NCBI RefSeq assembly: GCF_029968015.1
Contig: NZ_JASCIS010000005.1
Span: forward strand, 124,001-188,000
Length of the DNA stretch: 64,000 nt
Source: Streptomyces luteolus
GTDB taxonomy: Bacteria > Actinomycetota > Actinomycetes > Streptomycetales > Streptomycetaceae
Reading direction: 5' to 3'
Shown: in pieces, positions 1 to 64,000 of the stretch
Position numbering within the stretch: position 1 is the first letter of the stretch
How the letters are laid out: each line of letters starts with the position of its first letter
Made by a program: the position numbers and the translations under genes
The notes under the pieces: model-generated
Told to the model about the DNA's origin: nothing
What the model saw: only the letters and a program-made list of their open reading frames with translations
Databases searched by the model: none

Positions 1-321
1 CATGATGTGGCCGCCGTCCTTCATGCCGTTGGCGAAGGCCTTGGAGAGCATCTCCGCGCTGCCGTCGGCGCTGACGGTCTCGAAGCCGGCGGCGAGCAGC
101 CGCACGGAGTGGAAGCCGGTGCCGGTCGCCACGTCGAGGACGCTCTTCACGCCTCGTTTGCGCAGCAGATCGACGAAGAAATTGCCTTCGCTCTCCTCTC
201 GTTTCTGCCAGTCGATGAGCGAGTCCCACTTCTCGACGAAGCTGGGAACGTATTCCTCCGTGTAGTGGCCGGTTTGCCTGACTGCGACGGGGTTGTCGCC
301 GAACTCCTGGGCCGGTCGCAC
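1..321 (-). CDS. Glycine/sarcosine N-methyltransferase, N-terminal part (cut by window edge)
   Basis: Only the first 107 codons lie in the window. The reading starts at a GTG at 321 and gives an N-terminus with the stretch GDNPVAVRQTGHYTEEYVPS, followed by the class I SAM-binding motif VLDVATGTGF at residues 61-70. This resembles glycine-sarcosine methyltransferases (BsmA/GSMT type), which methylate glycine to sarcosine and dimethylglycine with SAM on the way to glycine betaine. A longer ATG-started reading of the same strand (398-147) is a different frame and is not the gene. The ribosome site is weak (GAAGGG about 12 bases upstream). Family is clear from the motifs; the exact methylation range cannot be judged from this fragment. 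Confidence 0.85.
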   Translation of the reverse strand, partial: MRPAQEFGDNPVAVRQTGHYTEEYVPSFVEKWDSLIDWQKREESEGNFFVDLLRKRGVKSVLDVATGTGFHSVRLLAAGFETVSADGSAEMLSKAFANGMKDGGHIM

Positions 322-490
322 GATGTGGGAGAACCCTTCGATCGTCGGATGCCTGCGAGTGCCTTGCGTTCGCGGACGGACACGGTGCCCGCGTGCATCG
401 CCTGTCCAGAGCTCGCCGGTTCATCCCTTCAACTGACGTATACAAGGGACCAGTTGGTCGATCAGCCACGGATAGTCGGCGTTTCGGCCA

Positions 491-551
491 GTGCTCGGCG
501 CCGCGAGCGGGCTCGGTCGGCCCGTGCTCGGCGTCGCGAGCGGGCTCAGCC
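491..551. repeat. Two-copy direct repeat of about 30 bp
   Basis: The segment GTGCTCGGCGCCGCGAGCGG at 491 recurs with one change at 524, each copy followed by GCTC. It covers the last codons of the STAS gene and the gap before the methyltransferase. No function is evident; it looks like a local duplication. Confidence 0.7.
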
Positions 552-983
552 CTCGCCGACCGGTGCGCGGGTCTCCTGCGCGCCGGTGTCGTCACGGTGC
601 GGCGGCCAGTCGGGGCGGTGCCCCTCGGGGAGCTCGGCGAGCGCCAGGGCGACGGTGCGACGCGCGGGCAGCAGCTCCGTGCTTCCGGTCTGGGCGAGGA
701 GTTCGGCGAGGCGACGGCCCACGCCCGCGAGGACCAGCAGACCGTCGCGCCGGGCGAGCAGCCAGCGGATGGCGAGCAGACAGTTGAGGCCGCGCGAGTC
801 GCAGAACGCGAGGGCCGTGACGTCCAGGACGAGGTGCACACGACCGGCGGCGACGCTCGCGCCGAGGGTGCTGAGGAAGAACTGCTCGACGTTGTGGTCG
901 AGTTCACCGCTGACGCGCAGCACGGCTGACTCCTGCCGGGCGGACAGCTCGGTGATGGTCAGGCGGTGGCTCTGCGTGGACAT
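546..983 (-). CDS. STAS-domain anti-sigma factor antagonist
   Basis: A 145-residue protein with one STAS domain over roughly residues 8-105. The phosphorylatable-serine motif DSRGL is at residues 62-66, so Ser63 is the likely site for a cognate anti-sigma kinase, as in SpoIIAA/RsbV proteins. When unphosphorylated these proteins bind the anti-sigma factor and release the sigma factor. The last ~35 residues are polar and outside the domain. No anti-sigma kinase or sigma gene is next to it, so its partner is elsewhere. The ATG at 983 faces the DUF1992 gene divergently. Confidence 0.9.
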   Translation of the reverse strand: MSTQSHRLTITELSARQESAVLRVSGELDHNVEQFFLSTLGASVAAGRVHLVLDVTALAFCDSRGLNCLLAIRWLLARRDGLLVLAGVGRRLAELLAQTGSTELLPARRTVALALAELPEGHRPDWPPHRDDTGAQETRAPVGEG

Positions 984-1327
984 CGCTCCTCCGTCCGGCT
1001 GTCGGGCGAGGGCCCGTGTCGATGCGCGCGAACCCGGCCGCGTGCGCGGTCCGTGCTCGTGTGCCCCCTGGGGTACGGTACGGCGCCACTCGGCCTGAAA
1101 CGCACCGATTGCGCCGTCACACTCCCCCGCACCGCCAACCTACGTCCCCATCCGGGACGTTGGGGCGACATCGCGCCATTTCCCGGCCGAACCCTACGCG
1201 AATCACGCGGTAACCGTACGGAGACCGCCGTACGGGCGCGGCCCACGTCCGCCGCACTCGGTGACCGCCCGGCGTACCGTGGGGATACGCGCAGGCAACC
1301 CGCTGAACCCTTCGTGAGGAGCGCACG
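984..1327. other. Divergent intergenic region, no gene
   Basis: This stretch separates the STAS gene from the DUF1992 gene. It has a GGGTAC block near 1071-1076 that resembles the -10 of stress-sigma promoters, but no convincing -35 partner facing either gene. A ribosome site GAGGAG precedes the ATG at 1328. I see no RNA gene or repeat here. Confidence 0.5.
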
Positions 1328-1730
1328 ATGACCGAGCGGAAACCCCCCCGGCGTCAGCTTCGAGTCCTGGGTCGACAAGCAGATCCGGGAGGCGGAGCAG
1401 CGCGGCGACTTCGCGGAGCTGCCGGGCATCGGCCGGCCGCTCCCCGACCTCGACCGTCCCTACGACGAGCAGTGGTGGCTGAAAGAGAAGATGCGCCGCG
1501 AGAACGTCTCGGTGCTTCCGCCCGCCCTCGCTCTGCGCAAGGAGGCCGAGGACGCGCTCGCGGCGGCGGAGGCGGCACCGACCGAGGCGACCGCGCGCAA
1601 GATCCTGACGGAGATCAACAAGAAGATCACCAGCATGCTCCTCCGCCCGCCGCCTGGCCCACCGCTCGGCATCAAGCCGTACGACGTGGAGGACGTCCTG
1701 GCGCGCAGGCGCACCGCACGCGAGGGCTGA
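1328..1730 (+). pseudogene. DUF1992 (DnaJ-C28-like) gene with a +1 frameshift in a C7 run
   Basis: The ATG at 1328 has a good ribosome site (GAGGAGCGCACG) but its frame is lost after six codons. From about 1350 another frame carries an intact DUF1992 domain: ESWVDKQIREAEQRGDFAEL, then GIGRPLPD, DEQWWLKEKM and a C-terminal IKPYDVEDVLARRR. The break lies at a run of seven C residues (1343-1349); six Cs would join the two frames into one protein of about 133 residues. The frame of the domain has a stop at 1329-1331 and no start before 1491, so no shorter normal start explains it. It is a sequencing error, a recent mutation, or a slippage site. Confidence 0.8.
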
Positions 1731-1756
1731 CCGGGGCGGCGCGCGAGCGCTGACCC

Positions 1757-1805
1757 GGGCTCTCCCGGTGCGGGGCGGCGGGGGCTCTCCCGGTGCGGGG
1801 CGGCG
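1757..1805. repeat. Two-copy ~24-bp direct repeat
   Basis: GGGCTCTCCCGGTGCGGGGC followed by GGCG occurs twice in tandem just downstream of the DUF1992 frame. It lies in the 176-bp gap before the pentapeptide gene. No function is evident. Confidence 0.6.
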
Positions 1806-1906
1806 GCGCCGGTCGGGGACAATGAACGTCCGGCGTTCCCGTTCCGCCCGAGCGCGCCGCACGCCGCACGCCGCCCGCCACGTCCCGCATCTGGAGACCC
1901 ACCGCC

Positions 1907-2914
1907 TTGTCGAAGCAGTCCGCGTCCGCCGCCGCCCCTGACCGCCGCGCCGCAGCGGAGCCCTCGGCGGCCGGAATCGCCCGGGACGAGCTGAAGGCGG
2001 ACTGCGCCAGCTGCTTCGGGCTCTGCTGCGTGGCCCTCCCCTTCGCGGCCTCCTCGGACTTCGCGGCGGACAAGGCCGCGGGCACGCCCTGCGGCAATCT
2101 GCGCACTGACTTCGGCTGCGGCATCCACGCCCGGCTGCGCGAGAGCGGCTACCCGGGCTGCACGGTGTACGACTGCTTCGGCGCCGGCCAGCAGGTCTCG
2201 CAGGTGACGTTCGGCGGCCGCGACTGGCGGGCCGAGCCGGACAGCTCGCGGCAGATGTTCGCGGTGTTCCCGGTGATGCGCCACCTGCACGAACTCCTCT
2301 GGTACGTGAACGAGGCCCTGGCCCTGCCGACCTCCCGGCCCCTGCGGGCGGACCTCCGGCGCGCCCTCGACGACGTACGGGCCCTGACGCGCGCCGACGC
2401 CGAGACGGTGATCGCGGTCGACGTGGCCGAGCTGCGCGGCGAGATCAACGTCCTGCTGCTGCGCGCGAGCGAACTGGCGCGCGCCGCCGAACCGGACGAG
2501 AGGCCGGGCCGGACGACGAACCAGAAGGAAGGCCAGAAGGAAGGCCAGAAGGAAGGCCAGAAGCACGGCCAGAAGTACGGTCAGAAGCCAGGCCGGAATC
2601 CGGGCAGGAACCCCGGCAAGAAGCCGCGCAAGAACAAGAATCACCGCGGCGCCGACCTCATCGGCGCCCGATTCCGCCATGCCGACCTGCGCTGCGCCAA
2701 CCTCCGCGGCGCCCTCCTGATCGCCGCCGACCTCGCGGGCGCGGACCTGCGCACGGCCGATGTCATCGGCGCCGACCTGCGGGACGCCGACCTGTCCGGC
2801 GCCGACCTGCGCGGCGCGCTGTTCCTGACCCAGGCGCAGGTCAACGCGGCGCGCGGCGACGAGCACACCCAGCTCCCGGACACGGTGACGCGCCCCGGCC
2901 ACTGGACGGCCTGA
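1907..2914 (+). CDS. Pentapeptide-repeat protein with N-terminal cysteine cluster
   Basis: A 335-residue protein in three parts. Residues ~30-95 are rich in Cys (DCASCFGLCC near 32-41, then Cys in TPCGN, FGCGIH, GYPGC and YDC), a spacing reminiscent of YkgJ-type metal-chelating domains. Residues ~206-243 are a low-complexity Lys/Gln/Gly linker from a 12-nt tandem array beginning at 2522. Residues ~249-316 are pentapeptide repeats of the A(D/N)Lxx type (GADLIGARFRHADLRCANL and onward), which form a right-handed quadrilateral beta-helix. The start is the TTG at 1907, preceded by GGAG. Function is unknown; the metal-binding idea is inference from the Cys pattern. Confidence 0.85.
   Translation: MSKQSASAAAPDRRAAAEPSAAGIARDELKADCASCFGLCCVALPFAASSDFAADKAAGTPCGNLRTDFGCGIHARLRESGYPGCTVYDCFGAGQQVSQVTFGGRDWRAEPDSSRQMFAVFPVMRHLHELLWYVNEALALPTSRPLRADLRRALDDVRALTRADAETVIAVDVAELRGEINVLLLRASELARAAEPDERPGRTTNQKEGQKEGQKEGQKHGQKYGQKPGRNPGRNPGKKPRKNKNHRGADLIGARFRHADLRCANLRGALLIAADLAGADLRTADVIGADLRDADLSGADLRGALFLTQAQVNAARGDEHTQLPDTVTRPGHWTA
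2522..2637 (+). repeat. 12-nt tandem array inside the pentapeptide-repeat gene
   Basis: Three perfect units of CAGAAGGAAGGC are followed by progressively diverged units (CAGAAGCACGGC, CAGAAGTACGGT and so on). The unit length keeps the frame and encodes a QKEG-type linker. This is a likely site for copy-number change. Confidence 0.85.
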
Positions 2915-2957
2915 GTCCCGCATACGCCCCGACCCGTCGGTGCCCGTACAGCGACAC

Positions 2958-2987
2958 TTGAAGGGCAACCAAATGGTTGCCTATAAT
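2958..2987 (+). promoter_or_regulatory. Promoter with a palindromic operator filling its spacer (ArsR-SRPBCC)
   Basis: TTGAAG at 2958-2963 and TATAAT at 2982-2987 are separated by 18 bp. Those 18 bp (2964-2981) are a perfect palindrome, GGCAACCAAATGGTTGCC. A dimer bound there would block RNA polymerase, which suggests autorepression by the ArsR-type protein just downstream. The expected transcription start is near 2993-2995, so the mRNA is probably leaderless. Confidence 0.85.
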
Positions 2988-2994
2988 GGCGGAC

Positions 2995-3810
2995 GTGACG
3001 ATGGACGACGTGTTCCGCGCACTCGCCGATCCGAGTCGCCGGGCACTGCTCGACCGGCTGAACGACCGCAACGGGCAGAGCCTGCGAGAGCTCGGCGAGG
3101 GGCTCGGCATGAGCCGGCAGGCGGTCAGCAAACACCTGGCGGTCCTGGAGTCGGCCCGGCTGATATCGACCGTCCGGCGCGGTCGCGAAAAGTTGCACTA
3201 CCTCAACCCGGTCCCGATCCAGGAGATCGCCGACCGCTGGATCGGACAGTACGAACGGGGCCGCCTCGCGAGCCTCTCCCGCCTCAAGCGGAATTTGGAA
3301 GGAAGCACCATGAGCAAGCCCGAGTTCGTCTACGTGACGTACATCCAGACCACCCCGGAGAAGCTCTACGAGGCTCTCACCGACTGGGAGTTCATCAAGG
3401 AGTACATGGAGGGCTGGGGTCCGCAGTCCACCTGGGAGGTCGGCTCGACCGTCAAGTGGAAGATGGGCCCCGACGGTGAGGCGGAGGAGCTCGGCCAGCG
3501 GGTCCTGGAGGCCGTCCCCGGCAGGCGCCTCGCGTACACCTGGCACACGCTGCAGCCCATGCACCGCGAAATGCTCGGCATCACCTCGGACGAGGAGTGG
3601 GAGCGGGCCGTCAAGGAGCGGTCCAAGGTCACCTTCGACATCGAGCCCGCCGAGGAGGCCTCGGCCGGGGTGAAGTTGACGATCACGCACGACGGCTTCG
3701 ACAGCCCCGACAGCAAGATGCTGGAGAGCGTCAGCGGCGGCTGGATCATGATCCTCTCGGCCCTGAAGACCTTCCTGGAGGGCGGCCGCCGCCTCGCGGA
3801 CCAGCGCTGA
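2995..3810 (+). CDS. ArsR-family regulator fused to an SRPBCC (AHSA1-like) domain
   Basis: The N-terminal ~95 residues are an ArsR winged helix (VFRALADPSRRALLDRL, then SLRELGEGLGMSRQAVSKHL). The remainder, from about 3310, is an SRPBCC/AHSA1 domain (VYVTYIQTTPEKLYEALTDW and a terminal GGWIMILSALKTFLEGG). Upstream in-frame ATG and TTG codons at 2986 and 2977 lie inside the promoter, so GTG 2995 or ATG 3001 is the likely start of a leaderless transcript. ArsR and SRPBCC genes are often adjacent; here they are in one frame. A ribosome site (GGAAGGA, ~3296-3302) and an ATG at 3310 could also yield the SRPBCC part alone. The ligand is unknown. Confidence 0.88.
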   Translation: MTMDDVFRALADPSRRALLDRLNDRNGQSLRELGEGLGMSRQAVSKHLAVLESARLISTVRRGREKLHYLNPVPIQEIADRWIGQYERGRLASLSRLKRNLEGSTMSKPEFVYVTYIQTTPEKLYEALTDWEFIKEYMEGWGPQSTWEVGSTVKWKMGPDGEAEELGQRVLEAVPGRRLAYTWHTLQPMHREMLGITSDEEWERAVKERSKVTFDIEPAEEASAGVKLTITHDGFDSPDSKMLESVSGGWIMILSALKTFLEGGRRLADQR

Positions 3811-3814
3811 CGCG

Positions 3815-3981
3815 CAGGGCCCGTCTCCCCGATCTTTGCGGGTCCGCGACGCCTGGCACGCCCTCTCGCCGCACGCCCGAATCACCCAAGTACGTCCAGT
3901 ACGAGGGCGATCCGGGCGCACGCCGAGAGCACGCACCAGACGCCGCGGCCTGATCCGCAAACATCGGGGAGACGGGCCCTG
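3815..3981. repeat. 167-bp nested inverted-repeat element between convergent genes
   Basis: Outer arms 3815-3841 and 3955-3981 are 27 bp each with one mismatch. Inner arms 3848-3887 and 3905-3944 are 40 bp each with 11 differences, nine of which would be G-U pairs in minus-strand RNA. The 17-nt loop contains a further short GTAC/GTAC pairing. The element sits between the ends of the ArsR-SRPBCC and M20 genes, where it could terminate transcription in both directions. Its size and perfect outer arms also fit a dispersed miniature element. No target-site duplication is visible. Confidence 0.8.
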
Positions 3982-4086
3982 GTTCGAGGAGGGGCGGGGA
4001 AGTCCGGGCCTCAACGGACCTCCCCGCCCGCTCCGCGGTCCGCCGGCCCATGGTGGCCGGGAACCGGTCTGTGGTGGCCGCCCTGT

Positions 4087-5454
4087 TCAGCGGCGGCGGG
4101 CGGTCGCGTACTCGTGTAGGAACAGGGCCTCCACGTGCGCCATGTGCTCGATCTCCGCGGGGTCGACGCTCTCGTCGGGCGCGTGGATCCGGCAGCGGGG
4201 CTCCGCCACGCCCATGAGGACGACCTCGGCGCGCGGGAACGCGTCGGCGAGCACCGTGCACAGCGGGATCGAGCCGCCCTGGCCGAGATACACGAGCGGC
4301 CGTCCGTACACCTGGCGCATCGCGGAGCCGAGTGCCGCGTAGGCGGGCCCGTCGGTCGCGGCGCGGAACGGGGCGGCGGCGCCCTGCGGCTCTACGGTGA
4401 CCTTGGCGCCCCAGGGCGCGGCTTCGGTCAGCTGCTCGGTGAGCATGGCGAGCGCGGCGGCCGGATCGACGCCCTGCGGGATGCGGAGGCTGACGCGGGC
4501 CCGGGCGCGCGCGGGGACGGTCGCGGACGAACCGGCGGCGGCCGAACCGGTCGCGGGCGGGCAGTCGATGCCGAGGACGGTGACGGCGGGCCGGGCCCAC
4601 AGCCGGTCGGCGACGGTTCCGGTCCCGGTCAGGCGTACGCCGTCGAGGACGCCCGCGTCGGTGCGGAACCGGGCCTCTTCGTAGCCGACGCCGTCCCAAC
4701 TGCCTTCGTAGTCAAGGCCGTTGACTCGGGTTGCGCCGGTCTCCGGGTCGTGCAGCGTGGCCAGCATCTGGATCAGCGCGGCGAGCGCGTCCGGTGCGGG
4801 CCCGCCGAACATGCCCGAGTCCACCTCGCCCCGCAGCGTGGCGACGGTGACGAGCAGGTCGGCGAGGCCGCGCAGCGTGATGGTCGCGGCGCCGGTGCCG
4901 GCCTCGGCGTTGCCGGTGTCGCAGAGGAGGAGCGCGTTGGCGAGGAACTGCTCCGGATGTTCCTCGACGTAGGCCTCAAGCCCGCCCGTGCCCTGCTCCT
5001 CGGAGCCTGCCGCGACGAACTTCAGGCCGACGGGGATCTCCTCGCCGAGTGCCCGCAGCGCGGTCAGGTGCATCACGATGCTGCCCTTGCCGTCCGCGGC
5101 GCCCCGCCCGTACCAGCGACCGTCGCGCTCGGTCAGCGTGAACGGCGGCGAGGTCCAGGCGGTGTCGTCGAGCGGGGCCCGCACGTCGTAGTGGCAGTGG
5201 AGGAGCACCGTGGGGGCGCCGCTCGGGGCCGGGTGGTGGCCGAGGACGGCGTGGCTGCCGTCGGGAGTCTCGGCGAGGTGCACGTCCCGGAGCCCGACCT
5301 CCGTGAAGGCGTCGGCGACCCACTGGGCTGCCTTGCGGCACTCGCGCGGCGGGTACTGGCGGGCGTCGGCGACCGAGGGGATGGCGACGAGCTCCGCGAG
5401 GTCCCGCCGGGCGCGCGGCATCAACGCGGATACCCTTCCGCCCAGTTCGGTCAT
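4087..5454 (-). CDS. M20-family dipeptidase
   Basis: A 455-residue metallopeptidase of the M20 (PepV/CNDP-like) family, expected to cleave dipeptides or short peptides with two metal ions in the cytosol. Visible motifs are HCHYD (His88, Asp90), GRGAADGKG (bridging Asp121) and GSEEQGTGG (catalytic Glu near 152-153). A late His is in CRIHAPDESV. Full length for the family and no signal peptide. It is transcribed alone, convergent to the ArsR-SRPBCC gene across the hairpin element. Substrate cannot be told from sequence. Confidence 0.92.
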   Translation of the reverse strand: MTELGGRVSALMPRARRDLAELVAIPSVADARQYPPRECRKAAQWVADAFTEVGLRDVHLAETPDGSHAVLGHHPAPSGAPTVLLHCHYDVRAPLDDTAWTSPPFTLTERDGRWYGRGAADGKGSIVMHLTALRALGEEIPVGLKFVAAGSEEQGTGGLEAYVEEHPEQFLANALLLCDTGNAEAGTGAATITLRGLADLLVTVATLRGEVDSGMFGGPAPDALAALIQMLATLHDPETGATRVNGLDYEGSWDGVGYEEARFRTDAGVLDGVRLTGTGTVADRLWARPAVTVLGIDCPPATGSAAAGSSATVPARARARVSLRIPQGVDPAAALAMLTEQLTEAAPWGAKVTVEPQGAAAPFRAATDGPAYAALGSAMRQVYGRPLVYLGQGGSIPLCTVLADAFPRAEVVLMGVAEPRCRIHAPDESVDPAEIEHMAHVEALFLHEYATARRR

Positions 5455-5630
5455 CAGGCCTGCCTCACGCCGGTGCGCCGAGCGCTCGCGGTTCGAGCAC
5501 GTGCCACGACCGTAATCGGCCCGCGCGCCCCCTGCATGTCGGGCGTGTCGCCCGAGGAGCTGGGCTGGGTCCGGGTCCGGGTCCGAGGCCGGAAGGTCTC
5601 TCCCCCGGCCCCGCGGCGCCGGGCACGCCC

Positions 5631-6197
5631 CTAGGAGGGAGGCGCGGCGTGCAGGGTGAGGAGCCGGGTCGTGCTGCCGTCGTCCTCGGAGAGGTCGCGG
5701 ACGTGGACGAAGCCGAGCCGATGCAGCAGCGCGAGCGAGGCCTCGTTCGGCGCGGCCACGGTGGCGTGCACCTCGGCCAGACCCAGAGTTCCGAAGCCGT
5801 GGGCGACGATCGCCCCGGCGAGCTCACGCCCGAGGCCACGGCCCCAGGTGTCGGGGTGCAGGGCGTAGACGAGCTCGTGGCCGCCGCTCTCCTCCGTCGG
5901 CTTGATCTCGGCGTGACCGACCAGCCGCCCCTCGTACCGCACGGCCCACACGTCGAAAAGCCGCCGCGCGTACACCTTGCTGAAGATCCGCCCCAACAGG
6001 GCCCGGTCCGCGTCCTCCGACGACGTGCCGTCGCCCATCCACCGATGCACCCGCGGGTCCCCGAACAGCGCGACGAACCCGTCCTCGTCCCCGGGGACGT
6101 ACGGGTCGAGGCAGAGGCGCCTGGTGCGCAGACGCGGCGTACCGGGCGTCGGCCGCAACGGCTCAACTACCGTGGCGGGAGCGCCGGACGGGGGCAC
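5631..6197 (-). CDS. GNAT-family N-acetyltransferase
   Basis: The conserved part begins TPRLRTRRLCLDPYVPGDED and has the acetyl-CoA motif as HPDTWGRGLGRELAGAI, followed by the usual NEASLALLHRLGF near the C-terminus. This is the RimJ/RimL-like branch. The start is uncertain: the frame stays open through a 12-nt tandem array to an ATG at 6371, and every array unit offers an in-frame GTG. None has a ribosome site because the minus strand is pyrimidine-rich there. I place the start at GTG 6197, giving a 188-residue, normal-sized GNAT. Substrate unknown. Confidence 0.8.
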   Translation of the reverse strand: MPPSGAPATVVEPLRPTPGTPRLRTRRLCLDPYVPGDEDGFVALFGDPRVHRWMGDGTSSEDADRALLGRIFSKVYARRLFDVWAVRYEGRLVGHAEIKPTEESGGHELVYALHPDTWGRGLGRELAGAIVAHGFGTLGLAEVHATVAAPNEASLALLHRLGFVHVRDLSEDDGSTTRLLTLHAAPPS

Positions 6198-6285
6198 GGA
6201 AGAGGTCACGGAAGGGGTCACGGAAGGCGGCACGGAAGGGGTCACGGAAGGTGTCACGGAAGAGGTCGCGGAAGGGTTCACGAGC
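6191..6285 (-). repeat. 12-nt tandem array at the start of the GNAT gene
   Basis: About seven and a half copies of a GTCACGGAAGGG-like unit. If translated on the minus strand it gives SVTP/SVPP repeats. It lies between the GNAT gene and the divergent methyltransferase and probably occupies the 5' end or leader of the GNAT gene. Confidence 0.85.
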
Positions 6286-6369
6286 CGGGACGCTACCCAG
6301 GCCGCGCCGACGCCCGCCAGCCATTTCGGCGCCGTGCCGGACGGCCCGGCCCGGCGTACCGTCGATGCC

Positions 6370-6798
6370 ATGTCCGCCCTCTCCCCGCGCCAAGCCCGCG
6401 CCGTCGACGCGCTCCCGCTCGAACCGCAGATGCGCGTGCTGGAGATCGGCTGCGGGCCCGGTGCCGCCGCGCGAGCCGTGGCCGCGCGGCTTGACACCGG
6501 GCACGTCGTGGCGATCGACCGGTCGGCGGCGGCCGTGGAGCTCGCGCGGAAGGCGTGTGCGGAGGAGATCGCGGCGGGCCGCCTGACGGTGCGGCAGTGC
6601 GCGGCCGAGGAGTTCGAGGCGGGACCGGGCGAGGGCCCGTTCGACCTCGTCTACGCGTTCCGGGTCGGCGCCCTGGACGGCCGGCACCCGGAGGCGGGTG
6701 CGCGCGCCCTCGCCCGGATCGCGGCCGTGCTCGCGCCCGGCGGACGGCTGTTCATCGACGGCGGCGACCCGCTGCGGGAGGTGCCTCTACGGCGGTGA
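6370..6798 (+). CDS. Class I SAM-dependent methyltransferase
   Basis: A 142-residue protein starting at ATG 6370. Motif I is [16 protein letters not shown] near residue 20, the acidic end of strand 2 is [12 protein letters not shown], and the late motif is [15 protein letters not shown]. The protein is short and ends right after the core Rossmann fold, without a substrate-binding C-terminal region. It is divergent from the GNAT gene, whose longest possible frame would overlap its start by two bases. Substrate is unknown. Confidence 0.85.
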
Positions 6799-6880
6799 GG
6801 CGTCGCTCGCCAGGCCTGGCCGGATCACCGCAGAGCGGTACGGTTCCGAGCAATCCCCTTATGAAGGATGTGAGTTCGAC

Positions 6881-7969
6881 ATGGCGCAGGAAGTACGCGG
6901 AGTGATCGCGCCGGGCAAGAACGAACCGGTACGCGTCGAGACGATCGTCATCCCCGACCCCGGCCCCGGCGAAGCCGTCGTACAGGTGCAGGCGTGCGGG
7001 GTGTGCCACACGGATCTGCACTACAAGCAGGGCGGCATCAACGACGAGTTCCCGTTCCTGCTCGGCCACGAGGCCGCCGGAATCGTGGAGGCGGTCGGCG
7101 AGGGCGTGTCCGACGTGGCGCCCGGGGACTTCGTCGTCCTCAACTGGCGTGCGGTGTGCGGGAGTTGCCGGGCCTGTCGGCGCGGGCGGCCCTGGTACTG
7201 CTTCGCCACGCACAACGCCGGGCAGAAGATGACGCTCGCCGCCACCGGCCAGGAGCTCTCCCCCGCCCTGGGCATCGGCGCGTTCGCGGAGAAGACCCTG
7301 GTCGCGGCCGGACAGTGCACGAAGGTCGACCCGGCGGCGTCCCCGGCCGTCGCGGGCCTGCTCGGCTGCGGCGTGATGGCGGGCATCGGCGCGGCGATCA
7401 ACACCGGGAACGTGGGCCGGGGCGACAGCGTCGCCGTGATCGGCTGCGGCGGTGTCGGGGACGCGGCGATCGTCGGCTCCCGGCTCGCGGGCGCGAGCCT
7501 GATCATCGCCGTCGACATCGACGACGCCAAGCTGAACACCGCCAAGCGCCTGGGCGCGAGCCACGCGGTCAACTCCACGCACACCGACCCGGTGGCGGCC
7601 ATCCGGGAGCTGACCGGCGGCTTCGGCGCGGACGTGGTGATCGAGGCGGTCGGCCGCCCGGAGACCTACGAACAGGCCTTCTACGCCCGTGACTTGGCGG
7701 GAACGGTCGTCCTCGTCGGCGTACCGACCCCGGAGATGAAGCTCGAACTGCCGCTCCTCGACGTGTTCGGACGCGGCGGCGCGCTCAAGTCGTCCTGGTA
7801 CGGGGACTGCCTGCCGAGCCGCGACTTCCCGATGCTGATCGACCTGTACCTGCAGGGGCGGCTCGACCTGAAGTCGTTCGTGACCGAGACGATCGCTCTC
7901 GACGAGGTCGAGCAGGGCTTCGAGCGGATGCACCGCGGTGACGTGCTGCGTTCGGTGGTGCTGTTCTGA
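6881..7969 (+). CDS. mscR: S-(hydroxymethyl)mycothiol dehydrogenase (mycothiol-dependent formaldehyde dehydrogenase)
   Basis: A 362-residue zinc alcohol dehydrogenase. It oxidises the formaldehyde-mycothiol adduct with NAD. Catalytic zinc ligands are in CGVCHTD (Cys42) and GHEAAG (His63); structural zinc Cys are at 93, 96, 99 and 107. The NAD motif is [11 protein letters not shown]. The stretches [27 protein letters not shown] and [17 protein letters not shown] are characteristic of the actinobacterial enzyme. ATG 6881 is chosen because homology starts there; an open frame extends upstream without support. The metallo-beta-lactamase-fold gene that often follows is absent here. Confidence 0.93.
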
Positions 7970-7974
7970 CGGCC

Positions 7975-8326
7975 GCACGCAGCGTGCCCGGTCCGGAGTC
8001 CTCGTCGTCCGGGTCGGCGCGGTCGAAGCGGTAGTCGGAGACGGTGACGGTGACGCCGCCGCCGCCGCCGGTGAGCGTGGACTGAGACGGCCACTCCGAA
8101 CTCTTCGAGCGCGCAGGCGACTTCGTATCGCGACTTCATCGGTTCGCTCGCGTACTCGGCGCAGTCCTCCAGCAGGCTCCCGGCCGTCTCCCGGCCGTCT
8201 CCCTGCCGTCTCCCGGCCGTCTCCCTGCCGTCTCCCGACCGGCTCCTCGGTGATCATTCCGAGGTCGGTGAGCGCGCTCGCCAGCCGTACGTCACAGCTG
8301 TGTTGGAAAGCCCGCGCAGAGAACCC
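7975..8326 (-). pseudogene. Decayed gene with an internal 11-bp tandem array (unrecognised family)
   Basis: Three minus-strand segments in different frames join into one plausible protein. The first, right after the ROK stop, reads RAFQHSCDVRLASALTDLGM. After the array comes SLLEDCAEYASEPMKSRYEV, then ACALEEFGVAV. After a second shift comes VTVTVSDYRFDRADPDDEDS and GPGTLRA. The first shift coincides with five tandem copies of an 11-bp unit (GGGAGACGGCM, about 8178-8232); losing two or all five copies would restore the frame. The second shift is near 8082-8088. I do not recognise the family. The stretch has no intact gene on either strand. Confidence 0.55.
8178..8232 (-). repeat. Five copies of an 11-bp tandem unit
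   Basis: The minus strand reads GGGAGACGGCA and GGGAGACGGCC in alternation, five units in all. Eleven is not a multiple of three, so each copy gained or lost shifts the frame of the surrounding remnant. Confidence 0.85.
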
Positions 8327-9292
8327 TCAGGCCCCGCCGCCCACCACCATGTCCCGCCGCCGCTCCGGCGCCCCGAGGGCCGCGGCCGCCGCGCCGATCA
8401 GTCCGGCGTCCGTGCCGGTGACAGCCGGGGTCACGGTCAGGCCGCTGACGAAGGAGAGCGTGGCGTAGTCGCGCAGCGCGCGGCGCAGCGGGACGAACAG
8501 GACATCGCCCGCCTTGGCCACTCCCCCGCCGATCACCGCGATGTCGATCTCCACGAGTGTGGCCGTCGCGGCGATCCCGGCCGCGAGCGCCTGGGCGGCG
8601 CGCTCGAAGGAGGCGCGCGCCACGGGGTCCCCCGCGCGGGCCGCCGCGGCGACCGCGGCCGCGGAGCTGTCGCCGTCCGGCCCCGGAACCCAGCCGTCGC
8701 GCACGGCTCGGCGCGCGATGTTCGGCCCGCTGGCGATCCGCTCCACGCAACCGCGCGCCCCGCACGGACACGGATCGCCGTCCAGGTCCACGCTGATGTG
8801 GCCGATGTGCCCGGCGTTGCCCGTAGGGCCCGGGTGCAGCCGCCCGCCGAGGACCAGGCCGCCGCCGACACCCGTCGAGACGACCATGCACAGCGCGTTG
8901 TCGTACCCCTGCGCGGCGCCCTGCCAGTGCTCGGCGGCGGTGATGGCCACACCGTCGCCGATCAGCTCCACGGGCAGCCCGCCGCTCGCCGCGATCACGC
9001 GCTCGACCAGCGGAAAGCCGCGCCAGCCCGGGACGTTGACCGGGCTGACCGTGCCCTTCGACGCGTCGACGGGGCCGGCGCTGCCGATGCCGAGCGCGCG
9101 GGCCCGCGGCCAGTGCGACGAGGTGGACAGCTCAGCGACCACGGCCTCGACGGCCCGCATCACGGTCTCGCCGTCCTCCTGCGCCGGGGTCGGGCGCTGG
9201 GCCCGCACAAGGATCCGCCCGCGCAGGTCCACCAGCGCACCAGCGATCTTGGTGCCGCCGATGTCGAGCGCGGCGACGATGTCGTTCTGCAT
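8327..9292 (-). CDS. ROK-family sugar kinase (glucokinase-like)
   Basis: A 321-residue protein with the N-terminal phosphate-1 motif DIGGTKIAGALVD, the conserved GNAGHIGHI motif and the ROK zinc motif CPCGARGCVE. Such proteins phosphorylate glucose, N-acetylhexosamines or other sugars with ATP. There is no N-terminal helix-turn-helix, so it is a kinase rather than a ROK repressor. ATG 9292 has the ribosome site AGGAGA. It is divergent from a LacI regulator, and the two share the GACAACGTTGTC operator, so that regulator probably controls it. Sugar specificity is not visible. Confidence 0.9.
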   Translation of the reverse strand: MQNDIVAALDIGGTKIAGALVDLRGRILVRAQRPTPAQEDGETVMRAVEAVVAELSTSSHWPRARALGIGSAGPVDASKGTVSPVNVPGWRGFPLVERVIAASGGLPVELIGDGVAITAAEHWQGAAQGYDNALCMVVSTGVGGGLVLGGRLHPGPTGNAGHIGHISVDLDGDPCPCGARGCVERIASGPNIARRAVRDGWVPGPDGDSSAAAVAAAARAGDPVARASFERAAQALAAGIAATATLVEIDIAVIGGGVAKAGDVLFVPLRRALRDYATLSFVSGLTVTPAVTGTDAGLIGAAAAALGAPERRRDMVVGGGA

Positions 9293-9307
9293 CAGAGTCG
9301 GATCTCC

Positions 9308-9370
9308 TGGTCGTTCCGCTGGTCGTTCCGTTGGTCGTTCTGCTGGGCGTTCCGCTGGGCGTTCCGCTGG
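9308..9370 (-). repeat. 12-nt tandem array in the leader of the ROK gene
   Basis: Five units of TGGTCGTTCCGC (with variants TGGTCGTTCTGC and TGGGCGTTCCGC) lie directly upstream of the ROK ribosome site, between it and the operator at 9403. They would fall in the transcript leader. Confidence 0.85.
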
Positions 9371-9402
9371 TGGGGGATCTACGAACAGTCTCCACCGAGA
9401 CT

Positions 9403-9414
9403 GACAACGTTGTC
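9403..9414. promoter_or_regulatory. LacI-type operator between ROK kinase and LacI genes
   Basis: GACAACGTTGTC is a perfect 12-bp palindrome with the central CG typical of LacI-family sites. It lies between the divergent genes, next to a TAGGCT box (9415-9420) that could be a -10 for the regulator gene. Autoregulation and control of the ROK gene are inferred. Confidence 0.8.
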
Positions 9415-9508
9415 TAGGCTCTATGCTCGACGGCACAGCCGTCGAACCCGCCGCCCCCGACCCGCCGAGCCCCACGGGGCGCCGTTGCACCAGAACAGGA
9501 CAGCACAC

Positions 9509-10543
9509 GTGGCCGAGACCGCCCGACCCGAGCACCGCTACGGCAACCGTCCCACGATGAAGGACGTCGCAGCCCGCGCCGGCGTCGGCCTGAAGACGGT
9601 GTCCCGCGTCGTCAACGGCGAACCCGGCGTCACGCCCGACACCGAGCGCCGCGTCCAGGAAGCCATCGAGGCGCTCGGATTCAGGCGCAACGACAGTGCC
9701 CGGGTCCTGCGCAAGGGTCGCACGGCCAGCATCGGTCTCGTACTGGAGGACCTCGCCGACCCGTTCTACGGCCCGCTCAGCCGCGCCGTCGAGGAGGTCG
9801 CCCGCGCGCACGGCGCCCTGCTCATCAACGGCTCCAGCGCCGAAGACCCGGACCGCGAACAGGAGTTGGTGCTCGCCCTGTGCGCGCGCCGGGTCGACGG
9901 GCTCGTGGTGATCCCGGCCGGTGACGACCACCGCTATCTGGAGCCGGAGCTCAAGGCGGGCGTCGCCACGGTCTTCGTGGACCGCCCGGCCGGGCGGATC
10001 GACGCGGACGTGGTGCTCTCGGACAACTTCGGCGGCGCGCGCGACGGCGTGGCCCATCTGATCGCGCACGGCCACCGCAGGATCGGCTTCATCGGCGACC
10101 AGCCCCGTATCCACACGGCCGCCGAGCGCCTGCGCGGCTATCGCGCCGCGATGACGGAGGCCGGGCTTCCGGTGCACGACTCCTGGGTCTCGCTCGGCTC
10201 CACGGCACCGGAGCGGGTCCGCTCGGCGGCCGAGGCCATACTCTCCGGGCCCGAGCCGGTCACGGCGATCTTCGCGGGCAACAACCGCGTGACGGTCACG
10301 GTCGTACGGGTCCTCGCCGACCTCGACCGCCCGGTGGCCCTGGTCGGCTTCGACGACTTCGAGCTGGCCGACATGCTGCGCCCGGGCGTGACGGTGATCG
10401 CCCAGGACGCCGCGGCGTTGGGCCGTACGGCGGCGGAGCGCCTGTTCCACCGGCTCGACGGCGCGCCCGACACCGCCCAGCGCTTCGAGCTGAGCACCCG
10501 CCTGATCAGGCGCGGGTCGGGGGAATTGCCTCCGGCGGGCTGA
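9509..10543 (+). CDS. LacI-family transcriptional regulator
   Basis: A 344-residue repressor starting at GTG 9509 with AGGAC upstream. The helix-turn-helix is TMKDVAARAGVGLKTVSRVV followed by the hinge region, and the effector domain is of the periplasmic-binding type (GLVLEDLADPFYGPL, VALVGFDDFELADML). Ligand is probably a sugar handled by the adjacent ROK kinase. Downstream lies a GC-rich palindromic repeat block before the convergent protein kinase gene, likely acting as terminator. Confidence 0.93.
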   Translation: MAETARPEHRYGNRPTMKDVAARAGVGLKTVSRVVNGEPGVTPDTERRVQEAIEALGFRRNDSARVLRKGRTASIGLVLEDLADPFYGPLSRAVEEVARAHGALLINGSSAEDPDREQELVLALCARRVDGLVVIPAGDDHRYLEPELKAGVATVFVDRPAGRIDADVVLSDNFGGARDGVAHLIAHGHRRIGFIGDQPRIHTAAERLRGYRAAMTEAGLPVHDSWVSLGSTAPERVRSAAEAILSGPEPVTAIFAGNNRVTVTVVRVLADLDRPVALVGFDDFELADMLRPGVTVIAQDAAALGRTAAERLFHRLDGAPDTAQRFELSTRLIRRGSGELPPAG

Positions 10544-10574
10544 GGCGCGGACGGGACGAGCGAGTCGCGGCGCT

Positions 10575-10745
10575 TCGGGGGCTCCGCCCCCGGACCCCCT
10601 CCCTCAAGCTCTCGGCTTCGCTCGAGCAGGGGGGACCCCCATCTCAATCGCCGGAGGGGCTGAGAATTCAGCCCGTCCGGCGATTGAGGACGAGCGCCTC
10701 AGCGCGATACGGGGTCCGGGGCGGAGCCCCGGGATGGGGGGCCGG
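10575..10745. repeat. Dispersed GC-rich palindrome block (terminator-like)
   Basis: Nested inverted repeats fill most of the 363-bp gap between convergent genes. The inner pair is at 10643-10663 and 10668-10688 (CTCAATCGCCGGAGGGGCTGA and its near-complement). The outer pair is GGGGGCTCCGCCCCCGGACC near 10577 and GGTCCGGGGCGGAGCCCC near 10712. Related blocks occur at 27.2, 40.1, 58.0 and 63.3 kb. No gene is seen between 10544 and 10906. Confidence 0.8.
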
Positions 10746-10906
10746 GGGCGCAGCCGAAGAACAGCCCCTGGGACAACCGCCCGCACCCGAGCCGACCCGC
10801 CACGAACCCTGCAAACATGGCCCCGACGCCGCACGCCCGGAGTGGAACTAGGAGGGCGGCAGACCGTACGCAGCACGTCACCCGGCCACCGCGGCCAACC
10901 GGCCGT

Positions 10907-12730
10907 TCAGCAGACCGGCAACCCGGGCAGGGGCTTGTCGTTCTCGCCGCCCTTGATGTAGACGTCGCTGACGAACACGTTCGTGTTGCCGCTGTCGTCG
11001 TCGGTCTTGGCCCACCAGACGTTCGTCCAGCCCTGGTAGGTCTCGCGGCGGCCCAGGTTCTGCTGGCAGTAGAAGTAGTTGGTGCCCGCGTTGAGGACGC
11101 CCGCCTTGGCGCCGGACGCCGTGTACGAGTCGGCCGTGCGCCAGACGTCGCAGTTGTACTTGCCGCCGCCCGCGGGGTGGCAGACCGGGGCCGGTTCTCC
11201 GCCGCCGCCCGAGGAGCCGGACGAGCCGGAGCCTCCGGAGGCGCCGCCGGAGCCACCCGACGTACCGCCCGAATCGCCGCCCGTGGAGCTGCCGCCGTCC
11301 GAGCCGCCGTCCGCTCCTCCGTCGGAGCCGCCGCTCGTGGTGCCGCCGTCGCCCGCGGGCTTCGAGGCGTCCTCGTCGGGCTTGTCCTCGGAGCCGTCCG
11401 GTGAACTCGACGAGGGGGAGGGTGAGTTGGCGCCCTGCTCGGTCGGCTCGGGCTTGCCCGACGCGCTCGGGCCCGCCTCCTTCGACGGGTACTCGGGCGC
11501 GTTCGGCCCTCCGCTGCCGCCCGCCTCGACGCGCTTCCCGTCTCCCCCGGCCAGCCACACGTACCCACCGCCGCCCGCCGCGAGGACCGCGAGCACCGCC
11601 GCGGCGACGATCAGCGTACGGCGGCGCCCCCGCTGGGCCGGGGCGCCGGGGACCGGAGTGACCAGCGGGGTGTCCGAGCCGCCCGGGGTGTCCGCGCCGT
11701 GCGCGGCGAACGGGCCCGGTTCGTACGGGCCATGGGGTGACTGCGGCCCGCCGCCGACCGGCGAGGGCGTGACCGGGAAGCCGCCGGAGCCGACCGTCGG
11801 CGCGCCGTGCACGGGCGGGACGCCGGGCGTGGGCCGGGCGCCGGGGCGCAGCACCGTGGTGTCGTCGTCCCGGTCCGACTCGGCGACGGCGGTGAGGAGC
11901 CGGACGGCCGTCTCGGCGTCGGGGCGGGCCTGCGGGTCCTTCGCCATGAGCTGCTGGAGGACCGGCGCGAGGGGACCGGCCTGGACCGGGGCGGGCAGCG
12001 GTTCGCTGACGATCGCGGTGAGCGTCGACCACGTGGACGTGCGGCGGAAGGGGGCATTGCCCTCGACCGTGCCGTAGAGCGTCGCGCCGAGGGCCCAGAT
12101 GTCGGAGGCCGGGCCCGGCTCGTGGCCCTGGGCGCGCTCGGGCGCCAAGTAGTCGAGGGAGCCGACGAGTTCGCCGCTGCGGGTGAGGTTGGTGGAGTTG
12201 CCGTCCCCCGGGTCGTCCACCATGGCGATGCCGAAGTCGGTGAGGACGACGCGCCCGCCGCGCTCCAGGAGGACGTTGCCCGGCTTGACGTCGCGGTGCA
12301 GGACGCCCGCCTGGTGGGCGGCTGCGAGCGCCTCCATCACCTTGGCGCCGATGGCCGCGGCCTCGCGCGGCGGGAGCGTGCCGCGCTCGCGCAGGACGTC
12401 GTCCAGGGACGGGCCGTCGACCAGCTCCATGACGATCAGCGGGCGGCCGTCGACCTCCGCCACGTCGTGCACGGCGATGACGCCGGTGTGCCGGACCCGG
12501 GCGGCGGCTCTGGCCTCGCGCTGCATACGGGTGCGGAGCGCGGCCAGCTCGGTCGCGGCCGCGTCCGTGAACGTACGCAGCTCCTTGACGGCGACCGGGC
12601 GGCCGAGGACCTCGTCGACAGCCCGCCAGACGATGCCCATGCCGCCGCGGCCGAGCTGCTCCTGGACGCGGTACCGGCCCGCGAGCAGGCGGCCGGCGCC
12701 GTCACCCTGTTGGTTCTCCCCCGAAGCCAC
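10907..12730 (-). CDS. Transmembrane serine/threonine protein kinase
   Basis: A 607-residue PknB-type kinase. The kinase domain spans about residues 18-280 with GRGGMGIVW (P-loop), VAVKEL (Lys), HRDVKPGNVLL (catalytic loop), DFGIA (metal) and YLAPERAQG. A Pro/Gly-rich juxtamembrane stretch leads to one membrane helix (LIVAAAVLAVLAAGGGGYVW). Outside is a long Ser/Gly/Asp linker and a C-terminal ~95-residue domain with four Cys (PVCHPAGGGKYNCDVW and onward to LPGLPVC). No PASTA repeats are present. The ectodomain presumably senses an extracellular signal. It is transcribed alone. Confidence 0.93.
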   Translation of the reverse strand: MASGENQQGDGAGRLLAGRYRVQEQLGRGGMGIVWRAVDEVLGRPVAVKELRTFTDAAATELAALRTRMQREARAAARVRHTGVIAVHDVAEVDGRPLIVMELVDGPSLDDVLRERGTLPPREAAAIGAKVMEALAAAHQAGVLHRDVKPGNVLLERGGRVVLTDFGIAMVDDPGDGNSTNLTRSGELVGSLDYLAPERAQGHEPGPASDIWALGATLYGTVEGNAPFRRTSTWSTLTAIVSEPLPAPVQAGPLAPVLQQLMAKDPQARPDAETAVRLLTAVAESDRDDDTTVLRPGARPTPGVPPVHGAPTVGSGGFPVTPSPVGGGPQSPHGPYEPGPFAAHGADTPGGSDTPLVTPVPGAPAQRGRRRTLIVAAAVLAVLAAGGGGYVWLAGGDGKRVEAGGSGGPNAPEYPSKEAGPSASGKPEPTEQGANSPSPSSSSPDGSEDKPDEDASKPAGDGGTTSGGSDGGADGGSDGGSSTGGDSGGTSGGSGGASGGSGSSGSSGGGGEPAPVCHPAGGGKYNCDVWRTADSYTASGAKAGVLNAGTNYFYCQQNLGRRETYQGWTNVWWAKTDDDSGNTNVFVSDVYIKGGENDKPLPGLPVC

Positions 12731-12823
12731 CGCTGCCCCGCTCCTCTGTACGGCCTACTGCTGCACGGCCTGCTGCCAAGACGCGTACAGACTAAGGGGC
12801 GGCGGTGACACCGCGTGCGGCCG

Positions 12824-14113
12824 TTACTGGGCCGATGCCGTGAGGGCCGCGCGGCGCGGCGAGGAGAAGCCTTCGAGGTCGGCTCGGGTCAGACCGGTGA
12901 GGCGGGCGACCTCGGCGATGTCGAGGGCGCCGCAGTCGAGGCCGCGCAGCAGGTAGCCGCTGAGGGCCTTGGCGGTGGCGGGCTCGTCCGCGATGTCACC
13001 CTCGACGTGGTTCGCATAGGCGGAGAGGCGCTTGCCGGCGGCCTCGAAGCCCTCGCGGTAGAAGGCGAACACGGCGGCGTACCGGGTGGGGATGTGCGCC
13101 GGGTGCATGTCCCAGCCCTGGTAGTACGCGCGGGCCAGGGCGCGCCTGGTCAGGCCGTAGTGCAGCTTCCAGGCCTCGTGGACGTGGGCGGTGGAGCCGA
13201 CCGGCAGGACGTTGGTGGAGCCGTCGGAGACGCGGACGCCGGTGCCGGCGGCGGCGACCTGCATGATCGCCTTGGCGTGGTCGGCGGCCGGGTGGTCGCT
13301 GGCCTGGTAGGCGGCGGAGACGCCGAGGCAGGCGCTGTAGTCGAAGGTGCCGTAGTGCAGGCCGGTGGCGCGGCCCTCGGCGGCGTCGATCATGCGGGCG
13401 ACGTTGGCGGTGCCGTCGGCGGCGAGGATGGACTGGCTGGTCTCGATCTGGATCTCGAAGCCGATCCGGCCCGCCTCCAGGCCGCGGGCCTTCTCGAACT
13501 CCTCGACGAGCCGCACCATCGCGGTGACCTGCTCGGTGTACGTCACCTTCGGCAGGGTCAGGACGAGTCCCTCGGGCAGGCCGCCGGCCTCCATCAGGCC
13601 GGTGAGGAAGACGTCGAGCGTGCGGATGCCGCGGTCGCGGACCGGGGACTCCATGCACTTCATGCGGATGCCCATGTACGGGGAGGCGGTGCCGTTCTCG
13701 TACGCCTCGGCGATGATGCGGGCGGCGCGGGCGGCGTCGTGGTCTTCGTCCTTGCCCTTGTAGCCGTCCTCGAAGTCGACGCGGAGGTCTTCAATCGGCT
13801 CGCGCTCCAGCTTGGCGCGCACGCGCGCGTAGACCGGCTCGGCCAGTTCGTCGCTCAGGCCGACGGCCTCGGCGAAGGTGGCGGCGTCCGGGGCGTGCTC
13901 GTCGAGGGCGGCCAGGGCCTTGTCGCCCCAGCTGCGGATGGTGTCCGCGGCGAAGACCTCACCCGGTACGTACACGGTGTGGACCGGCTGGCGGGTGCCT
14001 GGGTCTCCGGGGTAGCGGCGCTCCAACTCGGCGTCCACCGGGGCGAGGGACGCGCTGATGCCCTCGCTGACCGCGCCCGCGAGGCTCGTCGCCACCTGCT
14101 CTTGCTGACCCAT
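12824..14113 (-). CDS. DUF6986 / HpcH-HpaI aldolase-superfamily protein
   Basis: A 429-residue protein with a TIM-barrel aldolase/citrate-lyase signature: ED­LRVDFEDGYK, GLVLTLPKVTY, GFEIQIETSQSILA and GLHYGTFDYSA. Related Streptomyces proteins are annotated as DUF6986 and often treated as CoA-ester lyase or malate-synthase relatives; the substrate is not known. ATG 14113 is chosen over GTG 14128 because GGAGGGTG/AAGG lies just upstream of it. A perfect TTCCG-N5-CGGAA palindrome sits 25 bp upstream and may be its operator. Confidence 0.8.
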   Translation of the reverse strand: MGQQEQVATSLAGAVSEGISASLAPVDAELERRYPGDPGTRQPVHTVYVPGEVFAADTIRSWGDKALAALDEHAPDAATFAEAVGLSDELAEPVYARVRAKLEREPIEDLRVDFEDGYKGKDEDHDAARAARIIAEAYENGTASPYMGIRMKCMESPVRDRGIRTLDVFLTGLMEAGGLPEGLVLTLPKVTYTEQVTAMVRLVEEFEKARGLEAGRIGFEIQIETSQSILAADGTANVARMIDAAEGRATGLHYGTFDYSACLGVSAAYQASDHPAADHAKAIMQVAAAGTGVRVSDGSTNVLPVGSTAHVHEAWKLHYGLTRRALARAYYQGWDMHPAHIPTRYAAVFAFYREGFEAAGKRLSAYANHVEGDIADEPATAKALSGYLLRGLDCGALDIAEVARLTGLTRADLEGFSSPRRAALTASAQ

Positions 14114-14137
14114 CCTTACACCCTCCACGTCACGTTT

Positions 14138-14152
14138 TTCCGCTGCACGGAA
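14138..14152. promoter_or_regulatory. Candidate operator of the DUF6986 gene
   Basis: TTCCG-CTGCA-CGGAA, a perfect 5-bp-arm palindrome 25 bp before the ATG. IclR-type regulators of purine or glyoxylate metabolism use comparable sites, but assignment is inference. The rest of the 358-bp gap (14114-14471) holds no gene, only the terminator at 14429. Confidence 0.5.
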
Positions 14153-14428
14153 TCAACAATCCGTATGGTGAAGTTATCTGTGTACCTTCCACCTGGTCAA
14201 CACCCCCCTTTCTCCCCGGACCTGCACCGTTCACCACTCCGGTCCCGATCCGTTCACCACGCCCCTTCGAGGATGCCCTGCCTTCAGGCGGGAGAACCAA
14301 GGGGCGGCGCCGGGAGGTCGCCGCTGGTCGGGCATGCCCCGTCAAACTCCCCGGAACGATCCAGTTCCCGAGCGACCATCTGCCCCTACAGGCGACGCTC
14401 ACGCTCGCGTAGCCGTACGGGGACGCGC

Positions 14429-14458
14429 GAAGGCCCCCGGGCGGTCCCGGGGGCCTTC
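14429..14458 (-). terminator. Hairpin terminator after etfA
   Basis: Perfect 13-bp arms GAAGGCCCCCGGG and CCCGGGGGCCTTC around a 4-nt loop, 14 bp downstream of the etfA stop on the minus strand. No long T tract follows, as is common in high-GC actinobacteria. Confidence 0.85.
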
Positions 14459-14471
14459 GGTGCGAACAGGC

Positions 14472-15434
14472 TCAGCCCTTGCGGGTGTTGACCTCTTCGG
14501 TGAGCTGCGGGACGACCTCGAAGAGGTCGCCGACCACGCCGTAGTCGACCAGGTCGAAGATCGGGGCCTCGGCGTCCTTGTTGATCGCCACGATCGTCTT
14601 CGACGTCTGCATACCGGCACGGTGCTGGATCGCACCCGAGATGCCGGACGCGATGTACAGCTGCGGGGACACGCTCTTACCGGTCTGGCCGACCTGGTTC
14701 GAGTGCGGGTACCAGCCCGCGTCCACCGCGGCACGCGAGGCACCGACGGCCGCACCGAGCGAGTCGGCGAGGGCCTCGATGATCGCGAAGTTCTCCGCGC
14801 CGTTGACGCCACGGCCACCGGAGACCACGATCGCGGCCTCGGTCAGCTCCGGACGACCGGTCGACTCACGCGGCGTACGCGCGACGACCTTCGTACCGGT
14901 CGCGGCGTCCGAGAAGGACACGGCCAGGGCCTCAACCGCACCCGCGGCCGGAGCGGCCTCCACGGCAGCCGAGTTCGGCTTGACCGTGATGACCGGAGTG
15001 CCCTGCGTGATGCGGGACTTGGTGGTGAAGGAAGCTGCGAACGCGGACTGCGTCGCGACCGGGCCCTCGTCACCCGCCTCCAGGTCGACGGCGTCGGTGA
15101 TGATGCCGGACTTGATACGGACCGCCAGACGCGCGGCGATCTCCTTGCCCTCGGCGGAGGACGGCACCAGGACGGCGGCCGGGGACACGGCCTCGTACGC
15201 GGCCTGCAGCGCGTCCACCTTCGGCACGACGAGGTAGTCGGCGAACTCGGCGGAGTCGTTGGTGAGGACCTTGACCGCACCGTGCTCGGCGAGCGCGGCG
15301 GCGGTGTCGGCGGCGCCGTTGCCCAGCGCGACGGCGACGGGCTCGCCGATGCGACGGGCCAGGGTCAGCAGTTCAAGGGTGGGCTTGCGGACGGCACCGT
15401 CCACGTGGTCGACGTAGACCAGAACTTCAGCCAT
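14472..15434 (-). CDS. etfA: Electron transfer flavoprotein subunit alpha
   Basis: A 320-residue protein starting MAEVLVYVDHVDG. The C-terminal FAD domain has VVSGGRGVNGAENF, GASRAAVDAGWYPHSNQVGQTG, LYIASGISGAIQH and AINKDAEAPIF, all canonical for ETF-alpha. With the beta subunit it carries electrons from acyl-CoA dehydrogenases to the quinone pool. It lies 64 bp downstream of etfB on the same strand, in an operon ending at the hairpin at 14429. Confidence 0.97.
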   Translation of the reverse strand: MAEVLVYVDHVDGAVRKPTLELLTLARRIGEPVAVALGNGAADTAAALAEHGAVKVLTNDSAEFADYLVVPKVDALQAAYEAVSPAAVLVPSSAEGKEIAARLAVRIKSGIITDAVDLEAGDEGPVATQSAFAASFTTKSRITQGTPVITVKPNSAAVEAAPAAGAVEALAVSFSDAATGTKVVARTPRESTGRPELTEAAIVVSGGRGVNGAENFAIIEALADSLGAAVGASRAAVDAGWYPHSNQVGQTGKSVSPQLYIASGISGAIQHRAGMQTSKTIVAINKDAEAPIFDLVDYGVVGDLFEVVPQLTEEVNTRKG

Positions 15435-15498
15435 GGGACTTCTTCTCTCCTGCGTTGCGAAGAAAAACGGTGAGGGGCTTGACCGGGCTCTGCGGGGC

Positions 15499-16293
15499 TC
15501 AGATGAACTTCTGGCCCGCGAGGAACTCGGCCAGCTGCTTGCCGCCCGCCCCCTCGTCCTTGACGATCGTGCCCGCGGTACGGGCCGGACGCTCCGTGGC
15601 CTCGTCGACCTTGGTCCAGGCACCCTCCAGGCCGACTTCCTCGGCCTCGATGTCCAGGTCGTCCAGGTCAAGGGACTCCACCGGCTTCTTCTTGGCGGCC
15701 ATGATGCCCTTGAACGACGGGTAGCGGGCCTCGCCCGACTGGTCCGTCACCGACACGACGGCCGGAAGCGCGGCCTCCAGCTGCTCGGACGCGGTGTCAC
15801 CGTCACGACGGCCCTTGACCGTACCGTTGGGGCCTCCCTCGACCGAGACCTCGGAGAGCAGCGTGACCTGCGGGACGCCGAGGCGCTCCGCGAGGATCGC
15901 CGGCAGCACACCCATGGTGCCGTCGGTGGACGCCATACCGGCGATGACCAGGTCGTAACCCGTCTTCTCGATCGCCTTGGCGAGCACCAGGGACGTACCC
16001 ATGACGTCGGTGCCGTGCAGGTCGTCGTCCTCGACGTGCACGGCCTTGTCGGCGCCCATGGACAGCGCCTTGCGCAGCGCGTCCTTGGCGTCCTCCGGAC
16101 CGACCGTCAGGACGGTGATCTCCGCGTCATCGGCCTCGTCGGCAATCTGCAGGGCCTGCTCGACCGCGTACTCGTCGAGCTCCGACAGCAGGCCGTCGAC
16201 ATCGTCGCGGTCGACGGTCAGGTCATCGGTGAAGTGCCGGTCGCCGGTGGCGTCGGGCACGTACTTCACACAGACAACGATCCTCAAGCTCAC
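15499..16293 (-). CDS. etfB: Electron transfer flavoprotein subunit beta
   Basis: A 264-residue protein with the ETF-beta N-terminus RIVVCVKYVPD, the AMP-binding region (LTVGPEDAKDALRKALSMGAD) and the signature VAGMASTDG-like stretch VIAGMASTDGTMGVLPA. It forms the ETF heterodimer with EtfA. GTG 16293 is preceded by AGGAGA. The upstream region holds the sequence TGTTACTTGC shared with the acyl-CoA dehydrogenase promoter at 39.3 kb, which suggests shared control by a fatty-acid regulator. Confidence 0.97.
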   Translation of the reverse strand: MSLRIVVCVKYVPDATGDRHFTDDLTVDRDDVDGLLSELDEYAVEQALQIADEADDAEITVLTVGPEDAKDALRKALSMGADKAVHVEDDDLHGTDVMGTSLVLAKAIEKTGYDLVIAGMASTDGTMGVLPAILAERLGVPQVTLLSEVSVEGGPNGTVKGRRDGDTASEQLEAALPAVVSVTDQSGEARYPSFKGIMAAKKKPVESLDLDDLDIEAEEVGLEGAWTKVDEATERPARTAGTIVKDEGAGGKQLAEFLAGQKFI

Positions 16294-16401
16294 GCCGGCT
16301 CTCCTACTGCATCGTCATTTCTGGGCTGCTGCCTTATTACAGGCAGCATAGGCGCCTGAAGAGGCGGATCCCGGTCGGGGCGACCCGCGCTCCGATCGAA
16401 A

Positions 16402-16447
16402 TGTTACTTGCTAGTACATCCACTACCTGCCCATTAAGCAAGCGCTC
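16402..16447 (-). promoter_or_regulatory. Candidate regulatory region of etfBA
   Basis: Contains TGTTACTTGC (16402-16411), the palindrome TACT-N4-AGTA overlapping it, and 20 bp further AAGCAAGCGCTCAGCA (minus strand TGAGCGCTTGCTT), all in the 192-bp gap before etfB. The decamer recurs in the same orientation in the operator of the acyl-CoA dehydrogenase at 39293. The regulator is not identified. Confidence 0.5.
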
Positions 16448-16485
16448 AGCACTGTGACGTTGCCAACGCCGGGCGGGCCGCGGAC

Positions 16486-16995
16486 TCAGTCCCGCAGCGC
16501 GGTGAAGCGGCCCTGGTGGTAGAGGAGCGGACGGCCGACTCCGGCGGGGTCTCCGACGACGACCTGGCCGAGGACGAGCCGGTGATCGCCCGCGGGCACC
16601 CGGGCCACGACCCGGCAGACCATCCAGGCGAGCACGTCGTCCAGGACCGGCACACCCTCGGGGCCCTCGTGCCAGCGCGTGGGCGAACCGAAGCGGTCGG
16701 CGCCACTGCGCGCGAAGGTGGCGGCGAGGTCCTGCTGGTGCTCGCCGAGTATGTGGATGCCGACGTGCTCGGTGTCGGAGATCACGGGCCAGCTTGAGGA
16801 GCCGGTGCCGATACCGAAGGAGACGAGGGGCGGGTCGGCGGCGGCCGAGCTGAGGGAGGTGGCGGTGAAACCCACCGGTCCCGCGGGCCCGTTCGCGGTG
16901 ATCACGGCGACGCCGGCCGCGTGCCGCCGGAAGACCGAGCGCAGCAGGTCGGGTGAGGCGAGCTGCGGGGTACGAAGGTCGGGTGAGGCCGTCAT
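16486..16995 (-). CDS. Flavin reductase family protein
   Basis: A 169-residue protein of the flavin-reductase-like, FMN-binding split-barrel fold: LRSVFRRHAAGVAVITANG, VGFTATSLSSAAADPPLVSF and DHRLVLGQVV. Such proteins reduce FMN or FAD with NAD(P)H and supply two-component monooxygenases, or bind flavin for other roles. ATG 16995 has AAGGAC upstream. It ends about 190 bp before the start of etfB on the same strand, so it could read toward etfBA, but the gap has its own regulatory features. No monooxygenase partner is adjacent. Confidence 0.88.
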   Translation of the reverse strand: MTASPDLRTPQLASPDLLRSVFRRHAAGVAVITANGPAGPVGFTATSLSSAAADPPLVSFGIGTGSSSWPVISDTEHVGIHILGEHQQDLAATFARSGADRFGSPTRWHEGPEGVPVLDDVLAWMVCRVVARVPAGDHRLVLGQVVVGDPAGVGRPLLYHQGRFTALRD

Positions 16996-17201
16996 GGAGT
17001 TGTCCTTCTGCCGTGGTGAACGAGGTCCGTGGCTGCTCAGCGGCCCGGACAGCGCGCGCTCGCATGACGGCCGAGGTCCACGTGGGCGCGCTCGAAAAGA
17101 AGGATTTCCTGCGGCATGGAGTCAGGCTGACGATAGGTGTGGCGTGCAGTCAAGTGCGTACCGGGATATGGGAGCAGGCTCACGGCGGGCGCCCCGCGGG
17201 C

Positions 17202-17624
17202 TCAGACCGCCTCGCCGAGCGCGGCGATGACGTCCGCCTTCCGCGGCTGGCCGCTCGCGCGGCGCACCAACCGGCCCCGGGCGTCGAGGACGAGGACCGT
17301 GGGCGTGCGCAGGATGTCGAGGTCGCGGACGAGTTGGAGGCGCTCCTCGGCGTCGATCTCGATGTGGGCCACGCCGGGGACGAGTCGGCTCACCTCGGTG
17401 AGCGTGCGCCGCGTGGCCCGGCAGGGCTGGCAGAAGGCGCTGGAGAACTGCACGAGGGTGGCGCGCTCGCCGAGGGCGGCACCCAACTCCCGCTCGCCGA
17501 GCACCTGTTCACCGTCGCGCACCTTGAGCCTCCCGCTCCGCCGTCGGTGCAGCAGTCCGTAGGCGCTCGCCGCGAGGAGCACCGCCACACACACCATGAG
17601 TCCGGTCATCACCGCGTGCAGCAC
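17202..17624 (-). CDS. Membrane-anchored thioredoxin-like protein
   Basis: A 140-residue protein with an N-terminal hydrophobic anchor (MTGLMVCVAVLLAASAYGLL) and a thioredoxin fold with the redox motif FCQPC (Cys65, Cys68). The cis-proline region is LRTPTVLVLD. It is probably a membrane-tethered thiol-disulfide protein facing outward. The start is GTG 17624 or ATG 17609; neither has a ribosome site. It is divergent from a DUF4395 gene, a common pairing in actinobacteria, and the DUF4395 protein also has a CxxC, so they may act together in redox work. Confidence 0.88.
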   Translation of the reverse strand: MLHAVMTGLMVCVAVLLAASAYGLLHRRRSGRLKVRDGEQVLGERELGAALGERATLVQFSSAFCQPCRATRRTLTEVSRLVPGVAHIEIDAEERLQLVRDLDILRTPTVLVLDARGRLVRRASGQPRKADVIAALGEAV

Positions 17625-17626
17625 TC

Positions 17627-18112
17627 ATGAAGCCGCGAACATTCCCGTTCCCCTGGAGTGGCTTCCCGGGCGATGCTTGCCCTGTGGACCCCAAAGACGA
17701 GATCGACGCACGCGGACCCCGCTTCGGCGCCGCCCTGACGACGGTCGTGCTCGCCCTGGTGCTGATCACGGGCAGCGTCTGGCTGCTGGCCTGGCAGGCC
17801 CTGTGTTTCGCGACAGGTGTGGCCGCGGGGGTGCGGCGCACACCGTACGGGCTGCTGTTCCGCACGGTCGTACGGCCGCGGCTCGGGCCCGTCACGGAAC
17901 GCGAGTCGCCCGCGCCGCCGCGGTTCGCACAGGCGGTCGGGCTGCTCTTCGCCGCGCTCGGGCTCGTGGGGTACGCCGTGGGCCCGGAGTGGCTGGGAAT
18001 GGCCGCTACGGCGTGTGCGCTGGCGGCGGCGTTCCTCAACGCGGCGTTCGCGTACTGCCTCGGCTGCCGGCTGTTTCTGCTCTTCAAGCGGGGTACGAGC
18101 GTTCGGATCTGA
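17627..18112 (+). CDS. DUF4395 membrane protein
   Basis: A 161-residue protein if started at ATG 17627; the conserved part begins DARGPRFGAALTT, and GTG 17684 is an equally plausible start that leaves room for a promoter. Membrane segments are at the TVVLALVLITGSVWLLAW region, AVGLLFAALGLVGYAV and ATACALAAAFLNAAFAYCLG. The family CxxC appears as YCLGCRLF at the end of the last helix. Function unknown; its pairing with a thioredoxin-like protein suggests a role in membrane thiol redox. Confidence 0.87.
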   Translation: MKPRTFPFPWSGFPGDACPVDPKDEIDARGPRFGAALTTVVLALVLITGSVWLLAWQALCFATGVAAGVRRTPYGLLFRTVVRPRLGPVTERESPAPPRFAQAVGLLFAALGLVGYAVGPEWLGMAATACALAAAFLNAAFAYCLGCRLFLLFKRGTSVRI

Positions 18113-18314
18113 GTCGGACCTGAGTCGGACCTGAGTCGGATCCGAGTACGCGAACGGGGCGTACGTGACGAGAATCTCCCTGCTCACCGCCGTGAGGGGT
18201 GGCTACTCGGCCGTCGATGGGGCACGATCTGCGCAGCGCCCGAAACCTACGGGCCCGTAACTTACCCGCCAGGGGAGACCCTTCCCAGGCGCACAGAAGG
18301 GTCGATCGCCCCCC

Positions 18315-19022
18315 ATGGCAGAACTCGTCTACCGTCCGGTCATCGGTGCCGCGCTCACCATGTTCAAAGCGCTGGACCTGAGGATCGACCTGAAGGGTGC
18401 GGAGAACATTCCGCGCACCGGTGGCGCGGTCCTGGTGAGCAACCACATCAGCTACATGGACTTCATCTTCGCGGGGCTCGCGGCCCGTCCGCAGAAGCGC
18501 CTCGTGCGGTTCATGGCGAAGGACGCGGTGTTCCGGCACAAGGTGTCCGGTCCGCTGATGCGCGGCATGAAGCACATCCCGGTGGACCGCAACCAGGGGG
18601 AGGCGGCGTACGCGCACGCCCTCGACTCGCTGCGGTCCGGACAGATCGTGGGCGTCTTCCCGGAGGCGACGATCTCGCCGTCGTTCACGCTGAAGAGCTT
18701 CAAGTCGGGTGCCGCGCGGATGGCGCAGGAGGCCGGGGTTCCGCTGATCCCGGTGGCGCTGTGGGGCACGCAGCGGCTGTGGACCAAGGGACGGCCGCGG
18801 AACTTCAGGCGCAGCCACATCCCGGTGACGATCCGGGTGGGCGAGCCGGTGGAGGCGCCGCGCGAGCAGTACGCGGGGGCGATCACGCGGCGGCTGCGCG
18901 GGCGGGTCCAGGACCTCCTGGAAGCCGCCCAGCGCGCCTATCCCGTACGCCCCAAGGGGCTGGACGACACGTGGTGGGTGCCGGCGCACCTCGGGGGTAC
19001 GGCTCCGGAGCCGGTGAAGTAG
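18315..19022 (+). CDS. 1-acyl-sn-glycerol-3-phosphate acyltransferase family protein
   Basis: A 235-residue PlsC-type acyltransferase. The catalytic HX4D motif is NHISYMD and the substrate-binding motif is FPEATIS, with Ala in place of the usual Gly. Later blocks are KSGAARMAQEAGVPLIPVALWG. It would acylate lysophosphatidate in phospholipid synthesis at the membrane. It is monocistronic; a related but separate PlsC gene is at 52.5 kb and an OlsA-like one at 50.5 kb. Confidence 0.9.
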   Translation: MAELVYRPVIGAALTMFKALDLRIDLKGAENIPRTGGAVLVSNHISYMDFIFAGLAARPQKRLVRFMAKDAVFRHKVSGPLMRGMKHIPVDRNQGEAAYAHALDSLRSGQIVGVFPEATISPSFTLKSFKSGAARMAQEAGVPLIPVALWGTQRLWTKGRPRNFRRSHIPVTIRVGEPVEAPREQYAGAITRRLRGRVQDLLEAAQRAYPVRPKGLDDTWWVPAHLGGTAPEPVK

Positions 19023-19036
19023 CGCGGGGCGCAGGT

Positions 19037-19143
19037 CTTTCAGTCCCCATCCCCGCCCCTTCCCGAAAGCCTGCGGCGCTGTCGTTTTGGCTTTCCCGCC
19101 GTTGTGGCTGAGCGCGCAGTTCCCCGTGCCCCTGCCGGGGCGC
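19037..19143. repeat. Partial dispersed intergenic repeat
   Basis: Contains CCCCGCCCCTTCCCG and GCGCAGTTCCCCGTGCCCCT, both of which recur in direct or inverted form in the repeat blocks at 40.1-40.3, 58.2 and 63.3 kb. It separates the convergent PlsC and B3/4 genes. Confidence 0.6.
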
Positions 19144-19144
19144 C

Positions 19145-19837
19145 CTACTCCGGCGCGCCCAGCTGTACCCGCGCCCCCGGGCTGAACTTCTCCAGGAGCT
19201 CGGCGAGTTCGGCCCCCGCCCGCTCCAGGTCGGCGAGCGGCATCGGCGCGAGCGACTCCAGCAGGAACAGCGCGCTCGTCGAGTCCTCCGTGAGGCGCGT
19301 GCGGGGGCCCTGGCGCCAGTTCCAGCGGCGGCAGGTGACGCCCGCTTCGTCACGCCAGACGACCTCACCCGCGTCCGGGTGCTCGACGGTCTCCTCCCCC
19401 GCCGCCGTCGTCACGAACTCCTCGTCGCCCTGCGCCCGTACGAGACGCATGCCGCCCCGGATGCGGTCGAGGTCCTCGCCGCCGACCGGGATCAGGTGGG
19501 CCACGCTGATCGCGTTGTAGACGTCGACCAGGACGTTGATGCGGGGCAGTCCGCCGTCCGTGAGGGCGCGCTTCGCGAGGGCCTCGGCGGAGTTGCGGGT
19601 GCGCGAGGGCTTGGCGCCGAACGCGGTGTACGCCGCGCGCCAGGCCGCCATGTGCGGGTCCTCGTGCGGGGCGCGGCCGTCGAGCCGGTCGGCGAGGCGG
19701 CGCGCGGCGTCGTCGAGGAGGGCCGAACTGGCCTCGGTGCTGGGGCCGTTGACGAGCCCGCGGGCCTCGATGGCGAGGTGGGTGAAGCCGGGGACGAGGG
19801 TGCGGACCTCGTCCGCGACGGTCAGTTCGAGAGTCAT
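19145..19837 (-). CDS. B3/4 (tRNA-binding-like) domain protein
   Basis: A 230-residue protein homologous to the B3/B4 editing domain of phenylalanyl-tRNA synthetase beta chains, as seen in AAYTAFGAKPSRTRNSAEAL, LPRINVLVDVYNAISV and IPVGGEDLDRIRGG. Standalone B3/4 proteins are thought to edit mischarged tRNA or act on amino acid derivatives, but this is family-level inference. It lies 22 bp downstream of the transglutaminase-like gene on the same strand and may be co-transcribed with it. Confidence 0.85.
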   Translation of the reverse strand: MTLELTVADEVRTLVPGFTHLAIEARGLVNGPSTEASSALLDDAARRLADRLDGRAPHEDPHMAAWRAAYTAFGAKPSRTRNSAEALAKRALTDGGLPRINVLVDVYNAISVAHLIPVGGEDLDRIRGGMRLVRAQGDEEFVTTAAGEETVEHPDAGEVVWRDEAGVTCRRWNWRQGPRTRLTEDSTSALFLLESLAPMPLADLERAGAELAELLEKFSPGARVQLGAPE

Positions 19838-19859
19838 GCCGAGCCTTGGGTCGAAGCGG

Positions 19860-20459
19860 TCACAGTGTGTCGGGGAGCGTCCGCCACAGCGTCGGGCGGT
19901 CGGGGGCGGCCTTCAGAGCGTCCAGGACCACGACGTGCGGTTCAGCATAGAGTACGGGATAGTCCAGCTCACTGAACTCCGCCCGCGGTACCCACGCAAG
20001 CCGCTCCCCGGAGAGCGAGAACCGCGCGTCCACGCCGGGCTTGTTGCCCCGTACGTCCTGGCGGTGCCAGGCGCCGTCGAGCCACACCGCGATCAGGCCG
20101 TGCAGGGCATGCCCCTCCTCCGGGCCGTCGCCGAGGGTCAGCCGCTGGTAGCAGAACGCGGTGGGGATATCGGCGGCGCGCAGCAGGGCGGCGGCCAGAT
20201 GAGCCTTGGCGTGACAGATGCCGGTACGGAGTTCCAGTACGTCCGAGGCGCGCCAGGTGACCCGCGGATCACCGGAGTCCTGCGAGTGCGGCACGGCGTC
20301 CCGTACGAAGGCATAGGCGGCGCGGGCGTATGCGTATACATCGGGCGTCGAGGCCTGGAGGCGTTCCACCTCGCGCCGGATCGACGGGTGACCGTGGTCC
20401 ACCGCCTCGTTCTCGGCCAGATAAACGGAGAGTTGAGGGTGTTCCTGGAGGAGTTCCAT
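19860..20459 (-). CDS. Transglutaminase-like domain protein
   Basis: A 199-residue protein with a transglutaminase core: the nucleophile Cys is in LELRTGICHAKAHLAAALLR, the His in HGLIAVWLDGAWHRQDVRGN, the Asp in VDARFS. Such proteins may be proteases or transferases. ATG 20459 is chosen because a promoter (TTGACT, 18 bp, TACGTT) ends eight bases upstream, which predicts a leaderless mRNA; the open frame continues upstream to 20528 through the hairpin. It is followed by the B3/4 gene. Confidence 0.85.
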   Translation of the reverse strand: MELLQEHPQLSVYLAENEAVDHGHPSIRREVERLQASTPDVYAYARAAYAFVRDAVPHSQDSGDPRVTWRASDVLELRTGICHAKAHLAAALLRAADIPTAFCYQRLTLGDGPEEGHALHGLIAVWLDGAWHRQDVRGNKPGVDARFSLSGERLAWVPRAEFSELDYPVLYAEPHVVVLDALKAAPDRPTLWRTLPDTL

Positions 20460-20467
20460 GCGGCCAG

Positions 20468-20497
20468 AACGTACGGAAGCGGCCGACCGCAAGTCAA
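20468..20497 (-). promoter_or_regulatory. Promoter of the transglutaminase-like gene
   Basis: On the minus strand TTGACT (20492-20497) and TACGTT (20468-20473) are 18 bp apart, and the ATG begins 8 nt after the -10. The -35 lies in the loop of the upstream gene's terminator hairpin and one arm of that hairpin fills the spacer. Confidence 0.7.
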
Positions 20498-20516
20498 TCA
20501 CTTTACGGTCGGCCGC
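20479..20516 (-). terminator. Terminator hairpin after the threonine aldolase gene
   Basis: Perfect 11-bp arms GCGGCCGACCG (20479-20489) and CGGTCGGCCGC (20506-20516), with a 16-nt loop, begin 13 bp after the aldolase stop on the minus strand. Confidence 0.8.
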
Positions 20517-20528
20517 ATACTCATACAC

Positions 20529-21620
20529 TTAGCGGGAGGCCATCTCCTCCTTGAGGGCGGCCACGAATCCGTCCACGTCGTCCGCGGTGGTGTCGAAGGA
20601 GCACATCCAGCGCACGTCGCCCGCCGCCTCGTCCCAGAAGTAGAAGCGGTAGCGCTGCTGCAGGCGCTCGCTCACGTCGTGCGGGAGGCGCGCGAAGACG
20701 GCGTTGGCCTGCACGGGGTGCAGGATCTCCACCCCGTCGACGGCGCGGACGCCCTCGGCGAGGCGCTGGGCCATCTCGTTGGCGTGCCGGGCGTTGCGCA
20801 GCCACAGATCCTTGGCCAGCAGCGCCTCCAACTGCACGGAGACGAACCGCATCTTGGACGCCAGCTGCATGGACAGCTTCCGCAGATGCTTCATGTGCCG
20901 CACCGCGTCCGGGTTCAGGACGACGACGGCCTCGCCGAACAGGGCACCGTTCTTGGTGCCGCCGAAGGAGAGCACATCGACCCCGGCGCGGTTGGTGAAG
21001 GTCCGCATCGGTACGTCGAGGGAGGCGGCCGCGTTCGCGATGCGGGCGCCGTCCAGGTGCACCTTCATGCCGTGCGCGTGGGCGTGCTCGCAGATCGCGC
21101 GGATCTCCTCGGGCGTGTAGACGGTGCCCAGTTCGGTGTTCTGCGCGATCGAGACGACCTGCGGCATCGCCCGGTGCTCGTCGTCCCAGCCGTACGCCTC
21201 CCGGTCGATCAGCTCCGGGGTGAGCTTGCCGTCCGGCGTCGCCACGGTGAGGAGCTTGAGGCCGCCGACCTTCTCGGGGGCACCGCACTCGTCGACGTGG
21301 ATGTGCGCGGTGTCGGCGCAGATCACCGCGCCCCAGCGGTCGGTGAGCGCCTGAAGTGCCGTGACGTTGGCGCCCGTTCCGTTGAAGACCGGGAAGGCCT
21401 CGGCGCTCGCGCCGAAGTGGCCGCGGATCACCTGCTGGAGGTGCGCGGTGTAGTCGTCCTCACCGTACGCGACCTGGTGGCCGCCGTTGGCGAGGGCGAG
21501 GGCCGCGAGTATCTCGGGGTGTGCCCCGGCGTAGTTGTCGCTGGCGAAGCCTCGTGTCTCCGGGTCGTGATGGCGGCGGGCGTCTGTCTTCGGAGGGTTC
21601 GGAGGGTTCGGAGGGTTCAC
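20529..21620 (-). CDS. Low-specificity L-threonine aldolase
   Basis: A PLP fold-type I enzyme that cleaves threonine or related beta-hydroxy amino acids to glycine and an aldehyde. The core reads FASDNYAGAHPEILAAL, VFNGTGANVTALQAL, HLDGARIANAAASL and the PLP lysine in SFGGTKNGALFGE. I start it at GTG 21620, which overlaps the SDR stop by four bases (GTGA), giving 363 residues. The N-terminus contains a 9-nt repeat (NPP three times). Third gene of the DUF6421-SDR-aldolase operon. Confidence 0.92.
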   Translation of the reverse strand: MNPPNPPNPPKTDARRHHDPETRGFASDNYAGAHPEILAALALANGGHQVAYGEDDYTAHLQQVIRGHFGASAEAFPVFNGTGANVTALQALTDRWGAVICADTAHIHVDECGAPEKVGGLKLLTVATPDGKLTPELIDREAYGWDDEHRAMPQVVSIAQNTELGTVYTPEEIRAICEHAHAHGMKVHLDGARIANAAASLDVPMRTFTNRAGVDVLSFGGTKNGALFGEAVVVLNPDAVRHMKHLRKLSMQLASKMRFVSVQLEALLAKDLWLRNARHANEMAQRLAEGVRAVDGVEILHPVQANAVFARLPHDVSERLQQRYRFYFWDEAAGDVRWMCSFDTTADDVDGFVAALKEEMASR

Positions 21621-22381
21621 GGCTTCTCGGTCAGCCACTGGCGGGTTCCGTTCACATCCTCGGCGGGCCGCTCCCACACTCCGGCGATGGCCTCGGCCAG
21701 CTCCGTCACGTCGGTGAAGCCCGCGAACTTCGCGTTGGGGCGTTCGGCTCGCATGGCCTCGTGCACCAGCGCCTTCACCACCAGGATGACCGCTGCCGAG
21801 GTCAGCTCGGAACCGTCCGCCTTGGCCGTCTTGCGGAAGGCGTCGCCGAGGGCGAGCGTCCAGGCCTCGGCGGCCGCCTTGGACGCGGCGTACGCGGCGT
21901 TGCCGGCCGTCGGCTTGCTCGCGCCGGCGGCGCTGACCAGGACGTACCGCCCGCGGTCGCTGCGGCGCAGGCCCTGCTCGAAGGCGAGCGAGGTGTGCTG
22001 GACGGTGCGGATCAGGAGCTTCTCCAGGACGTCCCAGTCGGCCAGGTCGGTCTCGGCGAAGGTCGCGCTGCCGCGCCAGCCGCCGACCAGGTGCACGAGG
22101 CCGTCGATCCGCCCGAACTCCTTCTCGGTACGGGCGACCCAGTCGCGGGTGGCGTCGAGGTCGAGGAGGTCGACCGTGTCGCCGGTGACCGTCGCGCCGC
22201 CGTGCGCGTACCGGGCGGCGTCCACGGCCTCGGCGAGGCGGGTCGCGTCCGCGTCGGAGGCGACCACCGTGGCGCCCGCCTCGGCCAGGCGCAGCAGGGT
22301 GGCCCGCCCAGCGGGTCCGGCCGCTCCTGCCACCGCGATCACAGCACCGTTCAGCACACCGTTCCCGTTTCCGTCTCTCAT
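21617..22381 (-). CDS. Short-chain dehydrogenase/reductase
   Basis: A 254-residue SDR with the NAD(P) motif VAGAAGPAGRAT, the DL pair at VDLLDLDA and the catalytic region SAAG...AYAASKAA (Tyr and Lys of YxxxK). ATG 22381 is chosen over GTG 22414 because GGAGGTGAGG is just upstream of it; the GTG overlaps the DUF6421 stop by four bases. Substrate unknown; operon with DUF6421 and threonine aldolase suggests a linked amino acid or hydroxy acid function. Confidence 0.9.
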   Translation of the reverse strand: MRDGNGNGVLNGAVIAVAGAAGPAGRATLLRLAEAGATVVASDADATRLAEAVDAARYAHGGATVTGDTVDLLDLDATRDWVARTEKEFGRIDGLVHLVGGWRGSATFAETDLADWDVLEKLLIRTVQHTSLAFEQGLRRSDRGRYVLVSAAGASKPTAGNAAYAASKAAAEAWTLALGDAFRKTAKADGSELTSAAVILVVKALVHEAMRAERPNAKFAGFTDVTELAEAIAGVWERPAEDVNGTRQWLTEKP

Positions 22382-22410
22382 GGTCCTCACCTCCGCGTCG
22401 GCGGGGCGGC

Positions 22411-23811
22411 TCACGCGGCGACCCGCTGGACGTCCGCTGCCGTGATCCCCCTGGTCGAGGCGATCACGCCCTTGAGCTTCTTGGAAAGCGCCTCATAGAA
22501 CATGCTCAGCGGAAACTCGTCCGCAAGCACCTCGTCGACCAGTTTGCGGGGCGGCAAGGAGGTGTCCAGGGCGTCCGGGCCCTTGGCCCAGCGCGATCCC
22601 GGGTGCGGGGCGAGATAGGTGGAGACCAGGTCGTACGCGGCGAACCAATGCACCAGCTTGGGGCGGTCGATGCCCGCGCGGTACAGCTCCTCGATCTCGG
22701 CGCAGAGCTGGTTGGTGATCTGCGGGGCCCGGTCCCAGTCGATGCGCAGGGTGTTGTCGGTCCAGCGCACCACGTCGTGCTTGTGCAGGTACGCGAAGAG
22801 CAGCTGGCCGCCGAGGCCGTCGTAGTTCTTGACGCGGTCGCCGGTGACGGGGAAGCGGAACATCCGGTCGAAGAGCACGGCGTACTGGACGTCGCGGCCG
22901 TGCCGGTTGCCCTCGGACTCCAGCTTCACGGCCTCCTTGAAGGCGGTGAGGTCGCAGCGCAGCTCCTCCAGGCCGTACATCCAGAACGGCTGGCGCTGCT
23001 TGATCATGAACGGGTCGAAGGGCAGGTCGCCGTGGCTGTGGGTGCGGTCGTGGACCATGTCCCAGAGCACGAAGGCTTCCTTGCAGCGCTCCTGGTCGCC
23101 GATCATCTCGCGGATGTCGTCGGGCAGTTCGAGCCCGAGGAGGTCGACGGCGGACTCGGTGACGCGGCGGAAGCGGGCCGCCTCGCGGTCGCAGAAGATG
23201 CCGCCCCAGGAGAAGCGCTCGGGGGCCTCGCGCACGGCGATCGTCTCGGGGAAGAGCACCGCGGAGTTGGTGTCGTACCCGGAGGTGAAGTCCTCGAAGG
23301 TGATGCCGCAGAACAGCGGGTTGTCGTAGCGCGTGGCCTCCAGGTCGGCCAGCCAGTCGGGCCAGACCATCTTGAGGGCGACCGCCTCGAGGTTGCGGTC
23401 GGGGTTGCCGTTCTGCGTGTACATCGGGAAGACCACGAGGTGCTGCAGTCCGTCCTCGCGCCGCGCGGCGGGCTGGAAGGCGAGCAGCGAGTCCAGGAAG
23501 TCGGGCACCTGGAAGCCCTCGTCGGCCCAGCGCCGCAGGTCGAGGCCGAGGGCCCGGAGATACGCGGCGTCGTGCGGGAGCAGCGGCGCGAGCTGCTCGA
23601 CCGCGGATATGACGCGGTCCACGGTGAGCTCGGCCACGGAGCGGGGCGGGGCGTGCTCGGCGTCGAAGTCGATCGAGCCGTCCGCGGACTGCCAGGGCCT
23701 GATCTCCTCCACGGCATCCTTGAGCACCGGCCAGGCAGGGTGCTCGATCACCCTGGATGACGCGGAAGGAATCTGTCCCTCCGCCACAGGCTGCACAAGA
23801 ATTTCCGTCAT
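22411..23811 (-). CDS. DUF6421 family protein
   Basis: A 466-residue soluble protein, start ATG 23811 with AGGAAG upstream. Recognised by its overall sequence (VVFPMYTQNGNPDRNLEAVA, WDMVHDRTHSHGDLPFDPF, QPFWMYGLEELRCDL). The HDRTHSHGD stretch with clustered His and Asp could bind metal, but that is a guess. No function is established. It leads an operon with an SDR and threonine aldolase. The promoter region holds a striking 12-bp inverted repeat. Confidence 0.8.
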   Translation of the reverse strand: MTEILVQPVAEGQIPSASSRVIEHPAWPVLKDAVEEIRPWQSADGSIDFDAEHAPPRSVAELTVDRVISAVEQLAPLLPHDAAYLRALGLDLRRWADEGFQVPDFLDSLLAFQPAARREDGLQHLVVFPMYTQNGNPDRNLEAVALKMVWPDWLADLEATRYDNPLFCGITFEDFTSGYDTNSAVLFPETIAVREAPERFSWGGIFCDREAARFRRVTESAVDLLGLELPDDIREMIGDQERCKEAFVLWDMVHDRTHSHGDLPFDPFMIKQRQPFWMYGLEELRCDLTAFKEAVKLESEGNRHGRDVQYAVLFDRMFRFPVTGDRVKNYDGLGGQLLFAYLHKHDVVRWTDNTLRIDWDRAPQITNQLCAEIEELYRAGIDRPKLVHWFAAYDLVSTYLAPHPGSRWAKGPDALDTSLPPRKLVDEVLADEFPLSMFYEALSKKLKGVIASTRGITAADVQRVAA

Positions 23812-23826
23812 GTCACTTCCTCCACG

Positions 23827-23876
23827 GGAGAACCTCGCGTAAAGACACCGTATGCATGCGAGGTTCTCCGCCACAA
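23827..23876 (-). promoter_or_regulatory. DUF6421 operon promoter flanked by a 12-bp inverted repeat
   Basis: GGAGAACCTCGC (23827-23838) and GCGAGGTTCTCC (23858-23869) are perfect complements 19 bp apart. On the minus strand a -35 TTGTGG (23871-23876) and -10 TACGGT (23847-23852) with 18-bp spacing place one arm in the spacer and the other just past the start site. Confidence 0.6.
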
Positions 23877-23892
23877 GGGGAGCCTGCGGAAA

Positions 23893-24930
23893 TTATCCTG
23901 CGAGACCCCCTGATTCACCGATGTTTTTCCTGCCGTTCCCCAGATTGGCAGCGTTCCCTGGGGCGGCGGCTGTCCCGGCGATCGCGGCCGCCGCGCCCTC
24001 CAGTGCCGCGCGGGCGTCGGCGAGCGCCTGGGGGAAGCCGAAGAAGCCGTGGAACATCTGCGGGAAGTGCGCCTCCGTGACCGGGACGCCCGCCTCGCGC
24101 AGGCGTTCCGCGTAGGCCGTGCCCTCGTCGCAGAGCGGATCGCAGCCCGCCGTGACGATGTGCGCGGGCGGCAGTCCGGACAGCTCGCCGAGCAGCGGGG
24201 AGATCCTCGGGTCGGCCGGGTCGCCGCCGGCCGCGAGGTACTGCTGCCCGAACCACTTCATGTGCGCCAGGGACAGGAAGAAGCCGCTGCCGTTGCGCTG
24301 CAGGGACGGCCACGGGCGGCTCATGTCGGTCGCCGGGTAGATCAGCAGCTGCAGCGCGACGGCCGGGCCGCCCTCGTCCCTGGCCTGCTGCGCGATCACC
24401 GCGGAGAGGTTGCCGCCCGCACTGTCCCCGGCCACGACCAGGGCGTCCGGGTCTCCGCCGAGCTCCTCGACGTGCGCCGCGGTCCAGCACAGGGCGGCGT
24501 ACGCGTCCCGCACCCCCGCCGGGAACGGATGCTCGGGCGCGAGCCGGTAGTCCACGGCGACGACCGCGGCGCCCGCCTCCCGGCAGAGCCCGCGGGCCGT
24601 GCTGTCGTGGCTCTCCAGGTCGCCGATGACCCAGCCGCCGCCGTGCAGGAAGAGCACGGTCGGCCGGGGCCCGGCGGCCGACGCCGGGTCCGGCAGGTAG
24701 ATCCGTACCGGAATCTCGGGCTCGCCCTCCGGTCCCGGGATCACGCGGTCCTCCACCGAGCCGACCTCGGGCGGCTCCCAGGGCGGGCGCGGCTGCGCCG
24801 ACAGGATCCGCCGGGCCTGAGCGGCGTCGGTCACCGTGCCCCCGAGGTCCGGGAAGACGGAGGTGATCAGGTCCACCAACTGCCGTGCGTCCGGCGGGAG
24901 TCGGTCCTCTCTCACATGCTCTGTCGTCAT
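23893..24930 (-). CDS. Alpha/beta hydrolase (hormone-sensitive-lipase-like carboxylesterase)
   Basis: A 345-residue esterase. The oxyanion motif is FLHGGGWVIGD, the nucleophile motif is VVAGDSAGGNLSA, the acid is in TAGCDPLCDEG and the His in HFPQMFHGFFGF. These match family IV (HSL) esterases. ATG 24930 with AGGAGG overlaps the stop of the upstream LLM gene by four bases (ATGA), so the two are translationally coupled. The pair faces a PadR regulator that likely controls it. Confidence 0.93.
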   Translation of the reverse strand: MTTEHVREDRLPPDARQLVDLITSVFPDLGGTVTDAAQARRILSAQPRPPWEPPEVGSVEDRVIPGPEGEPEIPVRIYLPDPASAAGPRPTVLFLHGGGWVIGDLESHDSTARGLCREAGAAVVAVDYRLAPEHPFPAGVRDAYAALCWTAAHVEELGGDPDALVVAGDSAGGNLSAVIAQQARDEGGPAVALQLLIYPATDMSRPWPSLQRNGSGFFLSLAHMKWFGQQYLAAGGDPADPRISPLLGELSGLPPAHIVTAGCDPLCDEGTAYAERLREAGVPVTEAHFPQMFHGFFGFPQALADARAALEGAAAAIAGTAAAPGNAANLGNGRKNIGESGGLAG

Positions 24931-26102
24931 CGGGCTGCCTCCTGGTCCCGCGCGGTCCGTCGGCCCACCGGCCGCCGCCGCGCGTCGTCGCGGAAGTGCG
25001 GAATCACCTTCTCGCCCCACTGCCGGATGGTCTCCATGCAGGCCTCCTGCGGCACCGTGCCCATCTGGATCAGGCACATGATCTCGTCGGCGCCCGCGTC
25101 GCGGAGCCGCTCGACGTAGCGAATCGCGTCGTCCGCGGTGCCGTAGGCGTGGTCCGCGTTGAAGGTGGCCGTGGCGTTGGGGCGTACCGGAATGCTGTGC
25201 TCGTGCAGTCGGGCCACGACCTGCTCGGCGGCCCGGCGCATCTCCTCGGCCTCGTCGGCGCCCTCGACCACGGCCTCGTCGGGAACGCCCGCCCCGCCGT
25301 ACCAGTGGCCGATCGACTGCGCGAAGAACCGCTGCCCTCGGATGCCGATGCTCCGTGCCGTCTCGCCGTCGTCGAGCACGATCGTCGGACAGAGTACGGA
25401 GAAGTGGTCGTTGACGACAGAGGAGACGAGGCGTTCACTGCCGCGCTCCGCCCGCGCGGTGTCGTACGCGGTCCGCATCTCCTTGATCGACTCGGGCCCG
25501 GCGAAGCCCATCACGAGGGCCCCGATGCCGAGTTCGGCCGCCTGCCGCAGTGTCTCCGTACGGCTGCACGCGAGGAACAGCGGGGGGTGCGGCGTCTGCT
25601 TCGGGCGCGGCAGGATCGGGTGCGGGTCGATGTCGAGCAGCTCGCCGTGGTGCTCCAGCTCGTCCTTCTCCCAGGCCTTTCCGATGATCCTGAGCGCCTC
25701 CTCGACCTCCTGCGTGGTGCGGTCCCGGTCCACGCCGCACAGCGAGGTCTCCTGCAGCGTGCCGCCGCGGCCCGCGCCCAGGTCGACGCGGCCGCCGGAG
25801 AGCAGGTCGAGCATGGCGGCGCGCTCGGCCACGCGCGCGGGGTGGTTGAAGGCGAACGGCATGCAGACCACACCGTGCCCGATCCGGATCGTGCTGGTCT
25901 TCGCGGCGACCCAGGTGAGGAAGATCTCCGGGGCGCTCATGTGCGCGTACCACTTGAGGGAGTGGTGCTCGACCGCCCAGACGCGGTCGAAGCCCATCTC
26001 CTCGGCGAGCACGGCCTGTTCGACGCAGTCACGGATCACCTGGTGCTCGCGCTCGACGGTCGGATCCGCCAGCTGCGCCTCGAAGATCACGGAGAACTTC
26101 AC
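24927..26102 (-). CDS. LLM-class flavin-dependent oxidoreductase (luciferase-like)
   Basis: A 391-residue bacterial-luciferase-like monooxygenase using reduced F420 or FMN: MKFSVIFEAQLADP, GFDRVWAVEHHSLKWYAHMSAP, RIGHGVVCMPFAFNHPARVAERAAMLDLLSGGR. GTG 26102 is preceded by AGGAGG. It is the first gene of a two-gene operon with an esterase and is divergent from a PadR-family gene. Together this looks like an inducible catabolic or detoxifying unit; the substrate is unknown. Confidence 0.93.
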   Translation of the reverse strand: MKFSVIFEAQLADPTVEREHQVIRDCVEQAVLAEEMGFDRVWAVEHHSLKWYAHMSAPEIFLTWVAAKTSTIRIGHGVVCMPFAFNHPARVAERAAMLDLLSGGRVDLGAGRGGTLQETSLCGVDRDRTTQEVEEALRIIGKAWEKDELEHHGELLDIDPHPILPRPKQTPHPPLFLACSRTETLRQAAELGIGALVMGFAGPESIKEMRTAYDTARAERGSERLVSSVVNDHFSVLCPTIVLDDGETARSIGIRGQRFFAQSIGHWYGGAGVPDEAVVEGADEAEEMRRAAEQVVARLHEHSIPVRPNATATFNADHAYGTADDAIRYVERLRDAGADEIMCLIQMGTVPQEACMETIRQWGEKVIPHFRDDARRRPVGRRTARDQEAAR

Positions 26103-26135
26103 GCCGCCTCCTGGGAGTTGAGTGGGTCTGCGTTT

Positions 26136-26198
26136 GCCTCGACGCGGTGCCTCGATACGGTGCCTCGATACCTCTACCAGCCATATGACTAATAGTCA
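26136..26198. promoter_or_regulatory. Divergent LLM/PadR control region: three 13-bp direct repeats and a palindrome
   Basis: GCCTCGACGCGGT (26136), GCCTCGATACGGT (26149) and GCCTCGATACCTC (26162) are tandem 13-bp repeats. Right after them TGACTA-A-TAGTCA (26186-26198) is a perfect palindrome typical of a PadR-size operator. Both lie between the divergent starts. Confidence 0.7.
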
Positions 26199-26278
26199 GG
26201 TGTAGCGGGAGGGGGGTGAAGTGGCAAGGCATACGACAGGGGATTGCGCCCGGCCGCACCGCCGCCTTCAATGCGGCC

Positions 26279-26923
26279 ATGAGCAAGGGCGATCACGAGT
26301 CGACAGCGCACCCGGCCGATCCGGTGGACCCGGCTGACCTGGGCGACCCGGGTGACCCGGGTGACCCGGGTGACCCGGGCGAGAGTCTGCCGCCGACGGC
26401 CTGGGCGGTGCTCGGCCTGCTCTCGTTCCCCGGCGAGCGCACGGGCTACGAGCTGAAGAAGTGGGCCGACTCCTCCCTCCGCTTCTTCTACTGGTCGCCC
26501 GCGATCAGCCAGATCTACGCCGAGCTGCGCCGCCTGGAGTCCTGCGGCTACGCCACGTCACGCCGCTCCGGCCCGGAGGAGCCGCGCGCCAAGCGGGCGT
26601 ACGCGATCACGGACGCGGGCCGCACCGCCCTGTCCCGCTGGGCGAGCGCGGGCCAGGACCCGGGCGCCCCGGTCCTCAAGCACCCACTGCTGCTGCGCGT
26701 CTGGCTCGGCCATCTCACACAGCCGGAGCAGCTGCGGGCTCTGGTGCACGAGCATGTGGCGCGTACGCGGGGCGAGTTGAAGGAGGTACGGGATGCTCTG
26801 GCGCGGGCCGACGGGGTGGAGGCCTGGGGCCACCCGCAGATCGCCCTGCGCTGGAGCGAGCGGCGCCTGATCTCGGAGGTGGAGCTGGCAGAGGCGATGC
26901 TGGGGGATTTGGAGGGGTTGTAG
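26279..26923 (+). CDS. PadR-family transcriptional regulator
   Basis: A protein of 214 residues from ATG 26279. The winged helix is WAVLGLLSFPGERTGYELKKW, SPAISQIYAELRRLESCGYA and RAYAITDAGRTAL. The C-terminal region (PLLLRVWLGHLTQPEQLRAL) is the PadR/AphA-like dimerisation part. The N-terminal ~35 residues are a low-complexity stretch with a 9-nt array (DPG repeats, ~26339-26380) not found in the fold. Likely represses the divergent LLM-esterase operon and itself through the TGACTA/TAGTCA palindrome; the inducer is unknown. Confidence 0.9.
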   Translation: MSKGDHESTAHPADPVDPADLGDPGDPGDPGDPGESLPPTAWAVLGLLSFPGERTGYELKKWADSSLRFFYWSPAISQIYAELRRLESCGYATSRRSGPEEPRAKRAYAITDAGRTALSRWASAGQDPGAPVLKHPLLLRVWLGHLTQPEQLRALVHEHVARTRGELKEVRDALARADGVEAWGHPQIALRWSERRLISEVELAEAMLGDLEGL

Positions 26924-27218
26924 GCCCCCCTTGACCGTCCCGCCCTGTCGACTCGGTGCACGCCGGGCGCGCTGGGGGAGGGATTGGCGTGCTCGGCGCC
27001 GCCGGGCGCCTTGCGGACTGAGCTGGCGCGTCGCGCCCGTTCGCGGCTGTGTCTAGCTGCGTCTAGCTGTGCCCGCGGGGCTGGCTCCGTGGCCTGCGGC
27101 GGTCGGCTGCTGGGCCTACGCCCCGGGGCCTCCCCGGGCTCACGGCTTCTCCTCTCCCCCTGCGCCTCGGCCCGGAGGGGAAGGTTGTGCCGGTCCAGGG
27201 CTGGAAGGTGAGCCAAGA
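26924..27218. other. Intergenic DNA without a gene
   Basis: No credible gene. It holds CTCGGTGCACGCCGG near 26951, which recurs at 40096, marking it as part of the dispersed intergenic repeat families. A short GTCTAGCTGYG doublet lies near 27051. Confidence 0.5.
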
Positions 27219-28185
27219 TCCAGCCCGTCCGGCGCTTGAGGACGAGCGCGAAGCGCGATCGGGGGTCAGGGGCGCAGCCCCGGGGATGGGGCAGGGGCCC
27301 AGCCCCCGGCGGGTGTCGGGGGCGCAGGCACCGGTCGAGGCCAAGTGCGCAGCCCGGTCGGGGTCAGGGGCGGCAGCCCCGGCGGGCGAAGGCCTGGTCG
27401 GGGGCAGGGGCGAAGCCCCGTGCGGGGTCCAGGGCGGCAGCCCCGGTGGTCTGCTCTGGGGCGGCAGCGCGTGGGGCGTAGCCCCAGTCGGGGGTGGGGA
27501 TTCGCCCCGTGCGGGAACCGGGGGCGGCAGCCCGGCGGGCGAACACCCGGAGCGGGCCAAGCACGCAGCCCCGGCGGGGGGCAGGGGCAGCCCCGGCGGT
27601 CTGCTCTGGGGCGGCAGCGCGTGGGGCGTAGCCCCAGTCGGGGGTGGAGATACGCCCCGTGCGGGATCCGGGGGCGGCAGCCCGGCGGGCGAAGGCCCGG
27701 AGGGTGCCAAGGTCGCCGCCCCCCGGCGGGGGGCAGGGGCAGTCCCGGTCGAGGTCAGGGACACAGCCTCGCCTGGGGTCAGCGGCGCAGCCCCGACCGG
27801 GTCAAGGGCGCGCAGCCCGTTGGGCGCCGCCCCGGTCCGGGACCAGGGGCCCAACCCGGGGATTGGGGCAGGGGCGAAGCCCCGGGGGGACGAAGGCCCG
27901 GAAGGAGCTAAGCACGCACCCCCAGCGGGGTTCAGGGGGCAAGCCCCGGTCGAGGTCAGGGCACAGCCCCTGCGGAGCCCGGGGGCGGCAGCCCTGGCGG
28001 GCCCAGCCCCGGTCGGGGTCAAGGGCTCAGCCCCGGCAGGGTCCAGGGGCGGCAGCCCCGGGGGGGGAGGTTCGGGGGGCGGAGCCCCCAGGGGGCCAGG
28101 GGCGGCAGCCCCGGGATGGGGGTCCGGGGGGCGGAGCCCCCAGGGGGCCAGGGGCGGCAGCCCCCGCGAGGTGGCCCGTGAGGGC
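27219..28185. repeat. ~1-kb array of degenerate GC-rich palindromic repeats
   Basis: About 30 diverged copies of a GGGGCGGCAGCCCC-like core (variants GGGGCGCAGCCCC, GGGGCGAAGCCCC, GGGGGCGGAGCCCCC) follow each other at irregular 20-50-bp spacing. A 113-bp segment at 27448-27560 is repeated at exactly 150 bp offset (27598-27710), and a 39-bp piece at 28074 recurs at about 28126. The left end, CAGCCCGTCCGGCG-TTGAGGACGAGCG, matches the dispersed element seen at 10.67 kb. Both strands stay open for hundreds of codons, but the translations are Pro/Gly/Ala low complexity and I do not call them genes. Confidence 0.85.
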
Positions 28186-28473
28186 TTCGGGAAGGGGAGG
28201 GGAGGGGAGGAGAAGCGCGGGTGAATCGCGCGCGCACCGCCTTGACCCCCGAAGCACACGTTCACGAGCGTCGTCTTGCGCTCCGCAGGAACCCTCGCCA
28301 AGCTTGCGCAGTGGCTCGGACCCCGAGTTCGGCATTCGCCCCGCGACCGCGGTGAATGGCCGCCGACCTGCCCGTGAACGGGACTCACGGCAGCGCCCGG
28401 CGGAGCCGCGAGCCGCGTCGCGCCGGACCTCCCGGACCGCCCGCCATCGCGGCGCACCTGGACAGCGTCAGGC

Positions 28474-29181
28474 ATGTCGACGGAAGCGAGTGAACCCTTG
28501 AACTTCCTCACCATCGGTCATCGTGGAGTCATGGGCGTCGAGCCCGAGAACACTCTCAGGTCCTTCGTGGCCGCCGAGCAGGGCGGCCTCGACGTCATCG
28601 AGCTCGACCTCCACCTCAGCAAGGACGGCGCCCTCGTCGTCATGCACGACGCGCAGGTCGACCGCACCACCGACGGCAAGGGGCCGATCGCCGAGAAGAC
28701 CCTCGCCGAGCTGCGCGCCCTCGACGCCGGTCGGGGCGAGCGCATCCCGGTGTTCGAAGAGGTCCTGGACGCGGTGAAGGCGCCGCTGCAGGCGGAGATC
28801 AAGGACGTGGCCGCCGCCCGCTCCCTCGCCGAGGTGATGCACCGGCGCGACCTCGTGAGCCGCGTCGAGGTGCTCTCCTTCCACGACGAGGCGCTCGCGG
28901 AGATCTCCCGGCTCGTCCCCGGCGTACGCACCGCGCTCGTCGCCAGCCGCTACGGCACCGACGTCGTGGAGCGGGCCGTGGCCGTCGGCGCCACCACGCT
29001 CGTACTCAACATCCGCCGTCTGGCCCTGGAGACGGTCGAGGCCGCGCGCAAGGCGGACCTGCGGATCATCGGCTGGGTCGTCAACACCCAGGACCATCTG
29101 CGCCTGGTCCGCGCCCTCGGCCTCGACGGCGCCACCACCGACTACCCGGAGATCAAACGCACCGGCCGCTTCACCGCCTGA
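28474..29181 (+). CDS. Glycerophosphodiester phosphodiesterase
   Basis: A 235-residue GDPD-family TIM barrel: IGHRGVMGVEPENTLRSF holds the catalytic His-Arg and metal Glu residues, then VIELDLHLSKDGALVVMHDAQVDRTTDG with the second His. The end reads GWVVNTQDHLRLVRALGLDGATTDYPE. It hydrolyses glycerophosphodiesters to glycerol-3-phosphate and an alcohol. No signal peptide, so a cytoplasmic form. The start is ATG 28474 or the TTG at 28498, where homology begins. Monocistronic. Confidence 0.92.
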   Translation: MSTEASEPLNFLTIGHRGVMGVEPENTLRSFVAAEQGGLDVIELDLHLSKDGALVVMHDAQVDRTTDGKGPIAEKTLAELRALDAGRGERIPVFEEVLDAVKAPLQAEIKDVAAARSLAEVMHRRDLVSRVEVLSFHDEALAEISRLVPGVRTALVASRYGTDVVERAVAVGATTLVLNIRRLALETVEAARKADLRIIGWVVNTQDHLRLVRALGLDGATTDYPEIKRTGRFTA

Positions 29182-29261
29182 GCCACCTCAGGTGCATACA
29201 AGAGGCATCCCAGAGGCACCCCAGAGGCACCCCGCCCAACTCCCTTCCGGACACGGCCTGT

Positions 29262-29819
29262 TCAGTCGCCGAGCGGCTTCACCAGGAGCTCGAACTGCAG
29301 GTCGTCCCGCTGCGGAACACCGAAGCGCTCGTCGCCGTACGGGAACGGGGTCATCTCGCCCGTACGGCGATACCCCCGGCGCTCGTACCAGGCGATCAGG
29401 TCCTCGCGGACCGAGATCACCGTCATCTGCATCTGTCGTACGCCCCATTGCGCGCGGGCCGTGCGCTCCGCCTCCGCGATGATCACCTTGCCGAGGCCGG
29501 CGCCCTGCAGCTGGGGGCTGACCGCGAACATCCCGAAGTACGCCGCGTCGCCCCGGTGTTCCAGCTGGCAGCAGGCGACCGTACGGCCGTCCCGCTCCAC
29601 CACGAGCAGCCGGCTGTCCGGTGCCTCGACGACCGCGCGCACGCCCTCCGGATCCGTCCGCTGCCCCTCCAGGATGTCCGCCTCCGTGGTCCAGCCGGTG
29701 CGGCTGCTATCGCCCCGGTAGGCCGACTCGATCAGCGCGACGAGCGCCTCTACGTCGGCGTCCGTGGCATCACGGAAGGTCGGTTCGCCGGTGGTGGCGG
29801 TGCGGGATGCGGTGTCCAT
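29262..29819 (-). CDS. GNAT-family N-acetyltransferase
   Basis: A 185-residue acetyltransferase. The acetyl-CoA motif is AVSPQLQGAGLGKVIIAEAE, and the core starts TFRDATDADVEALVALIESAY. The late motif AWYERRGYRRTGEMTPFPYGD is usual for this subgroup. ATG 29819 is preceded by a weak AAGGG. The leader carries a 10-nt tandem array (GGGGTATGAC type). Acceptor unknown. Confidence 0.9.
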   Translation of the reverse strand: MDTASRTATTGEPTFRDATDADVEALVALIESAYRGDSSRTGWTTEADILEGQRTDPEGVRAVVEAPDSRLLVVERDGRTVACCQLEHRGDAAYFGMFAVSPQLQGAGLGKVIIAEAERTARAQWGVRQMQMTVISVREDLIAWYERRGYRRTGEMTPFPYGDERFGVPQRDDLQFELLVKPLGD

Positions 29820-29854
29820 GGAGGTGCTGCCCTTCGTGTCTCGCGGCGTGGCTG

Positions 29855-29895
29855 TGACGGGGTATGACGGGGTATGAGGGGGTATGAAGGGGTAC
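29855..29895 (-). repeat. 10-nt tandem array, leader of the GNAT gene
   Basis: Plus strand reads GGGGTATGAC, GGGGTATGAG, GGGGTATGAA, GGGGTACC in tandem. A near-identical array lies at 48786-48815, again just before a minus-strand gene. Confidence 0.8.
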
Positions 29896-29974
29896 CGCGC
29901 GGACCACCACACGCCCCCCGGCGGTCTCCGATCGTGGTGCCGTCGAGCCTAGCGCGCCATTACAGTGCCGTTTC

Positions 29975-30361
29975 ATGGTCCATGTACTGAGCAGCCGCAC
30001 CCTCCTGCGCCCCGTCGACCCCGAGCGCAGCCGCACCTTCTACGGCGAGACCCTCGGCCTCGACATCTACCGCGAGTTCGGCACCGGGCCGGAGCGCGGC
30101 ACCGTCTACTTCCTGGGCGGCGGATTCCTGGAGCTGTCCGGGCGGGCGGAGCGGGCGCCGTCGCCGGGGATCCGGCTCTGGCTGCAGGTCGCCGACGTCG
30201 CGGCCGCGCACGAGGCACTGCGGGCGGGCGGCGTGGACATCGTCCGGGAGCCGCGTCAGGAACCCTGGGGCCTCATCGAGATGTGGATCAAGGACCCCGA
30301 CGGCCACGACCTCGTGCTCGTCGAGGTGCCCGCCGACCACCCGCTGCGCCACCGCCCGTGA
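29975..30361 (+). CDS. VOC-family (glyoxalase/bleomycin-resistance fold) protein
   Basis: A 128-residue VOC protein: SRTLLRPVDPERSRTFYGETLGLDIYREFG and, at the end, PWGLIEMWIKDPDGHDLVLVEVP. Two beta-alpha-beta-beta-beta modules would form one metal-binding half. The ATG at 29975 begins eight bases after a TACAGT box, so the transcript may be leaderless. Members are dioxygenases, isomerases or drug-binding proteins; which one is not visible. Confidence 0.88.
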   Translation: MVHVLSSRTLLRPVDPERSRTFYGETLGLDIYREFGTGPERGTVYFLGGGFLELSGRAERAPSPGIRLWLQVADVAAAHEALRAGGVDIVREPRQEPWGLIEMWIKDPDGHDLVLVEVPADHPLRHRP

Positions 30362-30596
30362 CGTACCGCGCGCAACCCTGCTCCCCCACTCCCCGGGGGC
30401 GCCCTCACGCGCCCCCTGTGCCACAGCGCACACCATGATCCGTGCAACCCCGAGACGGGGCCCGAGCGTCCCTGATTCGACCCTGATTCCCAGCCCAGAG
30501 ACGCCCCTCGGTCACCACGGGCCCCGATCGGCCACTTATGCTGACCGCTCCCGTTAATTCCGAGACCGCATCGAGAGTCTGGGCTGTACGTCGACC

Positions 30597-31892
30597 ATGG
30601 AGCTCACATTGAGGGCGAATCTCCGATCCCGCATCGCCGCTCGGCTGGGGCGCAAGTACCTGGCCAGGATCAAGAAGCACGGCATCGGATCGTCCACGAT
30701 CTCGCTCCTGCCCGAGGCACTCCTGATGCCGCTGCGCCGCGAAGGGCTCGATCCGGCGCCGCAGCTGATCAGCACCCAGGAGCAGGCGCCGATCTCCAAG
30801 GTGCCGCTGCCGTTCGGCATGGACGCCTGGGTCGTCACGGGGCACGAGGAGGTGAAGGCGGTCCTCGGCGCGACCGACGGATTCAGCACGGACTTCACCA
30901 ACATCGCGGGGAACGCGGGCGTGCTTGAGGAGCAGAACCCCGGCGGCCTCGGCTTCGCGGACCCGCCGGTGCACACGCGGCTGCGCAAGATACTCACCCC
31001 GGAGTTCACCATGCGCCGCCTGCGCAGGCTGACTCCGCGGATCGACGAGATCGTCAACGACTGCCTGGACTCGATGGAGCGCAGCGGCCCCGGCCCGGTC
31101 GACCTCGTGCAGAACTTCGCCCTGCCGATCCCCTCCCTCACGATCTGCGAACTGCTCGGCGTCCCCTACGAGGACCGGCACGACTTCCAGCAGCTGAGCA
31201 TGGCCCGCTTCGACCTGTCCGACGGCGCGATAGCGCCCTTCGGCCACACCTCGGCCTCGCTCGACTACTTCCGCGACGTCGTGAAGAAGCAGCGCGAGAA
31301 GCCCGGTGACGGACTGCTCGGCATGATCGTCCGCGAGCACGGCGACACCGTCGGGGACGAGGAGCTCGCCGGCCTCGCCGACGGCGTCCTGACCGGCGGT
31401 TTCGAGACCACCGCGAGCATGCTGGCGCTCGGTTCGCTCGTACTCCTCCAGGACCCGCGGGCATTCGCCCGGGTCCGGGACGAGGACGCGGCGGCGGCGC
31501 CGTTCGTCGAGGAGGCGCTGCGCTATCTGACGGTGGTGCAGCTGGCGTTCCCGCGGTTCGCGAAGGAGGACATCGAGATAGCCGGGGTGCACATCCCGAA
31601 GGGCGACATGATGTTGTGCTCCCTCAGCGGCGCCAACCGCGACCCGCGCTTCACCGGTGGTGACCGCGGCGCCTTCGACCCGGACCGCAAGGCCTCCGGC
31701 CACCTCGCCTTCGGCTACGGCATCCACCGCTGCATCGGCGCTGAGCTGGCCCGGATGGAACTGCGCGCCGCCTACCCCGCGCTGCTGCGCCGCTTCCCCG
31801 AGATGAAGCTGGCCGTCTCTCCGGACGCGCTCTCCTTCCGCAAGCTGTCCATCGTCTACGGCGTCGAGTCCCTGCCGGTGCATCTGCGCTGA
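30597..31892 (+). CDS. Cytochrome P450
   Basis: A 431-residue P450. I-helix oxygen-binding motif GGFETTAS, K-helix EEALRYL (ExxR), heme loop FGYGIHRCIGAELARMEL with the Cys ligand, and the early ADPPVHTRLRKILTPEF. These are class I bacterial features needing separate ferredoxin and reductase, none of which lies next to it. ATG 30597 lacks a clear ribosome site; an upstream TATGCT could be a -10. The N-terminal ~45 residues are basic and longer than usual. Substrate unknown. Confidence 0.93.
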   Translation: MELTLRANLRSRIAARLGRKYLARIKKHGIGSSTISLLPEALLMPLRREGLDPAPQLISTQEQAPISKVPLPFGMDAWVVTGHEEVKAVLGATDGFSTDFTNIAGNAGVLEEQNPGGLGFADPPVHTRLRKILTPEFTMRRLRRLTPRIDEIVNDCLDSMERSGPGPVDLVQNFALPIPSLTICELLGVPYEDRHDFQQLSMARFDLSDGAIAPFGHTSASLDYFRDVVKKQREKPGDGLLGMIVREHGDTVGDEELAGLADGVLTGGFETTASMLALGSLVLLQDPRAFARVRDEDAAAAPFVEEALRYLTVVQLAFPRFAKEDIEIAGVHIPKGDMMLCSLSGANRDPRFTGGDRGAFDPDRKASGHLAFGYGIHRCIGAELARMELRAAYPALLRRFPEMKLAVSPDALSFRKLSIVYGVESLPVHLR

Positions 31893-32074
31893 CGCTCCCC
31901 CAGCTCCCCGCCCGCTCCCCGCCCGCTCCCCCAGGCGTACTTCCGCTCCCCTTCCGCCGGTGCGTGCTCCCCGCGTACACCCGTGCGCCGCGTAGGTAAC
32001 CGCCCCACCGGGCATCGACCTGTCGACACGGATGAGTGCCGATGCGTCGACGGTGACGGAGGGGGAGGTGTGCC

Positions 32075-32692
32075 GTGCACGGACCGGCACTGGCCGGGTG
32101 GCTGCTCGTCGCGTTGTGCGCGGCGACCGGGGCGTACTGCCTGCTGCGGATGCGCAGCCCGGTCGCCGAGCAGCGCAGCGCGGCGGGCGGTGAGGCCCTG
32201 ATGGGGTTCGGGATGGCGGTGATGGCGGTCCCGGCAGCGGTGTTCGGGCCGCCCCGCTGGGCGTGGTGGGCGTACGGGGTGGTGTTCGGCGCGGCCGCGG
32301 TGCGCGCGCTGTGGAACGCGCGGGGGCACGCCCGTGCGCATCACCTGCACCATCTCGTCGGCACCCTCGCGATGGTCTACATGGCGGTGGCCATGGCGGC
32401 CGCGCCCGCGGCAGGCGCGGGGCACGCGGCGCATGCGGGCCCGGCGGGCGCCCCCCTGGTCACCGGTGTGCTGCTGCTGTACTTCGCCGGGTACGTGCTC
32501 GGGGCCGGGATGCGGCTCGTGCCGGCTGCGGGGGCGGTCGGGGGCGCGGTCGCGGGTGCGGGGGGAGTTGGTACCGGGCGCGTTGGTGACGGGCCACTTG
32601 GTGCCGTGGCCTGGGGTGACCGGGCCGAGGTGGCGCTCGCCTGCCGACTCGCCATGGGCATCGGGATGTTCGCGATGCTGCTGACGATGTGA
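32075..32692 (+). CDS. DUF5134 membrane protein
   Basis: A 205-residue protein from GTG 32075 with about six membrane segments (LAGWLLVALCAATGAYCL, MGFGMAVMAVPAAVF, HHLVGTLAMVYMAVAMAAAP, TGVLLLYFAGYVLGAG, and a final LAMGIGMFAMLLTM). His residues cluster in RAHHLHHLVG, a family feature that could bind metal. Often found beside M56 peptidases in Streptomyces, as here (32857). Function unknown. Confidence 0.82.
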   Translation: MHGPALAGWLLVALCAATGAYCLLRMRSPVAEQRSAAGGEALMGFGMAVMAVPAAVFGPPRWAWWAYGVVFGAAAVRALWNARGHARAHHLHHLVGTLAMVYMAVAMAAAPAAGAGHAAHAGPAGAPLVTGVLLLYFAGYVLGAGMRLVPAAGAVGGAVAGAGGVGTGRVGDGPLGAVAWGDRAEVALACRLAMGIGMFAMLLTM

Positions 32693-32722
32693 GCCCTCCG
32701 TGCCACGGACGCGACGCTCGCC

Positions 32723-32801
32723 GCTGCGAAATCCGTGGCGTGCGCCGACCCCCTGCGAAATCCGTCGTCGGCGCCCGCACCTACGAAATCCGTGGCGTGC
32801 G
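32723..32801. repeat. Three direct repeats (CTGCGAAATCCGT core)
   Basis: GCTGCGAAATCCGTGGCGTG at 32723, CTGCGAAATCCGTCG at 32753 and CTACGAAATCCGTGGCGTGC at 32781, each about 29 bp apart, occupy the gap upstream of the M56 gene. Spacing near three helical turns would suit protein binding, or they may be a simple local amplification. Confidence 0.75.
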
Positions 32802-32856
32802 TCACTTGACGGCTCAGCCCATGTCCTCCGGTAGCCCGCGCTCATAGGCTGGGGTC

Positions 32857-33792
32857 ATGTTGGTCCCCGTCGCCCTGCTCATGCTCGGCGCGCTGACCGC
32901 CGTCGTGGGCCCCAGACTCCTTGCACGCGCCGAGTGGCCGGAGCGCGAACCCGTGGTCGCGCTGTGGGTATGGCAGTGCGTGATCGCGACCGTGCTGCTG
33001 TGCTGCGCGCTGTCCATGACGCTGAGCGCCGCCGCGGCATGGCAGGCGGTGCGAGGACACCTCTTCGCGCCCGCCCCGCAGGGCGTCGTCGAGGCGTACG
33101 CCCTGTCGGCCGCGGGCCCTTGGGCCGCCGCCACCGCGGTCGCGCTCGCCCTCGGCGGGGTGTGGACCGCGGCGATGCTGAGCCGCGAGGTGTTCCGGGC
33201 GCGCGCCCGCCGCCGCGCGCGCCGCGCCGAACTCCTCGTACGCTCCCCGCTGCTGCCCGGCGAGGAGCCCGGCACGGACCGGCTTGTCGTTCTGGAAGGT
33301 GAGCGTCCGGATGCCTGGTGGCTGCCCGGCACGGCGCCCCAACTGGTCATCACCACCGCCGCGTTGCGCCGTCTGAAAGGCCGTCAGCTCGATGCGGTGC
33401 TCGCCCACGAGCAGGGTCATGCGCAGGCCCGCCACGACTGGCTGCTGCACTGCTCGGCCGCGCTCGCCAACGGCTTTCCGCAGGTACGGGTCTTCGCGGC
33501 GTTCCGCGACGAGATGCACCGGCTCGTGGAGTTGGCGGCCGACGACGTGGCCTCCCGCCGCTTCGGGCGCCTGACAATCGCACTCGCCCTGGTCGAACTG
33601 AACGAGCACCGGGGCGTGTTCGGCCCGTGCCCCAGCACGATGGCCGAAGTGCCGCAGCGCGTGCAGCGGTTGCTGTCGCCGCTGCCCCGGCTCACCGCGG
33701 GCCGACGCCTGCGTCTGACCGCGGCGGCCGCTCTGGTTCCGGTGATCCCGCTGCTGATCGCGTTCGTCCCGGGTCTGAGCGCCCTCGGCTGA
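32857..33792 (+). CDS. M56-family (BlaR1-like) membrane metallopeptidase
   Basis: A 311-residue protein with N-terminal helices (VPVALLMLGALTAVVGP, CVIATVLLCCALSMTLS, GPWAAATAVALALGGV), the zinc motif HEQGHAQARHDW, a downstream ELAADDVA that supplies the third ligand, and a C-terminal helix. M56 proteins with this layout cleave BlaI-type repressors, but no BlaI gene is adjacent and no sensor domain follows. The ATG lies seven bases after a TAGGCT box, so it may be leaderless. Confidence 0.9.
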   Translation: MLVPVALLMLGALTAVVGPRLLARAEWPEREPVVALWVWQCVIATVLLCCALSMTLSAAAAWQAVRGHLFAPAPQGVVEAYALSAAGPWAAATAVALALGGVWTAAMLSREVFRARARRRARRAELLVRSPLLPGEEPGTDRLVVLEGERPDAWWLPGTAPQLVITTAALRRLKGRQLDAVLAHEQGHAQARHDWLLHCSAALANGFPQVRVFAAFRDEMHRLVELAADDVASRRFGRLTIALALVELNEHRGVFGPCPSTMAEVPQRVQRLLSPLPRLTAGRRLRLTAAAALVPVIPLLIAFVPGLSALG

Positions 33793-33858
33793 ACCGCGCC
33801 GCCACTTCCTCCCGTTCGGCTCTGGCCCGTACCGGCGCGCGTCGGCGAGGATCTTCGT

Positions 33859-34569
33859 ATGCACTCCGCACCACGCCCCGACGCGCCCCAGAACTCCCCC
33901 GCGGCGGAAGGTCCGTCGGCGCCCCTTGCGGGGCGGGCGGGCCGGGTCTCCGCCGCCGTGCTCGGGGTGCTGACCGCTCTGCTGGTCGGCGCCGTGGCGG
34001 CCGACTGGGCGCCGCTGCTCGACGCCGACGCGTCACTCGCCCGCACCACCCACCGCTGGGCCGTCGAGAATCCGGCGCTGACCCAGACCAACCGGATTCT
34101 CACCGACTGGATCTGGGACACGTGGACGATGCGCGCGCTCTGCGCGGTCCTGGTCGTCTGGCTGTGGTGGCTCGGCGACCGACGGCTCGCCGTGTGGGTG
34201 GGCGCGAGCTGCCTCCTCGCGACGCTGCTCCAGCAGGGCCTGAAGGCGGCCGTCGGGCGGGAGCGGCCGACGTGGCCGGACCCGGTCGACAGCGCCCACT
34301 TCGCGGCGTTCCCGTCCGGGCACGCGATGACGGCGACGGTCGTCTGCGGCCTCGTCCTGTGGGTCCTCGCCCTCCGCCACGCGGGCCACGCGGTATGGCG
34401 CACGGCGCTCACCGTGACAACCGTCTCGGTCCTCGGCGTGGGCTGGACCCGAGTCTGGCTCGGCGTCCACTGGCCATCGGACGTCCTCGGCGGCTGGCTC
34501 TTCGGCACACTCCTGGTCCTGCTCACGGCGGTGCTGTACGGACGAACACCCCGAGCGGAACGCCCCTGA
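33859..34569 (+). CDS. PAP2-family membrane phosphatase
   Basis: A 236-residue protein with about five membrane segments and the three PAP2 motifs: KAAVGRERP, FPSGHAM and GWTRVWLGVHWPSDVLGG with the catalytic His residues. It would dephosphorylate phosphatidate, undecaprenyl diphosphate or similar lipids at the membrane. The last ~23 codons (WLFGTLLVLLTAVLYGR and on) are part of a ~240-bp unit tandemly repeated downstream to about 35.4 kb. Confidence 0.92.
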   Translation: MHSAPRPDAPQNSPAAEGPSAPLAGRAGRVSAAVLGVLTALLVGAVAADWAPLLDADASLARTTHRWAVENPALTQTNRILTDWIWDTWTMRALCAVLVVWLWWLGDRRLAVWVGASCLLATLLQQGLKAAVGRERPTWPDPVDSAHFAAFPSGHAMTATVVCGLVLWVLALRHAGHAVWRTALTVTTVSVLGVGWTRVWLGVHWPSDVLGGWLFGTLLVLLTAVLYGRTPRAERP

Positions 34570-35395
34570 CGAGGCCACGATTCCCCACCGAACGACCGGA
34601 CCGGGACGGGGCGTTCTTGGCCGGGCACGGCCGGGGCACAGGGACCATCCCCCGGGAGCCCACCGCGACCGTGCCTCCCGTCGCCTGCGCGGGCCCGTGT
34701 GGCCGCGCACACTGCCCCGCCCGATGTCCCCCGCTGCCAGCTCTTCGGCACACTCCTGGTACTGCTCGGCGGTGCTGTACGGACGGCCGACGCGAGCGGG
34801 ACGCCTCTGGCAGGCCACGAATTCCCGCCGAACGACCGTACTGGGACGGGGCGTTCCCGGCCGGGCACGGCCGGGGCACAGGGACCAGCCCACGGGAGCC
34901 CACCGCGACCGTGCCTCCCGTCGCCTGCGCGGGCCCGTGTGGCCGCGCACACTGCCCCGCCCGACGTCCCCGGCTGCTGGCTCTTCGGACCCTCCTGGTA
35001 CTGCTCGGCGGTGCTGTACGGACGGCCGACGCGAGCGGGACGCCCCTGGCCAGGCCACGATGCCCCGCCGAACGACCGGACCGGGGCTGGGACGTTCTCG
35101 ACCAGGCCAGGCCGGGCCGGGCCGGGCCGGGGCACCGAGGATCAGCGCGCACGGCGCCCGCCGTGACCGTGCCGCCCGTCGCCTGCGCGAGCCCCGTTTC
35201 CGGCCGTTTGTACATCCCCGCCCGACGCCCCCGGGGGTTGGCGCTTCGGCACACTTCCTTTCCCTGACTGTGCCTCCCGTCACCGCCGCAGGCGGCCCCC
35301 GGGCCCGCCCAGCGCACATGGCCCGTCAGCCTCGTCGGCGGCAGGCATCTCGGCTCACGTACCGCTCACGGCTGTGCTGTACGGACGACGGGTGC
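34480..35395. repeat. Tandem amplification of the 3' end of the PAP2 gene (~240-bp units)
   Basis: The anchor TTCGGCACACTCCTGGT occurs at 34501 (inside the gene), 34744 and, diverged, 34984 and 35245, so unit lengths are 243, 240 and about 261 bp. Each unit holds the PAP2 tail (GGTGCTGTACGGACG), then CGAACGACCG, CGGGCACGGCCGGGGCACAG, and CGTGTGGCCGCGCACACTGC. The last copy is truncated and a final GTGCTGTACGGACG fragment is at 35371. No gene lies between 34570 and 35450. A GGCCGG run at 35105-35135 is nested in unit 3. Confidence 0.88.
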
Positions 35396-35450
35396 GGGGG
35401 CCCGACCCGGCGTTCTTGACCGGTTGGGTGTCGGCGTTGAGGATCGGGGG

Positions 35451-36146
35451 ATGGCGATCAAGGGTGTGCTGTTCGACTTCTCCGGAACCCTGCTGCGTAT
35501 CGAGTCCACCGAGTCCTGGCTGCGCGCCACCCTGGACGCGTCCGAACTGGCCGTTGCCGACGAGGAGTTCAGGCACTACGTCGCCGAGCTGGAAGCCGTC
35601 GGCGCGCTGCCCGGCGGCACGCCTCCCGGTACGGTCCCCGCGCACCTGGAGGAGCTGTATGCCACCCGGGACGTGAGCGCCGAGCTGCACCGCGCGGCGT
35701 TCACCGGGCTGTCCCGCGAGGTGGCCCTGCCGGCGCCCGGCCTCCACGAGGCGCTGTACGACCGCCACAAGACTCCGGCCGCCTGGCGTCCCTACCCGGA
35801 CACCGCCGACGTGCTCGCCGCGCTCAAGGAGCGCGGACTGCTCGTCGGCGTGGTCAGCAACATCGGCTGGGACCTGCGGCCCGTCTTCCGCGCGCACGGC
35901 CTCGACCGGTACGTCGACACGTACGTCCTGTCGTACGAACACGGCGTGCAGAAGCCCGATCCGCGGCTGTTCGCGGTGGCCTGTCAGGCGCTCGGAGTGG
36001 CACCGGAGGACGCGTTGATGGTGGGTGACGACCGGCGGGCGGACGGGGGCGCGGCCCGGCTCGGCTGCGCGGTGCACTTCGTGGACCACCTGCCGGTGGA
36101 GCAGCGCCCGGCGGGTCTGGAGCCGGTGCTCGCACTCCTCGACTGA
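35451..36146 (+). CDS. HAD-superfamily hydrolase with atypical motif I
   Basis: A 231-residue HAD protein from ATG 35451 (GGGGG just upstream). Motif I reads FDFSGTL: the nucleophile Asp9 is present but the usual second Asp is Ser11. Motif II is VVSNIGWD, motif III Lys is in HGVQKPDPRLF, motif IV is MVGDDRRADGGAA. The substitution at the acid/base position argues against an ordinary phosphatase; dehalogenase and phosphonatase types also vary there. A cap of C1 type lies between motifs I and II. Substrate unknown. Confidence 0.88.
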   Translation: MAIKGVLFDFSGTLLRIESTESWLRATLDASELAVADEEFRHYVAELEAVGALPGGTPPGTVPAHLEELYATRDVSAELHRAAFTGLSREVALPAPGLHEALYDRHKTPAAWRPYPDTADVLAALKERGLLVGVVSNIGWDLRPVFRAHGLDRYVDTYVLSYEHGVQKPDPRLFAVACQALGVAPEDALMVGDDRRADGGAARLGCAVHFVDHLPVEQRPAGLEPVLALLD

Positions 36147-36190
36147 GCCCGCGCGCCCGGCGGTTCGGGCCCCGGTGCTACGGTCCCGGG

Positions 36191-36736
36191 ATGATCGTCT
36201 GGATCAACGGCGCCTTCGGCAGCGGCAAGACGACCCTGGTCGCGAACCTGCGCAGGCGGCTGCCCGAGGCGCTGGTCTTCGACCCGGAGGACATCGGCCA
36301 GGTGCTCGGCCGCATCGTCGACGTGCCCACCGGGAACTTTCAGGATCTGCCCCTGTGGCGCCGCCAGGTCGCGGAGCTTGCCCTCGGTCTCGTCACGGAG
36401 TACGAGCGTCCGCTGCTCGTGCCGATGACGCTGGTCGACCCCCGGTACGCGGCGGAGGTCTTCGGCGTCTTCGACCGTGCCGGGGTCACGCTGCACCACT
36501 TCTTCCTGCGCGTGCCGCCCGAGGAGCTGGAGCGCCGGATAGAGGAGCGCACGGTCTCGCCCGGCGACCCGGAGCGGGACGCCGCCGCCAAGCGGTGGTG
36601 CCGGGCGATGATCGAACCGTACACGGCCGCCGTCGCCACGCTGCCCGAGCGGACGGTCCTCCTGGACGGGCTGCTGCCCGAACAGCGCCTGGTGGACGAG
36701 GTGTTGGGGCACCTCGACGTCCAGACCCCGGCGTGA
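36191..36736 (+). CDS. P-loop kinase-like protein (TmrB family)
   Basis: A 181-residue protein with Walker A GAFGSGKTT at residues 7-15 and the TmrB-like stretches LVFDPEDIGQVLGRI, DLPLWRRQVAELAL and LLVPMTLVDPRYAAEVF. TmrB-type ATP-binding proteins give tunicamycin resistance in some bacteria, but most relatives are uncharacterised. The ATG starts seven bases after TACGGT, suggesting a leaderless mRNA. It overlaps the next gene by four bases (GTGA). Confidence 0.85.
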   Translation: MIVWINGAFGSGKTTLVANLRRRLPEALVFDPEDIGQVLGRIVDVPTGNFQDLPLWRRQVAELALGLVTEYERPLLVPMTLVDPRYAAEVFGVFDRAGVTLHHFFLRVPPEELERRIEERTVSPGDPERDAAAKRWCRAMIEPYTAAVATLPERTVLLDGLLPEQRLVDEVLGHLDVQTPA

Positions 36737-37362
36737 GCGGCACGGACGAGGGCGCGCACGGCTGGCCGGACCGTCCCGGTGACACCGCGCTCACCATCAA
36801 GGTGCCCGCGGCCGACCCGCTGGTGCGGGCTCCCTTCCCCGCGCATGTCACGGTGCTCTACCCCTTTCTGCACGCGAGCCGCATCGACGCGGCGACGGAC
36901 GCCCGGCTCGGCGCGCTCTTCGCCGGGCACGAGGCGTTCGAGCTGACCTTCGCCGAGTTCGGCCGCTACCCCGGTGTGCTGTATCTGGACCCGTGGCCGC
37001 ACGCGCCGGTCACCGCGCTCACCAAGCACCTGATGGCGTGCTGGCCGGAGGCGCTGCCGTACCGAGGGATCTTCGGCGCGGCCCCGTTGGCGCCGCATCT
37101 GACCCTCGCCAACGACGCGGGCCCTGACACCTGCCGCCGCGCGTACGACGCAGTGGAGGCCGAACTGGCACCGGAGCTGCCGCTGACCGCGCCCGTGACC
37201 GCCGTCGACCTGATCGTCTGGGACGGTACGGGCTGGCGGGACCGGAAGGCGTACGAACTGGGGCGCGGGAGCCGTCAGCCGGCGACGGGCTCGCGGGCGG
37301 TCTCGGCACAGAGCCTAGGTGCGACCACTGACAACGCCGGATCGCCGGCCAGGGCCGTCTAG
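36733..37362 (+). CDS. 2H phosphoesterase / 2'-5' RNA ligase family protein
   Basis: A 209-residue protein with the two HxT/S motifs of the LigT superfamily: HVTVLYPF near residue 38 and PHLTLAND near residue 118. GTG 36733 overlaps the stop of the TmrB-like gene, so they are coupled. The last ~30 residues (QPATGSRAVSAQSLG and on) are beyond the fold. RNA-end or cyclic phosphate hydrolysis is the family role. Its stop codon overlaps that of the convergent VOC gene. Confidence 0.87.
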   Translation: MSGTDEGAHGWPDRPGDTALTIKVPAADPLVRAPFPAHVTVLYPFLHASRIDAATDARLGALFAGHEAFELTFAEFGRYPGVLYLDPWPHAPVTALTKHLMACWPEALPYRGIFGAAPLAPHLTLANDAGPDTCRRAYDAVEAELAPELPLTAPVTAVDLIVWDGTGWRDRKAYELGRGSRQPATGSRAVSAQSLGATTDNAGSPARAV

Positions 37363-37706
37363 GACGCCGGGTTCTCGATCAGGGTGACCCGGTTGCCGTC
37401 CGGGTCCTCGACGGCGGCGAAGCGGACGCGCTGCGCGCCGGGCGTGACCGGGCCGGGGGTGATCTCGCGGGCCACGAGGTCCGCGAGGGCCTTGTCGAGG
37501 TCGTCCACGACGAGGTTCACCAGGGTGCGACCGGCCTGCTCGGGCGCCTGGAAGACCTGCAGCCAGGCGTACGGCGCGATGTGCCAGTCGGCGAGGCCGG
37601 GCATCGGGCGGGAGTCGGCGGCGCGGCCGAGGAGCCGCTCGTACCAGGCGACCGAGGCGTCGATGTCACGCACGGGGGCGACCGCGAGGACGTGGGTGAA
37701 GGACAT
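37359..37706 (-). CDS. VOC-family protein
   Basis: A 115-residue VOC protein: FTHVLAVAPVRDIDASVAWYERLLGR, VNLVVDDLDKALADLV and AAVEDPDGNRVTLIENP. It is convergent with the LigT-like gene and the two share their terminal TAG region (37359-37362). Ligand or reaction unknown. Confidence 0.9.
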   Translation of the reverse strand: MSFTHVLAVAPVRDIDASVAWYERLLGRAADSRPMPGLADWHIAPYAWLQVFQAPEQAGRTLVNLVVDDLDKALADLVAREITPGPVTPGAQRVRFAAVEDPDGNRVTLIENPAS

Positions 37707-37897
37707 GAGCGCAGCCTTTCGCGTGGGCGTTACGAGGGTGCCGATGACGGAGCACCGTCCTCACCCTTACCGACTCCCCCGGCGTCGGCGACTCATCGCC
37801 CCCGCTTCGGATGCGGCCTCGGACCACCTCTCCCTACACTGGCCAGCACGCCGACATGTCCGGAAACAGTCGGCACGTACGGCAAGGAGCCGCCTCC

Positions 37898-37972
37898 ATG
37901 TCCAAGCGAGGGAACAAGCGCCGCGCCCGTAAGAAGAAGGGCGCCAACCACGGAAAGCGCCCCAACGCCTGA
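37898..37972 (+). CDS. Ribosomal miniprotein bL37-like (24 residues)
   Basis: ATG 37898 with AAGGAG 8 bases upstream encodes 24 residues, beginning MSKRGNKRRARKKKGANH and ending GKRPNA. Size, extreme basicity and the terminal ANHGKRPNA match bL37, a small actinobacterial large-subunit ribosomal protein. The gene lies alone between a VOC and an acyl-CoA dehydrogenase gene and is short enough to be missed by gene finders. Confidence 0.88.
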   Translation: MSKRGNKRRARKKKGANHGKRPNA

Positions 37973-38045
37973 GCGGTGAGCGCACTGCGGCCCCCGCCCG
38001 AGCACGGGTGGGGGCCGCGGCGTACGCGCGTACAGGCCGGATGAT

Positions 38046-39272
<1,227 letters not shown>

Positions 39273-39290
39273 GCCCGTCCCCTCCAACAC

Positions 39291-39311
39291 CTTGTTACTT
39301 GCGGTAACAAG
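39291..39311. promoter_or_regulatory. TetR operator between acyl-CoA dehydrogenase and tetR
   Basis: CTTGTTAC-N5-GTAACAAG, a perfect palindrome with 8-bp arms, starting 19 bp upstream of the dehydrogenase ATG. A further GTTAC half-site follows at 39317. Part of it, TGTTACTTGC, recurs upstream of etfB. Confidence 0.8.
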
Positions 39312-39435
39312 AGTCTGTTACCCGCCAGTAGCGCCTGTCAACTCCGCAGTGGCGTTCGATGTGTTCGAGGACCCGAACCGGCGGGTGCTACGTTGCGCGT
39401 TGCGTCACGGAATCGCACGGGCGGGGAGAAACACC

Positions 39436-40080
39436 ATGGACACGACTGAACGGACCGAGCAGGCCCTGGCGGCCGAACGCCGCAAGCGGGAGCTGCTCGA
39501 GGCCGCCGACCGGGTCGTGCTGCGCGACGGCCCCGGAGCGTCGATGAACGCCATCGCCGCCGAGGCCGGCATCACCAAGCCCATCCTGTACCGGCACTTC
39601 GGCGACAAGGGCGGGCTCTACGCGGCCCTCGCCAAGCGCCACACCGACGCGCTCCTCGCCTCCCTGCGGGCCGCTCTGGACGCCCCGTCCGAACGCCGTG
39701 CGCGCGTCGAGTCCACGCTCGACACGTACCTCGCGGCCATCGAGGGCGCGCCGCAGGTCTACCGCTTTCTGATGCACCCCGCCGAGTCCGCCTCGCCCGG
39801 CGAGCAGGGCTTCGACGTGGGCCGCCACTCGGCGCCGCTGCTGCGCAGGCTGGGCGAGGAGCTGGCCCAGGTGATCGCGGAGCGGGTCGACCTCGGTTCG
39901 GACAGCGAGCGGCTCGCGCGGGTGTGGGGGCACGGGATCGTCGGCATGATGCACGCGGCGGGTGACTGGTGGCTGGGTGAACGGCCTTGCAGCCGGGCCG
40001 AGTTGGTGCGGGATCTGGCGGATCTTTTGTGGGGGCGGTTGGCTGCCGCGGGGGATCGGGAGGGTGGGCCCGGGTTCTGA
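39436..40080 (+). CDS. TetR-family regulator
   Basis: A 214-residue regulator. The helix-turn-helix is SMNAIAAEAGITKPILYRHFGDKGGLYAAL. The C-terminal domain (RVWGHGIVGMMHAAGDWWLGERPCSRAEL) is of the fatty-acid-regulator type. ATG 39436 has GGGGAG. It very likely represses the divergent acyl-CoA dehydrogenase, with an acyl-CoA as plausible inducer. Confidence 0.93.
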   Translation: MDTTERTEQALAAERRKRELLEAADRVVLRDGPGASMNAIAAEAGITKPILYRHFGDKGGLYAALAKRHTDALLASLRAALDAPSERRARVESTLDTYLAAIEGAPQVYRFLMHPAESASPGEQGFDVGRHSAPLLRRLGEELAQVIAERVDLGSDSERLARVWGHGIVGMMHAAGDWWLGERPCSRAELVRDLADLLWGRLAAAGDREGGPGF

Positions 40081-40091
40081 CCCGCACCGTC

Positions 40092-40340
40092 GGCTCGGTG
40101 CACGCCGGTCGCCCCTGCGGGCTCGTCCTCAAGTGCCGGACGGGCTCAATTTGAGCCCCTCCCCGCCCCTTCCCGTAAGCCTGCGGCAGCTTCGGGGGCC
40201 AACCCCCGGACCCCCGCTCCTCAAACGCCGGAGGGGCTGATTTAAGCCCCGACAGGGGCGCGGGGAACTGCGCGACCAGCCACCACGGCGCCGCAGACGG
40301 ACGACAGCCGACGGCAGTCTTTCGGGAAGGGGCGGGGTGG
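40092..40340. repeat. Dispersed intergenic repeats between tetR and def
   Basis: Includes CTCGGTGCACGCCGG (also at 26951), the palindrome GGGCTCAATTTGAGCCC (40142-40158), CTCCCCGCCCCTTCCCG, CCCCCGGACCCCCGCTCCTC with CGCCGGAGGGGCTGA, and GGGGCGCGGGGAACTGCGCG (inverse of the copy at 19110). It fills the convergent gap and probably ends both transcripts. Confidence 0.8.
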
Positions 40341-40347
40341 GGAAGGC

Positions 40348-40890
40348 TTAGCGCGCCCCCCACGGCGCTCGGCGGACCGCCCGGAGGACGCGTGCCCTGC
40401 GCCACCCCGCAAGCCGGTCCGGGTAGACCGTGCCCGACAAGTGGTCACACTCGTGCTGGAGGCACCGGGCGAACCACCCCGTGCCCTCGATGCGGACCGG
40501 CTCGCCGTGGCGGTCCACGCCTTCGATCAGGGCTCGGTCGAACCGTGGAGTGGACGCCTCCAGGCCCGGCAGGGAGAGGCAGCCCTCGGGGCCGCGTACG
40601 GTGTCGCCGTCGGCATCGATCAGGCGCGGGTTGACCACGTGCCCGAGGTGGCGGCGGTCCTCGTCGTCCGGGCAGTCGTAGACGAACACCCGCCGCGGGA
40701 CACCGATCTGGTTGGCGGCGAGACCCACGCCATCGGCGGCGTACATGGTCGCGAACAGGTCGTCGATCAGCCCCGACAGTTCGCGGCCGAACTCGGTGAC
40801 GTCCTCGCAGGGCCCGTGCAGCACGGGGTCGCCGAGCAGAGTCAGGGGCCGTACGCGCCCGGAACTGCCGGGGATCGATCCGTGTCGCAT
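40348..40890 (-). CDS. def: Peptide deformylase
   Basis: A 180-residue iron/zinc enzyme that removes the N-formyl group from new proteins. All three motifs are intact: GVGLAANQIG (54-63), EGCLS (Cys104) and QHECDHL (His146, Glu147, His150). ATG 40890 follows a TACCCT box by eight bases and has no ribosome site, so a leaderless mRNA is possible. It is the gene's usual bacterial form; Streptomyces often carry several def copies. Confidence 0.95.
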   Translation of the reverse strand: MRHGSIPGSSGRVRPLTLLGDPVLHGPCEDVTEFGRELSGLIDDLFATMYAADGVGLAANQIGVPRRVFVYDCPDDEDRRHLGHVVNPRLIDADGDTVRGPEGCLSLPGLEASTPRFDRALIEGVDRHGEPVRIEGTGWFARCLQHECDHLSGTVYPDRLAGWRRARVLRAVRRAPWGAR

Positions 40891-41028
40891 AGCGGTCAAG
40901 GGTACGTTCCGGTGTACTGCGGCGGGCGTCACGGTGCCGCAGTTCGGGCAGCGGCGGGGATCTCGATAGGCTGAGGCGACCAGTGCCGGGGGCAGGCGCG
41001 GCGCCGGAAGCAAGGAGGAGCAAGGACG

Positions 41029-42276
41029 ATGGCAGCAAACCCGGGTGGTGTGGACCCGCTGTCGCCGCGGGCCAAGCTGGCCGTGACGGCCGGCAAGGCG
41101 GCCGCGGCGGTGTCGCGGGCGGCCGGCCGCGGCAGCGGTTCGGTGATCGGCGGCCGTGTGGCCCTGAGGCTCGACCCGGATCTGCTCGGCCGGCTCGCCC
41201 AGCACCTCGATGTGGTGCTGGTCTCGGCGACCAACGGCAAGACCACCACCACACGGCTCATCGCGGAGGCGCTCGGCGCCGCCGGACCCGTAGTGTCCAA
41301 CGCGCTCGGCGCCAACATGCCCGCGGGCATCACGTCGGCGCTCGCCGGTGGTTCGGACGCCAAGTTCGGTGTGATCGAGGTCGACGAGAAGTACCTCGCC
41401 GGAGTCGCGCGCGACGTGGCCCCGAAGGCCATCGCCCTGCTCAACCTCTCCCGCGACCAGCTCGACCGGGCCGCCGAGACCCGCATGCTGGCCGAGAGGT
41501 GGCGCGAGGGCCTGGCCGGCTCCAAGGCGACGATCATCGCCAACGCCGACGACCCGCTCGTGGTGTGGGCCGCGTCCTCCTCGCCGAACGTGGTGTGGGT
41601 CGCTGCGGGCCAGGAGTGGAAGGACGACGCCTGGTCCTGCCCGTCCTGCGGTGGCGTGATGCAGCGCCCCGGCGACGACTGGTTCTGCGGCGAGTGCGGT
41701 TTCCGCCGCCCCGCGCCGAGCTGGGCGCTCAACGGCGACCACGTGCTCGACCCGCACGGCTCCGCCTGGCCGATCCAGCTCCAGCTGCCCGGCCGCGCCA
41801 ACAAGGCCAACGCCACCAGCTCCGCCGCCGTCGCCGCCGCCTTCGGGGTGCCGCCGCAGGTCGCCCTGGAGCGGATGCACCAGGTGCAGGCGGTCGCCGG
41901 GCGGTACGACGTCGTGCAGTTCATGAACCGCGACCTGCGGCTGCTGCTCGCGAAGAACCCGGCCGGCTGGCTGGAGACGTTCTCGCTGATCGACCCGCCG
42001 CCTACGCCGGTGATCCTCTCGGTGAACGCGCGCGGCGCCGACGGCACGGACACCTCCTGGCTGTGGGACGTCGACTACACCCGTCTCGCCGGGCACCCGA
42101 TCTTCGTGATCGGCGACCGCAGGCTGGACCTGGCCGTACGCCTCGAAGTGGCCGGTCTGGAGTTCCGGGTCTGCGACACCGTCGACGAGGCCGTGCAGCT
42201 GGCTCCGCCCGGGCGGATCGAGGCGATCGCCAACTACACCGCCTTCCAGGACCTGCGCCGCCGCGTCGGCAACTGA
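41029..42276 (+). CDS. murT: Lipid II isoglutaminyl synthase, Mur-ligase subunit MurT
   Basis: A 415-residue Mur-ligase-like protein. The ATP motif is SATNGKTTTTR (P-loop 67-74). A zinc ribbon with two CxxC pairs (CPSCGG, CGECG) is inserted in the middle domain, as in known MurT proteins. The DUF1727 C-terminal region follows. With GatD it amidates the D-Glu of lipid II to D-isoglutamine. ATG 41029 has AAGGAGGAGCAAGG upstream, and gatD starts 41 bp after its stop. Confidence 0.95.
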   Translation: MAANPGGVDPLSPRAKLAVTAGKAAAAVSRAAGRGSGSVIGGRVALRLDPDLLGRLAQHLDVVLVSATNGKTTTTRLIAEALGAAGPVVSNALGANMPAGITSALAGGSDAKFGVIEVDEKYLAGVARDVAPKAIALLNLSRDQLDRAAETRMLAERWREGLAGSKATIIANADDPLVVWAASSSPNVVWVAAGQEWKDDAWSCPSCGGVMQRPGDDWFCGECGFRRPAPSWALNGDHVLDPHGSAWPIQLQLPGRANKANATSSAAVAAAFGVPPQVALERMHQVQAVAGRYDVVQFMNRDLRLLLAKNPAGWLETFSLIDPPPTPVILSVNARGADGTDTSWLWDVDYTRLAGHPIFVIGDRRLDLAVRLEVAGLEFRVCDTVDEAVQLAPPGRIEAIANYTAFQDLRRRVGN

Positions 42277-42317
42277 CCCGCGCCTCAAGGCACTTCAAGG
42301 ATTGAGGACCTTCAAGC

Positions 42318-43046
42318 ATGAGTGACAACAGTCTTCGCCTGGTGTGGGTCTACCCGGACCTGCTGAGCACCTACGGCGACCAGGGCAACGCCCTCGTCGT
42401 GGAGCGCCGCGCCAACCAGCGCGGGCTGCACGTGGAGCGCCACGACGTACGCAGCGACCAGCCGGTGCCGACCTCCGGCGACATCTACCTGATCGGCGGC
42501 GGCGAGGACCGCCCGCAGCGGCTCGCCGCCGAACGGCTGCGCCGCGACGGCAACTTGAGCCGCGCGGTCGCCAACGGCGCGATCGTGTTCTCGGTGTGCG
42601 CGGGCTACCAGATCCTCGGCCACGAGTTCATCAACGACCTCGGCCAGCGCGAGCCCGGCCTCGGCCTGCTCGACGTGACGTCCACCCGCGGCGAGGCCGA
42701 GCGCTGCGTCGGTGACGTACTGGCGGACATCGACGAGCCGTTGGGCCTGCCGCAGCTGACCGGGTTCGAGAACCACCAGGGCGTCACGCACCTCGGCCCG
42801 ACCGCCCGCCCGTTCGCCCGGGTCCGCCTCGGCAAGGGCAACGGCACCGGCGACGGCACCGAAGGCGCGTACAACGACACGGTGTTCGGCACGTACATGC
42901 ACGGTCCGGTGCTCGCCCGGAACCCGCAGATCGCCGACATGCTGCTGCGCCTCGCGCTCGACGTGAACGCGCTGCCGCAGGTCGACGACCGCTGGTACGA
43001 GGCACTGCGCACCGAGCGGATCGCGGCCGCCACCCAGCCCGCCTGA
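42318..43046 (+). CDS. gatD: Lipid II isoglutaminyl synthase, glutaminase subunit GatD
   Basis: A 242-residue class I glutamine amidotransferase of the CobB/CobQ type. The nucleophile is Cys94 in FSVCAGYQ and the catalytic His195 is in GTYMHGPVLARN. It supplies ammonia to MurT. Residues 172-182 contain a Gly/Thr-rich insertion (GNGTGDGTEG). It ends the murT-gatD operon, with a strong terminator about 70 bp downstream. Confidence 0.95.
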   Translation: MSDNSLRLVWVYPDLLSTYGDQGNALVVERRANQRGLHVERHDVRSDQPVPTSGDIYLIGGGEDRPQRLAAERLRRDGNLSRAVANGAIVFSVCAGYQILGHEFINDLGQREPGLGLLDVTSTRGEAERCVGDVLADIDEPLGLPQLTGFENHQGVTHLGPTARPFARVRLGKGNGTGDGTEGAYNDTVFGTYMHGPVLARNPQIADMLLRLALDVNALPQVDDRWYEALRTERIAAATQPA

Positions 43047-43113
43047 GCGGGTCGACCACCGCATGAGCGGGTCCGACCGGCCCGCCTGAGCGGGCCTCAG
43101 CACGCTTGAGCGG

Positions 43114-43150
43114 ACGCCTCAGGGGTCTTCACGACCCCTGAGGCGTTTTT
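43114..43150 (+). terminator. Rho-independent terminator of murT-gatD
   Basis: Perfect 14-bp arms ACGCCTCAGGGGTC and GACCCCTGAGGCGT around a TTCAC loop, followed by a T run. This is the only classical T-tract terminator I see in the window. Confidence 0.95.
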
Positions 43151-43278
43151 GTCGTCTTGGACAAAGACCGGCCCTTGGAACGGATTCGGCGCCGTCGCTT
43201 CGCACTAGTAGGGTGACGCTGTCTTAGCCGGACGACGTGGTCCGGTCATCCGCCCCACGTTGCAAGGGTTCTTGGGTC

Positions 43279-44304
43279 ATGCGTATTGGTGTCCTCACCT
43301 CCGGCGGCGACTGCCCCGGCCTCAACGCGGTCATTCGCTCGGTCGTGCACCGTGCCGTCGCCGACCACGGCGACGAGGTCATCGGCTTCCACGACGGGTG
43401 GAAGGGCCTGCTCGAGTGCGACTACCGCAAGCTCGACCTCGACGCCGTCAGCGGCATCCTCGCGCGCGGCGGCACCATCCTCGGCTCGTCCCGCGTCCAG
43501 CCCGCGCATCTGCGGGACGGCGTCGAGCGGGCCAAGGGCCACGTCTCGGAGCTCGGGCTCGACGCGATCATCCCGATCGGCGGTGAGGGCACGCTGAAGG
43601 CGGCGCGGCTGCTTTCCGACGCCGGTCTTCCGATCGTCGGCGTGCCGAAGACCATCGACAACGACATCGCGGTCACCGACGTCACCTTCGGCTTCGACAC
43701 CGCGGTCGGCGTCGCCACCGAGGCGCTCGACCGCCTGAAGACCACCGCCGAGTCGCACCAGCGCGTCCTGATCGTCGAGGTCATGGGCCGCCACACCGGC
43801 TGGATCGCGCTCAACTCCGGTATGGCCGCCGGCGCGCACGCGATCGTCGTGCCCGAGCGGCCCTTCGACATCGAAGAGCTGACCGCGAAGGTCGGCGCCC
43901 GTTTCGAGGCCGGCAAGAAGTTCGCCATCGTCGTCGCCGCCGAGGGCGCCAAGCCGCGCGCCGGTTCGATGGAGTTCGACGAGGGCGGCAAGGACATCTA
44001 CGGCCACGAGCGGTTCGCGGGCATCGCGCGTCAGCTCTCCATCGAGCTGGAGCAGCGCCTCGGCAAGGAGGCCCGGCCGGTGATCCTCGGCCATGTGCAG
44101 CGCGGCGGCACCCCCACCGCGTACGACCGTGTGCTCGCCACGCGCTTCGGCTGGCATGCCGTCGAGGCCGCGCACCGCGGGGAGTTCGGCATGATGACCG
44201 CGCTGCAGGGCACCGAGATCATCATGGCGCCGCTCGCGCAGGCCGTGGAGACGCTGAAGACGGTGCCCGCCGACCGGTACGCGGAGGCCGAGACCGTCCT
44301 CTGA
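43279..44304 (+). CDS. pfkA: 6-phosphofructokinase
   Basis: A 341-residue PfkA. Motifs: MRIGVLTSGGDCPGLNAVI, IIPIGGEGTLKAARLL, GVPKTIDNDIAVTDVTFGFDTA, VMGRHTGWIALNSG and GHVQRGGTPTAYDR. The Gly at the GGEGT position favours ATP, while Lys in PKTIDND is found in PPi enzymes; this combination is normal for actinobacterial ATP-dependent PFKs. It phosphorylates fructose-6-phosphate in glycolysis. Upstream is a TAGGGT box near 43208. A strong hairpin ends it. Confidence 0.96.
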   Translation: MRIGVLTSGGDCPGLNAVIRSVVHRAVADHGDEVIGFHDGWKGLLECDYRKLDLDAVSGILARGGTILGSSRVQPAHLRDGVERAKGHVSELGLDAIIPIGGEGTLKAARLLSDAGLPIVGVPKTIDNDIAVTDVTFGFDTAVGVATEALDRLKTTAESHQRVLIVEVMGRHTGWIALNSGMAAGAHAIVVPERPFDIEELTAKVGARFEAGKKFAIVVAAEGAKPRAGSMEFDEGGKDIYGHERFAGIARQLSIELEQRLGKEARPVILGHVQRGGTPTAYDRVLATRFGWHAVEAAHRGEFGMMTALQGTEIIMAPLAQAVETLKTVPADRYAEAETVL

Positions 44305-44317
44305 CCCCGGCTGTCCC

Positions 44318-44355
44318 GAACCGCCCCCGGCCGAACTCCCGGCCGGGGGCGGTTC
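44318..44355 (+). terminator. Hairpin terminator of pfkA
   Basis: Perfect 16-bp arms GAACCGCCCCCGGCCG (44318-44333) and CGGCCGGGGGCGGTTC (44340-44355), six-base loop, 14 bp after the stop. Confidence 0.9.
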
Positions 44356-44395
44356 TACTCTGGTTCGGACAACCGGCACGAATCAGGAGCAGCGG

Positions 44396-45346
44396 ATGGA
44401 TCACAGCGGGCACGGCATGATGATGGATCTGCCGCCGTTCACGCTGGGCCGAGCCCTTCAGTTCTCTTCGGACCCGTTCTTCCTGGTGGGCTGCCTGCTG
44501 GCGCTCGGCCTGTACGGATGGGCCATGGTGCGGCTGCGGCGCCGCGGCGACTCCTGGCCGGTGGGCCGGGCGATCTCGTTCGTGCTCGGTGTGCTGACCG
44601 TCGCCCTGGTGATGTGCACCAAGCTGAACGACTACGGCATGGTCATGTTCAGCGTGCACATGGTGCAGCACATGGTGATCAGCATGCTGTCGCCGATCCT
44701 GCTGCTCCTGGGCGCGCCGATCACGCTTGCGCTGCGGGCGCTGCCGGTCGCGGGGCGTGGGCGCAAGGGTCCCCGTGAGCTGCTGCTCATGCTGCTGCAC
44801 AGCCGGTACATGAAGGTGATCACGCACCCGGCGTTCACCATCCCGCTGTTCATCGCGAGCCTGTACGCGCTGTACTTCACGCCGCTCTTCGACTTCCTGA
44901 TGAGCTCCACGCCGGGGCACATCGCGATGATGGTGCACTTCCTCGCGGTGGGCATGGTGTTCTTCTGGCCGATCATGGGCGTCGACCCAGGGCCGCACCG
45001 GCCCGGCTATGTGATGCGGATGCTGGAACTGTTCGCCGGCATGCCGTTCCACGCGTTCTTCGGCATCGCGCTGATGATGGCGACCCAGCCGATGGTCGGT
45101 ACGTACATGAACCCGCCGGCCTCGCTCGGCATCGACGCCCTGGCCGACCAGGAGGCGGCCGGTGGCATCGCCTGGGCGTTCAGTGAGATCCCGTCGGTGG
45201 TGGTGCTCGTGGCGCTGCTGTTCCAGTGGCGCAAGTCGGAGGAGCGCGAGGCCCGCCGCAAGGACCGCGCGGCGGACCGGGACGGCGACAAGGAGCTGGA
45301 GGCGTACAACGCGTATCTGGCCTCGCTGAACGCGCGAGGGCACTAG
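44396..45346 (+). CDS. CtaG-type cytochrome c oxidase assembly / copper protein
   Basis: A 316-residue membrane protein of the CtaG_Cox11-like caa3 family with seven or so helices (FFLVGCLLALGLYGWAMV, ISFVLGVLTVALVMCT, LFIASLYALYFTPLFDF, IMGVDPGPHRPGYV). The N-terminus MDHSGHGMMMD and internal HMVQHMV are His/Met-rich and suggest copper handling. C-terminal ~45 residues are highly charged and cytoplasmic. Likely supports copper delivery to the terminal oxidase. ATG 44396 has AGGAG. Confidence 0.9.
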   Translation: MDHSGHGMMMDLPPFTLGRALQFSSDPFFLVGCLLALGLYGWAMVRLRRRGDSWPVGRAISFVLGVLTVALVMCTKLNDYGMVMFSVHMVQHMVISMLSPILLLLGAPITLALRALPVAGRGRKGPRELLLMLLHSRYMKVITHPAFTIPLFIASLYALYFTPLFDFLMSSTPGHIAMMVHFLAVGMVFFWPIMGVDPGPHRPGYVMRMLELFAGMPFHAFFGIALMMATQPMVGTYMNPPASLGIDALADQEAAGGIAWAFSEIPSVVVLVALLFQWRKSEEREARRKDRAADRDGDKELEAYNAYLASLNARGH

Positions 45347-45480
45347 GCGCGGTTTCGGTCGCCCTGGAGGGCGGTTTCGGTCGTGCCCGAAAGACCTTTT
45401 CTTCCGTCGGCGGCACGGGGTTCCTTGGGTCTTGTGCAGCGGCTGTCGCTGCACGGCAGGGCGACCAGGGGGAAGAAATC

Positions 45481-45843
45481 ATGGTGAGCAAGATCCGTAC
45501 GGGCCTGGTGGTAGCGGCCGCCGCTCTGGGCACGGCCGCGTTCGCCGTTCCGGCCGGGGGCGCACAGGGCTCGGCGAGCAGCGTGCGGGCGCCGGTCTGC
45601 AGGGGCGAGACGATCAGGATCGACGGGGGCACGCTGGAGTACGGAGAGTGCTCCTCGAACGGAATGCGCCAGGTCACCGGCACCTTGAACGACAACAAGA
45701 ACAACGACCGCTGCGTCCGCAGCAAGGTCGTGTTCGTGCCGAACGGTCCGACCGTCAAGGACAAGGACTGCGGCGGCGCCAAGACCAAGGTCACGACCGG
45801 CTGGCACAAGGCATCCGACGCCAAGGTGTACCTGAGCGGCTGA
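45481..45843 (+). CDS. Small secreted protein, unknown function
   Basis: A 120-residue protein with a clear signal peptide (KIRTGLVVAAAALGTAAFAV, Ala-rich cleavage zone near PAGGAQG) and a mature part of ~90 residues with four Cys (VCRGE, GECSS, DRCVR, KDCGG) that could form two disulfides. ATG 45481 has GGGGAAG. No recognised domain. It lies alone, with its own terminator at 45858. Confidence 0.85.
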   Translation: MVSKIRTGLVVAAAALGTAAFAVPAGGAQGSASSVRAPVCRGETIRIDGGTLEYGECSSNGMRQVTGTLNDNKNNDRCVRSKVVFVPNGPTVKDKDCGGAKTKVTTGWHKASDAKVYLSG

Positions 45844-45857
45844 GGAGTGCACCGATC

Positions 45858-45888
45858 AGGCCCTCGGAACGCGCAGTTCCGGGGGCCT
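45858..45888 (+). terminator. Hairpin terminator after the small secreted protein gene
   Basis: AGGCCCTCGGAAC and GTTCCGGGGGCCT with a GCGCA loop and one T-G pair; TTCTGTT follows. Confidence 0.85.
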
Positions 45889-45993
45889 TCTGTTACGCAC
45901 GCTGGCGGAACCGGGCCCGGGCGCGAGACCATGGCACCAGGTCACCGGTGGACACCGGCCGGGTGTCTGCTCGGGCGCGAGGAGGGTGTTGCG

Positions 45994-46173
45994 ATGCCCG
46001 GTTCCACGAAGATGCCCAGTTCCACGAAGACGATGGGGGTGGCCACCGTCGGAGCGCTCGTCGCGGTGACGGGCTACACGGTCGCCCTCGGCAGCAACGG
46101 CTGGCTGTGGTTCGGCTGGATCGTGCTCGGACTGATCACGGCCGCGATCGCGTTGTCCAACCCGGCTCCCTGA
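45994..46173 (+). CDS. Small membrane protein (59 residues)
   Basis: ATG 45994 follows GAGGAGGGTG. The protein has a short Ser/Thr/Lys N-terminus (MPGSTKMPSSTKTMG, encoded by a small repeat of TTCCACGAAGA) and two hydrophobic segments, VATVGALVAVTGYTVAL and WLWFGWIVLGLITAAIAL. Unrecognised; small two-helix membrane proteins of this kind are common in Streptomyces. Confidence 0.65.
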   Translation: MPGSTKMPSSTKTMGVATVGALVAVTGYTVALGSNGWLWFGWIVLGLITAAIALSNPAP

Positions 46174-46231
46174 GGGCCCGCCGTCCGCGCCGTGCCCGTG
46201 CGGCCCGCCGTCCGCGCCGTGCCCGTGCAGG
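46174..46231. repeat. Two-copy 28-bp direct repeat
   Basis: CCCGCCGTCCGCGCCGTGCC followed by CGTGC occurs twice in tandem directly after the small membrane protein gene. No function is apparent. Confidence 0.7.
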
Positions 46232-46259
46232 GGCGTCCGTACGACACCTGTGAGCAGGC

Positions 46260-46300
46260 GAACGGGCCCCGCCCCCGGGGGATGGGGGCAGGACCCGTTC
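46260..46300 (-). terminator. Terminator of the carnitine-type operon
   Basis: GAACGGGCCCCGCCCCC pairs imperfectly with GGGGGCAGGACCCGTTC, 14 bp beyond the thioesterase stop on the minus strand. Confidence 0.8.
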
Positions 46301-46313
46301 GGGGTGTGGGCGG

Positions 46314-46808
46314 TCAGGCCACGGGGGCGATGGACCGTCCCGCCCAGTCGGGGGCCGCCTCCGTGAAGGAGGTCAGCCGGGCCTGGATCTCGTCCGGGAA
46401 GGGCGTGGTGCGGCCGGCCTGCTGGTCGACGTGGAGGGCGAGCAGCTCACTGGTGGCCACCGGCTCGGCGCCCTCGGGGACCGGGGACTCGGCCTCGTCC
46501 AGGACGAAGAGCTCGTGCACGAAGTGCGCCTTCTTCGCGGCGGCTCCGAGGATCCGGGTGCGTACGGCGAGGTGGGCGCCCTCGGGGACGTCGTTCAGGT
46601 ACCGGATGTGCGACTCGACGGTGTAGAGGGAGCAGCCGCTGGACTCGCGGTACGCGGAGTGCAGGCCCGCCTCGATCATCATGGCGTCGGTGGCGTGGCC
46701 GAAGACGAGGACGTAGAAGGCCTCGCTCATGTGGCCGTTGTAGTCGATCCACTCCGGCCTGACCGTGCGGTGCAGCAGGGGGAGGGCCTGCTCGGGGGTG
46801 GTGGTCAT
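46314..46808 (-). CDS. Acyl-CoA thioesterase (probable betainyl-CoA thioesterase)
   Basis: A 164-residue hotdog-fold protein: VRPEWIDYNGHMSEAFYVLVFGHATDAMM carries the catalytic Asp and helix of the 4-hydroxybenzoyl-CoA thioesterase type, and SLYTVESHIRYLNDV follows. Its ATG overlaps the stop of the upstream dehydrogenase gene by four bases (ATGA). In carnitine catabolism operons a thioesterase at this place releases betaine from betainyl-CoA, so that role is inferred from context. Confidence 0.87.
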   Translation of the reverse strand: MTTTPEQALPLLHRTVRPEWIDYNGHMSEAFYVLVFGHATDAMMIEAGLHSAYRESSGCSLYTVESHIRYLNDVPEGAHLAVRTRILGAAAKKAHFVHELFVLDEAESPVPEGAEPVATSELLALHVDQQAGRTTPFPDEIQARLTSFTEAAPDWAGRSIAPVA

Positions 46809-47824
46809 GCGGTCTCCTGGTGCTTTTCGTGCTGTGCGGCGCGCTGGGCACGCCGCTGCTGCGGCAGGCGGCCGGTCGCGCGCAGGACGTCGATGACGCC
46901 CTGGTCGCGTTCGGCCACCAGGTCCGCGATGGTGCGTTCCCCGGCCTCCTCGTCGCAACCCTCGACCACGGCGTCGTACAGCTTCTTGTCCAGCTCCGGG
47001 GCCTCCAGGCGGGTCCACGGGGACTTCAGGGAGGGGCCGAAGTGGTCCAGCATGTGCGCCATGCCACCCTCGCCGCCCGCGAGCGCGAAGGTGAGCATCG
47101 GGCCCATGAACGCCCAGCGGAGGCCGGGGCCCTCGGTGATGGAGTCGTCGATCTCCCGCACCGTGGCCTCGCCGTTGGCAACCATGTGCAGGGCCTCGCG
47201 CCAGAGGGCTTCCTGGAGGCGGTTGGCGATGAAGCCGGGCACCTCGGCCTTCATGGTGATCACGGACTTGCCGGCCACGTCGTAGAAGCGGGAGGCCCAG
47301 TTCACGGCGTGCTCGGCGGTCCGCTCGCCGCCGACGACCTCGACGAGCGGGATCAGGTACGGCGGGTTGAAGGGGTGGCCGACGACCAGGCGGCCGGGGT
47401 CGGCGGCGGTGGTCTGCATGTCGGTCATCGGGTAGCCGGAGGTCGAGGAGGCGATGACGGCTCCGGCCGGGGCGGCCGCGTCCAGCTGGGCGAGCAGGTC
47501 GCGCTTGAGCTCCAGCTTCTCGGGGGCGCTCTCCTGCACGAACTGGGCGTCGGCGACGGCCTCTTCGAGGGTGGCGGCCACGGTGAGCCGGTCGCGGGAA
47601 GCGCCGTCGGCGAGGCCGAGCTGGGTGAGCGCGGGCCAGGCGGCGTCGACGAGGCGGCGCAGCTTCAGCTCGGCGTCGGGGGCCGGGTCCCAGGCGGTGA
47701 CGTCGTACCCGCGGGCCAGGAAGTGGGCGACCCAGCCGCCGCCGATCACGCCGGCGCCGATGCAGGCGACGCGGGTGACGTCCTCGGGGGCGCAGGGGGC
47801 GGCGGGGGTGTTGATTGCGGTCAT
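46805..47824 (-). CDS. 3-hydroxyacyl-CoA dehydrogenase-family protein (probable L-carnitine dehydrogenase)
   Basis: A 339-residue NAD enzyme. Rossmann motif IGAGVIGGGWVAHFLARG, the catalytic region ASSTSGYPMTDMQ and GHPFNPPYLIPLVEVVGG, and GFIANRLQEALWREALHMV. These match L-carnitine dehydrogenases, which oxidise carnitine to 3-dehydrocarnitine. Context supports this strongly: a BKACE-type cleavage enzyme precedes it by 43 bp and a thioesterase overlaps its end. A Gln/Arg-rich tail closes the protein. Confidence 0.88.
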   Translation of the reverse strand: MTAINTPAAPCAPEDVTRVACIGAGVIGGGWVAHFLARGYDVTAWDPAPDAELKLRRLVDAAWPALTQLGLADGASRDRLTVAATLEEAVADAQFVQESAPEKLELKRDLLAQLDAAAPAGAVIASSTSGYPMTDMQTTAADPGRLVVGHPFNPPYLIPLVEVVGGERTAEHAVNWASRFYDVAGKSVITMKAEVPGFIANRLQEALWREALHMVANGEATVREIDDSITEGPGLRWAFMGPMLTFALAGGEGGMAHMLDHFGPSLKSPWTRLEAPELDKKLYDAVVEGCDEEAGERTIADLVAERDQGVIDVLRATGRLPQQRRAQRAAQHEKHQETA

Positions 47825-47867
47825 GAGGGGTCCTCGGGCAGGGGTGTTCGGGGTGCTTGCGAAGGGG

Positions 47868-48764
47868 TCAGGCGCGGGGCTTGAGGCCGAGCTTCACGCG
47901 GGCCTCGTCCGGGCTGACGACACGGGCGCCGATGGACTCGGTGATCTGCACGGCGCGCTCGACGAGTTGGGCGTTGCTGGCCTTGTTGCCCTTGCCCAGG
48001 TAGAGGTTGTCCTCCAGGCCGACGCGGACGTGCCCGCCGAGCAGGATGGACTGGGCGACCCAGGGCATCTGCATGCGGCCGATGGCGAAGCTGGCCCACT
48101 GGGCGTTCTCGGGGAGCATGTTGACCATGGACTGCAGGACGCCCGGGTCGGCGGGCGCGCCCCACGGGATGCCCATGCAGAGCTGGAAGACGGTGGGGTC
48201 GTCGAGCAGTCCCTCTTCGCGCAGCTGCTTGGCGAACCACAGGTGGCCGGTGTCGAAGATCTCCAACTCCGGTCGTACGCCGAGCTGTTGGATGCGCCGG
48301 GCGCCCTGGCGGAGCATCTCGGGGGTGGAGACGTAGAGGTTCTCGCCGAAGTTGAGGGAGCCGCAGTCGAGGGTGCAGATGTCGGGGAGCAGTTCGTCGA
48401 CGTGCGGGAGCCGGTCGAGGCCGCCGACGAGGTCGGTGCCGGGCAGCTCGCCGAGCTTCTCCAGGGGCTGGACGGGGTCGACGACGAGGTCGCCGCCCAT
48501 GCCGGCGGTGAGGTTGATGATGACGTCGGTGCCGGTCTCCTTGATCCGCTCGACGGTCTCGCGGTAGAGCCGCGGGTCGCGGGAGGGGGCGCCGGTCTCG
48601 GGGTCGCGTACGTGGATGTGCACGGCGGCGGCCCCGGCCTCGGCGGCCTCGACGGCGGACTTGGCGATCTGCTCGGGCGTGACGGGCACGTGCGGGCTCT
48701 TGCGGACGGTGTCGCCGGCGCCGGTGAGCGCGGCGGTGATGATGACGTCCTGGTTCATGGGCAT
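47868..48764 (-). CDS. BKACE-family beta-keto acid cleavage enzyme (probable 3-dehydrocarnitine cleavage)
   Basis: A 298-residue DUF849/BKACE protein: [27 protein letters not shown] (metal His pair), [24 protein letters not shown] and [13 protein letters not shown]. These enzymes transfer the acetoacetate-like moiety of a beta-keto acid to acetyl-CoA; with dehydrocarnitine they give acetoacetate and betainyl-CoA. ATG 48764 has AGGGAG. First enzyme gene of the operon, directly downstream of the XRE-TetR regulator. A role on another keto acid such as 3-keto-5-aminohexanoate cannot be excluded. Confidence 0.88.
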
Positions 48765-48785
48765 GCTGAACTCCCTTTTCTGGTA

Positions 48786-48815
48786 CGGGACATGACGGGA
48801 TATGACGGGGTATGA
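48786..48815 (-). repeat. 10-nt tandem array before the BKACE gene
   Basis: GGGACATGAC, GGGATATGAC, GGGGTATGAA in tandem on the plus strand, matching the array at 29855-29895 in sequence and in position relative to a minus-strand start. Confidence 0.75.
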
Positions 48816-48854
48816 AGAAGTCGTTGGGGTGCTGCCCGGGGGCGGGGGTTGCGC

Positions 48855-49748
48855 TCAGCGCGCGGCGAGCGCCGTCTCGACGTGGGCGAGCAGGGCGCGC
48901 CGCATGTCGTCCGCGCTCGTGCCGGGTTCGCCCGGGGTGGTCGCGAGGACCTGGGAGGCGAGGCCGTCGATCAGGGCGGTCAGGGTGAGCGCGGCGGCCT
49001 CCGGGTCGACGGGGCGGAAGGCTCCGGCGGCGACGCCTCGGCGGATGACGTCGGCGACGGTCTCGCGCCACTGCCGGTAGTACTCGACGTGCAGCCGGCC
49101 CACGACGGTGGAGCGGGCGGCCTCCGCCCACAGGTCGAGCCAGACGCTCCACTGGCGGCGCTGCCGTCGGGTGTCCGGGGTCTGCAGCTCGATCAACTGC
49201 CGTAGTTCGCCCGCCACATCGGCCGCTTCCGCGATGTGGGCGGCGCGGCGGGCGGTGTCCTCGTCCATGCACCAGCGCACGGCCGCTTCGAGCAGGTCGT
49301 CACGGCCCGGGAAGTGGTAGTGGATCGCGGCGGTGCTGGTGGCGCAGGCCTCGGCGATGTCGGCGACCCGGACCGCGTGGAAGCCGCGTTCGGCGATGAG
49401 CCGGACCGTCTCCCGCACGATCTGCAACGGCCGCCCGCCGTCCGCCGGCGCCGGTCCCGCCGTACGCCGTGTACGTGCCGCGGCCCGTCCCGTGGCGGCC
49501 TCGTCCGGCCGGCCGCCTGAGCCGAGCAGCCAGGCCGCGTCGACGTTCCCGGTGTCCGCGACGCGGGCCAGCTCGGCGACGGTGAAGCGGCGGGCTCCGC
49601 TCAGGGAGCGGGAGAGCTTGGACGGGTCCATGACGATACGGCGCGCGAACTCGCGCTGGCTGACGCCGACGGCGGCGATCACCTGACGGACGCGTTCCGC
49701 CACCTCGCCGCCGGTGTCACCGACTCGGCTTCCCGGTTCCTGCTGCAT
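48855..49748 (-). CDS. XRE-TetR fusion transcriptional regulator
   Basis: A 297-residue protein with two DNA-binding modules. Residues ~15-68 form a Cro/CI-type helix-turn-helix (GVSQREFARRIVMDPSKLSR). Residues ~105-155 form a TetR helix-turn-helix (VRVADIAEACATSTAAIHYHF) followed by a TetR-like ligand domain. Start ATG 49748, with a GCGTGTTG/CAACACGC palindrome 18 bp upstream that is a natural autoregulatory site. It precedes the carnitine-type genes on the same strand and likely controls them. Confidence 0.9.
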   Translation of the reverse strand: MQQEPGSRVGDTGGEVAERVRQVIAAVGVSQREFARRIVMDPSKLSRSLSGARRFTVAELARVADTGNVDAAWLLGSGGRPDEAATGRAAARTRRTAGPAPADGGRPLQIVRETVRLIAERGFHAVRVADIAEACATSTAAIHYHFPGRDDLLEAAVRWCMDEDTARRAAHIAEAADVAGELRQLIELQTPDTRRQRRQWSVWLDLWAEAARSTVVGRLHVEYYRQWRETVADVIRRGVAAGAFRPVDPEAAALTLTALIDGLASQVLATTPGEPGTSADDMRRALLAHVETALAAR

Positions 49749-49765
49749 GGTGGACGACCGTACCC

Positions 49766-49790
49766 GCGTGTTGAGATAACCGCAACACGC
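49766..49790. promoter_or_regulatory. Palindromic operator of the XRE-TetR gene
   Basis: GCGTGTTG-N9-CAACACGC with perfect 8-bp arms, 18 bp upstream of the ATG. The long spacer fits a TetR-size dimer or two half-sites. Confidence 0.75.
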
Positions 49791-49818
49791 TCCTCCTGCC
49801 CCTTCTGTCGCTTCCCCT

Positions 49819-50511
49819 CTAATGCTGGGCTTTGAGCGGACACTCCGGCGGTGTTGCGATGGCGACTGACTCATCAGTCGGCTTGCGCAACACCAGGCGG
49901 CGGGCCCATCGGCCCCGGCCCCGTCTCCGTACCCACTCCCCCGTGAGCGTCAGGAGCACGACCGTGCCGAACGAGAGCAGCAGGCCGTACACGGGGCGGT
50001 CGGCGAAGGCGGCTCCGCCGAGGGCGCCGACGGCCACGCTGAGGACGGCCCAGACGCTCGCTCCGATCACGTCGAAGAGGAGAAAGCGGCGTACGGGATA
50101 GCGGACGCCGCCCGTGCTCAGGCCGGTCACCACACGCCCGCCCGGGACGTACCGCCCGGCCACGATCAGCAGCGCTCCGTGCCGCGCGACCAGGGAGTGG
50201 GCGGCGGCGAGGCGGCACCTGCCCTTCTCACCGCGGAGCAGCAGAGCCGTCAGGCGGGGGCCCGCGCGGCGCCCCACTCCGTACCCGCCGAGGTCGCCCG
50301 CGACCGCGCCCGCCGCGGCCAGGACCGTAAGCAGGGCGAGGCGGCCCGGGTCGGCGCCGATCAGGACGGCGGCGGTGACGACCGTGCCCTCGCTCGGCAT
50401 GAACGGAAGCAGGGCGTCCAGGGCGGCCGTGCCGAAGATGACCAGCCACAGCCAGGGCGAGTCCAACAGGCCCTGCAGGAACGCCACATAGGGGTCGAGC
50501 CAGTCAGCCAT
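49819..50511 (-). CDS. DedA-family membrane protein
   Basis: A 230-residue protein of the DedA/SNARE-associated family: LPFMPSEGTVVTAAVLIG, GDLGGYGVGRRAGP, VARHGALLIVAGRYVPGGRVVTGLSTG. Four or five membrane helices. DedA proteins flip polyprenyl phosphate or phospholipids and affect membrane homeostasis. Its start overlaps the end of the OlsA-like acyltransferase gene, so it belongs to that lipid operon. Confidence 0.9.
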   Translation of the reverse strand: MADWLDPYVAFLQGLLDSPWLWLVIFGTAALDALLPFMPSEGTVVTAAVLIGADPGRLALLTVLAAAGAVAGDLGGYGVGRRAGPRLTALLLRGEKGRCRLAAAHSLVARHGALLIVAGRYVPGGRVVTGLSTGGVRYPVRRFLLFDVIGASVWAVLSVAVGALGGAAFADRPVYGLLLSFGTVVLLTLTGEWVRRRGRGRWARRLVLRKPTDESVAIATPPECPLKAQH

Positions 50512-51412
50512 GGCGCCTCGGCTGGTCCCGGAAGACCGACTCCTGCGCGGCCGCCGCGAGTTCCCGCCGGTCGCTGCCGGGGCCGGTGGGCAGCGGTGCG
50601 TGGGCGCGGATCCGGACGGCCAGGCCGTCCGCCCGCGCCACCCGGTGCAGGGAGGGGACGAAGCCCTCGTCGCCGAGGAATCCGGCGACCGCGCTCGGCC
50701 TGCCGTGCTGGAGATAGCTCAGGGTGACCGGGCGGACGGGCACGCTCGCGTCGATCGCGGCCTGGAACATCGCGCGGCGGAATCCGCCGCCCGCGGCCGA
50801 ACACCAGGTGGTGCCCTGCGGGAAGACCGCGACAGTTCGGCCCGCGGCCAGGAACTCCCGCACCCGGTCGACCGCTCGGGGCAGCGCGCGCAGACTGCCG
50901 CGGTCGATGAAGCAGGTGTCGACGCGGCGGGCGAGCGGGCCGACCACCGGCCAGCGGCCCACCTCGCGCTTGGCGACGAGCGTGACCGGCTCACAGGCGA
51001 GCAGCGCCACTATGTCGAGCCAGGAGATGTGGTCGGCCACCACGAGCGTGCCGGTCCCGGGGACGGTGAGCGGGACGTCGCCCGCGTCCAGGCGCACGTC
51101 GAGCGAGGCGAGGAGGGCGCGGGCCCGGTCGCGTACCGCCTCGCCGTCGCGGGTCGCGGACGGGGAGGCGAGGGCGCCGGCGACGACCTGCCCGAACGCG
51201 GCGTAGCGCCGGACGGTGGCCAGGCGGGGCACGGGCGGGGCGGCCGGGCGGGCGCAGCGCGGCGTGCAGGGCGAGGCCGGAAACCAGGGGCTCTGCGGCC
51301 GGGGTGGCGCGAGGGAGGCACCGGGTGGGGCGAGGGAGGCTCCGGGTTGCGCGAGGGAGGCGCCGGGTGGGGTGACGGGGGTCGAGGCGGCCGTGGCGAC
51401 CGGTCCGTTCAC
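50504..51412 (-). CDS. Lysophospholipid acyltransferase (OlsA-like)
   Basis: A 302-residue PlsC-type enzyme: VADHISWLDIVALLAC (HX4D), CFIDRGSLRALPRAVD, VFPQGTTWCSAAGGGFRRAMF. GTG 51412 overlaps the stop of the upstream GNAT-type gene (GTGA). Pairing with an OlsB-like acyltransferase suggests it esterifies lyso-ornithine lipid. The N-terminal ~45 residues are low complexity from a 21-nt triplication (GASLAxP) near 51304-51370. Plain lysophosphatidate acylation is the alternative. Confidence 0.85.
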   Translation of the reverse strand: MNGPVATAASTPVTPPGASLAQPGASLAPPGASLAPPRPQSPWFPASPCTPRCARPAAPPVPRLATVRRYAAFGQVVAGALASPSATRDGEAVRDRARALLASLDVRLDAGDVPLTVPGTGTLVVADHISWLDIVALLACEPVTLVAKREVGRWPVVGPLARRVDTCFIDRGSLRALPRAVDRVREFLAAGRTVAVFPQGTTWCSAAGGGFRRAMFQAAIDASVPVRPVTLSYLQHGRPSAVAGFLGDEGFVPSLHRVARADGLAVRIRAHAPLPTGPGSDRRELAAAAQESVFRDQPRRHG

Positions 51413-52164
51413 TGCTCCTCCCCCAGGAAGTACCGGCGGTAGCGGTCGTTGATGCGGTCCATCGGCAGCAGGACGTAGAAGTCCGCGACGTCGAACTCCG
51501 GGTCGTGGGCGGGTGCTCCGCACATCCAGGCGCCGAGCCGCAGATAGCCGCGAAGGAGCGGCGGCAGGTCGGCGGGGCGGGCCGGGCCGTCGAGGGGGCC
51601 CGAGGGGTGCCAGGGGCGGTGCGGGTGGACGCGCAGTTCGGGCGGCGAGGCGTGCTTGCCGTTGCCGAGGAGCCAGGCGCTGCTCGCGGCCCGGCCGCCG
51701 TCGGCGAGCGGGACGGAGGCGCAGCCGCCCAGGTACTTGTGCCCGGAGAGCAGCAGATAGCGCGCGAGGGCCGCCCAAAGGAGGTTGATCACCGCGCCGC
51801 TGCGGTGCTCGGGGTGGACGCAGGAGCGGCCCGTCTCGACCAGCTGGGAGCGGATCCCGGCCAGGTCGGTGAGGTCGAACTCGCCGTCGGAGTAGAGCCG
51901 TTGGGTGCGTCCCGGGGGGATCAGGCGGTACGTCCCGACGACCTCGCCGGTGCCCGCGTCGGTGACGACCAGGTGGTCGGCCACCGCGTCGAAGTCGTCC
52001 ACGTCGTGGCCCGGCAGCGGGGTGTGCAGGCGGGCTCCCATCTCGCCTGCGAAGACCTGGTGGCGCAGGCGCTGGGCCGCGCGGATCTGATCGTCGGAGT
52101 CGGCGATCGCGACCGCGTAGCTGCTCGAGGCCGCGACTACAGTGGACGGTGCAGGACTGGGCAT
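51409..52164 (-). CDS. GNAT-fold N-acyltransferase (OlsB-like)
   Basis: A 251-residue protein of the hemolysin-like/OlsB acyltransferase family: RAAQRLRHQVFAGEMGARL, VVGTYRLIPPG, ETGRSCVHPEHRSGAVINLLWAAL and CASVPLADGG. OlsB transfers a 3-hydroxyacyl chain from ACP to ornithine, the first step of ornithine lipid synthesis. ATG 52164. It heads an operon with the OlsA-like and DedA genes. The assignment rests on family and pairing. Confidence 0.85.
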   Translation of the reverse strand: MPSPAPSTVVAASSSYAVAIADSDDQIRAAQRLRHQVFAGEMGARLHTPLPGHDVDDFDAVADHLVVTDAGTGEVVGTYRLIPPGRTQRLYSDGEFDLTDLAGIRSQLVETGRSCVHPEHRSGAVINLLWAALARYLLLSGHKYLGGCASVPLADGGRAASSAWLLGNGKHASPPELRVHPHRPWHPSGPLDGPARPADLPPLLRGYLRLGAWMCGAPAHDPEFDVADFYVLLPMDRINDRYRRYFLGEEQ

Positions 52165-52483
52165 GACGAACCCGCTTTCTACGCAGGGGAAGGCCCGCGC
52201 GGGTCGTGGCTGATGACCGCGCGAGTCGGCTCGGTCGTGCACGGGCCGTCGAGTTGCCGCTCGGCGGCCCGCCTCACCCCACGGTGCAGTCGTCCGGTGA
52301 ACAGGTCAAAGATTTCTGACAGTTGTCAGGGAAGGATGAGGGACATTCAGGGTTGCCTCAGGGTTACTCGCGGCGCGGCGGCTCGCGCGGCCTCCCGACC
52401 GCCGGACCGCGCTCTCCCCGGCACTCCTGCGACCTGGTAAAACGCAGTGTCGACATGGCCCTGCCGAGTGAGGAGCGACCCTC

Positions 52484-53233
52484 TTGTTCTACTACGTGCT
52501 CAAGTACGTGCTGCTTGGTCCCCTGCTCAGGCTGGTCTTCCGGCCGCGGATCGAGGGCCTGGAGCACATCCCCGAAGACGGTGCGGCGATCGTCGCGGGG
52601 AACCATCTGTCGTTCTCGGACCACTTCCTGATGCCCGCCATCCTCAAGCGGAGGATCACCTTCCTGGCGAAGGCCGAGTACTTCACGGGCCCCGGCGTCA
52701 AGGGCCGGCTGACCGCGGCGTTCTTCCACAGCGCGGGCCAGATCCCGGTGGACCGCTCGGGCAAGGAGGCGGGCCAGGCGGCGATCCGGGAGGGGCTCGG
52801 GGTGCTCGGCAAGGGCGAGTTGCTCGGCATCTACCCGGAGGGCACGCGCTCGCACGACGGCCGGCTCTACAAGGGCAAGGTCGGCGTCGCCGCGATGGCG
52901 CTGAAGGCTCATGTGCCGGTGATCCCGTGCGCGATGATCGGCACGTTCGAGGCGCAGCCTCCGGGCCAGAAGCTGCCGCGGTTCCAGCGCGTGACGATTC
53001 GTTTCGGCGAGCCTCTCGACTTCTCCCGTTACGAGGGCATGGACGGCGAGAAGGCCGTGCTGCGGGCGGTCACGGACGAGATCATGTACGCGATCCTGGG
53101 GCTCTCGGACCAGGAGTACGTGGACCGGTACGCGGCCGTGGTCAAGGCCGAGGAGCAGGCGGAGGCGCAGGCGGAGAAGGAGCGGCAGGCGGCGGCCGGA
53201 GGCCGCAGGTTCCCCAAGCTGCCCGGGCGTTGA
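52484..53233 (+). CDS. 1-acyl-sn-glycerol-3-phosphate acyltransferase
   Basis: A 249-residue PlsC with NHLSFSDHF (HX4D), IPVDRSGKEAG, YPEGTRSHDGRLYKGKVGVA and VPVIPCAMIGT. TTG 52484 has GAGGAGCG upstream. C-terminal ~35 residues are Glu/Ala/Gln-rich and probably helical (EEQAEAQAEKERQAAAGG). It converts lysophosphatidate to phosphatidate. It is divergent from the ornithine lipid operon. Confidence 0.93.
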   Translation: MFYYVLKYVLLGPLLRLVFRPRIEGLEHIPEDGAAIVAGNHLSFSDHFLMPAILKRRITFLAKAEYFTGPGVKGRLTAAFFHSAGQIPVDRSGKEAGQAAIREGLGVLGKGELLGIYPEGTRSHDGRLYKGKVGVAAMALKAHVPVIPCAMIGTFEAQPPGQKLPRFQRVTIRFGEPLDFSRYEGMDGEKAVLRAVTDEIMYAILGLSDQEYVDRYAAVVKAEEQAEAQAEKERQAAAGGRRFPKLPGR

Positions 53234-53371
53234 GGGGCCGCTCGCGCACTTGGGCGCCACCCTGTACCCGGGCCAGTGGACCTCAAGCGACGACCGCTCC
53301 CGCGCGCCCGCGAATCTGCGGTCAGCAGAACACCCTGGGACGAAGGGCCCTGAGCGTCGTACGTTCCAGAC

Positions 53372-54418
53372 ATGACTCATGCGCTGGTGATCGGGGCCAC
53401 AGGACAGATCGGGCGGGCGGCGGTGCGCGCGCTCGCGCAGGACGGCTGGGACGTCACCGCGGCGTCGCGCGGCGCGACCCCTGACGCGGACCGGCCGGAG
53501 GGGGTGCGCACGGCCCGCCTCGACCGCGAGGACGACGCCGCTCTCGCCCGGCTGATCGGCGACGGCGTGGACGTCGTGGTGGACGTGGTGGCGTACGGCC
53601 GGGGCCACGCCCGGCAGTTGAGGGCCCTGTCCGACCGCATCGGCTCGGCGGTGGTGATATCGAGCGCGGCGATCTACGAGGACGAGCAGGGCCGCAGCTT
53701 CCTCACCCAGGACGAGCCGGACGGGCACCCGCGCTATCCGGTGCCGCTCCCCGAGTCGTACCGCAGGCTGGCCCCGGGCGAGACGTACGGCGGGCGCAAG
53801 GTGGTCCTGGAGGACGAACTCCTCGCCGCCGGGGACACGTTGCCGACGACGCTGCTGCGCGCGGGCGCCGTGCACGGACCGCACTGCACCACGCCGCGTG
53901 AGCTGTACTTCGTCAAGCGGGCCCTGGACGGCCGGCCGCGGCGGATCCTCGCGTACGGCGGGGCGAGCAGGTTCCATCCGGCGAGCGTGCACAACATCGC
54001 GGAGCTGGTGCGCCTGGCGGCCGCCAGACCGGGTTCACGCGTCCTGAACGCCGCCGATCCGACGGCGCCCACGGTGGCCGAGATCGGCGCGGCGATCGAC
54101 GCGCTGCTCGGCGTGGAGTCGGAGACGGTCCTGATACCGGGCGAGCCTCCGGCGCCGACGGTCGGCAGCACTCCGTGGAGTCTGGCGCACCCGCTGGTGC
54201 TCGACATGTCGGCGGCGGCACGGGAGTTGGGCTACCGCCCGGTGGTGTCGTACGAACAGTCCCTCCCCGAGACCGTCGAGTGGCTCGGCGCGCGGCTGCG
54301 CGGCAAGGACTGGCGGGAGGCGTTCCCGGTGATGGCGGCGGCGTACGACCCGATGGGCGACCTCTTCGACTACGAGGCGGAGGATGCGTGGCTCGCGCGG
54401 CGCGGGACCACCGTCTGA
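53372..54418 (+). CDS. NAD-dependent epimerase/dehydratase family protein
   Basis: A 348-residue extended SDR. NAD motif VIGATGQIGRAAVRAL, then VVDVVAYGRGHARQL, SSAAIYEDEQG and ETYGGRKVVLEDEL, where the catalytic Tyr-x3-Lys is YGGRK. It acts on a nucleotide sugar or similar substrate; relatives are mostly uncharacterised. ATG 53372 begins six bases after TACGTT, so the mRNA may be leaderless. Confidence 0.88.
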   Translation: MTHALVIGATGQIGRAAVRALAQDGWDVTAASRGATPDADRPEGVRTARLDREDDAALARLIGDGVDVVVDVVAYGRGHARQLRALSDRIGSAVVISSAAIYEDEQGRSFLTQDEPDGHPRYPVPLPESYRRLAPGETYGGRKVVLEDELLAAGDTLPTTLLRAGAVHGPHCTTPRELYFVKRALDGRPRRILAYGGASRFHPASVHNIAELVRLAAARPGSRVLNAADPTAPTVAEIGAAIDALLGVESETVLIPGEPPAPTVGSTPWSLAHPLVLDMSAAARELGYRPVVSYEQSLPETVEWLGARLRGKDWREAFPVMAAAYDPMGDLFDYEAEDAWLARRGTTV

Positions 54419-54425
54419 ACCGGCG

Positions 54426-54459
54426 GAGAGGCGGGCGGAGTTGTCGCCGCCCGCCTCTC
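54426..54459. terminator. Bidirectional hairpin between convergent genes
   Basis: Perfect 13-bp arms GAGAGGCGGGCGG and CCGCCCGCCTCTC with an 8-nt loop, between the epimerase stop and the end of the aminopeptidase gene. Confidence 0.9.
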
Positions 54460-54486
54460 GGTGCCGCACCGGTCCGGAAGGAGGAC

Positions 54487-56064
54487 CTACGGCTTGGGCG
54501 CGGCGTGCGGGGCGCACGTCACGTCGCGGCTGCCGGTCTTCCCGCGCAGCAGGTAGCTGTCGACCCGCTGGTTGACGCAGGAGTTGACCAAGTTGGTCAC
54601 ACCGTGCGAACCGGCGTCCTTCTCGGTGATCAGGCGGGAGCCCTTGAGCCGCTTGTGCAGCTCGACCGCGCCCTCGTACGGCGTGGCCGCGTCCCGCTCG
54701 GACTGGACGATGAGGACCGGCGGCAGGCCCTTGCCGGACTTCACGTCGACCGGGGTCTGCTGCTTCACGCCCCAGGTGGCGCACGGCAGGTTCATCCAGG
54801 CGTTGGCCCACGTCATGAAGGGGTGGTCCTCGTGCAGACGCGTGTTGTCACGGTCCCACTTCTTCCAGCTGGTGGGCCACTTGGCGTCGGTGCACTCCAC
54901 GGCGGTGTAGACGGCGTTGCCGTTCTCCGCGGAGATGTTGCCGGCGGTGTCGGACAGGTCCGGGCCCGCGGCCTCGACGAGGGCCTTCTCGTCACCGGCG
55001 AGGTACTTGCTCCACACCTCGGCGGTCGACACCCACGCGGAGTCGTAGTACGGCGCGCCCTGGAAGAAGCCGATCAGCTCGGCAGGGCCGACGACGCCAC
55101 CGATGGGCTCCTTCTTGGCGGCGGCCCGCAGCTTCAGCCACTGGGCCTCGACCTTCTGCGGGGTGTCGCCGATGTGGAAGGTGGCGTCGTGCTTCGCGAC
55201 CCACTTCTTCCAGTCCTCCCAGCGGGTCTGGAAGGCGACGTCCTGGTCCAGGTTGGCCTGGTACCAGATCTTCTCCCGGGACGGGTTCACAACACTGTCG
55301 ACGAGCATCCGCCGCACGTGGTCCGGGAAGAGCGTGGCGTACACCGCGCCGAGGTACGTCCCGTAGGACACCCCGATGAAGTTGAGCTTCCGGTCGCCGA
55401 GCGCGGCGCGGATCACGTCCAGATCGCGGGCGGTGTTCGGAGTCGTCATATGCGGCAGCATCTCGCCGCTGCGCTCCTTGCAGCCCTCCGCGTACTCGGC
55501 GGCGAGCTTGCGCTGCGCGCGCTTGTCGGCCTCGGAGTCCGGCACCGGGTCGGGCTTGGGCGCCTTGACGAACTCCTGCGGGTCGACACAGGAGATGGGC
55601 GCCGAGTGACCGACACCGCGCGGGTCGAACCCGACGAAGTCATAGGCCTCGGCGGTCTTCTTCCAGAGCGGGGCCTTGGTGGTCACGCGCAGCGGGAAGC
55701 GCATTCCGGAGCCGCCGGGGCCGCCGGGGTTGTAGAGCAGGGAGCCCTGCCGCTCGCTCTTGGTGCCGGTGCTTCTCGCCCGGTCGACGGCGATTTTGAT
55801 CTTCTTGCCGTGCGGCTTGCTGTAGTCGAGCGGAACGCTGACCCAGCCGCACTGGACGGGCTTCGCGAGCCCCCAGTCCGCCGGGCAGTCCTTCCAGTCG
55901 ATCCCCGTCTTCGCCGCCCGCGCCGCGGCGATGGCCACGCCGCGCGCCTCGGAGACGGTGCGACGGCCGCTGTCGGCGTTCGCCGCCGGAGCCGCCATCG
56001 CACCCGCTATGAGGGTCCCCGCGATCAGAGTGCCGGCCGAGCCGAGCACCGCTGTGCGTCTCAA
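54487..56064 (-). CDS. Secreted alpha/beta-hydrolase, tripeptidyl aminopeptidase family
   Basis: A 525-residue exported serine peptidase of the Streptomyces Tap/SlpD/SlpE type. The signal peptide (LGSAGTLIAGTLIAGAMAAP) ends near ANADS. Motifs: NPGGPGGSG (oxyanion hole), FVGFDPRGVGHSAP, GVSYGTYLG with nucleophile Ser233, late Asp in QSERDAATPYEG and His in DAGSHGVTNL. It removes tripeptides or short peptides from extracellular proteins. No lipobox, so a free secreted form is expected. Confidence 0.93.
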   Translation of the reverse strand: MRRTAVLGSAGTLIAGTLIAGAMAAPAANADSGRRTVSEARGVAIAAARAAKTGIDWKDCPADWGLAKPVQCGWVSVPLDYSKPHGKKIKIAVDRARSTGTKSERQGSLLYNPGGPGGSGMRFPLRVTTKAPLWKKTAEAYDFVGFDPRGVGHSAPISCVDPQEFVKAPKPDPVPDSEADKRAQRKLAAEYAEGCKERSGEMLPHMTTPNTARDLDVIRAALGDRKLNFIGVSYGTYLGAVYATLFPDHVRRMLVDSVVNPSREKIWYQANLDQDVAFQTRWEDWKKWVAKHDATFHIGDTPQKVEAQWLKLRAAAKKEPIGGVVGPAELIGFFQGAPYYDSAWVSTAEVWSKYLAGDEKALVEAAGPDLSDTAGNISAENGNAVYTAVECTDAKWPTSWKKWDRDNTRLHEDHPFMTWANAWMNLPCATWGVKQQTPVDVKSGKGLPPVLIVQSERDAATPYEGAVELHKRLKGSRLITEKDAGSHGVTNLVNSCVNQRVDSYLLRGKTGSRDVTCAPHAAPKP

Positions 56065-56218
56065 GTGGTACCTCCCCCAGATCGTTTCGATCAGATCGTC
56101 ACGCGTTCTCAGGTCGTCACGCGCTCTCCGGGGGATCCTTGCGTCTGACGGGTACCTGGCAACAGATCGGACAGATGTTCTTTGCCAATCCGATAACCGG
56201 TGGCCCCTGCTCCGCTCA
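56065..56218. other. Upstream region of the secreted peptidase gene
   Basis: Contains a GATCGTTTCGATCAGATCGTC-type partly palindromic stretch near 56085-56100 and GGTCGTCACGCG repeats that could belong to the promoter. No gene. The next 300 bp are taken up by the ureD tail duplication. Confidence 0.4.
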
Positions 56219-56720
56219 GCGGTGGCCCCGCGCGAGGGAGTTCACCGTGTCGGGGGTGGCCGCCGCCCGCTCCCTCACCCGGCCACCCGTCGTACCGCCT
56301 CGTCCAGAACCCGCCGCAACCGCAGCGCGTCGGACGCCACCGCCGTCACCAGCAGTCCCGGACCGGCGAGCGGGGTCAGCGCGGCGAGCTCGCCCAGCAT
56401 CTGCGGCCGCATCGGGGCGTGCGCCAAATCCGGTCGTACGACGACGCGTTGACCGATCGCGCGATGTCGGCCAAGGCAGCGAGGGAGCTCACCGTGTCAC
56501 CGACCGCCCTGCCGCTGCCCGCTCGCTCACGGGACCACCCGTCGTACCGCCTCGTCGAGAACCCGCCGCAACCGCAGCGCGTCGGACGCCACCGCCGTCA
56601 CCAGCAGTCCCGGACCGGCGAGCGGGGTCAGCGCGGCGAGCTCGCCCAGCATCTGCGGCTGCACCGGGGCGTGCGCCAAATCCGGTCGTACGACGACGAG
56701 TTGTCCGATCGCGCGATGCC
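56219..56720. repeat. Tandem ~252-bp duplication including the 3' end of ureD
   Basis: CCACCCGTCGTACCGCCTCGT at 56283 recurs at 56535 (offset 252). The second copy holds the last ~65 codons of ureD; the first copy, beyond the ureD stop, is the same segment with a few changes (for example CGCGTTGACC against CGAGTTGTCC). Similarity starts at GAGGGAGTTCACCGTGTC (56239) against GAGGGAGCTCACCGTGTC (about 56481). Confidence 0.88.
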
Positions 56721-57312
56721 CGGCCAGGGCGGCGGGGCCGTCCCAGCCGCCGGGTGCGCCGGGGCCGCAGGCCAGCTCCTGGTCGAGCAGGACCCGCCCC
56801 TCGCAGCGCACGGTGAGCCGACTGGTGAGACCGCCCGGCTCCTCCCCCGCCCGCCCGAGCACCTGCTCCTCGCGCAGCAACAGGCGGGCCCCGGAGGCGA
56901 GTTCGGCCCGGGTGGTCACGCGCAGCTCGCTGCCGTTCGCCGAGATCAGCTGCTCGGGCAGCCAGCGCAGCTCGGCGCCCTCCTCCACGCTCAGCCGCAC
57001 GTCGTAGTGGGCGGGCCGCTTCGACTGGCCGGGCAGCGCGATGGTCGCGGCCGTCGAGGTCACGTCGAGCCGCGCCCCCGGCCCCGCCTCGGCCGACACG
57101 GTCAGCCGGTCGCCGCCCAGCGGGGCGCTCATCGCGCCGACGAGGGCGACGCGCGCCTCCCGGCCCGCGCTGCGGATCCGCCGTACGGCGAGGGGCCCTT
57201 CGCCGTCGAGTACGGGGAGCCGGCTGGTGCCGCGGGCGTCCGCCTCGGCGCGGATCCGGGCGGTGGCCCGCAGCCCCCCGTCCGCCTGGGCCTGCCCCGC
57301 GGGCACGCTCAC
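56527..57312 (-). CDS. ureD: Urease accessory protein UreD
   Basis: A 261-residue UreD (UreH), which scaffolds nickel insertion into urease together with UreF and UreG. Conserved stretches are [51 protein letters not shown] and [22 protein letters not shown] 57312 overlaps the stop of ureG (GTGA). It is the last gene of the operon. Its 3' quarter is tandemly duplicated downstream. Confidence 0.94.
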
Positions 57313-57995
57313 GCGGCGGTCCAGGCGGCGATCCGCTCCCGCACCCAGGCGGCGACCTCGGACACGCCCTCCTCGGACCTCAACGACTGGAAGACGACCG
57401 GGAGTTCGGCCCGCTGCGCCTTCGCGTCCCGCGCCATCCGCTGCAGATCGGAGCCGACGTACGGGGCGAGGTCGGTCTTGTTGACCACGAGCAGGTCGGC
57501 CGTCGTCACGCCGGGGCCGCCCTTGCGGGGGATGTCGTCGCCGCCCGCCACGTCGATGACGAACAGCTGGGCGTCGACCAGACCGCGCGAGAACGTGGCC
57601 GTCAGGTTGTCGCCGCCGGACTCGACGAGCACCAGGTCGAGCGGCCCGACCTCGTCCTCCAGGTCCTCGACGGCCTCCAGGTTGGCGGAGATGTCGTCGC
57701 GGATGGCGGTGTGCGGGCAGGCGCCGGTCTCGACGGCGGCGATCCGCTCGGGCGGCAGCACGGCCTCGCGCAGCAGGAACGCGGCGTCCTCGCGGGTGTA
57801 GATGTCATTGGTGACGACGGCGAGGGACAACTCGTCGCGCAGGGCCCGGCAGAGCGCGGCCACGGTCGCGGTCTTCCCGGACCCGACGGGCCCACCGAGC
57901 CCGACCCGCAGCGCCCGCCGCCGCCCGTCGGGCCGCACGGCATCGGCACTGACGGCGGCGGGACCGTCGTGGGTGTGGGAGTGGTCGAGGTGCAT
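57309..57995 (-). CDS. ureG: Urease accessory GTPase UreG
   Basis: A 228-residue SIMIBI GTPase delivering nickel. P-loop [18 protein letters not shown], the metal motif [12 protein letters not shown] (Cys-Pro-His), and the base motif [12 protein letters not shown]. The N-terminus begins [12 protein letters not shown], His-rich as in many UreG, which may store nickel in the absence of UreE. It is separated from ureF by a 215-bp gap holding a dispersed repeat. Confidence 0.97.
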
Positions 57996-58030
57996 TTGGG
58001 GCTCCTAGGGGTTGTCGGGTTCAGGGGTCA

Positions 58031-58205
58031 GGGGGCGCGGCCTCGGGGGCTCCGCCCCCGGACCCCCGCTCCTCAATCGCCGGAGGGGCTGAATTTTGCG
58101 GCTGGGGCTCAAAATTGAGCCCCTCCGGCGATTGAGGAGGCCCGTCCGGCGAGGCCACGCGGCGCCAGCCGCATATCGGACGCTGCGGGAAGGGGCGGGG
58201 CGGGG
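58031..58205. repeat. Dispersed GC-rich palindrome between ureF and ureG
   Basis: CTCAATCGCCGGAGGGGCT (58072-58090) and its exact complement (58118-58136) form a 19-bp-arm hairpin. Flanking are GGGGGCTCCGCCCCCGGACC, CACGCGGCGCCAGCCGCATA and GGGAAGGGGCGGGGCGGGGA, all shared with the block at 63.3 kb. It interrupts the urease operon. Confidence 0.88.
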
Positions 58206-58210
58206 AGCAA

Positions 58211-58885
58211 CTACGACGCGAACAGCCGTACCGCCCAAGCCGCATGGGCCTCCGCCCCGATGTCCAGGAGCGGCGCGGAGGACGCCGGCAGGGCGTCGAC
58301 GCCCTCGATCGGCACCCGCCGCGCGCACTCCGCCGCGTCCGCCGCGACCCGGTCCAGGTCGGGGGCGAGCCGGGCCAGGACGGCGGTCGCGTCGAAGGGG
58401 TCGAGGCTCAGGAGGCGTACGACCGCAGTGGCGGGACCGCTGACCGACTCGTACGCCGCGACGTACACCGCGTCCTCGGGCCCGAGTCCGGCCGAGCGCG
58501 CGGCGAGGCCGAGCACGACGGGCTGGTGGGCGCCCTTGGGGCGTACGGACGCGAGGGCGTCGAGTTCGGCCGACGGCCAGGTGGCGCGGGCCGCCCGCAT
58601 CATCTGCCGGCCCAGCTTCCGCGCGGCGGTGCGCAGGGCGGCCGACGGGGTGCGGGCGTCCGCGGCCTCGTCGAGCTCCAGCGGGTCGACGCCGACCGCG
58701 GCTGCGGCGGCGAGGGCGGCCGCGACCAGGCCGCTGGTGTGCAGTCGGCCGCGGCAGAACTCCGCCAGGTCGGCCGCGTCCTTGATCCGGCCTGCGGCGA
58801 CGGCGGCCTCGGCCCCGCCGGAGTGCGCGTGCCCTCCGGCGGGGAAGCGGCCGTCGGCCAGGACCAACAGGGTTGCTCTGTTCAT
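58211..58885 (-). CDS. ureF: Urease accessory protein UreF
   Basis: A 224-residue UreF: LLVLADGRFPAGGHAHSGGAE, CRGRLHTSGLVAAALAAAA, VVLGLAARSAGLGPEDAVY. It helps UreD and UreG load nickel. It begins 16 bp after the ureC stop. The stop is followed by the palindromic repeat before ureG. Confidence 0.94.
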   Translation of the reverse strand: MNRATLLVLADGRFPAGGHAHSGGAEAAVAAGRIKDAADLAEFCRGRLHTSGLVAAALAAAAAVGVDPLELDEAADARTPSAALRTAARKLGRQMMRAARATWPSAELDALASVRPKGAHQPVVLGLAARSAGLGPEDAVYVAAYESVSGPATAVVRLLSLDPFDATAVLARLAPDLDRVAADAAECARRVPIEGVDALPASSAPLLDIGAEAHAAWAVRLFAS

Positions 58886-58901
58886 CGCTGTGACCCGGCG
58901 C

Positions 58902-60632
58902 TCAGAAGAGGAAGTACCGCTGGGTCATGGGCAGTTCGGCGGCGGGCGCCGACTCGATCAGCTCGCCGTCGACGGTGACGGCGAAGCTGTCCGGGTCGAC
59001 GTGCACCCGCGGCATCGCGTCGTTCTCCCGCATGTCGGCCTTGGTGACCCCGCGCGTACTGGCGATGGGCGCGAACTCCTTGCCGACGCCGAGGCTGCCG
59101 AGGCGTTCGGGCAGACCGTCGTCGAGGGCGGACCGCGTGACGAAGTTCAGCGAGTTCCCGGCGGCCGCGGAGCCGAGGGCGCCGAACATCCGCCGCGGAA
59201 GGACCGGCTGGGGCGTGGGGATGGAGGCGTTGGCGTCGCCCATCTGCGCGTAGGCGATCTGTCCGCCCTTCAGGACGACCAGCGGCTTGACGCCGAAGAA
59301 CGCCGGGTCCCACAGGACGAGGTCGGCGAGTTTGCCGCTCTCGACGGAGCCGATCTCGTGGTCGAGGCCCTGGGCGGCGGCGGGGTTGATCGTGTACTTG
59401 GCGACGTACCGGCGTACGCGATGGTTGTCCGCGCGGACGTCGCCCGGCAGGAAGCCGCGGCGCCGCTTCATCACGTGCGCGGTCTGCCAGGTGCGAAGGA
59501 CGACCTCGCCGATCCGGCCCATGGCCTGCGAGTCGGAGGAGATGATCGAGATGGCGCCGAGGTCGTGCAGGACGTCCTCGGCGGCGATCGTGGACGGCCG
59601 GATCCGGGACTCGGCGAAGGCCAGGTCCTCGGGGACGGCCGGGTTGAGGTGGTGGCAGACCATCAGCATGTCGAGGTGCTCCTCGACGGTGTTGACGGTG
59701 TGCGGCCGGGTCGGGTTGGTCGAGCTGGGCAGCACGTTGGGCTCGGAGACCACGGTGATGATGTCGGGCGCGTGCCCGCCGCCCGCGCCCTCGGTGTGGT
59801 ACGCGTGGATGGAGCGTCCGGCGATCGCGGCGAGGGTGTCGGCGACGAAGCCCGCCTCGTTCAACGTGTCGGTGTGGATGGCGAGTTGGGCACCGGACGC
59901 CTCGCACACGTTCAGGCAGGCGTCGATCACGGCCGGGGTGGCGCCCCAGTCCTCGTGGATCTTGAACCCGAGGGCGCCGCCGCGCAGTTGGGCGTGCATG
60001 GCGTCGGCGGACATGGTGTTGCCCTTGCCGAGCAGGCCGATGTTGAGGGGCGTCGAGTCGAGGGCGGCGAACATCCGGCCCAGATGCCAGGAGCCGGGCG
60101 TGATCGTGGTGGCCTTGCTGCCCTCGGCGGGTCCGGTGCCGCCGCCGACGAGGGTGGTGATGCCGCCCGCGAGCGCGGCGTCGACGAGGGTCGGCGAGAT
60201 GAAGTGCACATGCGCGTCGATGGCACCGGCGGTGACGATCCGGCCGTTGCCCGCGATCACCTCGGTCTCGGGTCCGATGACCAGGTCCGGGTGCACCCCG
60301 TCCATGGTGTCGGGGTTGCCGGCCTTGCCGATGCCGGTGATCCGGCCGTCCCGGATGCCGATGTCGGCCTTGACGATGCCCCAGTGGTCGACGATGACGG
60401 CACCGGTGATCACGGTGTCCGGGGCGCCCTCGGCGCGGGTGACGCAGGACTGCCCCATGGACTCGCGGATCACCTTGCCGCCGCCGAACACGGCCTCGTC
60501 GCCGGAGCGTCCGGGCCCGCCGCTGCGGTCCTCCTCGATCTCGATCAGGAGGTCGGTGTCGGCGAGCCGGATCCGGTCACCGGTCGTGGGGCCGAACAGA
60601 TCGGCGTAGGCGGCACGGGTCAGTTCAGCCAT
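58902..60632 (-). CDS. ureC: Urease subunit alpha
   Basis: A 576-residue catalytic subunit. Nickel ligands are in HVHFISP (His141, His143), carbamylated Lys224 in GFKIHEDWG, and later His in MVCHHLN. The start [20 protein letters not shown] and the [13 protein letters not shown] motif are canonical. ATG 60632 has GGAGGTG and overlaps the end of ureB by eight bases. It hydrolyses urea to ammonia and carbamate in the cytosol. Confidence 0.98.
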
Positions 60633-60990
60633 CGAGGGCACCTCCGGTCTCACCGCGCAGGCCGGGTACGCGGCGCAGTCCTGCGAGGGGGACGAGTTCG
60701 ACGTCGACGGGGATGCCGGGTTCGAAGCGGACGGCGGTGCCCGCGGCGATGTTCAGACGCAGTCCGCGCGCGGCGGAACGGTCGAAGTCCAGGCCCGGGT
60801 TGGCCTCGGCGAAGTGGTAGTGGGAGCCGACCTGGACGGGCCGGTCGGCGGTGTTGAGGACGGTCAGCGGGGTGACCGGGGCGCCGGCGTTGAGGACGAC
60901 GGGCTCGTCGGCGTACAGGATCTCTCCGGGGACCAGCGGCTGGAGGGAGACGGCGGCGGACGCGTGTTCGGCGGGTGACTCGAAGGGCAT
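60625..60990 (-). CDS. ureB: Urease subunit beta
   Basis: A 121-residue Ure[50 protein letters not shown] and [21 protein letters not shown]. Separate from ureA as in most actinobacteria. Its stop overlaps the ureC start. Confidence 0.97.
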
Positions 60991-61005
60991 CGGCAGGACT
61001 CCCCG

Positions 61006-61308
61006 TCAGGCGATCGGCTCGTGCACGGTGACGAGCTTCGTCCCGTCGGGGAATGTCGCCTCGACCTGGACGTCGTGGAGCATCTCGGGGATGCCCTCCA
61101 TCACGTCGTCGCGGCTGAGCAACTTCCGCCCGGACGACATGAGTTCGGTGACGCTGCGGCCGTCGCGGGCGCCTTCGAGCACGTGCGAGGTGATCAGGGC
61201 GACCGCCTCGGGATGGTTGAGGCGCAGCCCGCGTGCCCTTCGCTTCTGAGCCACGTCCGCGGCCACATGGATGAGCAGTCGCTCCTGCTCGTGCGGGGTC
61301 AGTTGCAC
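61006..61308 (-). CDS. ureA: Urease subunit gamma
   Basis: A 100-residue Ure[44 protein letters not shown] and [29 protein letters not shown] 61308 is chosen: it gives the standard 100-residue length and has GAGGTGG seven bases upstream; an ATG at 61332 would add eight residues and cover that site. First gene of ureABCFGD. Confidence 0.96.
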
Positions 61309-61507
61309 GCGTGCCACCTCACAGTCCGTCATGGTCCGCCTGTGTGCGGGCAGGCGTGACCGGCATCGTCCTGGCCGAGGAGGCCGCTGGGGCGCAGCCT
61401 CCACCAGGACGCAGGCGGAGACTAGTTGTGTTCAACATCTTGTTGACTCGGGTTTGGGCGTCCCGCCGGAAGACATTGCACGCTAATGCCGAAGTTTTTC
61501 CTGCGCG

Positions 61508-62125
61508 TTAACTGACCTTGGGTACTTCCATACGCATCAGGGCCCGCAGCCCGCCCTCCAGCTGCTCGACCTCCGCGTCCCCGAACAGGGCCCGCTGGGC
61601 GATGAAGCCCTGCGCGAGCGCCATCATGGTGCGCGCCACGTGGTCGGGCTCGACGTCGTCCGGCATGAGCCCCGCCTCACGGTAGGCGTCGACCAGCCCG
61701 CCCCACGCGGCCCTCATCTCCACGAACCCCTGCCGCAGCGGCGCCGCCAGCTCCTCGTTGCGCAGCGTCTCGGCCCACACCTGGAGGACGAGGCGCGGGA
61801 ACTCGATGCTGCCGCCGCCGACCCGCCCGTTCAGGACGATGTTCAGCACCTGCCCGAGGAGCTTGTCCGGCAGCGGCGGCGGGTCCTGGTTGGCGGCGTC
61901 CTCGAAGGCTCCCCTGACGGTGCCGAAGACCTCGCCGACGATGGCGGCGATCAGCTCTTCCTTGCCGCTGAAGTACCGGTAGACGGCCCCGGCGGAGAGC
62001 CCGGCCTCGCGCAGCACGTCCTGCATCGACGTGGCGTGGAATCCGCCCTGCGTGAAGCTGCGGACGGCGCCGTCGATGATCTGCCGACGACGGGCGTCGA
62101 GGTGTTCCTGGGATACGCGAGCCAT
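61508..62125 (-). CDS. TetR-family regulator
   Basis: A 205-residue regulator. The helix-turn-helix is ATSMQDVLREAGLSAGAVYRYFSGKEELI. Start ATG 62125. On the minus strand TTGTCA and TAGTTT with 17-bp spacing form its promoter, and an AAACGAACATTCATTCT operator fills the spacer. A second copy sits before the divergent membrane protein gene, so it should repress both. Confidence 0.93.
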   Translation of the reverse strand: MARVSQEHLDARRRQIIDGAVRSFTQGGFHATSMQDVLREAGLSAGAVYRYFSGKEELIAAIVGEVFGTVRGAFEDAANQDPPPLPDKLLGQVLNIVLNGRVGGGSIEFPRLVLQVWAETLRNEELAAPLRQGFVEMRAAWGGLVDAYREAGLMPDDVEPDHVARTMMALAQGFIAQRALFGDAEVEQLEGGLRALMRMEVPKVS

Positions 62126-62131
62126 GGCCTC

Positions 62132-62214
62132 AAACTAAAACGAACATTCATTCTTGACAAGGTTGCAGCGGCGGCGGGACAGTGGCCGCATCACGTAAAA
62201 CGAACGGTCATTCT
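62132..62214. promoter_or_regulatory. TetR promoter-operator pair
   Basis: AAAACGAACATTCATTCT (62137-62154) and AAAACGAACGGTCATTCT (62197-62214) are two sites 60 bp apart. The first lies between the -35 (plus strand TGACAA, 62155-62160) and -10 (AAACTA, 62132-62137) of the minus-strand tetR promoter. The second precedes the membrane protein gene. Confidence 0.8.
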
Positions 62215-62246
62215 CTATACGGTCCCGATACGAGCGGAGCCCTGCC

Positions 62247-63245
62247 ATGTCCGCCACACCCACCCCCGGCACGCCCACCCCGGCAGCACCGAGCCCGGCC
62301 GCCGGGCGGCCCCGGCACGTGCTCGCGGTGCTCGTCCTCATCCCGGCCGTCGTCGCGCTCGCCCTGTGGGCCTTCGCCTGGCCCGCCGCTCGTACGGCGC
62401 CGCGCGACCTGCCGATCGCGGTCGCCGGCGCGCCCGCCGCTGTGGTCGGCCTGGAACGCCAACTGGAGCGCAAGGAGGGCGCGTTCGAGGTGCACCGGTA
62501 CGACGACGAGGCGGCCGCGCGCGCCGCCATCGAGGACCGGGACGTATACGGGGCGATCGTCGCCACCGAGCGCGGGCCCCGGCTGCTCACCGCCTCGGCC
62601 GCGAGCCCCGTCGTCGCGCAGATGCTCAAGCAGACGGCCACGGCCCAGGCACCGAAGGGCGCCCCGGTGCAGGTCGAGGACGTGGTGGCGGCTCCGCCCG
62701 GCGACCCGCGCGGGGCGGTCCTCGGCACGAGCGTGCTGCCGATGGCTCTTGCTGGGGTCGCGGCCGGTGCGGTGGTGACGCTGCTCGGCCTGCGCGGGGT
62801 GCGCGCCGCCTGCGCCCTGGTGGGCGCCGCCGCGCTGGTCGGCGTCGTGGCGGCCGCGCTGACGCACAGCTGGCTCGGGGCGCTGACCGGCGACTGGTGG
62901 ACCGAGGCGGGAGTCCTCGCCCTGTCGACGCTGGCGGTGAGCGCGGCCGTGGCCGGACTCGCGGCGGTGCTCGGCCGCGCCGGGATCGCCCTCGGCGCCC
63001 TGACCGTGGTCCTGATCGGCAACCCCTTCTCCGGCATCGCCTCGGCACCCGAGCTGCTTCCGGAGCCCGCGGGCGCGATCGGCCAGTGGCTGCCGCCGGG
63101 CGCGGGGGGCACGCTGCTGCGCTCGGTCTCGTTCTTCGACGGCGCGGCGGCGTCCAGGCCCGCGTGGACACTCGCCGTGTGGGCGGGGGCGGGGCTGGTG
63201 CTGATTCTGGTCGGTGGGGCGGTGCGGGTGCGGCGGGCCGGCTGA
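62247..63245 (+). CDS. ABC-2-type/DUF3533-like membrane protein
   Basis: A 332-residue protein. One N-terminal helix (VLAVLVLIPAVVALALWAFAW) is followed by an extracellular domain of ~110 residues (VAGAPAAVVGLERQLERKEG and on) and five C-terminal helices. This layout is that of ABC-2 permease or YhgE/Pip-like exporters. No ATPase gene is adjacent. TetR neighbour suggests an inducible export or stress function. Confidence 0.82.
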   Translation: MSATPTPGTPTPAAPSPAAGRPRHVLAVLVLIPAVVALALWAFAWPAARTAPRDLPIAVAGAPAAVVGLERQLERKEGAFEVHRYDDEAAARAAIEDRDVYGAIVATERGPRLLTASAASPVVAQMLKQTATAQAPKGAPVQVEDVVAAPPGDPRGAVLGTSVLPMALAGVAAGAVVTLLGLRGVRAACALVGAAALVGVVAAALTHSWLGALTGDWWTEAGVLALSTLAVSAAVAGLAAVLGRAGIALGALTVVLIGNPFSGIASAPELLPEPAGAIGQWLPPGAGGTLLRSVSFFDGAAASRPAWTLAVWAGAGLVLILVGGAVRVRRAG

Positions 63246-63254
63246 GGCCGGGCC

Positions 63255-63385
63255 TCTCCCCTCCCCGCCCCTTCCCGACTGTGCCGATATGCGGCTGGCG
63301 CCGCGTGGCTGCGGAGCTTCGGGGGCTCCGCTCCCGGACCCCCGCTCCTCAATCGCCGGAGGGGCTGAATTTCAGCCCCCCGTAG
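63255..63385. repeat. Dispersed GC-rich palindrome
   Basis: Contains CTCCCCGCCCCTTCCCG, GCCGATATGCGGCTGGCGCC, CTCCGCTCCCGGACCCCCGC, CTCAATCGCCGGAGGGGCTG and the short palindrome GGGGCTGAATTTCAGCCCC (63361-63379). These match the 58.0-58.2 kb block. The tail reaches into the last codons of the antitoxin gene and supplies its stop. Confidence 0.85.
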
Positions 63386-63659
63386 CCCCCCGATGCTCCG
63401 CCGCGATGCCGAACCGCTGACGCTCTCCCGGCGCGGACGCGCCTGAGCCGACCGTCGAGACGGCGCTGATCACCTGCTCCTCCGGCGCCTCGGCCGGCTC
63501 GGGCGACTCCTGCAGGCGGCGCAGATCCTCCGCCGAGACCAGGGCCACGAGCGGTTTGCCGTGCCGGGTGACGACCACGCGCTCGCCGCCGTACACCACA
63601 CGGTTGATCAGGTCGGCGAGCTCAGCGCGGGCTTGCGTCACCGGAATCTCGTAGGCCAT
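63372..63659 (-). CDS. Phd/YefM-type antitoxin, solitary
   Basis: A 95-residue protein. The N-terminal Phd/YefM fold is clear: [47 protein letters not shown]. The C-terminal ~40 residues are diverged, and the last few lie in a dispersed repeat that provides the stop. No toxin gene is adjacent on either side. Such proteins bind DNA and repress their own promoter; here it is divergent from clpP and may regulate it. Confidence 0.88.
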
Positions 63660-63685
63660 GGGTCCATCATATCGTCACGTACGTC

Positions 63686-63702
63686 CTGTACATTTTTTAC
63701 AG
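63686..63702. promoter_or_regulatory. Candidate operator between antitoxin and clpP
   Basis: CTGTA-N7-TACAG palindrome, preceded by ACGTACGT at 63677-63684, in the 76-bp divergent gap. Phd-type proteins bind short TGTAC-like palindromes, so this may be the antitoxin's own site. Confidence 0.55.
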
Positions 63703-63735
63703 AACGCGCGATGCCGTGCCCCGAAGGAGCCCGCC

Positions 63736-64000
63736 ATGAACCTGAACCGGAACCGCCCGTACGCACGCCATGTCCTGCCGGAGTTCACCGAGCGCACGAG
63801 TTCGGGGACGCGCACCCGGGACCCGTACTCGAAACTCCTCGAGGAGCGGATCATCTTCCTCGGCACGCCCATCGACGACACGGCGGCCAACGACGTGATG
63901 GCGCAGTTCATGTATCTGGAGCACAGCGCGCCCGACCAGGACATCTCGCTCTACATCAATTCGCCGGGCGGCTCGTTCAGCGCGATGACCGCCGTGTACG
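63736..64000 (+). CDS. clpP: ATP-dependent Clp protease proteolytic subunit, N-terminal part
   Basis: First 88 codons of a Clp[40 protein letters not shown] and [19 protein letters not shown] 63736 has GAAGGAG. The N-terminus [15 protein letters not shown] differs from the main ClpP1, and the sequence looks closer to the ClpP3-type subunits of Streptomyces. The gene runs off the window before the catalytic Ser. Confidence 0.92.

Follow-up and report, generated by a model that had tools for sequence, protein, structure and literature searches.

An apparently mobile foldback element of Streptomyces whose arm differences favour pairing of the minus strand

The Correia/NEMIS elements of Neisseria are described in the cited passages as non-autonomous inverted-repeat elements of 100-200 bp that have TA at their ends and occur in many copies; long stem-loop transcripts processed by RNase III are reported for them, and they carry promoters (PMC10969869, PMC2229807). 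In similar summaries, RUP of Streptococcus pneumoniae is about 107 bp long, with IS630-Spn1-like ends, a TA target and a predicted RNA structure (PMC3049150, PMC2229807), and the Rickettsia palindromic elements (RPE) are palindromic repeats that can sit in frame within protein genes (PMC2229807).

The element analyzed here is a 167-bp hairpin at positions 3815-3981 of a 64,000-nucleotide stretch of Streptomyces luteolus DNA (contig NZ_JASCIS010000005.1), called the window below. By the descriptions cited, it is like Correia/NEMIS a small TA-target inverted-repeat element with many copies. Unlike Correia/NEMIS as described, it is one whole foldback with a conserved strand polarity, and a search of window positions 3700-4150 for the sigma-70 consensus found no promoter-like site; its core is also common to the ends of two transposase families. 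It shares with RUP, again by description, IS630-like ends (in one subfamily), a TA target and a predicted RNA structure, whereas RUP is given as AT-rich, shorter and tied to one transposase family. Like RPE it has in-frame copies, and it differs from RPE as characterized there in that its copies lie mostly outside called genes, in its CTAG edges and IS ends, and in its different bacterial hosts. Near-identical terminal inverted repeats and CTAG edges, in two subfamilies, are shared with Streptomyces insertion sequences of the IS5 and IS630 families, which unlike the element carry a transposase. A literature search, with coverage mostly of non-subscription journals, returned no published description that we recognised as this family. 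The features of the window copy and its surroundings are as follows; A1 is an alignment of 48 cores.

2977-3810, plus strand: upstream reading frame with HTH/ArsR-type and AHSA1 domain, its stop 4 bases before the element
3815-3981, minus strand (the strand with the conserved fold): whole foldback element (MITE)
3815-3844, plus strand: left outer arm, starting CAGGGCCCGTCTCCCC; most intact relatives have (C)TAGGG..
3842-3950, minus strand: 109-nt core (alignment A1, covariance model R1), common to elements with different ends
3934-3935 with 3857-3858, minus strand: conserved tandem G-U site (A1 columns 16-17/93-94; UG in 46/48, GU in 48/48)
3923 with 3869, minus strand: conserved mismatch, G-G in the window copy (A1 columns 28/82; unpaired in 45/48)
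3919-3920 with 3872-3873, minus strand: conserved tandem G-U site (A1 columns 31-32/78-79; UG in 43/48, GU in 45/48)
3906-3917, minus strand: 5' side of the covarying stem (A1 columns 34-45)
3886-3905, plus strand: tip CCAAGTACGTCCAGTACGAG, on the minus strand CUCGUACUGGACGUACUUGG with an apical GGA; it sets the element orientation
3875-3886, minus strand: 3' side of the covarying stem (A1 columns 65-76)
3952-3981, minus strand: right outer arm (inverted copy), with the end ..GGGCCCTG
4087-5454, minus strand: M20-family peptidase gene, convergent

The outer arms (3815-3844 and 3952-3981) are 93% complementary across 30 nt, in agreement with the original prediction, which had called them nearly perfect. 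Minus-strand RNA of 3805-3991 was predicted to fold at -155.0 kcal/mol as a single long helix, an energy reached by none of 200 shuffles (mean -90.6, sd 4.8, z -13.4). The plus-strand RNA of the window copy gave -120.7 kcal/mol (z -10.4), and folding as single-stranded DNA had the same polarity as RNA (-85.2 for minus vs -64.4 for plus). It had also been proposed that 9 of 11 differences between the inner arms are G-U pairs on the minus strand. Our count is identical, nine G-U pairs and two G-G mismatches, and leaves out a small internal loop adjoining the tip and one G-A mismatch further out.

The window copy sits between convergent genes and is overlapped by a reading frame (3836-4342) without a Pfam match. 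Rfam gave three matches in 3000-5000, all under the gathering score (best MIR918, 54.2 bits vs 268). A role linked to the two neighbour genes gained no support, as copies occur in many contexts. The interval from the element to the peptidase gene contains a further GC-rich inverted repeat (3992-4029), a plausible terminator that has no T tract.

Further copies, which the original prediction had proposed to look for, are numerous in the same genome (8.46 Mb, 113 contigs), where 92 local matches were detected, including opposite-strand matches of the same copies. From this genome 40 places were extracted: 30 have outer ends of the window type or similar to it, and in the other 10 the core lies between different ends. 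The tip was held in 28 of the 40, a script count that includes one chance match and misses L003; the rest were end-only, truncated or interrupted. The tip pattern had 30 sites at no more than one mismatch there, and the reversed-pattern control had none. An exact tip was present in 23 of 121 genomes of the genus, four genomes having one control match each. With a 601-nt query that contains the element, 37 of 41 relatives gave a match, gene-only matches being counted too, and several of the cores read from these have variant tips. The tip scan of named genomes returned at least 118 stretches. The 80 titled matches listed were from Streptomyces, Kitasatospora and Actinokineospora, apart from one Rhodoferax MAG; plasmid matches added Embleya. 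The Rhodoferax match (L151) has no paired stem and was set aside as chance, and 14 tip matches on viral contigs, with the core absent from the flanks printed, were regarded as chance or coding. Class-wide, the covariance model matched 10 of 148 genomes, eight of them in the window's genus and two outside it with marginal scores (E 2.5e-4 and 4.7e-4). Loci L046-L263 were fetched mostly by tip patterns, so that the invariance of their tips, including those in A1, holds by construction.

The general layout consists of outer inverted repeats with CTAG edges, a core of about 109 nt and the tip. Ends were found for 140 of 193 tip copies by a script that demanded C[T/C][A/G]G at the left and left the right edge free; 84 of the 140 read CTAG...CTAG. 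Many of the remaining edges are CCAG or CTGG, the main forms to which CTAG decays, sometimes at both ends of one element. Mismatch repair at CTAG, or copying between the arms, may lie behind this decay. The window copy has the edges CA...TG, and by comparison with its relatives its left edge is decayed. Lengths, measured with one edge base per side on copies free of the small hairpin described next, were 169 in 15 of 18 copies with CTAGTGCC-type ends. Among 62 copies with CTAGG-type ends, 19 measured 179, 17 measured 181 and 12 measured 169. Four Actinokineospora elements with other ends and another stem sequence were 163-168 long, and 11 of 15 distant elements fell within 163-169, the others being 154, 175, 175 and 179.

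A second, much smaller hairpin (CTCCCCCAGCCTYCGGCCGGG.., about 31-45 nt) has 68 sites in the window's genome at no more than one mismatch, with L010, L011, L012, L032 and L298-L301 among the loci concerned. It is inserted at GCAC/GCACG positions of the core, in the loop of other small hairpins, forming a hairpin in a hairpin, and within an unrelated repeat between ..CTCGTCCTCAAA and ACGGGCTGGATTT. The small hairpin looks mobile and hairpin-seeking.

Terminal ends shared with an autonomous element were found for two subfamilies, CTAGTGCCGC.. (IS630) and CTAGGGCCTGTCCGG.. (IS5). The end of the IS630 subfamily is CTAGTGCCGC(A/G)TCAGGCAACGTTCGCC. Two plasmid records (L292, L293) have identical 26-bp ends, one base different from the commonest element end, that span 1566 bp around an IS630 transposase; one of the two transposases matched DDE_3 and NF033545. 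Both of these IS630 elements also hold a small passenger gene of the glyoxalase superfamily between the transposase and an end. The end of the IS5 subfamily is CTAGGGCCTGTCCGGCGGATC ('IS5-like' as a class label in the end survey denotes a loose pattern). In S. clavifer, CTAGGGCCTGTCCGGCGGAT.. ends, differing at 1 of 20 positions, lie 957 bp apart around an annotated IS5 transposase. A second IS5 transposase adjoins a CTAGGGCGTGTTGCGAAAGT end, and its other end was not found. No tip within 3 mismatches was present inside the IS5 element of L449 or the IS630 elements of L292 and L293; the single tip-like match of L292 lies outside its IS630 element. By these sequence comparisons, one core is carried on the ends of two unrelated transposase families, IS5 and IS630. 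A comparison of L003 and the window copy, both from the same genome, gave 124 of 132 identical positions inside and 13 of 18 in the outermost bases. Their right ends differ correspondingly, as if both ends had been exchanged together.

A partner insertion sequence of the window type would have to match the end CTAGGGCCCGTCTCCCCGATC. Among the plasmids searched, no insertion sequence had the window copy's own ends (CTAGGGCCCGTCTCCCC..). In its own genome, seven extra end-like places were read and none was bracketed as an IS end, and the PF13340 (IS5-type) loci had no bracketing inverted repeats, in both cases by blastn at E 0.1, a setting under which ends shorter than about 20 bp may escape detection. 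Different ends were read at the only PF13358 (IS630-type) gene of this genome. A PF13358 survey of 101 genomes covered the best 30 loci and this one, and a candidate inverted repeat was detected in 19 of the 31; three of the 19 start with CTAG and none has the window ends. A transposase was not found beside the end in H131, H46 and H42; H153 belongs to a record that is nearly unannotated.

Insertion could be recognized at several related loci. In genome G002 a copy (L140) lies in frame in a trpE-like gene with anthranilate synthase component I domains, and the ortholog in the window's genome is empty; the insertion has 192 bp between the two edges, equal to 64 codons, without stops. Other in-frame, stop-free copies (L247, L067) were observed, one in a polyketide synthase frame and one in a TPR-protein frame. 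L216 and L156 form a second filled/empty pair that is clean on the left side only, and the alignments of L050 and L059 are less clean as empty-site pairs. Between a CATAGGAT box and gatC (PF02686), core relatives with other ends occupy 2 of 18 loci, in two species; one further locus retains a short remnant, and 15 are empty. The set is the 18 loci with a gene start found by script, of 30 fetched from 61 genomes. These sequences upstream of gatC (L358, L378, L375) would be transcribed in the plus sense. At the window locus, the two relatives read, G023 and G019, are without the element, but their downstream neighbours differ as well, which leaves no exact empty site. The element is thus short and multi-copy, has no transposase gene, ends in terminal inverted repeats with CTAG edges and, for relatives only, has orthologous empty sites. 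The mobile hairpin element that had been proposed from the window copy is well founded on these features, and the family is very likely mobile and moved in trans.

The pairing of the core was analyzed in A1, which is gap-free and was built from 63 representatives of 117 intact cores. These cores came from 214 tip matches after exclusion of 60 that were partial, 22 without ungapped pairing, 9 at edges, 4 duplicates and 2 with N. A filter asked for at least 36 pairable positions out of 42, wobble of either strand being allowed. It was passed by 48 representatives, of which 47 (all but L154) form the 48 rows together with the window copy. On the minus strand 94.5% of the cells are paired, vs 84.4% in shuffles, and 26 of 50 pairs have changed on both sides, vs 14.3 in shuffles. 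The covariation score is 0.309, vs 0.116 in shuffles, none of 500 reaching it, and slid versions gave at most 0.075. With pair column 14/96 omitted (16 of its 48 cells unpaired), the cells comprise 474 minus G-U, 5 minus A-C and 110 of other types, and 95.1% are paired on the minus strand and 75.2% on the plus strand. Compensatory changes, the absence of which had been named as a refutation of the original prediction, are therefore abundant across the family.

The same polarity appears in sets assembled without a pairing filter. Stem positions 1-11 of 82 distinct tip-anchored cores contain, read on the plus strand, 123 A-C vs 9 G-T, and positions 3-11 exchange Watson-Crick pairs freely (position 3: GC 29, AT 26, CG 24). 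The minus strand folds better in all 176 of 176 distinct cores, a set that omits the Rhodoferax match, with a mean gain of 25.9 kcal/mol and 8.0 G-U pairs per core on minus vs 0.5 on plus. Among fifteen distant elements, eight of which were recovered through sequence similarity rather than through their tips, 14 agree in polarity. The exception, L350, is one of the eight and has a tied tip that makes its orientation arbitrary; the orienting tips of L295, L344 and L352 have 6-7 mismatches.

Changes were also counted by parsimony on 148 distinct 61-mers, likewise without a pairing filter. Over all 22 columns, parts of which are misaligned where the small hairpin is inserted, single changes led from Watson-Crick pairs to minus G-U 77 times vs 14 times to minus A-C (p 1e-11) and 78 times to other mismatches. 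Two-sided Watson-Crick replacements numbered 62, and by two changes G-U was reached 13 times and A-C 4 times. Columns 12-21, chosen as the variable stem after the table was seen, gave 53 minus wobbles, 8 minus clashes (p 3e-9), 31 other mismatches and 49 two-sided replacements. Private single changes in close clusters, a small sample of 44 classed by base change alone and overlapping the parsimony data, were distributed as 8 minus wobbles, 11 minus clashes and 25 other, both contrasts with columns 12-21 giving Fisher p 2e-4. Among them, G>A and C>T read on the plus strand were balanced at 6 each. The private changes, within the limits of this small and overlapping sample, do not support a strand-biased mutation source. 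For any difference between the arms, A-C on one strand means G-T on the other; an orientation-blind process therefore gives no polarity, and strand-neutral arm copying cannot produce it. Traces of arm-to-arm conversion were seen in L144, compared with L143 from the same genome (G103), and in L111, several wobbles apparently having become Watson-Crick pairs in a single tract. The persistence of wobbles despite arm copying suggests that wobbles are useful or that perfect palindromes are lost. These patterns make it quite probable that pairing on the minus strand is under selection.

The genes around 130 copies were called with a home-made gene caller, checked only against the window, and fell into 44 convergent, 35 plus-plus, 22 divergent, 16 minus-minus, 10 inside a called gene and 3 undetermined contexts. 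Plus-plus exceeds minus-minus (35 vs 16, p 0.011). Inside genes there are 8 plus and 2 minus cases, one of the latter being a chance match, which brings the plus-sense total to 43 vs 18 (p 0.002); p becomes 0.0006 when the two inside-minus cases (L151, chance; L236, low score) are omitted. Open frames are equal on both strands (1.91 each, 184 elements), so that frame alone does not explain the plus-sense lean. Of 79 left-hand genes on the plus strand, 16 have as their stop the TAG of the element's own left edge, 15 times within CTAG and once within TTAG, and insertion at such a site therefore leaves the stop codon intact. The plus-sense lean speaks for the minus hairpin being disfavoured in host mRNAs, and makes it doubtful that a minus RNA is produced within them. 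The suggestion that the asymmetry is a sign of minus-strand RNA is upheld as far as the family-wide conserved minus pairing goes; the lack of a promoter consensus and the contexts leaning to the plus sense do not speak for it.

On balance we favour a non-autonomous foldback element with conserved minus-strand pairing, in which a minus-strand RNA aids persistence or spread, and regard this whole explanation as probable. Movement itself we infer: since the subfamily ends match those of IS630 and IS5 elements, transposases acting in trans presumably move the element. That minus-strand pairing is conserved follows from the covariation of the arms and the bias of their differences to minus G-U. The conserved molecule would be an RNA hairpin of the minus strand, of use to the element in persisting or spreading. 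G-U in place of Watson-Crick pairs would keep the RNA folded, would keep the DNA from becoming a perfect, unstable palindrome and would make the hairpin weaker in host mRNAs of plus sense, the setting in which copies occur more often. For the G-U positions that hardly vary, conservation as a DNA motif is another possible cause, GCAC being present in both arms in direct orientation. For the more particular claim that the selected molecule is RNA and not single-stranded DNA, the sequences lend moderate odds, held at that level by the promoter that was not found and by DNA folding of the same polarity.

Other explanations account for parts of these data. If the selected molecule were the minus strand as single-stranded DNA, in replication, conjugation or a transposition intermediate or as the site of a structure-specific protein, G-T pairs would be tolerated. 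The folding polarity of DNA, the promoter not seen and the near-constant length of a mobile element between genera, which a DNA-handling step could demand, all agree with this. IS5 and IS630 transposases, however, act on double-stranded DNA substrates and are not known to need an obligatory single strand, and we consider the explanation rather unlikely. Selection might instead be confined to the plus strand and disfavour a strong hairpin in host mRNAs, while strand-neutral copying of the kind seen in L144 and L111 keeps the arms alike. The excess of plus-sense contexts fits this. But transversion mismatches would weaken a plus hairpin equally, the 53 wobbles and 31 other changes of columns 12-21 differ from the private 8 and 25 (Fisher 2e-4; over all 22 columns, some misaligned, the numbers are 77 and 78), and the plus hairpin is still very stable at -120.7; selection of this kind alone appears unlikely.

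A strand bias in mutation, such as deamination of cytosines when the minus strand is exposed, would make the asymmetry without selection on pairing, and many of the fixed differences could indeed be C to T on the minus strand. It would have to be reconciled with the balance of G>A and C>T among the private changes (44 in all, a small sample), the 62 two-sided Watson-Crick replacements by parsimony over all columns, a covariation above every shuffle and the recurrence of the polarity in elements with a different stem sequence, and is therefore very improbable. Positions directly after stops, the element TAG serving as stop in 16 of 79 left plus genes, and the place of the window copy between convergent genes would suit a host regulatory RNA, a terminator or an mRNA-end stabiliser for neighbour-gene transcripts. 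Such a function is hard to expect of a sequence as patchy between species as this one (exact tip in 23/121 genomes); empty sites and varied insertion contexts fit a mobile element, and the choice of CTAG as target could alone account for the stop-codon positions. A host role of this sort is thus improbable. A further reading, which we offer tentatively, is that the core is a selfish structured module of RNA or single-stranded DNA, a strand-polar hairpin with near-fixed length and a recurring tip, that has repeatedly swapped its ends, both sides in concert, and whose minus molecule is needed for propagation or survival. It would thus have spread via IS5 and IS630 transposases across several Actinomycetes families.

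Bacterial MITEs are usually viewed as transposon remnants with incidental hairpins. In the present family, dozens of divergent sequences with compensated and polar stem changes separate selection on a folded strand from mere palindromy, a built-in test that most bacterial MITEs lack. If the minus-strand RNA hairpin that we favour is confirmed, the family would represent a bacterial transposable element that has a conserved non-coding RNA and swaps ends from one transposase family to another, in a genus renowned for its antibiotics, and this would explain why some MITEs remain hairpins.
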